Origin: Prevotella sp.
GTDB lineage: Bacteria > Bacteroidota > Bacteroidia > Bacteroidales > Bacteroidaceae
Assembly (NCBI GenBank): GCA_017474515.1
Contig: JAFVHN010000100.1
Span: forward strand, 1 to 44,541
Length of the DNA stretch: 44,541 nucleotides
Direction of reading: 5' to 3'
Below the pieces are notes generated by a model. That model was not told the origin of the DNA. It saw nothing but the letters and a program-made list of their open reading frames with translations, and did no database searches. The position numbers were made by a program, and so were the translations under genes. Positions 1-44,541 of this stretch are shown one piece after another (the first letter of the stretch is position 1; each line of letters opens with the position of its first letter).

Positions 1-28
1 GTTTGTGTATGCTGTCAAGCCCTTTATC

Positions 29-136
<108 letters not shown>

Positions 137-147
137 TTTTTAGTCCG

Positions 148-184
148 GTCCCCGGTTCCTCTGGAAGGAGCCGGGGACTTTTTC
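148..184 (+). terminator. Rho-independent terminator of the rRNA operon
   Basis: A 13-bp stem (148-160 with 166-178, one G-T pair) with a 5-nt loop is followed by a T run, 12 nt after the 5S gene. Confidence 0.93.
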
Positions 185-198
185 GTTTTCAGGAATAT

Positions 199-287
199 CT
201 AGAGAAGCTCTAGATGTCCTAGAAGCTCTAGATGTTCTAGATTATCTAGATGAACTAGATGTTCTAGAAGAACTAAACTAGATGTAA
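199..287. repeat. CTAG tandem array, 9-bp period
   Basis: CTAG occurs at 199, 210, 219, 228, 237, 246, 255 and 264, with a degenerate CTAA at 273 and another CTAG at 278. From 210 to 273 the spacing is exactly 9 bp. The unit is roughly CTAGAnnnT. The array lies between the rRNA terminator and the promoter of the next gene. I see nothing else between 288 and 440. Confidence 0.9.
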
Positions 288-441
288 TGGATTATCTCCG
301 GGTGATTTGGGAATTGCACGGGGATGATTTTGTTGATGAACTATAGGGCGGTTTTAATGTTTTTTTTCCTTAAAAAGGAAAGGAAAGGGTGGTGAAAAGG
401 CGGAAAAGTTTGGTATTTTGTAAGATTTTGAGTGAAAAACT

Positions 442-471
442 TTGCCAAATGGGAAAAAAAGTGTTACTTTG
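442..471 (+). promoter_or_regulatory. Bacteroidetes-type promoter for the outer-membrane barrel gene
   Basis: TTG at 442-444, 20 nt, then TACTTTG at 465-471, a variant of TAnnTTTG one base short. The start codon is 40 nt downstream. Confidence 0.7.
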
Positions 472-511
472 CATTCAAATCATTTAATCGTTTATTAAAA
501 TCTACAAAGAC

Positions 512-1141
512 ATGAAAAAAGTATTCATTTCAATGATTGCCCTATTCTGCTCCTTGGGCAGTTTTGCCCAGTACAGCAGCGGTGGTTTTTCCCTCGATGA
601 GGAGAACCTGTATTGGGGTGTCCGTTTTGGTATTACCAGTGCTAATCTTGGCGGCGACCTTGACTTTGGTTCCAAGACCGGCATGACGCTTGGCGGTGTC
701 ATCGGTCTGCGTGCCAGCGACAGCACTCCGGTGTTCATCGAGAGTGGCCTCTACTACACGGAGCGCGGTGCCAAGAAAGGCAAGCTGCGTGTGGGTTACA
801 ACAACCTTGAAATACCCCTTGTGGTGAAGTATGGCATCAAGGCCACCGACGATATTGCCGTTTTGCCCTTCTTTGGCCCTTATTTCTCATACGCCTTCAG
901 CGGCAAGACGAAGATTCAGGACATAGACGGTTACAGCATTATTTCCGTCGGCACTTTCGACGAAAAGAAGTGGAATGGCCTGAAGCGTGCCAACATGGGC
1001 TTCAAGCTTGGTTGCGGTGCCGAGTACAACAAACTCTATTTTGAGCTTGGCTATCAGTTCGGTATCACCAACGTCAGCAAGTTCGACGAAGTGACCGCTC
1101 ACAGCAACGCCCTGTTTGCCAATTTCGGCGTTAACTTCTAA
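512..1141 (+). CDS. Outer-membrane beta-barrel protein (PorT/OmpW-like porin family)
   Basis: A 209-residue exported protein. Residues 1-19 form a signal peptide (MKKVFISMIALFCSLGSFA, cut before Q). The rest alternates hydrophobic and polar residues in short strands such as YWGVRFGITSANLG and LYFELGYQFGITNVS, and ends in an aromatic residue (NFGVNF), as expected for an outer-membrane beta barrel of the beta-barrel/PorT-like class common in Bacteroidetes. It has its own promoter and terminator, so it is probably monocistronic. Codon use is biased (GGT, CGT), which suggests good expression. The substrate and exact role are unknown. Confidence 0.85.
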   Translation: MKKVFISMIALFCSLGSFAQYSSGGFSLDEENLYWGVRFGITSANLGGDLDFGSKTGMTLGGVIGLRASDSTPVFIESGLYYTERGAKKGKLRVGYNNLEIPLVVKYGIKATDDIAVLPFFGPYFSYAFSGKTKIQDIDGYSIISVGTFDEKKWNGLKRANMGFKLGCGAEYNKLYFELGYQFGITNVSKFDEVTAHSNALFANFGVNF

Positions 1142-1162
1142 TTCAAGTCTGGAAAAATCAAG

Positions 1163-1209
1163 AAAGCCATTTGGGAGAGGGATAACACCTTTTCCCAAAT
1201 GGCTTTTTT
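1163..1209 (+). terminator. Terminator between convergent genes
   Basis: A 14-bp perfect stem (1163-1176 with 1193-1206) is followed by T residues on the plus strand. It could also serve the minus-strand gene ending at 1229 only poorly, because that gene ends before reaching it with few Ts. Confidence 0.88.
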
Positions 1210-1228
1210 GTGTTATTTGGCCATGTGG

Positions 1229-2164
1229 TCAAGCGGAGGTTTCCCCGCCGTTAAAAAGATATATGATGTAAACGCTGAGAGAAATCAAGACCACAATAAT
1301 GAGCACCGAAATAAGAAAGGTAAGAATGACGTACCACAGCACCTTGCGCACGGAGAACCCCGACAATTGCCTGATTGCCACGATAGCCATCACCACCCAA
1401 AGGATATCAAACAACATTGAGTGGAGCAAATCGCCCAAGATGGAATAGATGCTGGTCATGTTCGAAATGTAAACGAGTGCCACGGTAAATTCGGAATACC
1501 TGAGGTCGGGAATGACCGGCGACTTTCGTATGAAATAATAAAGCGGCAAATAGAACAACACCAGCATGAGTAGCGCGAATATGGGCTGGTTCTTGCGCTC
1601 TATCATTTTCAACGTTGAAAATAGTTTTGTGAATGCCATTTGCACCCTGTCCATGACTACCTTTTCGTCTTTCGAAAGCGACTGGTTGTCGTCGTAGTCC
1701 TCGAAGATAGTCGAGGTCACCTCGGCCCTTTCCTGTTGCCCCTCGTCGTTCAGGCTGAAGCCGTGGTCCACCAGTAGCGAGAGGGCCGTCAGCAGGAAGA
1801 ACATCTTGAACGGCGGGAAATAGGCCGATTGCATGCCTTTCAGGTAGTCGCGTATCATGTATCCCGGCCTGAGCAACAGGTCGCGGATGGTGCGCGTCAT
1901 GCTTCGGTTGCCGATTCCCCAAACGTCGAGGAAGAGCCTGAAAGCCTTCGTGAACGAAAATCGCCCTATTTGCGCCGATTGCCCGCATCGCGGACAGTAG
2001 TTGCCCTGGAAGACGGTTGCGCATGATGCGCACTCGTGGGTGGCTTCCGACAGCGGTGCCACCTCGTGCGGCCTTCGTTGCCAGATGCGGAAAGCGCGCA
2101 GCCAGACGGTGCGTTTCCGTTTGTCGGAAACGGTGGCGATGGCATTGTTGATAGTCTGTAGCAT
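1229..2164 (-). CDS. DUF3667 domain-containing membrane protein
   Basis: A 311-residue integral membrane protein. A zinc-ribbon-like segment near the N-terminus holds C45, C48, C57 and C60 (ECASC ... YCPRCGQ). It is followed by FTKAFRLFLDVWGIGNRSMTRTI-type sequence and RPGYMIRDYLKG, the hallmark of the DUF3667 family. About four or five hydrophobic segments follow (around 115-135, 200-220, 235-270, 285-310). An upstream in-frame extension to 2227 is rejected because the promoter at 2186-2216 lies inside it; ATG at 2162-2164 sits about 15 nt after the expected transcript start. The function of the family is unknown. Confidence 0.88.
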   Translation of the reverse strand: MLQTINNAIATVSDKRKRTVWLRAFRIWQRRPHEVAPLSEATHECASCATVFQGNYCPRCGQSAQIGRFSFTKAFRLFLDVWGIGNRSMTRTIRDLLLRPGYMIRDYLKGMQSAYFPPFKMFFLLTALSLLVDHGFSLNDEGQQERAEVTSTIFEDYDDNQSLSKDEKVVMDRVQMAFTKLFSTLKMIERKNQPIFALLMLVLFYLPLYYFIRKSPVIPDLRYSEFTVALVYISNMTSIYSILGDLLHSMLFDILWVVMAIVAIRQLSGFSVRKVLWYVILTFLISVLIIVVLISLSVYIIYLFNGGETSA

Positions 2165-2185
2165 GCGGTCCTCGTATTTAGGGTG

Positions 2186-2216
2186 CAAAGATACGGCGAA
2201 AAAACAGAAGTGCCAA
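2186..2216 (-). promoter_or_regulatory. Promoter of the DUF3667 gene
   Basis: Read on the minus strand: TTG (2216-2214), 20 nt, then TATCTTTG (2193-2186). This fixes the start of the DUF3667 gene downstream of it. Confidence 0.85.
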
Positions 2217-2356
2217 ATAAAACGCACTGCAAGTTTCTTTTATTCGTGGGAGGCGACGGGGGCCGCCACAGTGTTGCGGCAGAGAAGACAAAAGGGTGGG
2301 GGAGAAAGAATGGCGTCCGTGAAACAATAAAAGCGGCGAAAGCGCGTTTTAGAGTT

Positions 2357-3514
2357 ATGCAATGGACCGACCGTATTCGCCAAGTGAAAATCCTGCTGGT
2401 GCTGGTTGCCGTGGTTATCGCGGTGGCCTCGCTGGTGGTGAGCCACTTCCTGGTGCGCGACCTCGCCGTTGAGGAGCGCAACAGGATGGAGGTGTGGGCC
2501 GAGGCCATGCGCACGCTCAACCAGGCCGACGAGAACACCGACCTGAACCTTGTGCTGAAGGTGATTGACGAGAACAACACCATCCCCCTTGTCGTGATGG
2601 ACAGTGCCGGCAACGTTCAGACTTTCCGCAACGTGAAGCTGAAGGGCGCCACCTACGACGACAGCCTTGCCCACGCCGCCCGCCTGGGCCGCCAGATGTT
2701 CGCGAGCGGCCACTACATCCGCATCAACCAGGACGACACCCAGGATTATTTCGACGTCTGCTACGACGAGTCGGTCATGATCAAGCGGCTCAACGTCTAT
2801 CCCTACGTCCAGCTGGGCGTGGTGATGATTTTCGTGGTGGTGGCCATTTTTGCCCTCCTCACCAGCAAGAAGGCCGAGCAAAACAAGGTGTGGGTGGGCC
2901 TGTCGAAGGAAACCGCCCACCAGCTGGGCACGCCCATCAGCAGCCTGATGGCGTGGACTGAGATGCTTCGCGAGACCTATCCCGACGACGAACTTATTCC
3001 CGAGATGGACAAAGACGTGCGCCGCCTGCAGCTCATTGCCGAGCGCTTCTCGAAAATCGGGTCGCTGCCCGAGCCTAAGCCGTCGAGCCTGCAGGAGGTG
3101 ATGAACCACGTGGTGGAATACATGGACCGCCGCACGTCAAACAAAGTGGTGATGGTGAGGCAGTTCCCCGAGCACGACATCATCGCCACCGTGAACGCCT
3201 CGCTCTTTGAGTGGGTGATAGAAAACCTCTGCAAGAATGCCGTCGATGCCATGGAAGGCTCGGGCCGCATCACCCTTTTCATGGCCGAGGAGCCCGGGCG
3301 CATCGTCATCGAGGTTTCCGACACGGGCAAGGGCATTCGCAAGAAAGACGTGGGCAACGTGTTCAAGCCCGGCTTCACCACGAAGAAGCGCGGGTGGGGC
3401 CTGGGCCTGTCGCTGGCCAAGCGCATTGTTGAGGAATATCACCACGGCCGCATCTTCGTGAAAAGCTCCGAGCTGGGCAAGGGCACCACGTTCCGGATTG
3501 AGTTGCGAAAGTAA
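2357..3514 (+). CDS. Sensor histidine kinase, orphan
   Basis: A 385-residue membrane sensor kinase that would autophosphorylate on histidine and pass phosphate to a response regulator. There are two membrane helices, about 11-33 and 151-169, with a periplasmic sensor loop of about 115 residues between them. The H-box ETAHQLGTPISSL carries H188, the HQLGTP variant seen often in Bacteroidetes. The ATPase domain has an N-box (N294 in NLCKNAVDAM), G1 (DTGKGI, 322-327) and G2 (GWGLGLSLAKRIVEEYHHG, 346-364). An in-frame extension back to 2183 is rejected: it reads low-complexity sequence across the opposite promoter. No response regulator is adjacent, so the partner is elsewhere. Confidence 0.93.
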   Translation: MQWTDRIRQVKILLVLVAVVIAVASLVVSHFLVRDLAVEERNRMEVWAEAMRTLNQADENTDLNLVLKVIDENNTIPLVVMDSAGNVQTFRNVKLKGATYDDSLAHAARLGRQMFASGHYIRINQDDTQDYFDVCYDESVMIKRLNVYPYVQLGVVMIFVVVAIFALLTSKKAEQNKVWVGLSKETAHQLGTPISSLMAWTEMLRETYPDDELIPEMDKDVRRLQLIAERFSKIGSLPEPKPSSLQEVMNHVVEYMDRRTSNKVVMVRQFPEHDIIATVNASLFEWVIENLCKNAVDAMEGSGRITLFMAEEPGRIVIEVSDTGKGIRKKDVGNVFKPGFTTKKRGWGLGLSLAKRIVEEYHHGRIFVKSSELGKGTTFRIELRK

Positions 3515-3567
3515 TTCCGCGCCTACAAGCCCCTTTATTTCCCAATCTTCTTTGAAATAAAACTCAG

Positions 3568-3594
3568 AGCGAGCAGCCCTCGGGGTTGTTCGCT
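3568..3594. other. 12-bp hairpin after the kinase gene
   Basis: 3568-3579 pairs with 3583-3594 (two G-T pairs), leaving a 3-nt loop. No T run follows, so it is not a clear intrinsic terminator. It may stabilise the 3' end of the kinase mRNA. Confidence 0.5.
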
Positions 3595-3620
3595 GGAAAT
3601 GTTCATGTCTTGCGCAAACA

Positions 3621-3825
3621 TTTTGTCAAGATTTTTTATCGTTTTTGTAGCCGTCGGAAAACTTTGACCGCAAATTTCTCCCCTCAATCTTCAAGATCTC
3701 TCCCCTCAAACTTCAAAATCTCTCCCCGAAATTTGCGGTCAAACCAACAGTGATTTGCAAACCGCTGATTTTCAGCAGTTTACAAAACGTGCTCAAAAAT
3801 GGCAATTTTGTCAAGATTTTTCATC
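3621..3825. repeat. Interspersed palindromic element, copy A
   Basis: A 16-bp perfect inverted repeat (3663-3678 and 3728-3743) encloses three imperfect copies of a CTCCCCTCAAnCTTCAAnAT-like unit. The outer edges are near-identical direct blocks TTTTGTCAAGATTTTT at 3621-3636 and 3806-3821. The same layout recurs at 12606-12771 and 39682-39880. It fills most of the gene-free stretch between two convergent genes. Confidence 0.85.
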
Positions 3826-3871
3826 AAAAAATAGCCGGGGCACTATCCATGTCGGAGGGGTCGCTTTTCTT

Positions 3872-4093
3872 CTATTTATAGCACCGCTTGCAAGGCGTCC
3901 TTCCCATGCTTTTGGCCTTTTCGAGGGCGATTTCCTTCACATGCCCTTCCTCGCGGCATTTTTTCAGACTTGGGCAGGAAATGGTCCTGTGGTAAGCATA
4001 GGCCCTTGACCCGGTGCTGATGAACACGGTGTTCTGATTGACCGAGGCACTGGAGAAGAGGCAAAAAGCGGCTGCCAAGAAGAATGTTCTCAT
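3872..4093 (-). CDS. Small secreted Ada-like metal-binding domain protein
   Basis: A 73-residue protein made of a signal peptide (about 1-18) and one short domain. The pattern AYHRTISCPSLKKC, 18-20 residues, then GRTPCKRCYK resembles the zinc-binding fold of the Ada N-terminus as found in small secreted or nuclease-linked proteins. Candidate ligands are C40, C68 and C71, with H35 nearby. It lies 29 nt downstream of a 56-residue gene on the same strand and probably shares its promoter. The domain call rests on pattern recognition; the role is unknown. Confidence 0.75.
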   Translation of the reverse strand: MRTFFLAAAFCLFSSASVNQNTVFISTGSRAYAYHRTISCPSLKKCREEGHVKEIALEKAKSMGRTPCKRCYK

Positions 4094-4122
4094 GTGTAGA
4101 TACCGTTCTTTTTCAATGGTTG

Positions 4123-4293
4123 CTATTTTCCGAACAACGTCTTCATGATGATGTTCCCTATTTTCCGTTCAACGCCGGCCTTGGTAGTGGGGATGCCGGT
4201 GGCCTGCGCTATGTTGCGCTTCAATTTTGTGATGCCCAGCGCCCGTTTCCACGAGAAACTAAGGCCCGGAATTGGTGTTGACTTCTTGCTCAT
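4123..4293 (-). CDS. Conserved-looking 56-residue basic protein
   Basis: The peptide starts MSKKSTPIPGLSFSWKRALG and continues with a lysine-rich stretch (KLKRNIAQATGIPTTKAG, then ERKIGNIIM). It has no membrane segment or signal peptide. The start is chosen because a strong GGAGGG Shine-Dalgarno (about 4299-4304) lies 5 nt upstream, unusual in this window. An 11-residue extension from a TTG is less likely. Promoter TATCTTTG at 4359-4352 is well placed. Proteins of this kind are annotated as hypothetical in Bacteroidetes as far as I recall; I do not assign a function. Confidence 0.7.
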   Translation of the reverse strand: MSKKSTPIPGLSFSWKRALGITKLKRNIAQATGIPTTKAGVERKIGNIIMKTLFGK

Positions 4294-4351
4294 GATGCCC
4301 TCCTGTGTTTGTTTAAAAGTTGCCAAAAGCCCTTGCCTGCTATTTCGGGTT

Positions 4352-4382
4352 CAAAGATAAGATTTTTTTCCCAACCCTGCAA
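4352..4382 (-). promoter_or_regulatory. Promoter for the two small minus-strand genes
   Basis: Minus strand: TTG (4382-4380), 20 nt, TATCTTTG (4359-4352). Confidence 0.78.
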
Positions 4383-4509
4383 GCCTTGGCCCGTCTTTTT
4401 TTGCACACTGGGGGAGGCAGTGTGCCGTTTCGCCCTTCAAGTCGTTGACGGCCACGGTTTTTTTAGCCATCCCGTCGGTGAAAGGAAGAAAAAAACCGGC
4501 TTAAACGTG

Positions 4510-4538
4510 TTGTAAATGAAAAAAAAGTCGTACCTTTG
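4510..4538 (+). promoter_or_regulatory. Promoter of the yceD-rpmF-fabH run
   Basis: TTG at 4510-4512, 18 nt, then TACCTTTG at 4531-4538. The expected transcript start falls at about 4545-4547, on or next to the start codon of the first gene, so that message would be leaderless or nearly so. Confidence 0.85.
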
Positions 4539-4546
4539 CAGCCCGT

Positions 4547-5068
4547 ATGTGTAGTTTGGAGTCATTAAGGATTGATTTGAAAGGTCTTGAGGCCGCCGAG
4601 ACGGTGTGTCACTACGACCTTGACGATCATTTTTTCGAGGCTATAGGCGCCACTGATGTTCAACGCGGCAAGTTTCATGTGATGGTGACCGTAAGGAAGT
4701 CATCGGGCATGTACGAGCTGCTTTTCCACATCGTGGGCACCGCCATCGTGTGCTGCAGCGTGTGCCTTGACGACGTGGAGGTTCCCATCGTCGATGACAG
4801 CGTGCTGACGGCACGGCTCGGGGATGCCAACGGCGTCGATGGCGACACGTTGGTGGTTTCCGAGGCCGACGGCATCCTCGATGTGTCGTGGCTCATCTAC
4901 CAGACCATAGCGCTCTGCATTCCCATCAGGCCTGTTCACGAGGAAGGGCAGTGCAATCCCGAAATGCTCCGGCTGCTCGGCGAGCACCAGGTGAAGGGCG
5001 AGCAGGTCACCGACCCCCGCTGGGACGCCCTGAAATCGTTGATGGCGGAGGGCGAAGAGAAACCATAG
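4547..5068 (+). CDS. yceD: DUF177 (YceD) family protein
   Basis: A 173-residue acidic protein of the YceD/DUF177 family, linked in other bacteria to 23S rRNA metabolism and almost always encoded just before rpmF, as here. Visible family traits are the N-terminal SLRIDLKGLE-type strand, the cysteine pair in CCSVCLDDVEVPI, and the acidic C-terminal half with EADGILDVSWLIYQTIAL. The start ATG at 4547 is kept although the promoter's -7 element ends only 8 nt before it. The stop codon TAG overlaps the first unit of a CTAG array. Confidence 0.88.
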   Translation: MCSLESLRIDLKGLEAAETVCHYDLDDHFFEAIGATDVQRGKFHVMVTVRKSSGMYELLFHIVGTAIVCCSVCLDDVEVPIVDDSVLTARLGDANGVDGDTLVVSEADGILDVSWLIYQTIALCIPIRPVHEEGQCNPEMLRLLGEHQVKGEQVTDPRWDALKSLMAEGEEKP

Positions 5069-5199
5069 ATAATCTAGAACTCCTAGATAATCTAGAGACT
5101 CTAGAAAATCTAGAAAATCTAGAAAATCTAGAACCTCTAGAAAATCTAGAAAATCTAGAACCTCTAGAAAATCTAGAAACTCTAGAACCTCTAGATAAT
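5065..5199. repeat. CTAG tandem array, 9-bp period, about 15 units
   Basis: CTAG recurs at 5074, 5083, 5092, 5101, 5110 and so on to 5191 with an unbroken 9-bp period. The commonest unit is CTAGAAAAT, with variants CTAGAACCT and CTAGAAACT. A degenerate first unit at 5065 contains the yceD stop codon. The array ends about 45 bp before rpmF. Confidence 0.97.
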
Positions 5200-5245
5200 A
5201 AAAATCAAGGCAACAAGAATACTAATTAAATATATTTAAAGAATT

Positions 5246-5437
5246 ATGGCACATCCTAAAAGAAGACAGTCTAACACTCGCACTGCGAAAAGAAGAACCC
5301 ACGACAAGGCTGTGGCTCCCACACTGGCCATCTGCCCCAATTGCGGCGCTTACCATGAGTATCACCATGTATGCCCCACCTGCGGCTACTACCGTGGCAA
5401 GATAGCACTCGTGATAGAGGAAGAAACGGCTGAATAA
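5246..5437 (+). CDS. rpmF: 50S ribosomal protein L32
   Basis: A 63-residue ribosomal protein. It begins [17 protein letters not shown], the L32 signature, and has a zinc ribbon with C30, C33, C43 and C46 (CPNCG and CPTCG). It lies between yceD and fabH, the standard bacterial order. The stop codon overlaps the fabH start by one base (TAATG). Confidence 0.98.
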
Positions 5438-6429
5438 TGAAAAAAATCAACGCAATAATCACCGGGGTTGGCGGTTACGTGCCCGATTACATCCTCAATA
5501 ACGAGGAGCTTTCGCGCATGGTGAACACCAACGACGAGTGGATTATGTCGCGTGTAGGCATCAAGGAGCGCCGCATTCTCATCGAGGAAGGCCTGGGCAC
5601 CAGCTACATGGCCCGCAAGGCGGCCAAGCAACTGCTTCAGAAGACCGGGGCCGACCCCGACAGCATCGACGCGCTCATCGTAGCCACTTCAACGGCCGAC
5701 TATAAGTTTCCTTCCACGGCCAGCATCGTGCTGGGCAAGCTCGGGTTGAAAAACGCCTATGCCTTCGACTTCTGGGCTGCCTGCTGCGGATTTCTCTTCG
5801 CACTCGACCATGCGGCCATGATGATTCAGAGCGGGCGCTGCCAGAAGGTCATCGTCGTTGGCGCCGACAAGATGTCGTCGGTCACCGACTACACCGACCG
5901 CCAGACCTGCCCCCTGTTCGGCGACGGCGCGGCGGCAGTGCTCCTGGAGGCCACCGAGGAAGAGAACATCGGCGTGATGGACTCCTATCTGCGCACCGAC
6001 GGCAAAGGCCTGCCGTTCCTCCACATGAAAGCCGGGGGAAGCGTGTGCCCGCCCAGCCATTTCACCGTGGACCATCGTCTGCACTACATCTATCAGGAGG
6101 GCCGCACCGTGTTCCGCTATGCCGTGACAAGCATGAGCGACGACTGCGAACTCATTGCCAAACGCAACGGGCTCAACAAGGACAACATACGCTTTGTGGT
6201 GCCCCACCAGGCCAACATCCGCATCATTGAGGCCGTGGCCAAGCGCCTGGAACTCTCCATGGACAAGGTGATGGTGAACATCGAGCACTTCGGCAACACC
6301 AGCGCCGCCACCATCCCCCTGGCATTGTGGGAGAACGAGAGCAAGCTCAAGAAGGGCGACAACCTCATCCTCACCGCTTTCGGGGCTGGGTTCGTGCATG
6401 GCGCCAGCTACCTGAAGTGGGCCTACTGA
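5437..6429 (+). CDS. fabH: 3-oxoacyl-ACP synthase III (KAS III)
   Basis: A 330-residue condensing enzyme that joins an acyl-CoA primer to malonyl-ACP to start fatty-acid synthesis. The catalytic triad is visible as C116 (AACCGF), H257 (VPHQAN) and N287 (FGNTSA). The residue after the catalytic cysteine is a second cysteine, where many homologues have alanine or serine. GDGAAAVLL and the C-terminal [13 protein letters not shown] are typical. It is translationally coupled to rpmF through a one-base overlap. Confidence 0.97.
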
Positions 6430-6442
6430 TTGAAAGAAGTTG

Positions 6443-6506
6443 AAGGGGTTAAGCCGGTACGCCTTGCGTGGTCTTTCGCGCAGAAGACGTGGCGGCTTAA
6501 CTCCTT
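6443..6506 (+). terminator. Hairpin after fabH, possible terminator
   Basis: A 14-bp stem (6443-6456 with 6493-6506, one G-T pair) encloses a 36-nt loop that itself can fold (GTCTT at about 6471 with AAGAC). The downstream sequence is only moderately T-rich, so termination may be partial. Confidence 0.6.
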
Positions 6507-6533
6507 TGGCTTTTAAAAGGGCGGAGGCCCCCT

Positions 6534-6590
6534 CCTAGGAACCCATAGGAAATCCTAGGAAAACCTAGGACCTCCTAGGACCTCCCAGGA
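6534..6590. repeat. CCTAGGA tandem array, 10-bp period
   Basis: The 7-mer CCTAGGA is at 6534, 6554, 6564 and 6574, with degenerate copies CATAGGA at 6544 and CCCAGGA at 6584. The period is exactly 10 bp over six units. It lies between fabH and era, about 50 bp before the era start. Confidence 0.95.
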
Positions 6591-6642
6591 AAGAAAACCC
6601 CGCCGCCTATAACAATCAAAAAAACTCCCTAACTCCCAGACC

Positions 6643-7569
6643 ATGAGCCACAAAGCAGGCTTCGTAAACATCGTGGGCAACCCCAACGTGGGCAAGTCCA
6701 CCCTGATGAACCAACTGGTGGGCGAGCGCATCTCGATAGCCACCTTCAAGGCGCAGACCACGCGCCACCGCATCATGGGCATTGTCAACACCCCCGAGAT
6801 GCAAATCGTGTTCAGCGACACACCGGGCGTGCTGAAGCCCAACTACAAGCTTCAGGAGTCGATGCTGGCCTTCTCGGAGAGCGCCCTCGTCGATGCCGAC
6901 GTGCTCCTTTATGTCACCGACGTGGTGGAAAACCCTGAAAAAAACATGGATTTCCTCAGCAAGGTGCAGAAAATGAGCATCCCCGTGTTGCTGCTCATCA
7001 ACAAGATTGACGAGTTGGACACCACGCGGGGCAAAGGCGACGCGAAACCCGCGAAGTCGCCCACGCAGCTGCTGACCGACATCGTGGACCACTGGCACCG
7101 CCTGCTCCCCAATGCCGAGATATTGCCCATTTCGGCCAAGAACAAGTTCGGCGTTGACGTGCTCCTCAAGCGCATTCAGCAATTGTTGCCCGACTCGCCG
7201 CCTTTCTTCGACAAAGAGCAGCTCACCGACAAGCCCGCCCGCTTCTTCGTGAGCGAAATCATCCGCGAGAAAATCCTTCTCTACTACGACAAGGAAATTC
7301 CCTACTCGGTGGAAGTGGCCGTGGAAAGTTTCAAGGAAACGGAGAAAAACATCCACATCCGCGCCGTCATCTACGTGGAACGCGAGTCGCAAAAAGGCAT
7401 CATCATTGGCCACCAGGGCGTCGCCTTGAAGAAGCTGGGCATAGAGTCGCGACGTTCACTCGAGCGCTTCTTCGGCAAGAGCATCTTCCTTGAAACCTAC
7501 GTCAAGGTGGACAAGGACTGGCGTTCATCCCAGCGCGAGCTCACCAATTTCGGCTATAACCCCGAATGA
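6643..7569 (+). CDS. era: GTPase Era
   Basis: A 308-residue GTPase acting in 16S rRNA maturation and 30S assembly. It shows G1 (GNPNVGKST, 12-20), a switch threonine in KAQTTRHRI, G3 (DTPG, 59-62), G4 (NKID, 120-123) and a C-terminal KH RNA-binding domain with an IIGHQG loop. A lysine/proline-rich insert (TTRGKGDAKPAKSP, about 127-140) follows G4. Grouping with der further downstream is usual in Bacteroidetes. Confidence 0.97.
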   Translation: MSHKAGFVNIVGNPNVGKSTLMNQLVGERISIATFKAQTTRHRIMGIVNTPEMQIVFSDTPGVLKPNYKLQESMLAFSESALVDADVLLYVTDVVENPEKNMDFLSKVQKMSIPVLLLINKIDELDTTRGKGDAKPAKSPTQLLTDIVDHWHRLLPNAEILPISAKNKFGVDVLLKRIQQLLPDSPPFFDKEQLTDKPARFFVSEIIREKILLYYDKEIPYSVEVAVESFKETEKNIHIRAVIYVERESQKGIIIGHQGVALKKLGIESRRSLERFFGKSIFLETYVKVDKDWRSSQRELTNFGYNPE

Positions 7570-7619
7570 GCATCCCCGTCATCGGTGATGATTATCAACC
7601 CGACAAAACCCCGGCAAAG

Positions 7620-8033
7620 ATGAAAACCATTATTTGTAACCTTCTGTTGGCCACCGCCTTGGTCTTTGGCGTTGTCATGGTGTCGGCGCAGGCCAGCCCG
7701 GTCGAAACCCTGGCTTCTGACAACATCCAAACGTTGAAAGGAAAAATAGGCCCCTATGCCGTCACCATGCAACTGGCGCCGAGGGATTTCGAGGAAGGAC
7801 GGTTCGTAGGTTCCTATTTCTACAACGACCGGCCGAATAGCAAATTCCGCCTCAAGCTGGTGAAAATGGAAACCATCAACCTGCACGGCTCCATGAAGGT
7901 GGTGCTCGAAGAATATACGGCCACGGGCCGGCACACCGGCACCTTCAACGGCCAGTATGAATGTCGCGGCGACTACTTCGCCGGCACTTTCACCAATAGT
8001 CAGGGCCGGAAATTCAAGTTTGTACTCGAGTAA
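7620..8033 (+). CDS. Small exported protein of unknown function
   Basis: A 137-residue protein with a clear signal peptide (MKTIICNLLLATALVFGVVM, then VSAQA) and a beta-rich mature part. Phrases such as KGKIGPYAVTMQL, FVGSYFY and TGTFNGQYECRGDYFAGTF suggest a small beta sandwich or barrel repeated across Bacteroidetes exported proteins. The frame is open from ATG at 7566, which overlaps the era stop (ATGA), but that start would put 18 polar residues ahead of the signal peptide, so 7620 is preferred. No function is proposed. Confidence 0.8.
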   Translation: MKTIICNLLLATALVFGVVMVSAQASPVETLASDNIQTLKGKIGPYAVTMQLAPRDFEEGRFVGSYFYNDRPNSKFRLKLVKMETINLHGSMKVVLEEYTATGRHTGTFNGQYECRGDYFAGTFTNSQGRKFKFVLE

Positions 8034-8100
8034 GAGTGCGTAGGAATACGCTTCAACCCGAAAAATCTTCTTTTTCTTTTGCACCCAAAATCAAGACAAT

Positions 8101-9414
8101 ATGGCATTAGTAGCAATCGTAGGACGCCCCAACGTGGGCAAGAGCACACTGTTCAACCGTCTCACCAAGAGCCGCCGCGCCATCGTGAGCGAGGAGGCCG
8201 GCACCACGCGCGACCGCCAATACGGCAAGAGTGACTGGAACGGCAAGGAGTTTTCGGTCGTCGATACCGGCGGCTGGGTGGTTAATTCTGACGACATCTT
8301 CGAGGACGCCATACGCCGACAGGTCATCGTGGCCACCGAGGAGGCCGACCTCGTGTTGTTCCTCGTCGATGTGCAGAACGGGCTTACCGACTGGGACGAC
8401 GACGTGGCCGTCATCCTGCGCCGAAGCAAGTTGCCCGTCATTCTCGTGGCCAACAAGGTTGACAACAACAACCAGCAATACGACGCCTTCGAGTTCTACA
8501 AACTCGGACTTGGCGAGCCCGTGTGCATCAGTGCCGCCACCGGAAGCGGCACCGGCGACCTGCTCGACATGGTGGTGGAGAAATTGCAAAACGTGAAGGA
8601 AGAGGCCGACATCGAGGAGGGCGTGCCCCGCTTCGCCGTCGTGGGAAGGCCCAACGTTGGCAAGAGCAGCATCATCAACGCCTTCATCGGCGAGGAGCGC
8701 CATATCGTCACCGAGATTGCGGGCACCACGCGCGACAGCATCTACACGCGCTACGACAAGTTCGGCTTCGACTTCTACCTGGTAGATACCGCCGGCATCC
8801 GCCGCAAGAACAAAGTGACCGAGAACCTGGAGTTCTATAGCGTCATGCGAAGCATACGGGCCATTGAGAGCAGCGACGTGTGCATACTCATGCTCGACGC
8901 CACCCGCGGCATAGAGGCGCAGGACCTCAACATCTTCCAGCTTATTCAAAAGAACCAGAAATCGCTGGTCGTCGTGGTCAACAAATGGGACCTGGCCGAG
9001 GACAAGAGCCAGAAGGCCATCACCTTTTTCCAGGACGCCATCCGCAACCGCCTGGCTCCTTTCACCGATTTCCCCATCATCTTTGCCTCGGCGCTCACCA
9101 AGCAACGCATCTTCAAGGTGCTGGAAACGGCCAAGGAGGTATTCCTCAACCGGAAGGTGAAAATAGGCACCACGCGCCTCAACGAGGTCATGTTGCCCCT
9201 CATCGAGGCCACGCCGCCGCCCAGCATCAAGGGCAAGTATGTAAAGATAAAATACTGCTCGCAGCTGCCCAACACGCAGATACCGTCGTTCGTGTTCTAC
9301 GCCAACCTGCCCCAGTATGTGAAAGAGCCCTACAAGCGGTTCCTGGAGAACAAAATCCGCGAGAACTGGTCGCTCACCGGCTCGCCCATCAACATTTTCA
9401 TCAGGCAGAAGTGA
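8101..9414 (+). CDS. der: GTPase Der (EngA), double GTPase
   Basis: A 437-residue ribosome-assembly GTPase with two G domains in tandem and a C-terminal KH-like domain. The first G domain has GRPNVGKST (8-16), DTGG (55-58) and NKVD (118-121); the second has GRPNVGKSS (182-190), DTAG and NKWD (about 293-296). Length matches the family. A weak promoter-like CTTTTGCAC lies just before it at about 8077. It is coupled to the next gene by a one-base overlap (TGATG). Confidence 0.97.
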
Positions 9415-9812
9415 TGATGAAAAGCGGCAAAGCCCTCGCCCTGTGCCTACTCCTTGCATTGGTGCTGGCCTGCTCTTCCGAGAAGAAGCAGGACTTTGCC
9501 GCCGCCAATGCCGCCAAGGATTACTACGATTGCCTGATAGTGGGGCGGTTTGCCGAGTTTGTCAACGGCATGAACTTCCCCAACGCCATTCCCGCCGGCT
9601 ACCGAAGCCAGCTGGAAGACAATGCGCGGATGTTTGTCCACGAGCAGGAACGCTCGCACCAGGGGCTCAGTGCCGTGCGCGTGGTGAATTGCGTGAACGA
9701 CTCCGCCCACACGGCGGCCAACGCCCTCCTCATGCTCTGCTATGCCGACAGCACCGTAGAGCAAGTCGTAGTGCCCATGGTAAAGCGCGACGGGCGGTGG
9801 TATATGAAATAG
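9414..9812 (+). CDS. Small lipoprotein, NTF2/DUF4878-like
   Basis: A 132-residue lipoprotein. The signal peptide ends in a lipobox LVLAC with C20 as the lipidated residue, followed by SSEKKQ. The mature part (AAKDYYDCLIVGRFAEFVNGM, later VVPMVKRDGRWYMK) looks like a DUF4878 or NTF2-like fold in which the protein ends on the WYMK strand. The ATG overlaps the der stop by one base; a second ATG follows directly at 9417. It would be anchored in the envelope. The family call is tentative. Confidence 0.78.
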   Translation: MMKSGKALALCLLLALVLACSSEKKQDFAAANAAKDYYDCLIVGRFAEFVNGMNFPNAIPAGYRSQLEDNARMFVHEQERSHQGLSAVRVVNCVNDSAHTAANALLMLCYADSTVEQVVVPMVKRDGRWYMK

Positions 9813-9836
9813 CCTTGAAGTTCAGGGATTTACAAA

Positions 9837-9881
9837 AAAAGTTCGGGAGTTCAGAACACACGTCTGAACTCCCGAACTTTT
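9837..9881. terminator. Bidirectional terminator
   Basis: A 19-bp perfect stem (9837-9855 with 9863-9881) with A and T runs on the two flanks can stop transcripts from both the der-lipoprotein side and the minus-strand gene ending at 9920. Confidence 0.95.
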
Positions 9882-9919
9882 GTTAAGCCCCCCAAAAGAA
9901 ATACAGGTGAGGCGCTCCT

Positions 9920-11056
9920 CTATTTCGCCCCCTTCCTCCGGTTACATTCGCGGCAGAGCATCTGGCAATTCTCAATGACCGTGCGCCCGCCGTCGCGCCA
10001 CGGCGTGATGTGGTCGCCCTCCATTTCGGTAAACTCAAGCTCCTCTCCGGCATTCATGCACTTGGGATTGGCGCAATGGTGATGCTGGCGCTCATAGACC
10101 TCCAGCTTGATGTCTTCGGGGAACTGACGGAGCCCCAGGTCGTGCTCATCGCGGGTGAGCACGTACGAGCAGATGCCCCCCTTGTTTTGCACTTCGCTGT
10201 CGATGATAAGCCGGCCAATCTCCTTGTCCAGTTGCGCCTTGTCTGTCACCTTGTCGTGAAAACGTTCGTAGAGTTTTCCCCAATCCACACCTTTCATTAT
10301 TTGTTTACGCTTTCCAATGTCGTAAGTGGCAGCCACCCATGTGATTACGGCCGAGTAATATTGCCATAGCTGAGAGGCGTTGGGGTCATTCTGATGTTGC
10401 GCCATGTATCCCTCTATGGTCTGCTTGTAGCCCGGCCGGCACTCGCTATAGGCTTTCCATTTCAAGGCCGTTTCCAGGAAGTCCTGACGGATGGGCGAGC
10501 CGGCTATCAGAAACTTGCCCATGTTATAGGCCGCGCAATTGGATTTTGAGAAATACCGTTTGGCGTCACTTACGAAAGGCCCGGCATAGACGGCGTTGCG
10601 CAATTCCTGGGGCATGAGGCGCTCGCCGGCGATGTTGATGGTTTCAAACCAGTCGAGTTTCTCTTTGTCGTTGCCCGAGCAGACATACACCATGAGTTTG
10701 TAGTCCAATATCTGCCTCTGCTCCTCTTGTGTCAGGTTGTGGAAATATTGGAAGTCGTAGGCGAAGTCGCCGTTCACATACTGGCAGATGCTGATGGTTC
10801 GTTGTTGTCCGTCCATCACCTCGAAGGGCACTTCGGCCCCCTCCGAGCGCGTGGCCCAGTACATGACGTTAAGCGGGAACCCGTGCTTGACGGTGGTGAT
10901 GACGGCGGCGCGCTTCTTATCGTCGTAGATAAACTCGCGCTGGTAGGGCGGGCGGATGTCCAGGCGTCCGCCATATCCGCGCACGCCCATCTCCTCGTTG
11001 TCCTCATAACCATCGGTCAACTCGCGGATAGTGATTTCTTGTAACTCGATTTTCAT
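9920..11056 (-). CDS. DUF262 domain protein with C-terminal HNH nuclease
   Basis: A 378-residue protein with two recognisable ends. The N-terminus has the DUF262 motifs PPYQR (36-40) and MDGQQRTISI (81-90), a ParB/Srx-like fold found in GmrSD-type and DndB-like defence proteins. The C-terminus is an HNH nuclease with a zinc knuckle: C-x4-C in HHCANPKC, then GDHITPWRDGG (H349), N363, and LCRECNRRKG. The methyltransferase gene ends 3 nt upstream, so the two are translated together. A DUF262 with a plain HNH tail is less often described than DUF262 with DUF1524. It probably cuts or nicks DNA depending on methylation; the target is unknown. Confidence 0.88.
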   Translation of the reverse strand: MKIELQEITIRELTDGYEDNEEMGVRGYGGRLDIRPPYQREFIYDDKKRAAVITTVKHGFPLNVMYWATRSEGAEVPFEVMDGQQRTISICQYVNGDFAYDFQYFHNLTQEEQRQILDYKLMVYVCSGNDKEKLDWFETINIAGERLMPQELRNAVYAGPFVSDAKRYFSKSNCAAYNMGKFLIAGSPIRQDFLETALKWKAYSECRPGYKQTIEGYMAQHQNDPNASQLWQYYSAVITWVAATYDIGKRKQIMKGVDWGKLYERFHDKVTDKAQLDKEIGRLIIDSEVQNKGGICSYVLTRDEHDLGLRQFPEDIKLEVYERQHHHCANPKCMNAGEELEFTEMEGDHITPWRDGGRTVIENCQMLCRECNRRKGAK

Positions 11057-11059
11057 AAG

Positions 11060-12073
11060 TTATTTCTTTTTGATAAGTATTCTAAAATATGGACATTTCC
11101 CATTGACCGACAAATCTTTTTCATCATTTCCTTTCCTGAAACGGATTATTTCAAATTGTTCGGGATTATACTTGTCGAGGAAGGTTATGGGCACTCCCAT
11201 CGCACCATCGTAATCAACGGGAATGTCATTTGTCGCATTCACGTTGATGGCATCATAATTGTCGTATTTGGGATACTTTTCTTCTGAATAAGTTTGGAAA
11301 AGTATCAATTCTTCATGTCGTTTCGGTATTTCTAAGTTTGTAAACCAAGTACAATTTCGGAATTTAACTAAATGTGTTTCAGCATTAAAAACCCCTTCGA
11401 CATATTCTGCTCCTCTTCCTTCTGGAATTCTGAAAAAAGCATTTCCAGCTTTAAAACCATAGCCAATCCATATCTTATTGTCTTTAATTAATGGGAAAAT
11501 TTCTTTGTATGTAATGGCGTTATATGGACCGATGATGATAAACTTCTTTTCATATTTCATCAATTGCGCCACATATTCCCGGAACAATGAGAAAGGCGGG
11601 TTGGTGACCACGATGTCGGCTTCTTTGAGCAATTCTATGCACTCGCGGCTTCGGAAGTCGCCGTTCTCCTTGAGCACGGAGAGCACGTTCCTGTCGTTTT
11701 GCAAGAGGTGGCGAACGTCGGCCAGGTCCACGCGGCCGTCGCCGTTCACGTCCCTCACTTCCGTTATTTCCACCTTGTAGGCAACCTTCTTTTCCGTTCC
11801 TTCCTCGTCGATGGCAAAGAGGGGCAGCTCCTGACCCGTGATGGGCGACCCGTTGTAGCAGGTGGCAATGAGCTTCTTCAGCCCGAAGGCGTTGAAATTG
11901 TTGGCGAAATACTTGAAGAAATTGCTTTCATAGGGGTCGTCGCAATTGCATAGAATCACTTTCCCGCGAAAATGCTGGCGGTAGTGCTTCAATTCGTTCT
12001 CGATATCGGCGAGCTGGGTGTAGAACTCATCCTTTTTGGCGACTTTTGCTTTGTCTAAATTTCTTGTTGCCAT
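11060..12073 (-). CDS. EcoRI-family adenine-specific DNA methyltransferase
   Basis: A 337-residue SAM-dependent methyltransferase. The N-terminal KKDEFYTQLADIENELKHY and CNCDDPYESNFFKYF are hallmarks of the EcoRI methylase family, and the catalytic motif is NPPF (158-161, VVTNPPFSLF), typical of N6-adenine enzymes. Residues 108-119 read as a full EF-hand loop with D108, N110, D112, G113, D116 and D119. The first half is GC-rich like its neighbours and the second half is visibly AT-richer, perhaps a sign of transfer or recombination. It is followed after 3 nt by the DUF262-HNH gene. Confidence 0.92.
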   Translation of the reverse strand: MATRNLDKAKVAKKDEFYTQLADIENELKHYRQHFRGKVILCNCDDPYESNFFKYFANNFNAFGLKKLIATCYNGSPITGQELPLFAIDEEGTEKKVAYKVEITEVRDVNGDGRVDLADVRHLLQNDRNVLSVLKENGDFRSRECIELLKEADIVVTNPPFSLFREYVAQLMKYEKKFIIIGPYNAITYKEIFPLIKDNKIWIGYGFKAGNAFFRIPEGRGAEYVEGVFNAETHLVKFRNCTWFTNLEIPKRHEELILFQTYSEEKYPKYDNYDAINVNATNDIPVDYDGAMGVPITFLDKYNPEQFEIIRFRKGNDEKDLSVNGKCPYFRILIKKK

Positions 12074-12079
12074 AAGCGA

Positions 12080-12111
12080 TTGATAGTTAAAGATTTTGCA
12101 TCAACTATCAA
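12080..12111 (-). promoter_or_regulatory. 9-bp inverted repeat just before the methyltransferase start
   Basis: TTGATAGTT (12080-12088) and AACTATCAA (12103-12111) form a perfect inverted repeat with a 14-nt spacer, starting 6 nt upstream of the ATG. It may be an operator or an mRNA hairpin hiding the ribosome site. A second inverted repeat, ATCACGCC (12111-12118) with GGCGTGAT (12131-12138), follows directly. Confidence 0.6.
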
Positions 12112-12148
12112 TCACGCCAAGACGCAAAAAGGCGTGATGCACCTTATT

Positions 12149-12327
12149 GCGTTCAGCTTTGAGGCAGCGTAGGAAGGGAGCCTCATCTCCTTAAATAAGA
12201 ATGCACCACGCTTAGCGTGTGCATTGCTATATATTTAAGGAGGAGATGTCCCTATCCGGCCACCTCGTCACGTATTATCTCAGTGCGTTTTATTCCCAAT
12301 AAGTTTCCTACGCTTTTGGCTGAACGC
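12149..12327 (-). ncRNA. Large imperfect palindrome, possible structured leader RNA
   Basis: Outer helices: GCGTTCAGC (12149-12157) with GCTGAACGC (12319-12327), then GCGTAGGAA (12167-12175) with TTCCTACGC (12305-12313). Inner hairpin: CATCTCC (12184-12190) with GGAGATG (12242-12248), TTAAAT (12191-12196) with ATTTAA (12233-12238), and AATGCAC plus ACGC (12200-12211) with GCGT plus GTGCATT (12215-12225). The 56 nt at 12249-12304 stay unpaired in this fold. A minus-strand promoter at 12399-12406 would place it inside the leader of the methyltransferase mRNA. It could equally be a small palindromic mobile element. Confidence 0.55.
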
Positions 12328-12398
12328 GAAATAATAGCGAATGCTTTTTTTACCAACGATGTCTTTGATAGCCGCACGCAAGGCGCGGTTACCGTTTG

Positions 12399-12406
12399 CA
12401 AAATTA
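12399..12406 (-). promoter_or_regulatory. Possible promoter of the methyltransferase operon
   Basis: Minus strand TAATTTTG followed by CA, a good -7 element. No clean TTG lies 20 nt further upstream. If used, the leader before the methyltransferase is about 320 nt. Nothing else is recognised between 12407 and 12510. Confidence 0.5.
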
Positions 12407-12510
12407 GACAAAAATCTTGAATTATCAGCCAGTCGGGGGAATTTTTTTCTCATTTTCCGGAAAGTAGAGTGAAAAAGAAGGCCTCAAGGCCCGCGCCCTT
12501 TGCTCAATCC

Positions 12511-12540
12511 GTAGGAGCCGACGCTTCCAAGCGTCGGAAC
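12511..12540. repeat. Short perfect palindrome
   Basis: CCGACGCTT (12518-12526) pairs with AAGCGTCGG (12529-12537), preceded by GTAGGAG. The GTAGG lead-in followed by a palindrome resembles the paired palindromes at 39598-39681. Confidence 0.6.
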
Positions 12541-12605
12541 ATGATGCGCCCAGTCATCCGCCAACCATTTATCATTTGTCATTTAGCGGAGCGCAGCGCC
12601 GTCGT

Positions 12606-12771
12606 TTTTGTCAAGATTTTTTATGCTTTTTTTGTTGCCCCAAGAGGTTTGACGGCAAATCGCGGGGAGAGATTTGCCAATTCTCTCCCCTCAAAACGCC
12701 AATTTTCTCCCTGCGATTTGCCGTCAAACCTCTTGGAGTAACCAAAAATCCATGAATAATCTTGACAAAAC
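12606..12771. repeat. Interspersed palindromic element, copy B
   Basis: A 24-bp perfect inverted repeat (12640-12663 and 12713-12736) has the same TTTGACGGCAAAT core as copy C. The outer edges also match in inverted orientation: TTTTGTCAAGATT at 12606-12618 and its complement AATCTTGACAAAA at about 12758-12770. The whole 165 bp is therefore close to one palindrome. Inside, GGGGAGAG (12664-12671) and CTCTCCCC (12683-12690) can form a competing stem. Confidence 0.88.
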
Positions 12772-12828
12772 GGGGTCCTTCCCCAAGGGGCACACGAACA
12801 TAGGTCGGGGTGCCAGGTCCCGAAGAAA

Positions 12829-12888
12829 AAAGTGCCGGAGGTGCGACAGGCAATTCCTGGAATTATCCTGTCGCACCTCCGGCACTTT
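12829..12888 (-). terminator. Terminator of the sulfhydrylase gene
   Basis: A 22-bp perfect stem (12829-12850 with 12867-12888), 16-nt loop, with a T run on the minus strand (12828-12825). Confidence 0.93.
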
Positions 12889-12915
12889 GATTGGTATTTC
12901 TAAGCCCCTAAGCTT

Positions 12916-14199
12916 TTAAATCTTGTCGAGGGCCTGGTTGATGTCGTCGATGATGTCGTCGATGTCCTCGATGCCCACGCTCAGGCGGATAAGGTCGGGC
13001 GCTATGCCGGCCTGGCGCAGCTGTTCGTCGGAGAGCTGGCGGTGGGTGTGGCTGGCGGGGTGGAGCACGCACGAGCGGGCGTCGGCCACATGCGTGGCAA
13101 TGTGTACCATCTGTAGCGAGTCCATCCACCGGATGGCCGTCTCGCGGTCGCCTTTCAATCCAAACGAAAGCACTCCGCACGAGCCGTTGGGCAGGTATTT
13201 GCAAGCCAGTTCATGATATTTGTCGCCTTCCAGCCCACTGTAGTGCACCCATGCCACCTTGGGATGGTTGCTTAGGAACTCGGCCACGCGCTGGGCGTTC
13301 TGGCAATGGCGTTCCACGCGCAGGTGGAGCGTTTGCAGGCCCAGGTTAAGGAGGAAGCAGTTCTGAGGTGCGGGAATGCTTCCCAGGTCGCGCATGAGCT
13401 GCGCCACCAGTTTGGTGGTGTACCCCATCTTGCCGAACGCCTTCACATAGGTGAGGCCGTGGTAAGAATCGTCGGGAGTGGTCAGTCCGGGGAACTTGTC
13501 GGCATGCGCCATCCAGTCGAAGTCGCCGCTGTCCACCACGGCGCCGCCCACCTGTGTGGCCATGCCGTCCATGTATTTCGTGGTGGAATGTGTCACGATG
13601 TCGGCACCCCATTCAAAGGGCCGGCAGTTGACGGGCGTGGCAAAGGTGTTGTCAACAATGAAGGGCACGCCGTTGCGGTGGGCAATGCGTGCGAATTTCT
13701 CCAAGTCGAGCACGGCGCAACCCGGGTTGGAGATGGTTTCGCCGAAAAGGGCCTTGGTGTTGGGCCGGAAGGCGGCCTGAATTTCCTCTTCCGAGGCATC
13801 TTGCGATACGAAGGTGCATTCTATGCCGAGCTTCTTCAGGGTGACGCCGAAGAGGTTGTAGGTGCCGCCGTAGATTTCATTGGACGTTACGAAGTGGTCG
13901 CCGGCCTCGCAGATGTTGAACAGGGCGTAGAAGTTGGCGGCCTGCCCGCTACTGGTGAGCACGCATCCCACGCCGCCCTCCAGGGCCGCAATCTTCGCCG
14001 CCACCGCGTCGTTGGTGGGGTTTTGCAAGCGTGTGTAGAAATAGCCGGTCTTCTTCAGGTCGAAGAGCATGGCCATTTCCTCCGAGTCGTCATACTTGAA
14101 CGTGGTGCTCTGGATGATGGGCACCTCCACGGGCTCGCCGTTCTTGGCTTTGTAGCCGGCACGCACGCATAGCGAGCCGGTCTTCAGTTTCTTTTCCAT
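12916..14199 (-). CDS. metY: O-acetylhomoserine sulfhydrylase (aminocarboxypropyltransferase)
   Basis: A 427-residue PLP enzyme of the Cys/Met metabolism family. It makes homocysteine from O-acetylhomoserine and sulfide for methionine synthesis. The PLP lysine is K208 in STTKYMDG, and D183 in FIVDNTFATP binds the PLP ring. Other family marks are TRLQNPTN, SSGQAANFYAL and SVGIEDIDDIIDDI at the C-terminus. The start at 14199 is chosen because the upstream open frame to 14334 crosses the promoter and a simple repeat. The leader is only about 35 nt, too short for a riboswitch. Confidence 0.95.
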   Translation of the reverse strand: MEKKLKTGSLCVRAGYKAKNGEPVEVPIIQSTTFKYDDSEEMAMLFDLKKTGYFYTRLQNPTNDAVAAKIAALEGGVGCVLTSSGQAANFYALFNICEAGDHFVTSNEIYGGTYNLFGVTLKKLGIECTFVSQDASEEEIQAAFRPNTKALFGETISNPGCAVLDLEKFARIAHRNGVPFIVDNTFATPVNCRPFEWGADIVTHSTTKYMDGMATQVGGAVVDSGDFDWMAHADKFPGLTTPDDSYHGLTYVKAFGKMGYTTKLVAQLMRDLGSIPAPQNCFLLNLGLQTLHLRVERHCQNAQRVAEFLSNHPKVAWVHYSGLEGDKYHELACKYLPNGSCGVLSFGLKGDRETAIRWMDSLQMVHIATHVADARSCVLHPASHTHRQLSDEQLRQAGIAPDLIRLSVGIEDIDDIIDDINQALDKI

Positions 14200-14238
14200 T
14201 ATGTTGTTTTTCTTCCGTTTGATTACGTTTACGGGGTG

Positions 14239-14246
14239 CAAAGGTA
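14239..14246 (-). promoter_or_regulatory. -7 element of the metY promoter
   Basis: Minus strand TACCTTTG, 39 nt before the start codon. The -33 region falls inside the AAGTGAA array and has no clean TTG. Confidence 0.75.
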
Positions 14247-14254
14247 CGGATAAT

Positions 14255-14285
14255 AAGTGAAAAGTGAAAAATGAAAAGTGAAAAA
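14255..14285. repeat. AAGTGAA tandem array, 7-bp period
   Basis: Four units AAGTGAA, AAGTGAA, AAATGAA, AAGTGAA (14255-14282) and a partial fifth lie between the divergent metY promoter and the promoter of the fusion gene. Confidence 0.85.
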
Positions 14286-14316
14286 TTGCACGTTTGGGAA
14301 AAAATGTGTAACTTCG
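14286..14316 (+). promoter_or_regulatory. Promoter of the thioredoxin-hydrolase fusion gene
   Basis: TTG at 14286-14288, 20 nt, TAACTTCG at 14309-14316, one mismatch to TAnnTTTG. It starts where the AAGTGAA array ends. Confidence 0.68.
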
Positions 14317-14342
14317 CCGCCAAAATAACGTCATTCTTTTTT

Positions 14343-15659
14343 ATGAAACATCGAACTATCCTTCTGGCCGTGCTTCTTGCCCTGGCATTGTTGCCGGCGG
14401 TGGCCCAGGTGGCTGCCGACGACGACACGAAATATGCCACGGCGATGCTCAAGCCCGGCACCGTGGCCCCCGATTTCAAGATGAAGACCCTGGAGGGCAA
14501 GACCTTCCGCCTGAACAAGCAAACGCGCGGAAACTATGTGGTGCTCGATTTCTGGGCATCGTGGTGCGGCGATTGCCGCAAGGACATGCCCAACCTTCAG
14601 CGCATCTTCCGCAAATTCGCGCCCAAGGGCGTGCAATTCGTGGGCATCTCGATGGACACCGACCGCCAGAAATGGGCCGAGGCCGTGGCCAAATATGGCA
14701 TCGGTTACACCCAGGTGAGCGAGCTCGTAGCCTTCAAGGAAACGCAGATTTCCCAGCTCTACGGCGTGAAGTGGATTCCCTCCATGTACCTGCTCGACCC
14801 CGAGGGCAAGGTGGTGCTGGCCACCGTGATGAGCGACAAGCTGGAGCGCACGCTCACCGAGCTTTTTGCACCCCGTGAGCGCACCGCCGTGGGTCAGGAG
14901 GAGCGCGTGAGCATCGACGGCGCCCGCGGCCGCCTCTCAGCCATCATTTCTAAGCCGCAATTGCAGGCCGGCGACCGCTGCCCCATGGCGGTGCTCTGCC
15001 ACGGCTTCGGCGGGCGGAAAGACGGGCCCATGTTTGAGCTCATTGCCGACACGCTGGCCGCCCACGGCATTGCCTCCGTGCGCTTCGACTTCAACGGCCA
15101 CGGCGAGAGCGAGGGCGACTTCCAACACATGACGGTGCCCAATGAGGTGGAAGATGCCAAGCACGTGGTGGCCTACGTGAGCGACCTGCGCTATGTGGAC
15201 AAAATCGCCATCGTGGGACATTCCCAGGGTGGCGTGGTGGCCGCCATGACTGCCGGCGAACTGGAGGCTGGCGACATCGCGGCCGTGGCGTTGATGGCGC
15301 CGGCCGCCGTATTGCGCGACGATGCCATCCGCGGCAACACCATGGGCAAGACCTACGACCCCCTGGACCCGCCGGAATACGTGGAACTATGGGGCAACCA
15401 GCGCCTGGGGCGCGACTATATCAAGTCGGCCTTCCGCCTGCCCATCTACGAAACGGCGGCCAAGTACCAGGGCCCGGCGCTTATCGTACACGGCACTGCC
15501 GACCGCGTGGTGCCCTATACCTACGGCCTGCGCTTCCACGACATCTGGCCGCGAAGCCAGTATGTGGAGCTTGAGGCCTACGACCACGGCTTCTCGCAAA
15601 ACATCTACCGCACCACCGACATCGTTTCACAATGGCTCATCACGGCCCTGGGCCGTTAG
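14343..15659 (+). CDS. Thioredoxin-like / alpha-beta hydrolase fusion protein
   Basis: A 438-residue exported protein with two enzyme folds. Signal peptide about 1-21. Residues 35-178 form a TlpA/AhpC-type thioredoxin domain: APDFKMKTLEG, then WASWCGDC with C75 and C78, and the cis-proline in WIPSMYL. Residues 185-438 are an alpha/beta hydrolase like a cinnamoyl or acyl esterase: oxyanion HGFGG (220-224), nucleophile S294 in GHSQGG, D387 in GTADRVV and H415 in YDHGF. Both active sites look complete. It has its own promoter and lies 27 nt before mlaE. The protein probably works in the periplasm; the substrate is unknown. The start follows a long upstream frame that crosses the promoter and is rejected. 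Confidence 0.92.
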   Translation: MKHRTILLAVLLALALLPAVAQVAADDDTKYATAMLKPGTVAPDFKMKTLEGKTFRLNKQTRGNYVVLDFWASWCGDCRKDMPNLQRIFRKFAPKGVQFVGISMDTDRQKWAEAVAKYGIGYTQVSELVAFKETQISQLYGVKWIPSMYLLDPEGKVVLATVMSDKLERTLTELFAPRERTAVGQEERVSIDGARGRLSAIISKPQLQAGDRCPMAVLCHGFGGRKDGPMFELIADTLAAHGIASVRFDFNGHGESEGDFQHMTVPNEVEDAKHVVAYVSDLRYVDKIAIVGHSQGGVVAAMTAGELEAGDIAAVALMAPAAVLRDDAIRGNTMGKTYDPLDPPEYVELWGNQRLGRDYIKSAFRLPIYETAAKYQGPALIVHGTADRVVPYTYGLRFHDIWPRSQYVELEAYDHGFSQNIYRTTDIVSQWLITALGR

Positions 15660-15686
15660 TCCGACATTTCATCATAACTTCCGGAA

Positions 15687-16433
15687 ATGCTTATCTACAA
15701 GTGGCTTTACGCCTTCGGCAAATACCTGCTCCTCATGGGGCGCACCTTCTCGCGCCCTGAGCGGTTGCGCATGTTCATGAAGAAATACATCCGCGAGATG
15801 CACGCCCTGGGGGTGAACAGCATCGGCATCGTGTTGCTCATTTCGTTTTTCATCGGTGCCGTCATCTGCATCCAGATAAAGTTCAACATCCAGAGCCCGT
15901 GGATGCCGCGCTGGGTGAGCGGATACACCACGCGCGAAATCATGCTCCTGGAGTTCTCGTCAAGCATCATGTGCCTTATCTTGGCCGGAAAAGTGGGGTC
16001 GAGCATCGCCTCCGAGCTCGGCACCATGCGCGTGACGCAACAGATAGACGCCCTCGAAATCATGGGTGTCAACTCCGCCGAATACCTCATCCTTCCGAAG
16101 ATTCTGGGCATGCTGACCATGATGCCCTTCCTCGTCATCTTTTCCTCGGCCATGGGCATCGTGGGCGCCTACGCAACGGCATATATCGGCCATGTGCTCT
16201 CGCCTGACGACCTTACCATCGGCCTCCAGCACGATTTCGTGCCGTGGTTCCTGTGGATGAGCATTATCAAGAGTTCCGTGTTCGCATTCATCATTGCCAG
16301 CGTGAGCTCCTTCTTCGGCTATACCGTGGAGGGCGGAAGCGTGGAAGTGGGAAAAGCCAGCACCGACGCCGTCGTCTCGTCGAGCGTCCTCATCCTCTTT
16401 GCCGACGTTTTCCTCACCGAACTGCTTTCGTAA
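15687..16433 (+). CDS. mlaE: MlaE-type ABC transporter permease
   Basis: A 248-residue inner-membrane permease of the MlaE family, part of the phospholipid transport system that keeps the outer membrane asymmetric. It shows several membrane helices and the typical FIGAVICIQ, KVGSSIASELGTMRVTQQIDALEIMGV and ILPKILGMLTMMPFLVI segments. The ATPase gene follows after a 218-bp repeat-filled gap. It may be co-transcribed with the fusion gene upstream. Confidence 0.95.
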   Translation: MLIYKWLYAFGKYLLLMGRTFSRPERLRMFMKKYIREMHALGVNSIGIVLLISFFIGAVICIQIKFNIQSPWMPRWVSGYTTREIMLLEFSSSIMCLILAGKVGSSIASELGTMRVTQQIDALEIMGVNSAEYLILPKILGMLTMMPFLVIFSSAMGIVGAYATAYIGHVLSPDDLTIGLQHDFVPWFLWMSIIKSSVFAFIIASVSSFFGYTVEGGSVEVGKASTDAVVSSSVLILFADVFLTELLS

Positions 16434-16452
16434 AATCACAGTTCCCTTAAAT

Positions 16453-16640
16453 AATTAGTTGTAATTCGTTTCAAAATATTAGTTGTAATTTGTTCTAATT
16501 AGTGCCAATTAGTTTCAAAAAAAATAAGTCAAAATTAATTCCAATTCGTTTCAAAAAATATTAGTTATAATTAGTTCCAATTCGTGCCAATTAGTTTCAA
16601 AAAAAATTAAGTCAAAATTAATCCCAATTCGTTTCGAAAA
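16453..16640. repeat. AATTnGTTnC array inside the mla operon
   Basis: AATT recurs at 10-bp steps in blocks: 16453, 16463; 16487, 16497, 16507; 16569, 16579, 16589, with further single units at 16543 and 16626. The unit is close to AATTAGTTCC. A longer direct repeat of about 57 bp is superimposed (about 16497-16553 and 16579-16636). It fills the space between mlaE and mlaF and contains no clear promoter. Confidence 0.9.
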
Positions 16641-16651
16641 AAAAGAAGAAC

Positions 16652-17431
16652 ATGATAGAAATCAGGCATTTGAGCAAGTCGTTCGACGACAAAGAAGTGC
16701 TCCACGACATCAACGCCACCTTCGAGAACGGCCTCACCAACCTCATCATCGGCCAGAGCGGCTCGGGAAAGACCGTCCTCATGAAGAACATCGTGGGACT
16801 CCTGGAGCCCACCGCCGGAGAAATCCTCTACGACGGGCGCGACTTCGTGGCCATGTCAAAGCGCGAAAAGGTAAGGCTCAGGCGAGAGATGGGCATGATT
16901 TTCCAAAGCGCGGCACTCTTCGACTCACTCTCGGTGCTGGAAAACGTTATGTTCCCCCTCGACATGTTCTCAAACATGAACCTCCGCGAGCGCAAGAAGC
17001 GTGCGGAGGAATGCCTCGACCGCGTCAACCTCGTGGGCACAGGCAACAAGTTCCCCGGCGAACTCTCGGGAGGCATGCAGAAACGCGTGGCCATAGCGCG
17101 CGCCATCGCCCTCAACCCAAAATACCTGTTTTGCGATGAGCCCAACTCGGGCCTCGACCCCAAGACATCGCTCGTCATCGATGAACTGCTGCATAGCATC
17201 ACCCAGGAATTTCACACCACCACCATCATCAACACCCACGACATGAACTCCGTGATGGGCATCGGCGAGAACATCGTGTTCATCTATAAAGGCACCGCCG
17301 CGTGGAACGGCACCAAGGACGAAATCATGACCTCTACCAACCAGAAACTCAACGACTTCATCTTCGCCTCCGACCTCTTCAAGAAGGTCAAGGAAGAGGA
17401 ACTGGCGCACCACGACAATAAAAAACAGTGA
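16652..17431 (+). CDS. mlaF: MlaF-type ABC transporter ATP-binding protein
   Basis: A 259-residue ATPase partner of MlaE. It shows Walker A GQSGSGKT (34-41), Q-loop at MIFQSAAL, signature LSGGMQ (138-143), Walker B LFCDEP with E163, and a switch histidine in NTHDMNSV. The usual third gene mlaD (MCE protein) does not follow; guaB does, with its own promoter. The MCE partner must be elsewhere. Confidence 0.95.
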   Translation: MIEIRHLSKSFDDKEVLHDINATFENGLTNLIIGQSGSGKTVLMKNIVGLLEPTAGEILYDGRDFVAMSKREKVRLRREMGMIFQSAALFDSLSVLENVMFPLDMFSNMNLRERKKRAEECLDRVNLVGTGNKFPGELSGGMQKRVAIARAIALNPKYLFCDEPNSGLDPKTSLVIDELLHSITQEFHTTTIINTHDMNSVMGIGENIVFIYKGTAAWNGTKDEIMTSTNQKLNDFIFASDLFKKVKEEELAHHDNKKQ

Positions 17432-17450
17432 ACATATTTCCAGCCCTCTG

Positions 17451-17460
17451 CCCCCCCCCC
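17451..17460. repeat. C10 homopolymer
   Basis: Ten consecutive C residues 20 bp after the mlaF stop. It is prone to slippage but outside any gene and about 90 bp before the guaB promoter. Confidence 0.9.
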
Positions 17461-17492
17461 TTCCCCGCCGTCACCGTTAAAATCTCCGTTAA

Positions 17493-19073
<1,581 letters not shown>

Positions 19074-19122
19074 TGGCGGCACTGCGTGCCTAAATGATAA
19101 TGGTACACAACTGATAGAGGAA

Positions 19123-19155
19123 GGAGTTTGGGAGTTTAGGAGTATAGGAGTTTAG
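19123..19155. repeat. GGAGTTTA tandem array, 8-bp period
   Basis: Four units GGAGTTTG, GGAGTTTA, GGAGTATA, GGAGTTTA lie between guaB and the chaperone operon. No clear TAnnTTTG promoter is seen between here and 19251. Confidence 0.88.
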
Positions 19156-19250
19156 ACAATACTACCGGCCCTATATTTCAGCGAAAACAACTAACGTCAA
19201 AACACCTCAACTTCCCCAATAGATAATAATACGATAAAACAACAAAGAAA

Positions 19251-20708
19251 ATGATATTTAATATGAAAGCAAACAGAAAATGGTTAGTGGCAGCTTTGTC
19301 ATTTGTCATTTATCAATTTTCATTTAGCCACGTAGTGGCGCAGACCGACGACCCCGTCATCATGATTATCAACGGCCAGCCGGTTCAGCGCTCGGAGTTT
19401 GAATACAGCTTTAACAAGAACAATGCCGAAGGCGTCATCGACAAGAAGTCGGTGGAAGAGTATGTTGACCTGTTCGTGAACTATAAGTTGAAGGTCCAGG
19501 CCGCCCTCGACGAGAAACTTGATACCATGAAGTCGTTCCGCGACGAGTTTGCCACCTACCGCGACCAGCAGATCCGCCCGTCGTTTGTCACCGACGAGGA
19601 CGTGGAGGCCAAGGCGCGCGAAATCTATGACCAGACGCAACAACAGGTGGACTCACTGGGCGGACTGATTCACGCCGCGCACATCCTCCTGATGGTTGAG
19701 CAGAACGCTTCCGAGGCCGTCGATGCCGCCGCCAAGGTGCGCGCCGACAGCATCTACGGAGCACTGAAGGCCGGTGCCGACTTTGAGGAGATGGCCAAGA
19801 AATTCAGCGATGACAAAGGTTCGGCACGCCGCGGCGGCGACCTCAGCTGGATACAGCCGCGCCAGACGGTGAAAGAGTTTGAACAGGCCGCCTACGCCCT
19901 GCAGCCCGGCGAGATGAGCCAGCCCGTGAAGTCGCCCTTCGGCTACCACATCATCCTGATGAAGGAGCGTAGCAACTTCTTCCCCTACGACACCCTGCGC
20001 AACGACATCATACGCTTCATTGAGGCCCGCGGACTGAAAGAGGAAATCGTGGAGAAGAAACTCGACAAGATGACCGAGGAACTGGGCCAGACCAGGGAGC
20101 AGATTCTTGAGCAGCGTGCCATCGACCTCTCGGAGAACGACTCCGACCTGAAGAACCTCATCCGCGAATACCACGACGGCCTGCTGCTTTATGAAATCAG
20201 CAACCGCCTGGTGTGGGACAAGGCCGCCAAGGACGAGGCCGGACTGGCCGCCTACTTCAAGGCCAACAAGAGCAAATACAACTGGGAACAGCCGCGCTAC
20301 AAGGGCATGGCCTACCATGTGAAGGACGCCAAGGACGTGAAGGCCGTGAAGAAAGCCGTGAAGGGCCTGCCCTTCGACAAGTGGGCCGACAAGCTGCGCA
20401 CCACGTTCAACAACGACTCCATCATCCGCATCCGCGTGGAAAAGGGCATCTTCAAGCCCGGCGACCACGCCCTCGTTGACCGCATGGTGTTCAAGAAAGA
20501 CACCATTGCCAAGCCCGTGGAGGGCTATCCCATCGACGCCGTCTTCGGCAAGTTGCTCAAGAAAGGCCCCGAGGAATACAACGACGTGCGCGGACTGGTG
20601 ATTGCCGACTATCAGGACCAGCTTGAGAAGCAATGGGTGGAGGCCCTTCGCCAGCGCTATCAGTTCACCGTGAGAAAAGAGGTGCTTGAAACCGTAAACA
20701 AACATTAA
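19251..20708 (+). CDS. Parvulin-type peptidyl-prolyl isomerase, periplasmic
   Basis: A 485-residue exported folding factor. A signal peptide ends near VVAQ (about residue 31). A SurA/PrsA-like N-terminal chaperone region follows (about 40-135). A parvulin (PpiC) domain lies at about 140-243: HAAHILLMVE, KKFSDDKGSARRGGDLSW, FGYHIILMKER. The C-terminal half resembles a second, degenerate chaperone arm. It acts on outer-membrane proteins in the periplasm. The start may be 19263 instead of 19251. The signal-peptide core is encoded by a CATTT-type simple repeat (19296-19325). Two bases separate it from the next gene, another parvulin. Confidence 0.93.
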   Translation: MIFNMKANRKWLVAALSFVIYQFSFSHVVAQTDDPVIMIINGQPVQRSEFEYSFNKNNAEGVIDKKSVEEYVDLFVNYKLKVQAALDEKLDTMKSFRDEFATYRDQQIRPSFVTDEDVEAKAREIYDQTQQQVDSLGGLIHAAHILLMVEQNASEAVDAAAKVRADSIYGALKAGADFEEMAKKFSDDKGSARRGGDLSWIQPRQTVKEFEQAAYALQPGEMSQPVKSPFGYHIILMKERSNFFPYDTLRNDIIRFIEARGLKEEIVEKKLDKMTEELGQTREQILEQRAIDLSENDSDLKNLIREYHDGLLLYEISNRLVWDKAAKDEAGLAAYFKANKSKYNWEQPRYKGMAYHVKDAKDVKAVKKAVKGLPFDKWADKLRTTFNNDSIIRIRVEKGIFKPGDHALVDRMVFKKDTIAKPVEGYPIDAVFGKLLKKGPEEYNDVRGLVIADYQDQLEKQWVEALRQRYQFTVRKEVLETVNKH

Positions 20709-20710
20709 GC

Positions 20711-22150
20711 ATGAAACCGACCCTGAAACTGGCCCTGCCGATGCTGGCCGTGCTGGCAGTGGCGGCCACCATGAGCGCCGGCCGCCGCCCCCTGGGCGCC
20801 GCCTCACCGTGGGCACAGAGCGACACCGTGGCAAAACCGGCACCGGCCATCAACCCTGCCAGCATCGTTGACGAGGTCATCTGGGTGGTGGGCGACGAAG
20901 CCATCCTGAAGTCGGACGTAGAGAACATGCGGCTGCAGGCCGAGGCCGACGGCGTTCACTGGAGCGGCGACCCCGACTGCACCATCCCCGAGCAGCTGGC
21001 CGTGCAGAAACTCTTCCTGCACCAGGCCGCCATCGACAGTATCGAGGTGACCGAGGCCGAAATCAGCTCTTCGGTTGACCAGCAAATCAACTTCTGGGTG
21101 CAGAACACCGGAGGAAACCAGGAAAAGGTGGAAGAATATTTCAAGAAGTCCATCAACCAGCTGCGGCAGGACCTTCACGAAGACTTCCGCGACCGCCAGC
21201 TCATTGAGAAGATGCGGGCCAAGCTGGTGGAGGACATCAGCGCCTCGCCGGCCGACGTGAGAGCCTACTTCCGCGATATTCCAGAAGACAGCATTCCCTT
21301 TGTGCCCACAGAGGTGGAGGTGCAGATTATTGTGAGGACACCGCGCGTGGAGCCCGAAGAGGTGAACCGCGTGAAAGACCGCCTGCGCGAGTTCACCGAC
21401 AGGGTGACCAACGGCGAGACAACCTTTGCCACGCTGGCACGACTCTACTCTGAGGACCCGGGGTCGGCACGACAGGGTGGGGAACTCGACTACACGGGCC
21501 GAGGAATACTCGACCCCGCCTTCGCCAATGTGGCCTTTAACCTGACCGACCCGAAGAAGATTTCCAAAATCGTGGAAACGGAGTTCGGATACCACATTAT
21601 TCAGCTTATTGACAAAAGGGGCGACAAAATCAAGTGCCGCCATATATTGCTCACCCCGCAGGTGTCGCAAGAGGCGGTGGACCAGGCCACCAACAAGCTC
21701 GACTCGCTGGCCGACGACCTCAGGGCCGGAAAGTTCACCTTCGACGAGGCCGCCACTTTTGTTTCCGACGACAAGGACACCCGCAACAACCACGGCCTGA
21801 TGACCAACAACACCGAACAGCAGCTCACCTCGCGCTTCCGCATGCAGGACCTCCCCACGGAGGTGGCGCGTGTCGTTGACACCATGCAGGTGGGCCAGGT
21901 TTCGCAGGCCTTTGAAATGAGAAACAAAAGGGGAAAGAAAGTTTGCGCCATCGTCAAGCTGAAGAACAGGATTCCCGGCCACCGCGCCACCATCACCGAG
22001 GACTTCCAGGTGCTGCAAAACGTGGTGGTGGCCAAGCGCCGCGAAGACTTCCTGCGCGACTGGGTGAAGAACAAACTCATGCAAACATACGTCAGGCTCA
22101 ACGACCGCTATCGCGGCTGCCAGTTTGAATACGAAGGTTGGATGAAATGA
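20711..22150 (+). CDS. SurA-like periplasmic chaperone / peptidyl-prolyl isomerase
   Basis: A 479-residue exported protein with a long signal region and a SurA-type N-terminal domain (about 45-195, beginning VDEVIWVVGDEAILKSDVE). Two parvulin-like domains follow: one at about 197-300 (LARLYSEDPGSARQGGELDY, FGYHIIQLIDKRG) and a more divergent one at about 302-420 (KCRHILLTPQVSQEAV). It should assist outer-membrane barrel folding. The stop overlaps the next gene by 4 bases (ATGA). Confidence 0.93.
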   Translation: MKPTLKLALPMLAVLAVAATMSAGRRPLGAASPWAQSDTVAKPAPAINPASIVDEVIWVVGDEAILKSDVENMRLQAEADGVHWSGDPDCTIPEQLAVQKLFLHQAAIDSIEVTEAEISSSVDQQINFWVQNTGGNQEKVEEYFKKSINQLRQDLHEDFRDRQLIEKMRAKLVEDISASPADVRAYFRDIPEDSIPFVPTEVEVQIIVRTPRVEPEEVNRVKDRLREFTDRVTNGETTFATLARLYSEDPGSARQGGELDYTGRGILDPAFANVAFNLTDPKKISKIVETEFGYHIIQLIDKRGDKIKCRHILLTPQVSQEAVDQATNKLDSLADDLRAGKFTFDEAATFVSDDKDTRNNHGLMTNNTEQQLTSRFRMQDLPTEVARVVDTMQVGQVSQAFEMRNKRGKKVCAIVKLKNRIPGHRATITEDFQVLQNVVVAKRREDFLRDWVKNKLMQTYVRLNDRYRGCQFEYEGWMK

Positions 22151-23877
22151 CCCACAACCCGCAGCATACACCCACCAGGGGCGGGCACAGAATCGTCATC
22201 GCGGCGGTTTTGTGCCTGTTTGGGCTTTGCCTGGCCTTTTCCCATACGCCGCCACGCGGAAAGGGGAAGCCCAGGCCGAAGACCGACGAGCGCATCTACC
22301 TGGTGCATGCTGACGAACTGTTTTTTGAACAATACGGCCCGCACCCCGATGCGCAGATACTGCGTGGAAAAGTGAGCTTCAAGCACAAAGGGGCCACGCT
22401 GACCTGCGACAGCGCCTATTTCTACGAGGCCACCAACTCGTTTGACGCCTACGGTCACGTCAACATGCGGCAGGGCGACACATTGCGCCTCGTGAGCGAT
22501 TTTGCCCACTACGACGGCGACATGCAGATGGCCTACGCCAGCCGCAACGTGGTGCTCACCCACCGGGCAACGAAACTTTATACCGACAGTCTCATCTGTG
22601 ACCGTCTCTATGAACAAGTGTTTTACCCTGACGGCGGCAAGATGATTGACAAAAACAACGTGCTGGAAAGCCGCACCGGAGTGTATTTCATGGACAACCG
22701 GCAGGCGCAGTTCAATGGCGACGTGGTGCTGGTGAACCCGAAATACCGGCTCGAAACATCGGCCTTGGACTACGACATGGCGGCGTCAACGGCCTTTATC
22801 GTGGCACCCACCGACATCACCTCGGGCGAAAGCGTCATCCACACCTCGTCGGGCAACTACAACACCAGCCGCGACGTGTCGAGGCTCTACGACCGCAGCA
22901 CCATTGTCAACAAGCACAAGACCATCACCGGCGATACCCTCTTCTACGACAAGAACAGCGGCGTGAGCGAGGGTTTCGGAAACGTGGTCTATCAGGACTC
23001 GGAAAACAAAAACCAGCTGTTCTGCGATTATTTCTGGTACAACGAGCAGACGGGGCAGGCCTACGCCACCAAGCGCGCACTGATGGTGGACTATTCTCAG
23101 AAGGACACGCTCTACATGCACGCCGACTCCCTGAAACTATATACTTTTAACATCAACACCGACTCTGTGTGGAGGCGCGTACATTGTTTCAACCATGTCA
23201 GGGCCTACCGCACTGACGTGCAGGCCGTTTGCGACTCGTTGGTTTACAACACGCAGGACTCCTGCATGACCATGTACAAAGACCCCATCGCATGGTACGG
23301 CCCGCGCCAGCTGCTCGGCGAGAAGATTGAGGTCTATATGAACGACAGCACCATCGACTGGGCGCACGTGGTGGGACAGGCTTTCTCGGTGGAAAAGGCC
23401 GACGAGGAGGAACACTACAACCAGGTGTCGTCAACCGAAATGTTTGCCTTCTTCGACGAAGGAGCCATCAGGCGTAGCGATGCCGTGGGCAGCGTGAGGG
23501 CCATCTATTATCCCGTTGACGACAAAGACAGTTCGCTCATCGTCATGGACTATACCGAAACCGACACCCTGCGAATGTTCATGCGCGACCGCAAGATGCA
23601 CAAGATATGGACCAACCGCGCCGAAGGTACCTGGTATCCGCTCACGCAAATCCCGCCGGCCATGAAGACTCTTGCCGGTTTCGCCTGGTTCGACTATATT
23701 CGCCCTGTTGACAAAGACGACATCTTCGTGTGGCGCGGGAAGAGTTCCGGCACCGAGCTGCGCAAGGTGGAACGCCACAGCGCCCCCTTGCAGACGCTGC
23801 CGCCAGTCCATAACAATGAATCCACACCGCCCGATGAGCCTGTTCAAGCCCAGACGACCACGACCATTTCACCATGA
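22147..23877 (+). CDS. OstA/LptA-like LPS-transport protein
   Basis: A 576-residue exported protein of the OstA-like (LptA_2) family, with a signal peptide at about 13-32. It repeats the beta-jellyroll pattern of LptA/LptD-N domains: AQILRGKVSFKHKGATLTCDSAYFYEATNSF, YASRNVVLTHRATKL-like and GDTLFYDKNSGVSEGFGNV-like units. LptA-type proteins bridge LPS across the periplasm. The start ATG overlaps the previous stop (ATGA). An alternative TTG at 22138 is less likely. Neighbouring chaperone genes fit an outer-membrane biogenesis operon. The C-terminus is rich in proline and threonine. Confidence 0.88.
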   Translation: MTHNPQHTPTRGGHRIVIAAVLCLFGLCLAFSHTPPRGKGKPRPKTDERIYLVHADELFFEQYGPHPDAQILRGKVSFKHKGATLTCDSAYFYEATNSFDAYGHVNMRQGDTLRLVSDFAHYDGDMQMAYASRNVVLTHRATKLYTDSLICDRLYEQVFYPDGGKMIDKNNVLESRTGVYFMDNRQAQFNGDVVLVNPKYRLETSALDYDMAASTAFIVAPTDITSGESVIHTSSGNYNTSRDVSRLYDRSTIVNKHKTITGDTLFYDKNSGVSEGFGNVVYQDSENKNQLFCDYFWYNEQTGQAYATKRALMVDYSQKDTLYMHADSLKLYTFNINTDSVWRRVHCFNHVRAYRTDVQAVCDSLVYNTQDSCMTMYKDPIAWYGPRQLLGEKIEVYMNDSTIDWAHVVGQAFSVEKADEEEHYNQVSSTEMFAFFDEGAIRRSDAVGSVRAIYYPVDDKDSSLIVMDYTETDTLRMFMRDRKMHKIWTNRAEGTWYPLTQIPPAMKTLAGFAWFDYIRPVDKDDIFVWRGKSSGTELRKVERHSAPLQTLPPVHNNESTPPDEPVQAQTTTTISP

Positions 23878-24127
23878 GTGGCTCTATGTCAATGAACGGC
23901 GCGACCGGCTGAAAGCCATTGAGCAGCGCGCACGCCGCGAACTCGGCATGACTTCCGATGACCGGCCAGGCCGTCAGCCCTTGTGGAATCACCTGCACGG
24001 TGCCTTCACGACCGACCGCCTGTCGGAAAAGTATCCCAAGGGCCGATTTTTCCTGCGCAGCAACGCACTGGCCGCCTTCCTCCTCGTTATTTCCATCGCC
24101 ATCCTTTTCATCCTGCTTTTCTCGTGA
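23834..24127 (+). CDS. Small protein with C-terminal membrane anchor
   Basis: A 97-residue protein: a basic, proline-rich N-terminus (MSLFKPRRPRPFHHEWLYV), a charged helix (NERRDRLKAIEQRARRELGM) and a single C-terminal membrane helix (AAFLLVISIAILFILLFS). It overlaps the end of the OstA gene by 44 bases in another frame. An alternative start is at 23816. Similar small proteins follow OstA-like genes in Bacteroidetes and are sometimes mislabelled as riboflavin-synthase subunits. The function is unknown; the place in the operon suggests an envelope role. Confidence 0.75.
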   Translation: MSLFKPRRPRPFHHEWLYVNERRDRLKAIEQRARRELGMTSDDRPGRQPLWNHLHGAFTTDRLSEKYPKGRFFLRSNALAAFLLVISIAILFILLFS

Positions 24128-24188
24128 AACAGCGGAGGCGGATTAGATGATTTTCTTCCATAAGATTTTAATCTTTTTTTGAAAATGT

Positions 24189-24219
24189 TTGCTGAAAAGG
24201 AAAAAAGTGCCTATCTTTG
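24189..24219 (+). promoter_or_regulatory. Promoter of the DUF1016 gene
   Basis: TTG at 24189-24191, 20 nt, TATCTTTG at 24212-24219. The leader to the start codon is about 80 nt. Confidence 0.85.
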
Positions 24220-24260
24220 CAACATCCACCTCCACTTTGGCACGAAAAATGCAATTGGGC

Positions 24261-24290
24261 TGCCACCTCTGAATCGGGGTGGCATGTTTT
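24261..24290 (+). promoter_or_regulatory. Leader hairpin before the DUF1016 gene
   Basis: TGCCACC (24261-24267) pairs with GGTGGCA (24278-24284) and is followed by TGTTTTTAT. It has the look of a short terminator within the leader, 18 nt before the start codon, so it might attenuate expression. Confidence 0.5.
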
Positions 24291-24307
24291 TATGATAGGA
24301 AATTAGC

Positions 24308-25489
24308 ATGAACATAGAACATTTCACGTCGGAAGACAACCTTTTACAATTTAGAGATGAGTTTGAAACTGTCTGTGACATCATTTCTGTCCATAAGCGG
24401 CGGGCAATGAATGCTGTGCACAACGAGTCCCTATGCATGCTTTGGGAAGTAGGAGCTTTCGTGTCAGTAAAATTGAAAAAGGCAGCATGGGGAGAACGGG
24501 TGGTGCGCTTGCTCGCAGAATATATACATACAAGGAGCCCCAAGGCTAAAGGCTGGAGTTATCGAACCATTTATAAGATGGTGCAGTTTTATGAAACATA
24601 TTCTTCGGAGGGTTTCAGTGAAATTGTTGACCATTATAAAATGCAGGACTACATGCCTGGCATGGGTATGAGGGCATTGGCAGCAAATGAGGAGATCGTG
24701 CCAATCGAATTGGCACAAATTAAGACTGGAGAATTTGTGCCAGCCGGAATGGCACAAATGCCTTCTGTTCTCTTCTCTACTGGGTGGAGCAACCATCAGT
24801 TGATTATGAGTCGGTGTAAGTCCGATGAGCAACGGTTGTTTTATATGCTTTATGCCGGGCGTGAACAGCTGGAATACAAGGAGTTGCAGCGTGCTTTGAA
24901 GACCGACGCCATGTCGTCAATACTTGGAAGCCGGGATGTGCAGTCTGAAATGATGAAGCATGAATATCCTCAGAGCGGCGTACTGTTCAAAGATACGGTG
25001 TATTTAGAGATGTTCGGACTGCCCGTGAAGTATAAGGAGTTGAAACTCAGGAAAGAAATCATTCTTCACATGAAAGACTTCATCTTGGAAATGGGTAAGG
25101 ACTTCCTGTTTATCGATGATGAGCATCGTGTAACAGTGGGTGGAAAGACGTTTAAGGTCGATTTGCTGTTTTATCATAGACTGTTGCAGTGTATGGTGGC
25201 TATCGAGTTGAAAACCACCGAGTTTCATCCAAAGGATTTGGGGCAGTTGGAATTTTATCTGGAGGCGTTGGATCAAGAAGAGCGCCGTTCAAATGAGAAT
25301 CCAAGCATCGGCATCATCCTTTGCAAAAGTGCAGACAAGGAAGTGGTACGCTTTGCGCTGAACCGCAGTATGTCACCGACAATGGTGGCTTTATATAAAG
25401 AACAGTTACAAGTGGGAACTGTCATCCAAAGAAGTCTGGTTGAGTTTTGCAAATTTCTGAATGAAGAAGACCGCAAAGGAAAGCAATGA
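24308..25489 (+). CDS. DUF1016 (YhcG) PD-(D/E)xK nuclease-fold protein
   Basis: A 393-residue protein of the YhcG/DUF1016 family. The N-terminal domain (about 15-115: LCMLWEVGAFVSVKL, KGWSYRTIYKMVQFYETY) is the DUF1016 winged-helix part. The C-terminal half is a PD-(D/E)xK nuclease: D285 in FKVDLLFYH, E300 and K302 in AIELKTTEF, Q313 in LGQLEFYLEAL. The active site looks intact. Such genes often sit in restriction loci, but here it stands alone with its own promoter between an envelope operon and mutL. Base and codon use is AT-richer than both neighbours, which suggests recent gain. DNA cleavage is inferred only. Confidence 0.92.
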   Translation: MNIEHFTSEDNLLQFRDEFETVCDIISVHKRRAMNAVHNESLCMLWEVGAFVSVKLKKAAWGERVVRLLAEYIHTRSPKAKGWSYRTIYKMVQFYETYSSEGFSEIVDHYKMQDYMPGMGMRALAANEEIVPIELAQIKTGEFVPAGMAQMPSVLFSTGWSNHQLIMSRCKSDEQRLFYMLYAGREQLEYKELQRALKTDAMSSILGSRDVQSEMMKHEYPQSGVLFKDTVYLEMFGLPVKYKELKLRKEIILHMKDFILEMGKDFLFIDDEHRVTVGGKTFKVDLLFYHRLLQCMVAIELKTTEFHPKDLGQLEFYLEALDQEERRSNENPSIGIILCKSADKEVVRFALNRSMSPTMVALYKEQLQVGTVIQRSLVEFCKFLNEEDRKGKQ

Positions 25490-25519
25490 CAACCCTGTTT
25501 TTATAAGGATTTTTTATTT

Positions 25520-27343
25520 ATGAGCGACATTATACAACTTCTTCCCGATAGCGTGGCCAACCAGATAGCGGCCGGTGAGGTCATTCAGCGGCCGGCATCC
25601 GTCATCAAGGAACTGGTGGAGAACGCCGTTGATGCCGGGGCTACCGTGGTCAATGTGCTTGTGGTGGACGCCGGACGCACCTCCATTCAGGTCATCGACA
25701 ACGGAAAAGGCATGTCGGAAACCGATGCCCGCCTATCCTTCGAGCGGCACGCCACGTCGAAAATCCGCAAAGCCGACGACCTGTTCGCCCTTCATACCAT
25801 GGGTTTCCGCGGTGAAGCCCTGGCCAGCATTGCTGCCGTGGCTCAGGTGGAGCTGCGCACGCGCATGGCCGACGACGAGATTGGCACCTACCTTTCGCTC
25901 TCGGGCGGAAAGGTGACGGCCCAGGAACCGGCGGCGTGCCCCGTGGGAAGCAATTTCATGGTCGAGAACCTGTTTTTCAACGTTCCGGCGCGGAGGAAAT
26001 TTCTTAAGTCGAACGCCACCGAACTGACAAACATCGTCACTGCCTTCGAGCGCATCGTGCTCGTTAATCCGCAGACAACCTTCACCCTTCATAGCAACGG
26101 CTCCGAAATCTATCACCTGCAGACGGGCTCCACGCGCCAGCGCATCGTAGACGTCTTCGGAAAGAAAATCAACCAGGAACTTTTGCCAGTAGAGGTGAAC
26201 ACCACCATCTGCACGCTTTCCGGATTCGTGGGAAAGCCAGAGGCCGCGCGCAAGAAAAATCCCCATCAATTCTTCTTTGTCAACGGGCGCTACATGAAGC
26301 ACCCCTATTTCCACAAGGCCGTGCAGCAGGTCTATGAGCGACTGGTTCCCGCCGGTTTCCAGGTGCCCTATTTCATCTATTTCAGTGTGCCGGCCGAGGA
26401 CATCGACGTGAACATCCACCCCACAAAAACCGAGATAAAGTTTGAAAACGAGCAGACCATCTGGCAGATTCTGACCGCCGCCGTCAAGGATGCCGTGGGG
26501 AAATTCAACGACGTGCCGGCCATCGATTTCGACACGCAGGGGCGGCCCGACATTCCTGTCTTCGACCCTTCACGCCGCGTGGCCGATGTGCCGCGCGTGG
26601 ACTATGACCCGCAGTACAATCCTTTCAAGGCCACTCCGCGACAGGTCTCCAGCGTGCCCAAGCACTGGGAAAAGCTCTATGAGGGCCTCGACAACCTGAA
26701 ACCCGATGAGCCGCAGCCCGGCATCTTCGACGGCCAGCAGGAGTCGCAGCCCGAGGCAAGCCCCATTTCCGAGAAGTCGCCCGTGCACTACCAGTACAAG
26801 GGTTGTTACATTATGACCGCCGTGAAGTCGGGACTGATGATTATCGACCAGCATCGCGCGCACGTGCGCATATTATATGATATGTATAGGAAGCAGCTCA
26901 CCCAGCATCCCGGACGCTCTCAGAAGGTGCTCTTCCCCGAGGCCGTGCAGTTGCCGTCGTCAGACGCGGTCGTGCTACAGTCGGTCATGCCCGACCTCGA
27001 AAGGCTCGGTTTTGAACTCTCGGACCTGGGCGGAGGACATTTCGCCGTCAATGCCCTGCCGGCAGGGCTCGAAGGCATCAGTGCCGTGAGGCTCCTTAAC
27101 GACATGGTGGACACCGCGCACACCGAAGGGGCGGCCATCGAGGACGACATGCACCACCGGCTGGCGCTCTGCCTGGCCCGCAATGCCGCCATTCCGCAGG
27201 GGCAGGTGCTTTCCAATGAGGAGATGGAAAACATTATCAACCAGCTTTTCGCTTCCGAGAATGCCAACTACGCCCCCGACGGGCAGCCCATTCTCTGCAT
27301 CCTCCGCCAAGCCGACATCGAAAAGATGCTCGCGGGCAAATAA
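25520..27343 (+). CDS. mutL: DNA mismatch repair protein MutL
   Basis: A 607-residue mismatch-repair ATPase that links MutS to downstream nicking and excision. The GHKL ATPase motifs are present: [33 protein letters not shown], and [14 protein letters not shown]. The C-terminal dimerisation domain is present, but the metal-binding endonuclease motif reads [12 protein letters not shown] (443-454) instead of DQHA-x2-E-x4-E, and the late motif is PDGQPI where CPHGRP is usual. The gene starts 30 nt after the DUF1016 gene. Confidence 0.97.
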
Positions 27344-27360
27344 AGCCCCATCGGGCTCTT
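27344..27360 (+). terminator. Weak terminator after mutL
   Basis: AGCCC (27344-27348) pairs with GGGCT (27353-27357), tetraloop, followed by CTTTCTG. The stem is short and the T run interrupted. Confidence 0.5.
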
Positions 27361-27456
27361 TCTGTCCCTTTTGTCCCTTCTATGCCACAACACCGTCATG
27401 GAAAATGACGGAAAAGTGGCGCATTTTAGTTAAAACACATATTTTTTTTAGTTTTT

Positions 27457-27489
27457 TTGCACATAAATAAAAAATAATGACTACCTTTG
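27457..27489 (+). promoter_or_regulatory. Promoter of the OmpA-family gene
   Basis: TTG at 27457-27459, 22 nt, TACCTTTG at 27482-27489. The leader is about 57 nt and AT-rich, as for strongly expressed genes. Confidence 0.82.
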
Positions 27490-27553
27490 CACGGATTTCT
27501 ATAGAGAAACCTTTTAGGGATAAAACAATTATCGATAATATTTATAAAAAGTT

Positions 27554-28768
27554 ATGAAAAAATTATTTCTTTTGCTTGCAGTAGCAAGTTTCTCCCTGGC
27601 TTCAATGGCTCAGGACGAAGATGTCCCCGAACTGAAGCACAGTGTTGCAACCAACTCCTTCTGGAGCAACTGGTTTGTGCAGGGTAACTTTACCTGGACG
27701 GCCTTCTATTCCAATGAGGAAAAGCATGCCGACTACACCAAGAACCCCATTAAGGACATGCGCCGCGACATGGGCCTTTCGTTTGCCATCGGTAAGTGGT
27801 TTATGCCCGAAATCGGACTCCGCACCAAGCTCGACGGATTCTGGGGAAAGAGCGTCCTCGGTTATGAGGGCGACCTGCGCGTTGGTAAGCTCACTCCGAA
27901 AGAATATGTCGGAGAGAAGCAGTGCAACCACATCAAATACTTTAACGTTCAGGAACAGGTGATGCTCAACCTGAGCAACATCATCAGCGGCTACGACCCC
28001 GACCGCAAGTTCGAGTTCATCCCCTACGTGGGCGCCGGCATGGTCCGCAACTGCTCCTACAACACTTACGAACTGGCCGCTTCGCTCGGTGCCCTGGGCA
28101 CCATCAAGCTGGCTGACCGCCTGAAGCTCGGTTTGGAACTTAACTACAATCTCTGCGGTGACGACTTCGAAGGTGAGGAAGCCAAGACTTGGGGTGGACA
28201 CACCAACTCGAGCCACGACCGCTGGTTCAAGGCTGAAGTTGGCGTGGTTTATGACCTCAGCAAGACCAACGGCTGGAACCGCGTGCCCGATGTGGATGCT
28301 CTCAAGGCCCTCCATCAGGGACAGATCGATGCCCTCAACGCACAGCTGCGTGACGCTCAGGGTACCATCGACGACCTGCGCAACAAGCTCAACAACCTGC
28401 CCGAACCGCAGACAACCATCATCGACAACACTGTCAAGGAGTTCATCACAACGCCGATTTCCGTCTTCTTCAACCTCGACAAGACCGAGATTGCTGTGCT
28501 GAAAGACCTCGTCAATGTGCGTGCTTTGGCTAAGTTCGCCAAGGAGAACAACCGCAACATCCTCGTAACCGGTTACGCCGACAGCGCTACGGGAAGCGTG
28601 GAGCACAACCAGTGGCTGTCTGAAAAGCGTGCTGAGCGTGTGGCCAACGAGCTTATCAACATGGGCATCGACCCGTCGAAGATTACAACCGCCGCCAAGG
28701 GTGGTGTGGAAATCCTCTCGCCCATCGACTTCAACCGTCGTGCCACCGTACAGATTACGGAAGACTAA
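27554..28768 (+). CDS. OmpA-family major outer-membrane protein
   Basis: A 404-residue protein with signal peptide MKKLFLLLAVASFSLASMA, a beta-barrel-like region (about 25-245: FVQGNFTWTAFYSNE, LGLELNYNLCGDD, AEVGVVYDLSKTNGW), a short coiled linker (about 255-285) and a C-terminal OmpA domain (about 295-402: VFFNLDKTEI, VTGYADSATGS, LSEKRAERVANELINMGI, NRRATVQI) that binds peptidoglycan. It resembles the major porin-like proteins of Bacteroidales. Own promoter and strong terminator; codon use suggests high expression. Confidence 0.93.
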   Translation: MKKLFLLLAVASFSLASMAQDEDVPELKHSVATNSFWSNWFVQGNFTWTAFYSNEEKHADYTKNPIKDMRRDMGLSFAIGKWFMPEIGLRTKLDGFWGKSVLGYEGDLRVGKLTPKEYVGEKQCNHIKYFNVQEQVMLNLSNIISGYDPDRKFEFIPYVGAGMVRNCSYNTYELAASLGALGTIKLADRLKLGLELNYNLCGDDFEGEEAKTWGGHTNSSHDRWFKAEVGVVYDLSKTNGWNRVPDVDALKALHQGQIDALNAQLRDAQGTIDDLRNKLNNLPEPQTTIIDNTVKEFITTPISVFFNLDKTEIAVLKDLVNVRALAKFAKENNRNILVTGYADSATGSVEHNQWLSEKRAERVANELINMGIDPSKITTAAKGGVEILSPIDFNRRATVQITED

Positions 28769-28788
28769 TCGCCTAACGGCCTTATCAT

Positions 28789-28836
28789 AAACAACGGATG
28801 TTCTGCCCCGGAAACAGGGTGGAACATCCGTTGTTT
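28789..28836 (+). terminator. Terminator of the OmpA-family gene
   Basis: A 15-bp perfect stem (28789-28803 with 28822-28836), with a further CCC/GGG pairing in the loop. Confidence 0.88.
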
Positions 28837-28945
28837 GCTAATGTCCAATCCTTCAACTTGCCTTACCCCGTGTGAATAGTGGCTTTAATGCTACGAAAAC
28901 CATGGAGGCTCCTCGGAGCCGTTGGAGAGGCGCCCTTTATTATTT

Positions 28946-29371
28946 ATGATTGCCAAACAACTTTCCGTTTTTCTTGAAAACAAGAGCGGCCGCCTCACCC
29001 AGGTCACCGAAATCCTTGGGCGGGCCGGCATTAATCTTTCAGCCATGTGCATTGCCGACAGTAGCGACTTCGGCATCCTGCGTTGCATTGTTTCCGACCC
29101 CGACCGTGCACTGAAGGTGCTTCGCGACGAGGGCTTTGCCGTAAAGACCACCGACGTCATCGGTTTCACTTGTCCCAACACCTCGGGGGCTCTGTCAACC
29201 ATCATGCGCTGCCTTTCCGACCGCGGCGTTTTCATTGAGTATCTCTATTCGTTCAATAGCGGCGACATTGCCAACGTCGTCATACGTCCCACCGACCTGC
29301 CGACCTGCGAGCGTGTGCTCGAGGAAAACAACGTGCAGTTCATTAACACCAGCGATTTCTATAGCCTTTGA
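28946..29371 (+). CDS. Tandem ACT-domain protein
   Basis: A 141-residue cytoplasmic protein made of two ACT folds: residues 3-70 (AKQLSVFLENKSGRLTQVTEIL, AGINLSAMCIADSSDFGILR) and 72-139 (VIGFTCPNTSGALSTIMRCLS, IEYLYSFN). ACT domains bind amino acids and usually control enzymes. In many Bacteroidetes this gene follows a phenylacetate-CoA ligase; that gene is absent here. The start at 28946 gives the compact ACT N-terminus; an 8-residue extension is less likely. No promoter was recognised. A GGCTCC/GGAGCC palindrome lies at 28908-28921. Confidence 0.9.
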   Translation: MIAKQLSVFLENKSGRLTQVTEILGRAGINLSAMCIADSSDFGILRCIVSDPDRALKVLRDEGFAVKTTDVIGFTCPNTSGALSTIMRCLSDRGVFIEYLYSFNSGDIANVVIRPTDLPTCERVLEENNVQFINTSDFYSL

Positions 29372-29455
29372 CCGTCAGGTATTCAACCGACTGCGCCAAT
29401 TGTGCACAAATACCTCATAAATACAAGGTGTTGTAGAAAAAAGTTGACGAAAAAT

Positions 29456-29486
29456 TTGGCCGTTTCGCCGGAAAGCCGTACCTTTG
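29456..29486 (+). promoter_or_regulatory. Promoter of the tRNA-Val gene
   Basis: TTG at 29456-29458, 20 nt, TACCTTTG at 29479-29486; about 20 nt before the mature tRNA. Confidence 0.88.
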
Positions 29487-29506
29487 CACCCGCTTACGAA
29501 AAGTAG

Positions 29507-29581
29507 GGGCGTTTAGCTCAGCTGGTTTAGAGCATCTGCCTTACAAGCAGAGGGTCGGCGGTTCGAATCCGTCAACGCCCA
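29507..29581 (+). tRNA. tRNA-Val (anticodon TAC)
   Basis: Acceptor stem GGGCGTT (29507-29513) pairs with AACGCCC (29574-29580), discriminator A at 29581. The anticodon stem CTGCC/GCAGG-type encloses the loop CTTACAA, giving anticodon TAC. The T arm holds GTTCGAATC. CCA is not encoded. Confidence 0.97.
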
Positions 29582-29587
29582 CAGATT

Positions 29588-29619
29588 AGGTTTCAGGCTT
29601 AGGCTTGAAACCTTTTTTT
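29588..29619 (+). terminator. Terminator after the tRNA
   Basis: AGGTTTCA (29588-29595) pairs with TGAAACCT (29606-29613), followed by a T7 run. Confidence 0.92.
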
Positions 29620-29707
29620 ATGCCTCCATTGTTGCCGAAACGTTTAAAAAACCTTAATTTTCGGGATGTTTCTTAACAAATGGATAGCCACTTTCAATAT
29701 AAATATG

Positions 29708-29715
29708 TAATTTTG
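29708..29715 (+). promoter_or_regulatory. -7 element before the two secreted-protein genes
   Basis: TAATTTTG at 29708-29715, 57 nt before the first start codon. No clean TTG lies 20 nt upstream. Confidence 0.6.
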
Positions 29716-29771
29716 TAATCTGATAAGTGCATATTTTTTAGAAAACATATCAACACTAACTCTTTTTGACC

Positions 29772-30275
29772 ATGAAAAGAAAAATACTTTCACCCCGGCT
29801 TTTGGCCATGCGTGCTGTCATGGCCGTAGTTTGTTTGTGGCTGGCTTCCTTGTCGGCCACGTCGCAAACCATTAAGAAATGGTATCTGGTCACCGATGCC
29901 GGTGCCAGATTTTCCGTCAAGAGTGTGGGCACCCTTGTGGCCGCCGACGACCAACCCACTTTCTCCGTGCTCTCCGTCAGCGGCACTGTTCTGGCCGATG
30001 AAGTGACAGAAGTGACTTTCGACCAGTGCGAGGAACTTGTTCCAACGTCCGTGCCCCAGGTTTTGGTTGACAACAACCAGCTGTCGCGTCCCATTGAGAA
30101 CGAGTTGACACTGATGGGTTTCCGTGGTAGTGTCACCCTCTATACCTCTGGCGGTCAACAGGTTCTGCGCCAGTCGAACACTTCCGGCGACCTCACCCTC
30201 GACGTTTCCTCCCTTTCCCCAGGCCTCTATGTGGTGCGTGCAGGCACCATGTGTTTCAAGTTCTTGAAAAAGTAA
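29772..30275 (+). CDS. Secreted protein with T9SS-tail-like C-terminus
   Basis: A 167-residue exported protein. Signal peptide up to about residue 32 (ends SATSQT). The mature part opens WYLVTDAGARFSVKSVG and includes DEVTEVTFDQCEE, a pattern seen in short Bacteroidales secreted proteins. The last 60 residues (MGFRGSVTLYTSGGQQVLRQ, then SSLSPGLYVVRAGTMCFKFLKK) look like a type IX secretion sorting domain. Eighteen bases separate it from the next secreted-protein gene, so the two are probably one operon. The function is unknown. Confidence 0.78.
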   Translation: MKRKILSPRLLAMRAVMAVVCLWLASLSATSQTIKKWYLVTDAGARFSVKSVGTLVAADDQPTFSVLSVSGTVLADEVTEVTFDQCEELVPTSVPQVLVDNNQLSRPIENELTLMGFRGSVTLYTSGGQQVLRQSNTSGDLTLDVSSLSPGLYVVRAGTMCFKFLKK

Positions 30276-30293
30276 CCTTTAGCGCTAATCATC

Positions 30294-32213
30294 ATGAAGA
30301 AAATATCAATTCTTTTGCTTTTGGCCGCCTACAGCCTGTGCGGCCTGGCGCAAGACAAGGCGAAATTCGCCGTAGAGATGAAGGACGACGGTTACCCGTA
30401 TGCCTACACCCACGTCTCTTACCAGCCCATCCGCTTCTGGCAGGTGCCCGAAACCGGTTCCTGGATTTGGTGCGATGTCCCCGAAGAAGAAATTGGTGGC
30501 TGGACCATTCAGGACCAGGACCTCTCGCACATAAAGAAAATCCGCCGCGCCAAGAATGTGCAGCAGATAATCTTGCGCAATCCATTGGACGGCAGCAACG
30601 GCGATTTCATGTACTTAAAAATGAACCCGAATTCCACGGCAGATGTCGGAACCGACGTCGAGGTGCAATTCTCGCCCTATGATGCCGACGACAAGGGTTA
30701 CTACATTTCATCGACCAGCAATTCCGGCGTTGTGAGTTATTCGTTGAAGCGCCTTTTTTCACACCATCGCGGCGAAGCCACGATCACCATAACCGCCAAC
30801 GACGGCGGAGATTATGCCCATATCTATGCGACGGTAGGCGACATTCCTACCTCCATGACAGAAAATTTCAGTCGCAAGGCTGTGGTGTTGCCGGGCGAGG
30901 AAATGACCCTCGACGGACTGTTCACCTTCACTCCCGAGGGCGTGAACACCCACGACTTGTTTGACCTCAGTGTGTCGCCGAGTTATGGTGCTGGTTACAG
31001 CGAGGGCGACCTTTGGTTCGACATCAGCGGCAATCCCGTGAAGTATTGGATTACCCATTTCGACGAGAGCGACATCGGCCGTTACTTTGCCGAAAGCCGC
31101 ATTTTCCGCCTTCACGCCGAGAGCCCTTGGTGCAATCTGAAGGCCGACGTCTTGCAGTGGTGCCTCTTCCGTATGTTGATTTCGCCAACTACCAATTTTT
31201 CTTCTGACGGCATCCCCATGAACGTTGGTGAAGACGTGATGTTGCCCCAAAACGGCGTGATGTATGTGCGTGCCTACTGCTTGCCCAATACCACGACCAT
31301 TCCCAGAGCCAACACCGGTGCCAACAATGAGAGCAAGCTTCAGAAGGTGAACACCTCGCTCTACAACCTCGCTTCCGACAACAGCAATGTGACCATAGAG
31401 CCCATGTCTGACGGTGTGACGTATAAGCTCACGTTTACGCAGAACGATGCTCCCTTCACCTTGTCCACCACTACGGGACACATGGAAACGCCGTTCACGC
31501 AGGAAGTGGAGAATTTCTATGAAAGCCCCATTCACCCGAAGGACGTTAACGGCGTGGTGCTCAAGCCCGGGCGGTGGTTCAACGTTCGCGACATCTTCGA
31601 CATCGACCTGCCCGACAGCGAACTGAAAAACATCACCTACTCCATAGCGCAGTATGCGGACAACGACACCTGGGAATCGTTTGAAGTGGAGCGAAGCGCC
31701 GACGGCAAGCAGGTGCATTTCAACAACATCGGCGATCGCCGCGTAGGCGACCTCTACAAGTTCTGCCCCGCCTTCAAGCTGAAGGCATGGCACAAGGACA
31801 CGCCCGAACACAAGGCCACACAAGTAGTGAAGATGAAGGCCGATGTATGCTATCAGAACAGTCAGGGCGTATGGCAGGTGTTCGACACCGACGACTGGCG
31901 CCATTTCATTGACAACAAGTGGCCGGCCAGCGACCACGACACCTACTTGTTCATGACCTACGCCGCCACCAACAGCCAGTGGAACTATGGCTGGAATGCC
32001 AGTTACTCCTATTTCACGATGATTGACAACACGGAGTATACCGTCGAGGTGGACCGTCCCGACCTGGTGTCGGTGTTGAGGATGCCGTCGTCGGACAACC
32101 GCTATTGCCTCACCCGCTTGGACTGGGGCAACCTGCAAGATGCCGTCGTGAACGTCACGGTGACCTTCGGCGACCTGCAGTTCAAGGACTACATCCTTTT
32201 GAAAGCTGAATAA
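30294..32213 (+). CDS. Large secreted protein of unknown function
   Basis: A 639-residue protein with a signal peptide (MKKISILLLLAAYSLCGLAQ). The rest is beta-rich and without membrane segments. Two regions look alike: one near 195-265 (VVLPGEEMTLDGLFTFTPEG) and one near 420-500 (VVLKPGRWFNVRDIFDIDLPD), which may be Ig-like repeats. No sorting tail is seen, so it may depend on the T9SS-tail protein encoded 18 nt upstream. I do not recognise the family. A 564-residue open frame on the opposite strand is a shadow. Confidence 0.75.
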   Translation: MKKISILLLLAAYSLCGLAQDKAKFAVEMKDDGYPYAYTHVSYQPIRFWQVPETGSWIWCDVPEEEIGGWTIQDQDLSHIKKIRRAKNVQQIILRNPLDGSNGDFMYLKMNPNSTADVGTDVEVQFSPYDADDKGYYISSTSNSGVVSYSLKRLFSHHRGEATITITANDGGDYAHIYATVGDIPTSMTENFSRKAVVLPGEEMTLDGLFTFTPEGVNTHDLFDLSVSPSYGAGYSEGDLWFDISGNPVKYWITHFDESDIGRYFAESRIFRLHAESPWCNLKADVLQWCLFRMLISPTTNFSSDGIPMNVGEDVMLPQNGVMYVRAYCLPNTTTIPRANTGANNESKLQKVNTSLYNLASDNSNVTIEPMSDGVTYKLTFTQNDAPFTLSTTTGHMETPFTQEVENFYESPIHPKDVNGVVLKPGRWFNVRDIFDIDLPDSELKNITYSIAQYADNDTWESFEVERSADGKQVHFNNIGDRRVGDLYKFCPAFKLKAWHKDTPEHKATQVVKMKADVCYQNSQGVWQVFDTDDWRHFIDNKWPASDHDTYLFMTYAATNSQWNYGWNASYSYFTMIDNTEYTVEVDRPDLVSVLRMPSSDNRYCLTRLDWGNLQDAVVNVTVTFGDLQFKDYILLKAE

Positions 32214-32227
32214 CTGCAGCCTACATT

Positions 32228-32280
32228 CTGCCGAATTACAAATTCTCCGTTCTGCTGGATTTGTAATTCGGCGGTTTTGT
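32228..32280 (+). terminator. Terminator after the secreted-protein operon
   Basis: A 16-bp stem with one wobble (32228-32243 with 32259-32274), then TTTTGTTTTT. The right half (32247-32274) also matches a dispersed 28-bp motif seen at 39952-39979 and 40017-40044. Confidence 0.85.
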
Positions 32281-32343
32281 TTTTGGAAGGACGGCCGGGG
32301 CAGGGGCTGCGTTGACAATGCGGCCTGCGGAACCTGTGGGAAG

Positions 32344-32420
32344 GCGCCAGTCCAAACCGCAAACGACTGCAGTCCTTTCCGCAAACGACTGCAGTCCAAA
32401 CCGCAAAACGACTGCAGTCC
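32344..32420. repeat. 22-bp tandem repeat with GACTGCAGTC palindromes
   Basis: Units of the form CAGTCCAAACCGCAAACGACTG repeat with 22-23 bp period, differing by AAA/TTT in one place and one extra A. The junctions create perfect 10-bp palindromes GACTGCAGTC at 32365-32374, 32387-32396 and 32410-32419. I see nothing recognisable between 32421 and 32640. Confidence 0.92.
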
Positions 32421-32650
32421 GACTCCAATTTTCCCGAAGTAGGACTGAGGCAAAAGCCTGTCCTCTTGGAAGATACCGCCATTTTGATTTGAAACACTGC
32501 TTCCCCACTGAAAAATGGTGGTTGGGAGGCGTTGAAAACGCAGCTTTCGAGACCTGTGGCGGGCCGCGTATGCAACATGGAAAACATGCCGGAAGGGGGA
32601 GGCTGAAATGTTAAATTCTCTTTCCTTCGCATTTAATATGTGTGGAAATT

Positions 32651-32680
32651 TTGCATTGTGGAAAATTATGCCTAATTTTG
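32651..32680 (+). promoter_or_regulatory. Promoter of purB
   Basis: TTG at 32651-32653, 19 nt, TAATTTTG at 32673-32680; leader about 70 nt. Confidence 0.82.
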
Positions 32681-32755
32681 CACCCGATTATAATCGTTTT
32701 CCGTGGTGCGTGCGAGAGCATGTCAGACCACATTAAAAAATAGGTATTCATACGT

Positions 32756-34108
32756 ATGAGTTTGAAGCTCGATTTGTTGACGGCCATTTCACCCGTTGAC
32801 GGGCGCTACAGAGGTAAAACCGAAAGTTTGTCAGGTTATTTTTCGGAATTCGCCCTCATCCGCTATCGTGTGCGGGTGGAGGTGGAGTATTTTATTTCCC
32901 TTTGTGAACTTCCCCTGCCCCAGTTGCAGACTTTCGACCGCAGTCTCTTCCCCCGTCTGCGCCGTATTTACCAGGATTTTCAGGAGAGCGACGCCCTTCG
33001 CGTGAAGGAAATCGAGCAGACGACCAACCACGACGTGAAGGCCGTGGAATATTTCCTCAAGGAGCAGTTCGACGCCATCGGCGGCCTGGACCCCTTCAAG
33101 GAATTCATCCATTTCGGCCTCACCTCTCAAGACATCAACAACACCAGCGTTCCCTTGTCGCTGAAGGAATCCCTCCGCGAGGTGTATATCCCGCAGGTGG
33201 AAGAACTCATCGGCCAGCTGCGCACCTATGCCGAGCAGTGGAGCGGCGTGGCCATGCTTGCGCGCACCCACGGCCAGCCGGCATCGCCCACGCGCCTGGG
33301 CAAGGAGGTGATGGTGTTTGTCTATCGCCTGGAAGAACAACTCAAGCAGCTCCGCCAGGTGGAGCTGACGGCGAAGTTCGGCGGCGCCACCGGCAACTTC
33401 AACGCCCACCATGTGGCCTATCCCGGGGTGGACTGGCGCGACTTCGGCAACCGCTTCGTGGAAGAGAAACTGGGGCTGAAGCGCGAGCAGTGGACCACGC
33501 AGATTTCCAACTACGACCAGCTGGGTGCCTGCCTCGATGCCCTTCGCCGCATCAACACCATCGTCATTGACCTTGACCGCGACTTCTGGATGTATATCTC
33601 CATGGAGTACTTCAAGCAGAAAATCAAGGCCGGCGAGGTGGGCAGCAGCGCCATGCCGCACAAGGTGAACCCCATCGACTTTGAAAATTCCGAGGGCAAC
33701 CTGGGCATTGCCAACGCCATCCTGCAGTTCCTGGCCCAGAAGCTGCCGGTAAGCCGCTTGCAGCGCGACCTCACCGACAGCACGGTGCTGAGGAACATCG
33801 GCGTGCCCCTGGGCCACGGACTCATTGCCATGCAGAGCACGCTGAAGGGCCTGCGCAAGCTCATCCTCAACGAGGACAAGCTGCGCGAAGACCTCGACAA
33901 CACCTGGGCCGTGGTGGCCGAGGCCATACAAACCATCCTGCGCCGAGAGGCTTATCCCCATCCCTACGAGGCCCTGAAGGCCCTGACCAGGACCAATGAG
34001 CACATGACGCGTGAGAGCATCAGCACATTCATCGACACGCTCAACGTGGGCGACGACGTGAAACAGGAGCTGAAAGCCATTGCGCCAGGCAACTACACCG
34101 GCATTTAG
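32756..34108 (+). CDS. purB: Adenylosuccinate lyase
   Basis: A 450-residue enzyme of the fumarase/aspartase superfamily that releases fumarate in two steps of AMP synthesis. The signature loop is SSAMPHKVNPIDFENSEGN. The catalytic region THGQPASPTRLGKE and the N-terminal LTAISPVDGRYRGKT mark the E. coli-type PurB, of about 450-460 residues. It is followed at 94 bp by the pseudouridine synthase gene and then asnS. Confidence 0.97.
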   Translation: MSLKLDLLTAISPVDGRYRGKTESLSGYFSEFALIRYRVRVEVEYFISLCELPLPQLQTFDRSLFPRLRRIYQDFQESDALRVKEIEQTTNHDVKAVEYFLKEQFDAIGGLDPFKEFIHFGLTSQDINNTSVPLSLKESLREVYIPQVEELIGQLRTYAEQWSGVAMLARTHGQPASPTRLGKEVMVFVYRLEEQLKQLRQVELTAKFGGATGNFNAHHVAYPGVDWRDFGNRFVEEKLGLKREQWTTQISNYDQLGACLDALRRINTIVIDLDRDFWMYISMEYFKQKIKAGEVGSSAMPHKVNPIDFENSEGNLGIANAILQFLAQKLPVSRLQRDLTDSTVLRNIGVPLGHGLIAMQSTLKGLRKLILNEDKLREDLDNTWAVVAEAIQTILRREAYPHPYEALKALTRTNEHMTRESISTFIDTLNVGDDVKQELKAIAPGNYTGI

Positions 34109-34202
34109 AGATATCATTTATTTACAAGCCTAAGCGATTAGGTGATATTTATTTTTATTTATTCAACTATTACATCAAACAATTATTAAAAAAGAAAACA
34201 CC

Positions 34203-35606
34203 ATGTCAGAAGAAATGGAAAACAAAATGGAAGGCACATCCGCCGAACAGAACCGGACAGAGGGCAGCCGCGAGGGCTACCGCCCGTCAACAGGCTATCA
34301 GGGCTACCGCGCCCCCGGACGCAGCCCGCGCCCACGTATTCATCAGCCGCGACCCTATGCTTCGCAACGCAATAGCGAAGATGAGGGAGGCTTCCGCCCC
34401 GAGGGCTTCGGAGCCAACCTGCAGCAGTCGGATAGCTCGCAAAGGGCTTATCGTCCGCGCCAGCAGTACCAGGGCGGCGGTTATCAGCAGCGCCAGCAGG
34501 GCTACCAGCCGCGCCAGCAACAGGGCGGATTCCGTCCGCGCTATGGAAACACGGACAACGAAGGCGGCTACCAGCCGCGTCAGCAAAACTACGGCCAGCG
34601 TCCGCAACAAGGTTACCGCCCAAGATACAACGGCAGCGCCGATGAAGAGGGCGGTTATCAGCCGCGCCAGCAGGGCTACGGCCAGCCGCGTCAGCAGGGC
34701 TACGGTCGCCAGCAAGGCTACGGCCAGCAGCGCCAACAGGGCTACGGCCGCCAGCAGGGCTATGGCCGCCAGCAGGGCTACGGTCAGCAGCGCCAAGGCT
34801 ACGGCAAACGTTCTGGCGGCTACGACCCCAACGCCAAATACAGCCTGAAAAAGCGTATAGAATATAAAGAGGTGAACATCGACCCCAACGAGCCCATCCG
34901 CCTGAACAAGTTCATGGCCAATGCCGGCATCTGCAGCCGCAGGGAGGCCGACGAATTCATACAGGCCGGAGCCGTGAAGGTGAACGGACAGGTGGTGACC
35001 GAATTGGGCACCAAGGTCCTGAGGACCGACGAGATTTTGTTCCACGACACCCCCGTATCGCTCGAAAAGAAAGTCTATGTGCTCCTGAACAAGCCGAAGG
35101 ACTACGTGACCACCAGCGACGACCCGCAGCAGCGCAAGACCGTGATGGACCTGGTGAAAAACGTATGTCCCGAGAGAATCTACCCGGTGGGCCGCCTCGA
35201 CAGAAACACCACCGGCGTGCTCCTGCTCACCAACGACGGCGACCTGGCCTCGAAACTCACCCATCCCAAGTTCCTGAAGAAGAAAGTATATCATGTGTTC
35301 CTCGACAAACCCGTGGCCGCTCAGGACATGCAGCAGATTGCCGAAGGCGTGGAACTGGAGGACGGCGAGGTGCACGCCGACGCCATTGAATATTGCAACG
35401 AAACCGACAAGAGCCAGGTGGGCATTGAAATCCACAGCGGAAAGAACCGCATCGTGAGGCGCATCTTCGAAGCCCTCGGCTACAGGGTGGTGAAGCTCGA
35501 CCGCGTGCAGTTTGCAGGCCTTACCAAGAAGAACCTGCGCCGCGGCGACTGGCGCTTCCTCACAGAGAAGGAAGTTGACATGCTCAGAATGGGCGCCTTT
35601 GAATAG
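34203..35606 (+). CDS. RluB/RsuA-family rRNA pseudouridine synthase with long disordered N-terminus
   Basis: A 467-residue enzyme that converts a uridine of rRNA to pseudouridine. Residues about 232-280 are an S4 RNA-binding domain (IRLNKFMANAGICSRREADEFI). The catalytic domain follows, with the active-site aspartate in GRLDRNTTGVLLLTNDGD (about 330). The first 215 residues are low complexity, rich in Q, G, Y and R, with repeating RQQGYGQ, QPRQQ and QQGYGR units encoded by near-repeats at about 34450-34810. Such tails are known in Bacteroidetes homologues but this one is long. It may help bind RNA. The specific target site in rRNA is not assigned. Confidence 0.93.
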   Translation: MSEEMENKMEGTSAEQNRTEGSREGYRPSTGYQGYRAPGRSPRPRIHQPRPYASQRNSEDEGGFRPEGFGANLQQSDSSQRAYRPRQQYQGGGYQQRQQGYQPRQQQGGFRPRYGNTDNEGGYQPRQQNYGQRPQQGYRPRYNGSADEEGGYQPRQQGYGQPRQQGYGRQQGYGQQRQQGYGRQQGYGRQQGYGQQRQGYGKRSGGYDPNAKYSLKKRIEYKEVNIDPNEPIRLNKFMANAGICSRREADEFIQAGAVKVNGQVVTELGTKVLRTDEILFHDTPVSLEKKVYVLLNKPKDYVTTSDDPQQRKTVMDLVKNVCPERIYPVGRLDRNTTGVLLLTNDGDLASKLTHPKFLKKKVYHVFLDKPVAAQDMQQIAEGVELEDGEVHADAIEYCNETDKSQVGIEIHSGKNRIVRRIFEALGYRVVKLDRVQFAGLTKKNLRRGDWRFLTEKEVDMLRMGAFE

Positions 35607-35662
35607 TTTACGCCTTTTCTTCTGGCCCAACAAGCATATAACACAATTCCAAAACACATAAA

Positions 35663-37057
35663 ATGAAAAGGACAAAAGTCATTGATGCCTTAAACAGCAC
35701 CGACTATGACAAGAAAATCACCGTGATGGGGTGGGTGAGGACCCACCGCGCCAGCAAGGCCGTGGACTTCATCGCCCTGAACGACGGTTCAACCATCAAG
35801 AACATACAGATTGTTGTGGATGCCGGGACGGTGTCCGAGGATACACTCAAACAAATTACCACCGGAGCCTGCATCGCCGTGGACGGAACGCTCGTGAAGA
35901 GCCCCGCACAGGGACAGGCTTCAGAGATTCACTGCGAGAACATCAAGGTGTTCGGACTCTGCGGCAACGACTTCCCCATGCAGAAAAAAGGCCAGACCTT
36001 TGAATACATGAGGCAGTATGCCCATTTGCGCCTGCGCACCAACACCTTTGGCGCCGTCATGAGAATCAGGCACAACATGGCCATGGCCATCCACACCTAT
36101 TTCCATGAGCACGGCTTCTTCTACTTCCATTCGCCCATCATCACCGGCAGCGATTGCGAAGGAGCAGGGCAGATGTTCCAGGTGACCACGAAGAACCTCT
36201 ACGACCTGAAAAAGGACGAAGAGGGGAAAATCATCTACGACGACGATTTCTTCGGCAAGACCACCAGCCTCACCGTCAGCGGGCAGCTGGAAGGCGAGCT
36301 GGGAGCCACGGCGCTGGGGGCCATCTATACCTTCGGACCGACTTTCCGCGCCGAAAATTCCAACACTCCGCGACATCTCGCCGAGTTCTGGATGATTGAG
36401 CCCGAGGTGGCATTCATTGAACTTAACGACCTGATGGACCTCGAGGAGGACTTCATCAAGTATTGCGTGAAATGGGCCCTCGACCATTGCCAGGACGACC
36501 TGCAGTTCCTCAACAAGATGATCGACAAGACGCTCTTGGAGCGGCTTCGCTCGGTCGTCGATACCGAATTCGTGAGGCTGCCCTACACCGAGGGCATCAA
36601 GCTCCTGGAGGAGGCAGTGGCCAAGGGAAAGAAGTTCGAGTTCCCCGTGTCGTGGGGCATGGACCTGGCCTCTGAGCATGAGCGCTATCTCGTGGAGGAA
36701 CATTTCAAGAAGCCCGTCATCATGATCGACTATCCCAAGGACATCAAGGCCTTCTACATGAAAATCAACGACGACGGCCGCACCGTGCAGGGCACCGACG
36801 TGCTCTTCCCGCAAATAGGAGAAATCATCGGAGGTTCCGTGCGCGAGGAAGACTACGACAAGCTGATGGGCGAAATAGAGCGCCGCAACATCCCCATGAA
36901 GGACATGTGGTGGTATCTCGACACCAGGAAATTCGGCACCTGCCCCCACGGCGGTTTCGGACTGGGCTTCGAGCGACTGATACTCTTCGTCACGGGCATG
37001 CAGAACATCCGCGACGTCATCCCCTTCCCCCGGACTCCCAAAAACGCGGAGTTCTAA
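35663..37057 (+). CDS. asnS: Asparagine-tRNA ligase
   Basis: A 464-residue class IIb aminoacyl-tRNA synthetase. An N-terminal OB-fold anticodon-binding domain (about 15-110: [22 protein letters not shown]) precedes the catalytic core. Motif 2 lies at [25 protein letters not shown] and motif 3 at [27 protein letters not shown], where the N and R choices fit asparagine rather than aspartate. Length and ending FPRTP are typical. Confidence 0.97.
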
Positions 37058-37096
37058 GAATTCAACACATTTTTACGTTTTAATTCTTTATAATTT

Positions 37097-39403
37097 ATGG
37101 TAAAAAGACTATTCTTGATGACTGCCCTCCTCTCTGTGGTAGGACTTCAGTTGTTTGCACAGCTCAACGGCAACGGCTACTACCGTGTGCATAACTATGC
37201 CACGGGGCGCTATTTCGCTGTCCACGACAACAAGGGCAGCGTGGAACGCCACGGCACTACGGTGAAGTACGACATGGGTGCCATCGAACTGATGGACAAT
37301 CTCAGCGACGTCATCTCAGACCCGGGGTCTGTTGTCTATATCAAAGACCTGGGCTCCAACTACTACTCGTTGCGCATACAGGGCATGACCTCTGAAGAGC
37401 TGATGAAGGGCTACAAGTTCAGCATCGGCGCTTCACCCGTGGGCGAAAATCTCTATAGGGCTTCCGTCAGGGGCAGTGCCTACAGGGCTGTGCTCGGCGA
37501 CGACGGAGGTGAAGTGCTGGCCATCAATACCGACGACGAGCATTGCGCATGGTACATCACCCCGGTCAACAACACCGGCGAAAACTATTTCGGCGTGGCG
37601 GCTCAGCTCGCCGGCGACGGAAAGTACTATGCCACTCTCTTCACCGACTTTGCTTTCCAGCTCCCCATGGGCATGAAAGCCTATGTGGTGAACCGCTTCG
37701 ATGCTGAAAACCGCATCGTGCTGAAGGAAGTGGCCGGAAAAGTGCCCGCACAGACGCCCGTCGTGCTGGAATGCACCTCGGCAGACCCCGCCGTCAACAA
37801 GCTGCTCCCCATCGACGAGACGGTTCCCTCTGCCGGAACGAACCACCTGAAGGGCGTGTTCTTCAACATCGACAAGGTCATCAACGGTTATCCCCACACC
37901 AACCATGTGGCTTTCAATGCCGCCAACATGCGCGTGCTCAAGGTGACACCGTCGGGCGACATCACCTTCTCAACAACTACCGAGCAGTACATTCCCGCCA
38001 ACACGGCATACGTGGCACTGCCTTCGGGAAAGACCTTCGGCACCGACGTGCAGGTGGTCAAGGAGAACGTGGCTGGCGAAACGGTGTATGTCAGGGTCAA
38101 CGACTGCACCATGGCCTACGGCGACCCGCTGCCCAAGTTCACCTACACCGTGGAGGGCGGAACGCTTAACGGAACACCCACCCTCACATGTAATGCCACC
38201 AGCGAGTCGGCTCCCGGCACTTACACCATCAAGGCCGAAAAGGGAAGCGTAACCAACGCCAGCGTAGTGTTCTACAACGGAACGCTCACCATCACCAAGG
38301 CTCCGCTCACCATTACTGCCAACAGCTACACAAGGAAATACGGCGAGGCTAATCCGAAACTCGAAATCACCTACACCGGATTTAAGAACAACGAGAACAA
38401 CGAGGACCTCAAGCGAGACGCACAGGCCGTTTGCGAGGCAACACCGACAAGTCCCGTGGGCACTTATCCCATCGTCGTCTCGGGGGCTCTTTCCGACAAC
38501 TACGAGATTACACATGTCAACGGACAGCTCAACGTTGAGAAAACCCCGTTGCAGGTGACCGCCGACAACTTCACCATCAAGCAGGGTGAGGAAATTCCGC
38601 AACTCACATTCACTTACAACGGATTTGTGAATGAGGAGAACGAAGACGTGCTCGACAAGAAACCCACCATCAGCTGCGACGCCGTCGTTGGAAGTGCACC
38701 CGGCACCTACGACATCGTGCTCCAGGGCGGCGAAGACAACAACTATGAGTTCGCCTACACCAACGGCGTGCTCACCGTCATCAATGCCGACGCCATCATC
38801 GTGAAGGTGGGAGTCTATAACATCGTTTACGGCGAAGCCATTCCCGAAATCACCTATACCGTGGAGGGCGGAACGCTCGAAGGAGAACCGGTCGTCAAGT
38901 GCGCTGCCACCGACGACTCCAATGTCGGACAATACCCCATCACTCTTGAAATGGGCACCATCGCCAACTACAATGTCACGCTGGTCAACGGCATGCTCAA
39001 CATTGCCAAGGCTCCCCTTACCGCCACCGTGGGCAACTACTCCAGGTATTTCGGAGAAGAGAATCCCGAATTTGTCGTCACCGTTGAGGGATTTGTGAAG
39101 AATCAGACCGAGGACGTGCTCATCAGCCGTCCTGTGGCCACCACCACCGCAACATGGGAGAGCCCCGAGGGCGATTATGTCATCCTCGTGTCGGGAGGTG
39201 AAGCCACCAACTACTTCTTCCGCTACATCAACGGCACGCTGACCGTCCTTCCGGCATCGGCCATCGAAAGCATCATCGCCTCTGGAAAGGCATTCGATGT
39301 CTATACAACCAGCGGCGTGAGGGTGAAGACGCAGGTGCGCTCGCTCGAAGGCCTTGCAAAAGGACTTTACATCATCAACGGAAAGAAAGTGGCTGTCAAC
39401 TAA
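37097..39403 (+). CDS. Secreted MBG-repeat protein with T9SS-tail-like C-terminus
   Basis: A 768-residue exported protein. Signal peptide about 1-21. The N-terminal region (22-330: NGNGYYRVHNYATGRYFAV) resembles ricin-like or RICIN/ig-type Bacteroidales modules. Residues about 335-715 hold five MBG repeats, each starting like YGxxxP and ending like YNGTLTI or NGVLTV. The last 50 residues (FDVYTTSGVRVKTQ, LEGLAKGLYIINGKKVAVN) form a sorting-tail-like strand set. It is likely cell-surface or secreted. It lies 39 nt after asnS with no clear promoter of its own. Confidence 0.85.
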   Translation: MVKRLFLMTALLSVVGLQLFAQLNGNGYYRVHNYATGRYFAVHDNKGSVERHGTTVKYDMGAIELMDNLSDVISDPGSVVYIKDLGSNYYSLRIQGMTSEELMKGYKFSIGASPVGENLYRASVRGSAYRAVLGDDGGEVLAINTDDEHCAWYITPVNNTGENYFGVAAQLAGDGKYYATLFTDFAFQLPMGMKAYVVNRFDAENRIVLKEVAGKVPAQTPVVLECTSADPAVNKLLPIDETVPSAGTNHLKGVFFNIDKVINGYPHTNHVAFNAANMRVLKVTPSGDITFSTTTEQYIPANTAYVALPSGKTFGTDVQVVKENVAGETVYVRVNDCTMAYGDPLPKFTYTVEGGTLNGTPTLTCNATSESAPGTYTIKAEKGSVTNASVVFYNGTLTITKAPLTITANSYTRKYGEANPKLEITYTGFKNNENNEDLKRDAQAVCEATPTSPVGTYPIVVSGALSDNYEITHVNGQLNVEKTPLQVTADNFTIKQGEEIPQLTFTYNGFVNEENEDVLDKKPTISCDAVVGSAPGTYDIVLQGGEDNNYEFAYTNGVLTVINADAIIVKVGVYNIVYGEAIPEITYTVEGGTLEGEPVVKCAATDDSNVGQYPITLEMGTIANYNVTLVNGMLNIAKAPLTATVGNYSRYFGEENPEFVVTVEGFVKNQTEDVLISRPVATTTATWESPEGDYVILVSGGEATNYFFRYINGTLTVLPASAIESIIASGKAFDVYTTSGVRVKTQVRSLEGLAKGLYIINGKKVAVN

Positions 39404-39422
39404 CCGCCATCCCTGTTACCCT

Positions 39423-39458
39423 AAAAATGCCGGGAAGTCCCAACTTTCCGGCATTTTT
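39423..39458 (+). terminator. Terminator of the MBG-repeat gene
   Basis: A 16-bp stem (39423-39438 with 39443-39458, one G-T pair), 4-nt loop, with T5 in the right arm. Confidence 0.92.
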
Positions 39459-39597
39459 CATGTCCCGCCCCTTCCACCTTATTATATTATATATAATTCA
39501 AGTTCCGCATTCGCTCAACTTCTGTAACTCCTGAACTACATCAACTTGAGAAAGTTGAGTATATAAGTTTGTTGATTCGCCGACATGTAACCGCAAA

Positions 39598-39681
39598 GTA
39601 GGAACGCGATGTGTCGCGTCCGCAAGTGAGGACATACGGCTAATCGCGAGCGCTGGCAGACGTGAAATATCACGTCCCTAC
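39598..39681. repeat. REPIN-like pair of inverted palindromes
   Basis: Two 26-bp units face each other: 39598-39623 (GTAGGAACGCGA, TGTG, TCGCGTCCGC) and, inverted, 39656-39681 (read on the minus strand GTAGGGACGTGA, TATT, TCACGTCTGC). Each is itself a palindrome with a 4-nt loop. The units differ by a paired change (C-G to T-A). The pair ends where element copy C begins. Confidence 0.8.
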
Positions 39682-39880
39682 TGTCAAGATTTTTCATGGT
39701 TTTTTGGTTGCCCCAAAAGGTTTGACGGCAAATGAAGGGGAGAGATTTGGCAAATTGAGAGGCGATAATTGGCAAATCTCTCCCCTAAATTTGCCGTCAA
39801 ACTCAGTGCAATTTTCAAACGTCTGATATTCAACACTTTACAATTTTTGATGCAAAATCCCCCGTTTTGTCAAAATCTTT
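39682..39880. repeat. Interspersed palindromic element, copy C
   Basis: Left edge TGTCAAGATTTTT at 39682-39694. The core inverted repeat TTTGACGGCAAAT (39721-39733) pairs with 39789-39801, continued after two mismatches by AGGGGAGAGATTTG (39736-39749) with 39773-39786. The right flank 39803-39880 matches the right flank of copy A, including TTTTGTCAA at 39865-39873. Confidence 0.87.
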
Positions 39881-39951
39881 TACCAATTTGTCCCCATGCC
39901 GCTATCCCCCCGAGGTAAGAAAAAGAAGTATGATAATTAGCGGTGAAGGAG

Positions 39952-40049
39952 CCGTTCTGCCTATTTTGCAATTCGCCAGCAATGAGTATAAGTATTTATA
40001 ATGCAAAAAAGGTTCCCCGTTCTGCCGACTTTGCAATCCGGCAGAACGG
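39952..40049. repeat. 28-bp dispersed motif, two copies, with hairpin
   Basis: CCGTTCTGCCTATTTTGCAA... at 39952-39979 and CCGTTCTGCCGACTTTGCAA... at 40017-40044 are related direct repeats, and a third version lies at 32247-32274. At the second copy CCGTTCTGCCG (40017-40027) pairs perfectly with CGGCAGAACGG (40039-40049). Confidence 0.8.
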
Positions 40050-40191
40050 CCTTCTCCCCCCTGTCCCGTTTGTTGCGATACCATCGCAACCTTCACCTTA
40101 TTATATTACGCATGCGCGCGAAACAACCCCCTCCGCCCCTTTCTTCCAGCCCCCCATTCACCGCTACTCCCAAAAAAAACAGCCGTTTTTC

Positions 40192-40222
40192 TTGGCACTT
40201 CATAAAAAAAGCACTATATTTG
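40192..40222 (+). promoter_or_regulatory. Promoter P1 upstream of a 36-codon ORF
   Basis: TTG at 40192-40194, 20 nt, TATATTTG at 40215-40222. Confidence 0.8.
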
Positions 40223-40261
40223 CACCCGATTTCGGACTACAACCGGAACAATACACACAAC

Positions 40262-40372
40262 ATGAGCGAAACCCCAAGAAAAATGCCCTTTTTAAGGACA
40301 AAAACGGGGATAATAAACAACCAAATCGATAAAAATGTTAAATTTTGTTCCTTTTGTGAAAAAATATCGTGA
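40262..40372 (+). CDS. Possible 36-residue small protein
   Basis: An ATG about 32 nt after the expected start of the P1 transcript opens a frame of 36 codons: basic and polar, with a C-x2-C pair near the end (KFCSFCEKIS). There is no clear Shine-Dalgarno, but most real genes here lack one too. It could be a small protein, a leader peptide for the lipoprotein downstream, or chance within an untranslated RNA. Promoter P2 lies at its end. Confidence 0.4.
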   Translation: MSETPRKMPFLRTKTGIINNQIDKNVKFCSFCEKIS

Positions 40373-40377
40373 ATTGT

Positions 40378-40408
40378 TTGCGCAATATCATAAATAAGCG
40401 TATATTTG
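40378..40408 (+). promoter_or_regulatory. Promoter P2 of the large lipoprotein gene
   Basis: TTG at 40378-40380, 20 nt, TATATTTG at 40401-40408; the leader is about 90 nt and AT-rich. Confidence 0.88.
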
Positions 40409-40425
40409 CACAAAATTATTGTCAT

Positions 40426-40439
40426 CTCTCGAAAGAGAG
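40426..40439 (+). promoter_or_regulatory. GAAA-tetraloop hairpin at the 5' end of the lipoprotein mRNA
   Basis: CTCTC (40426-40430), GAAA, GAGAG (40435-40439) forms a compact hairpin with a GNRA loop about 10 nt into the P2 transcript. It may stabilise the message. Confidence 0.6.
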
Positions 40440-40505
40440 GGGCAAATGTGTGTGAGAGAATTTAAGCATAAAGTATATATTTAGTTTAATTTAATTTTTA
40501 GTCTA

Positions 40506-43500
40506 ATGAAAAAGAAAATTTTTAGCACGTTGCTCCTGGTGGCCTTTGCACTGGCTTCCACGAGCATGTTCGTTTCTTGTAAAGACTATGACGACGACAT
40601 CAACCAGAAGGCTGATAAGTCTGCGCTCGTAGAGCTTCAGAAGAAACTGGAAGCTGACTTGGCATCCCTCAGGGCCGAGTGTACTGCTGCTCATGCGACT
40701 TTCGCCACAAAGGTGGAACTCGCTGCTGAGGCTGCCAAAATTACTGCTCTTCAGCAGGCTGTGGAGGCACTCAAAACCGAAGTCGCAGCATGTGCTAAGG
40801 CTGATGAGGTCAACGCCGCCCTCGCCGAAATCAGGGCTATCCTCGATGGTAAAGCCGACAAGGCCGCTCTGCAGGAACTGGTTGACCGTGTGAACGCTAT
40901 CGACGAAAAGTATGCCGAGCTCCTCAAGAGCTATGCTACTGTTGATTATGTCAACTCCATCAAGTTGGACCTTCAGGGACAGATCGACGCCCTCAAGGCT
41001 CTCGAAACTCGTATTGCCGCTCTTGAGACTGAACTCTCCACAAAGCTCAGCAAGGCCGAGTTCGAAGCTTTCAAGGCTATGGTTGAAGGTATGTACACCA
41101 ACGCTCAGATTGATGAGTTGATCAATAACCTCAGAGCTGAACTCGAGCAGAAGATTGAGCAGAAGATTTCTGACGCTCAGCCCGACCTCACCGCTGTCAA
41201 CACTCGTCTGGCTACGCTCGAGACCGAACTTCAGGGACTGAAGGACCAGCTGGTCAACTATGCTAAGCTCTCTGACCTTCAGGCTCTTGAGGCTAAGCTC
41301 GCTGACTACCTCCCCCGTGCTGAATTCCAGGAAATCTTCAATGGCATCGAAGCTGAATTCACTGGCGTGAAGTCCAGCATCGAAGGTTTGCAAACTGCCC
41401 TCGCTGGCATCCAGGATGTTCTTGGCACACTCACCAAGGAAGAAGTTGTTGAACTTCAGAAGATTGCCAAGGCTGCTGACGAACTTACCAACCTCGCCGG
41501 TAATGTCAACATCCTGAACGTGCTCATCAAGAAGCGCGTCACCAGCATTGTCTTCAAGCCCGAGCACACTTACCTCGGCTGTGAGGCTGTCAATGCTCCC
41601 GCTCTCGCTTACCAGCCCATCATTAAGAAGAATGGTAAGAATAACACCGAGCACTACGAGTATCTGAAGAATGGCGCTCTCACTGGCAAGTACTATGATG
41701 GTGCAGAAATGCCCGTGCTCCAGGCTCCTTCGAAGGTTGGAAAGACTTACTGGGAACTCTACCAGGAAATCCGCAACAATCCTTGGGCTATCATCAAGGA
41801 CTTCACTGCCATCGACCATGTCACCTATGGCGTGCCCTCAAATGCTTACTACATCGTCAACCCGCAGACAGCTGACTTCTCGAAAGCTAAGCTCAGCTTC
41901 TATGCTAACGACGTGATGGTTCACGAGGAAATCGAGTCGCGCTGGCTTGACCAGATCCGCACCGACTTCGTTGTGCCCGTGAAGACTAAGGATGCTGAAG
42001 GCAACGAAGGCTTTGCCTACACTTACAACCGCGCTACTGGCGTGCTCACAGTGCCCTTCAAGATCAATGACTGGGAGAACTACATCGAGCAGCTCATCAA
42101 CAACTACATGGACACTGTGCCCATGAACAACTATCAGAACAAGTTCGCTCACCTGAAGACCCTCGGCACTCAGATCGCCCTCCGCATCGAGGATAACGAC
42201 ACTGCCGTTGTTTCTGACTGGGCTTATGTTGCTCCCGCATTCTATCACATCATGGGTCTGGCTGACACTCACGCTGACCGCACTTATCAGTCGCAGGTGA
42301 CCGCTCGCGACAGCAAGCCGCTGCCTCTGCCCGTTATGCCTCCCTGCCAGCAGGACAACCCCATCAGGCACATGTTCAAGACCGCTGCTGACGCTATCAA
42401 CAATGGTTACACCCACCAGGTGGCTTACAACGGTTCGTTCGACCTCAGCCAGTTCGTGGAGACACACTACGTTTACATGGACTTCAACGACTATGGTTAT
42501 GGCAACCTCGACCATACTATGACTCCGGAAATCTTCGAGCAGCTCGGTCTGAAGTATGTCTATAGCATTGTTGACTATACTGAAGGTGCAAACAAAACTT
42601 CTGAGTCCGCTCACCTTGAGCAGGATGCTGAGAATCCCTCTGTGTTCTATCCGCGTTCAGTGACCGCCGATGGTGAGACCATCACTGGTCAGACCGCTAC
42701 TCGTGAGACCATCTATCGTGAGCCGCTGATCAAGGTTGAGCTGCAGGATGCTGACGGCAACGTCTTCGAGGCTGGTTATGTGAAGCTCCAGATTGTGGAG
42801 AATCCGACCCCTGCTCCCGATGAGTATCTCGAGTTCGACTTCGACTTCACTGAGGACACTTATGTGAACTGCGATGAGGCTATCACACGCAAAGTTACAT
42901 GGTCACAGATGGAGAACCTCCTTCTCGCTAAGCTTGGTAAGTATGGTTATAGCAAGGAGCAGTTCGAGGCTGAATATCAGATTGACCTCCCCGCTGCTGT
43001 TAAGCAATTCCTCCGCTCTGAGAAGGACGGTAAGGTGAGCTACACTGAGAACACCGACCCCTTCGGCGTTGTTGACTATACCGCTTATGACGGTGAGAGC
43101 CGTGAGACCAACATCATCACATGGACCGTTTCTGACGGTACTGATTTGGCAGCACTCTATGACCTCTGCGAGGTTGTTGACGGTGTGAACACTAAGGAGT
43201 TCATCACATATGTGCGCTTCGTCAAGAGAGTTGGTACTGGTCCCGACCTCTACATCGCTCTGAAGATTCCTGCTGGCAAGCTGCACTTCGCTACTGGTCA
43301 GATTGACAACACCAAGACCTTGGCTTACTGGTTCAACCTCAACCAAACCACTAATGCCCAGAATGCTGACGAAGCTCGTGAGGTACGTGTAAACGTTCCT
43401 GTGCCTGCAACTTCTAATGAGGTCAAGCCTGTCGGTACCTTCTCTTATAAGAACGACAACCTCCTTGAGAACACAGAGTTTGTGAAGGATCTGCACGACT

Positions 43501-44453
43501 ACTTCCGCGCTGGAACTGTTGCTCTCGCTCTCGATGAGCCCACCAAGTTCCCGTCATTCGCTGGTAAGACTCCGACCTTCCAGTTCACTCTGCCTTCAGT
43601 TGCCACTGGCAATGCTACATTCAATGCCGTCAACGGCGAATGGAGTGTCAAGGGCATCAGCGGAGCTACTTATAAACTCCACCTGTCCAATGACAACTTG
43701 ACCATCTTCTGTGGCATTGTTCCTATCGTTGAACTCGACAATCAGGGTGCAATCCACTTCATCGAAGGTGAAATTGCTGACGACATCTTGAACTATAAGG
43801 GTCATGAGAATCTTGGTGAGCTTGAGACCTTCACCGCTTACATCAAGATGACACTCGACGACACCTGCTATCCGTTGTCACTCCGTGGCTCTGAGTGGTT
43901 CAATGTCCGCTTCGTACGTCCGCTGACAATGAAGGGTGGTAAGGAAACCACAGTGACTGATGCTCCTAACAACTGGCAGGACATCGACCTCGTCAACCTT
44001 GTCAGTGTATTTGACTGGCGTGGTTACAAGGGTGTCAACACAAGCGGTGTTCCCTCGAACCAGACGTTTGCCTTCAGCTACTATCAGGTACGCTTCCTCA
44101 CCGATATTAATGATATCGTAACCGATGCTCACCTTGGTAAGGATGCTCGTGAAGCAGTTGCTAATAAGTATCGTAACAATGTCAACACTGGCAAGGCTCC
44201 GATGGATGGCATGGCTTATGAGACTGACTTTATCGACTGGCATGAGGTTGTAGGTCTTGAACTCCAGTACAAACCCAGTTCAACCACAATTCTCCAGTAC
44301 AAGAACAATGGTGCCATCACCGATGACTTCCATCTCTTCGTACCTGTTTACATGTCGTATGTCTTCGGTCAGTATAAGATTTCTTATCAGAATGCTTACC
44401 ACATGGTGACTGTGAAGAAGTCTGTTGACCAGCCCACAGCTAAGGAGAACTAA
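40506..44453 (+). CDS. Giant surface lipoprotein with coiled-coil stalk
   Basis: A 1315-residue lipoprotein. The signal peptide MKKKIFSTLLLVAFALASTS ends in MFVSC, making C26 the lipidated residue, followed by KDYDDDINQ. Residues about 30-345 are almost unbroken coiled coil, rich in A, E, L and K, with recurring ALETELxxKL and AEFEAF units. Residues 350-1315 form large beta-rich domains (YLGCEAVNAPALAYQP onward) without a family I can name. Codon use (GCT, GGT, CGT) differs from neighbours and suggests strong expression. The layout suggests a stalk holding a head domain away from the outer membrane, as in Prevotella surface lipoproteins. Two promoters precede it. Confidence 0.9.
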   Translation: MKKKIFSTLLLVAFALASTSMFVSCKDYDDDINQKADKSALVELQKKLEADLASLRAECTAAHATFATKVELAAEAAKITALQQAVEALKTEVAACAKADEVNAALAEIRAILDGKADKAALQELVDRVNAIDEKYAELLKSYATVDYVNSIKLDLQGQIDALKALETRIAALETELSTKLSKAEFEAFKAMVEGMYTNAQIDELINNLRAELEQKIEQKISDAQPDLTAVNTRLATLETELQGLKDQLVNYAKLSDLQALEAKLADYLPRAEFQEIFNGIEAEFTGVKSSIEGLQTALAGIQDVLGTLTKEEVVELQKIAKAADELTNLAGNVNILNVLIKKRVTSIVFKPEHTYLGCEAVNAPALAYQPIIKKNGKNNTEHYEYLKNGALTGKYYDGAEMPVLQAPSKVGKTYWELYQEIRNNPWAIIKDFTAIDHVTYGVPSNAYYIVNPQTADFSKAKLSFYANDVMVHEEIESRWLDQIRTDFVVPVKTKDAEGNEGFAYTYNRATGVLTVPFKINDWENYIEQLINNYMDTVPMNNYQNKFAHLKTLGTQIALRIEDNDTAVVSDWAYVAPAFYHIMGLADTHADRTYQSQVTARDSKPLPLPVMPPCQQDNPIRHMFKTAADAINNGYTHQVAYNGSFDLSQFVETHYVYMDFNDYGYGNLDHTMTPEIFEQLGLKYVYSIVDYTEGANKTSESAHLEQDAENPSVFYPRSVTADGETITGQTATRETIYREPLIKVELQDADGNVFEAGYVKLQIVENPTPAPDEYLEFDFDFTEDTYVNCDEAITRKVTWSQMENLLLAKLGKYGYSKEQFEAEYQIDLPAAVKQFLRSEKDGKVSYTENTDPFGVVDYTAYDGESRETNIITWTVSDGTDLAALYDLCEVVDGVNTKEFITYVRFVKRVGTGPDLYIALKIPAGKLHFATGQIDNTKTLAYWFNLNQTTNAQNADEAREVRVNVPVPATSNEVKPVGTFSYKNDNLLENTEFVKDLHDYFRAGTVALALDEPTKFPSFAGKTPTFQFTLPSVATGNATFNAVNGEWSVKGISGATYKLHLSNDNLTIFCGIVPIVELDNQGAIHFIEGEIADDILNYKGHENLGELETFTAYIKMTLDDTCYPLSLRGSEWFNVRFVRPLTMKGGKETTVTDAPNNWQDIDLVNLVSVFDWRGYKGVNTSGVPSNQTFAFSYYQVRFLTDINDIVTDAHLGKDAREAVANKYRNNVNTGKAPMDGMAYETDFIDWHEVVGLELQYKPSSTTILQYKNNGAITDDFHLFVPVYMSYVFGQYKISYQNAYHMVTVKKSVDQPTAKEN

Positions 44454-44483
44454 GATAGATTAGCAATCTATTCAATATCTCAG

Positions 44484-44513
44484 AGGGGTGTCACTCGTTG
44501 GCACCCCTTTTTA
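44484..44513 (+). terminator. Terminator of the lipoprotein gene
   Basis: AGGGGTG (44484-44490) pairs with CACCCCT (44502-44508), extended by two pairs, followed by T5 (44508-44512). Confidence 0.9.
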
Positions 44514-44527
44514 AACAAAACCCTTTA

Positions 44528-44541
44528 ATGATGAAAAAGAA
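44528..44541 (+). CDS. Start of a further gene, cut by the window end
   Basis: ATGATGAAAAAGA reads MMKK, a typical start of a signal peptide in this genome. Only four codons are visible, so no product can be named. Confidence 0.45.

Follow-up and report, generated by a model that had tools for sequence, protein, structure and literature searches.

The window, the 44,541-nucleotide stretch of DNA analysed here, is one whole contig (C28) of a draft Prevotella sp. genome of 3.51 Mb in 118 contigs that is 88% complete (G000 below). The host can be called a Prevotella-type bacterium from its EngA protein, which shares 81-89% identity with the EngA of the 80 best named loci, nearly all of them from Prevotella or close Prevotellaceae genera and many of them ruminant. 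A domain scan of 8 window proteins found a transposase in none, and a cmscan of the window against Rfam at the gathering threshold returned just 5S rRNA and a tRNA. Between the genes lie three copies of a repeated element, A, B and C, at the places where the first-pass annotation had put them; a 48-copy profile (nhmmer), built with A and C included and with B and two other copies (C94:113507 and C27:15454) left out, gives the outer limits listed below. The TGTCAAGATTTTT edge, the TTTGACsGCAAAT inverted repeat and the CTCTCCCC loop words claimed for these copies are all found in the sequence, and so is the right flank common to A and C.

3620..3860, + strand: copy A, full-length element from L to R (48-copy profile, sequence)
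3621..3639, + strand: left end block L of copy A, TTTTGTCAAGATTTTTTAT (sequence; L identity 0.81 in 48 copies)
3662..3744, + strand: 83-bp core of copy A, two inverted 17-bp arms and two inner units (arm search)
3753..3788, + strand: second palindrome IR2 of copy A, containing TTTGCAAACCGCTGATTTTCAGCAGTTTACAAAA (sequence, alignment)
3806..3825, + strand: right end block R of copy A, a direct repeat of L 185 bp downstream
12606..12772, no strand assigned: copy B, atypical, a left half followed by an inverted left half (sequence, repeat analysis, profile)
12647..12729, + strand: 83-bp core of copy B, GACGGCAAAT variant (sequence, arm search)
39680..39912, + strand: copy C, full-length element from L to R (sequence, profile)
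39720..39802, + strand: 83-bp core of copy C, GACGGCAAAT variant (sequence, arm search)
39811..39846, + strand: IR2 of copy C (sequence, alignment)
39865..39884, + strand: R of copy C (sequence, repeat analysis)

The arms of copy A are 66 bp apart (3 x 22). Copy B has 71-nt arms that are 86% complementary, and neither IR2 nor an R block was seen in it; the copy at C27:15454 is seemingly its mirror case, with right-half matches on both sides in the profile search.

Copy number and anatomy

The three copies are real, but as a count of the element they are a large underestimate. The 17-bp arm GTTTGACCGCAAATTTC has 211 forward and 211 reverse matches at two or fewer mismatches in the 3.51 Mb of the host genome, which excludes chance, since the reversed arm pattern used as a control on the same genome has 0 and 0. 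BLAST of copy A against the host genome returned at least 69 matching pieces with 40 of 270 first-look candidates scored, some of the pieces being opposite-strand matches of the same palindrome. For a detailed sample we took eight contigs including the window (791 kb, 22.5% of the host genome), on which the arm search found 51 copies and the profile added two diverged ones and one cut by a contig end. The density is about one copy per 15 kb, or about 240 per genome by extrapolation, and the element numbers some 200 or more copies per host genome.

The consensus runs in the order L (TTTTGTCAAGATTTTTCA), a 23-bp spacer, the 83-bp core, a short spacer, IR2 (ATTTTCAAACCGCTGATTTTCAACAAGTTACAAAA), a further spacer and R (TTTTGTCAAAATTTTTTACC). 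The core consists of a 17-bp arm, two inner units and the inverted 17-bp arm, making four units at a 22-bp pitch. These units are unequal: the outer ones are the arms TTTGACCGCAAA, and the inner ones 11-bp dyads that come as either ATCTTGAAGAT or ATTTGGCAAAT, with both inner units switching together in 15-16 of 49 copies. No other dyads in the element score as high as these inner boxes (.87 and.83); the centre of IR2 comes next (.80). In the usual copies, as opposed to B and C27:15454, R repeats L in direct orientation, and no terminal inverted repeats were found. Within the L consensus, T-tracts start about 11-12 bp apart.

Several local variations were seen beside this plan. At C15:5242-5280 (L053) and C41:35073-35111 a box is replaced within the array, with a full arm in the neighbouring unit and the arms 22 bp apart in direct orientation. 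The degenerate copy C94:113507 has a core of GTTTCATTGAAG-type 22-mers, possibly an older box type. A second short repeat, CATTTAGCGAAGCGC, often lies just outside the L end, as at 12580-12594 in the window and at other host loci.

Drifted sequence at fixed length

Of the 51 sampled copies, 45 have matches to both arms, and every one of these 45 shows the 66-bp (3 x 22) distance between them. Of 75 copies measured, 66 have an L-to-core distance of 41 bp; the distance from the core to the TGA of IR2 is 104 bp in 69 of 72. Several outliers in these two counts proved on inspection to be motif mis-hits. In an alignment of the 83 distinct copies that score above 120 bits against the profile, 3606 of 15298 cells are substitutions, and the only L-R length changes greater than 1 bp are -11, -11 and -10, all between L and the core. 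The score cut-off removes badly rearranged copies, so the five lower-scoring copies on the eight contigs have to be read alongside it: C94:878 has an L-R distance of exactly 185 bp, rearrangement is seen in B and C27:15454, C69:66136 is without a visible L block, and C94:113507 is 2-3 bp short. Fixed helical phasing is thus a property of the 83 best-scoring copies, with one degenerate copy off by 2-3 bp.

Mean pairwise identity in 48 copies is high in the conserved blocks (L.81, arms.89 and.905, R.815),.67 in the inner array and.68 in IR2, and drops to.46,.35 and.42 in the spacers, where gap cells make up 0-0.4%. Among the 83 copies the spacers have drifted nearly to saturation in sequence while keeping their length, except by whole helical turns. 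The one-turn rule alone, coming from three events, is suggestive, and combined with the lack of other indels it speaks for double-stranded DNA that carries a protein complex. Identity across the 3403 pairs that these 83 copies form has a median of.68 and exceeds.85 in only 2 pairs, so the copies are not the product of a fresh burst.

Arrays at the same pitch in related species

The full element was found in the host genome only: BLAST of its whole length, with two candidates scored per genome, gave no full homologue in 397 other same-genus genomes, so that the copies expected in relatives did not appear in full length. The same search returned short pieces in 29 other genomes, many of them in IR2 or L. 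The 17-bp arm stands at background level in 59 relatives, and a 24-base arm-plus-spacer word has no match in a genome contig collection, which may exclude the host genome. A phage origin was rejected, the exact 17-bp arm being absent from a viral contig collection.

A degenerate IR2 pattern occurs in 244 of 398 same-genus genomes (113 + 107 matches in the host, 26 + 27 in G403, 24 + 20 in G016; the pattern is near-palindromic and some sites are counted twice), and the reversed pattern has matches in about 16 genomes among those listed. Around IR2 in other same-genus species, lag 22 was the best of 16 lags at 9 of 19 loci and reached.55 or more at 5, whereas at 9 loci of other families it was best at 2 and never reached.55. 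Self-match scans favour the same pitch. In 400 kb of G016 there are 25 clusters at lag 22 against at most 1 at 13 other lags; on the host contigs there are 20 at lag 22, 10 at lag 14 and 6 at lags 16 and 21. At a threshold of.58, 400 kb yields 18 lag-22 clusters in G099 and 43 in G170, with 0-7 at other lags, and per 100 kb G010 has 5, with 0 each in G024 and two genomes of other families. Across the 80 named loci (1.28 Mb) we counted 27 clusters at lag 22 and 0-10 at other lags; removal of 11-bp repeats leaves 23 arrays in 19 of the 80.

The boxes of these arrays differ by species, being TTGACGCAA in G016 and TAACGGTTA in Hoylesella pleuritidis. In G016 the box forms 258 pairs genome-wide (control 5) and 37 chains (reversed control 2). 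G170 carries three array families, a, b and c, with 15, 24 and 19 profile matches in 400 kb, some of them weak; these are counts by profile, as a seed-and-chain search recovered too few arrays of b and c. The palindromic four-box plan of family a is that of the host core. In 73 arrays of several species, after those with 11-bp periodicity or N were dropped, the dyad score is.744 against a shuffle mean of.675 (maximum.702 of 200), and in some named arrays the boxes are poor dyads. Of the 37 G016 arrays, 10 have an IR2 no more than about 200 bp away, against 1 of 148 shifted controls; of the tested arrays in the three G170 families, 0 of 15, 0 of 4 and 0 of 6 have one, so that IR2 is a frequent rather than a constant companion; it is near 1 of 3 G099 arrays, and the consensus of family c contains a diverged IR2. 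Strict conservation of position was rejected as a description of these arrays, the stretch above yceD carrying one in about 7 of 60 relatives, one of these borderline. The look-alike arrays of several species suggest a putative, unrecognised class of chromosomal protein-binding sites.

Intergenic position and spacing along the chromosome

The copies are intergenic, as the first-pass annotation had it for the three in the window: on the eight contigs none of the 51 cores overlaps a predicted gene, as judged with a home-made gene caller, and the approximate outer end reaches 3-29 bp into a gene in three copies. In G016, 3 of 37 arrays overlap predicted genes.

Neighbouring copies in the host also keep their distance. 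No interval of 46 is shorter than 4.9 kb, where 11.4 would be expected of random intergenic gaps and the lowest of 5000 simulations gave 3, the 4.9-kb limit having been chosen post hoc, after the smallest interval (4928 bp) was seen. An earlier test with a 5-kb limit had 1 of 43 intervals below it against about 9-12 expected, depending on the null. The intervals average 15.1 kb, with a coefficient of variation (CV) of.55 against.83 expected (P =.0006). Because a draft genome could hide close pairs, the spacing test was repeated in G016, a second species whose genome is closed and whose arrays use another box. There, too, no interval falls below 4.9 kb, where 8.9 would be expected, after the merging of doublets under 1.5 kb (37 chains to 32 sites), a step decided after seeing them; the CV is ordinary (P =.21), and 5 doublets are closer than 1.2 kb. 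G170 shows a modest deficit of within-family pairs under 5 kb (4 against 8.7, P =.033, pairs under 250 bp left out).

A candidate chromosomal site

Dispersed bacterial repeats are often taken as selfish debris, but old copies with exact geometry, near-saturated spacers and a minimum mutual distance point to a function. Of the three options that the first-pass annotation had offered, a chromosomal binding site is the best supported, given the rigid geometry, the one-turn length changes of the 83 best-scoring copies, the dyad-like inner boxes and the even spacing; a mobile element is its main rival, and a structured RNA is weak at best. Our tentative preference is therefore for a selected chromosomal site for a putative multi-protein assembly, most likely architectural. 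In such a model the element would act as double-stranded DNA that carries an assembly of several proteins in a fixed helical arrangement: the boxes would be filled, side by side on one helix face, by dimers of a DNA-binding protein, the T-tract-rich ends would be bent, and selection would keep the sites, most likely for chromosome organisation, through anchoring or topological insulation at intervals of about 15 kb. In related Prevotella the 22-bp plan would be shared and the boxes read by other proteins. Against the site model, array copies differ between species and could spread by copying, and even spacing is weaker in other species (the CV and doublets of G016, the modest deficit of G170). 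The choice of the 83 copies by score, the loosely kept array position above yceD, the poor dyads of some named arrays, the unequal units and the inner covariation, which a stem would predict as well, also count against it. The prediction that the DNA is a binding site has more support than the naming of either host or element as the one that benefits.

A wider version, which we consider doubtful as a whole, would have many Prevotella species keeping one or more genome-wide sets of 22-bp-pitch arrays, about one per 10-15 kb, as chromosome-organising sites in which the box and its cognate protein turn over while the plan is kept, the arrays spreading by copying and being retained by selection on geometry and spacing. 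If this were true, the array sets would be a fast-evolving bacterial counterpart of satellite or insulator sites. If arrays do organise the chromosome, then Prevotella offers natural replicates in which the site code differs and the plan is the same, and the evolution of a genome-wide DNA-protein code becomes testable.

Mobility as the main alternative

It is quite possible that the element is instead a long-lived non-autonomous mobile element, with recombinases binding to L, R, IR2 and the boxes, selection retaining only the copies that can move, and a local exclusion comparable to transposition immunity spacing them. The copy number, the intergenic position and the near-absence of fragments on 791 kb would all fit, as would the one host-genome pair of copies that is 94.5% identical. 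If the arrays are mobile, then the exclusion distance and the rigid cores point to an undescribed recombination system.

Signs of movement come from family c in the sister species. When two candidates are scored per genome, this family is matched in 22 of the 398 same-genus genomes, with 210-235 first-look candidates in G170, G156, G334, G372 and G403; its array lies within an element of about 590 bp whose ends are imperfect and inverted-repeat-like, presumably akin to ISL3 ends. At one orthologous site G372 and G156 carry a family c copy, with other inserted sequence beside it, and G170 lacks the copy. A different copy, shared by G170, G372 and G156, is by coordinates absent from G334. Over the same 15 kb the family a array is covered by continuous matches in G156 and G334. 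Of two family b arrays there, one is so covered in each of the three sister genomes and the other in just G372 and G156. With the family c site variable and the family a and b arrays spanned, arrays can evidently both ride mobile elements and persist. ISL3 transposase genes (PF01610) are present in all six family c genomes tested (17 matches in G372, 10 in G156, 8 in G334, 7 in G170, 4 in G148, 2 in G403), with 1 each in G016 and G099 and 0 in G024.

The host element itself carries no mobility signature that we could find in searches for target duplication, terminal inverted repeats and a partner transposase. Its ends are direct rather than inverted in the usual copies. Flanking k-mers of 49 copies agree no more than the shuffle maximum (k = 3, 4, 5, 8), although a target duplication could be missed because the right end of the element is not sharply defined. 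No ISL3 partner was found, the host genome, 88% complete, having no match to that transposase. A RAYT/REP partner was rejected: one Y1 (PF01797) match was found, flanked by other hairpins, and its 3.3-kb locus is without the element, the nearest copy found being about 3.2 kb away. The few recent pairs, and the fixed length of nearly saturated spacers, likewise sit poorly with mobility.

The Y1 transposase in question, IS200-like and RAYT-like (C24:23184-23495, L209), has GTAG-headed hairpins (GTAGGGACATACTTTATGTATGTCC) on both sides and belongs to a separate REP system. In the window, a GTAG-headed hairpin-like sequence at 39659-39681 (reverse strand GTAGGGACGTGATATTTCACGTC) adjoins the left end of copy C and resembles RAYT-linked REPs. 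In G016, an IS200-like transposase occurs in three copies (L341, L345, L349, L352; C1:624055, 610863, 668883-669334), each about 0.5 kb or less from a 22-bp array; two are intact and about 99% identical and the third is broken (91-95%), possibly an insertion sequence that targets arrays. This Y1 transposase of G016 was rejected as a general mobiliser, a homologue being absent at E <= 0.001 in G000, G170, G099 and G010.

Regulatory and RNA readings

That each copy is instead an operator array controlling the flanking promoters we think unlikely. In its favour are the flanks of the 51 copies: divergent pairs number 23, tandem 20 and convergent 8, against length-weighted expectations of 15.7, 30.8 and 4.5 (P =.0016 for 23 or more divergent), and in 37 of the copies a gene start lies towards the R side. 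Convergent genes, however, flank 8 copies, in G016 there is no divergent excess (11 divergent, 10 convergent, 13 tandem), and even spacing is not expected of a regulon.

A structured RNA or transcription terminator at gene ends is improbable. The first-pass annotation had taken the change at the seventh stem pair, from C-G in copy A to G-C in B and C, as compensatory. The three copies do have those states, but in 49 cores (the degenerate C94:113507 and C27:15454 dropped) the pair is CG in 32, GC in 4, GG in 4, CA in 3, CC in 3, TG in 2 and AC in 1, so that few copies are compensated (4 of 49, B and C included), 2 are wobble and 11 unpaired, and changes at this pair go mostly uncompensated. Over the arms of the 49 cores, 752 of 833 cells are paired against 741.5 +- 3.3 in shuffles (maximum 756), and there are 8 both-side changes against 3.1 (maximum 10), both within the shuffle maxima.

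The inner 18 pairs, on the other hand, covary beyond all 1000 shuffles, with 650 of 882 cells paired (605 in shuffles, maximum 630) and 75 both-side changes (54, maximum 66). Since this covariation sits largely at the positions that change jointly in 15-16 of the 49 copies, we read it as a joint switch of two whole boxes between dyad types, although a stem would predict the same. There is no excess of G.T over A.C mismatches (12 against 28 in the arms, 47 against 45 in the inner pairs). RNA folding of the three window cores is strong (-20.2, -47.5 and -52.4 kcal/mol; z -7.7 to -12.7), as expected of a core that is a long palindrome. The over-representation of divergent gene pairs and the Rfam scan of the window, which gave no family for the element, also speak against the RNA reading, and an RNA stem is not needed to explain the data.

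A replication-related site is extremely improbable: the architecture of the consensus gives that appearance, since AT-rich blocks adjoin iteron-like repeats and the word TATCCA occurs towards the right end, but there are some 200 copies per genome, and TATCCA is only moderately conserved and only partly fits the DnaA box consensus.

Relation to described repeats

No published description of the Prevotella arrays was found in the open-licence PubMed Central literature, subscription papers and preprints lying outside that scope. The closest described element found is the BrickBuilt MITE of Porphyromonas gingivalis (PMC4596501), which, as outlined there, is likewise an intergenic, non-coding element of the Bacteroidales with a short-period tandem array between a conserved leader and tail, and which bears on mobility as a 23-nt array within a MITE. 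Its 19 elements have 1 to 22.8 units of 23-nt direct repeats, and both terminal inverted repeats are intact in 4 of the 19 (PMC4596501). The always-intergenic position is matched by the host element (0 of 51 cores in genes); the variable 23-nt repeat is not, the arms being 66 bp apart in 45 of 45 copies. By that description the host element is set apart by its 22-bp pitch, fixed four-unit core, at least about 200 copies, even spacing and lack of any inverted ends that we found.

REP, BIME and REPIN sequences with RAYT also reach hundreds of intergenic palindromic copies in some genomes (PMC2817692, PMC3116915, PMC3733652). According to the passages cited, REPs are palindromes of 20-40 bp (PMC3733652), single or paired in REP/REPIN, whereas the host element is about 240 bp long with four units and IR2. 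Unlike in REP/REPIN systems, moreover, the Y1 transposase of the host is flanked by the GTAG-headed hairpins and not by the element.

Two further comparisons concern pitch and distance. The ends of Tn7-like transposons hold arrays of 22-bp transposase sites, and target immunity excludes nearby second copies; the host arrays differ from such ends in being solitary and about 240 bp long. Pneumococcal BOX elements are modular, and we know of no fixed 22-bp pitch or exclusion distance in BOX or RUP. Both are, in the account cited, likewise small interspersed chromosomal repeats (PMC3049150).

The window holds other short repeats besides the element. Tandem repeats of 9 bp built on TCTAGA occupy 194-283 and 5058-5210, and an AT-rich array of about 10-bp units (AATTAGTTNN / AATTCGTTNC) lies between two predicted genes at 16453-16642. 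A perfect 22-nt inverted repeat at 12829-12888, by the stop codon of a Cys/Met-metabolism gene, is likely a terminator.
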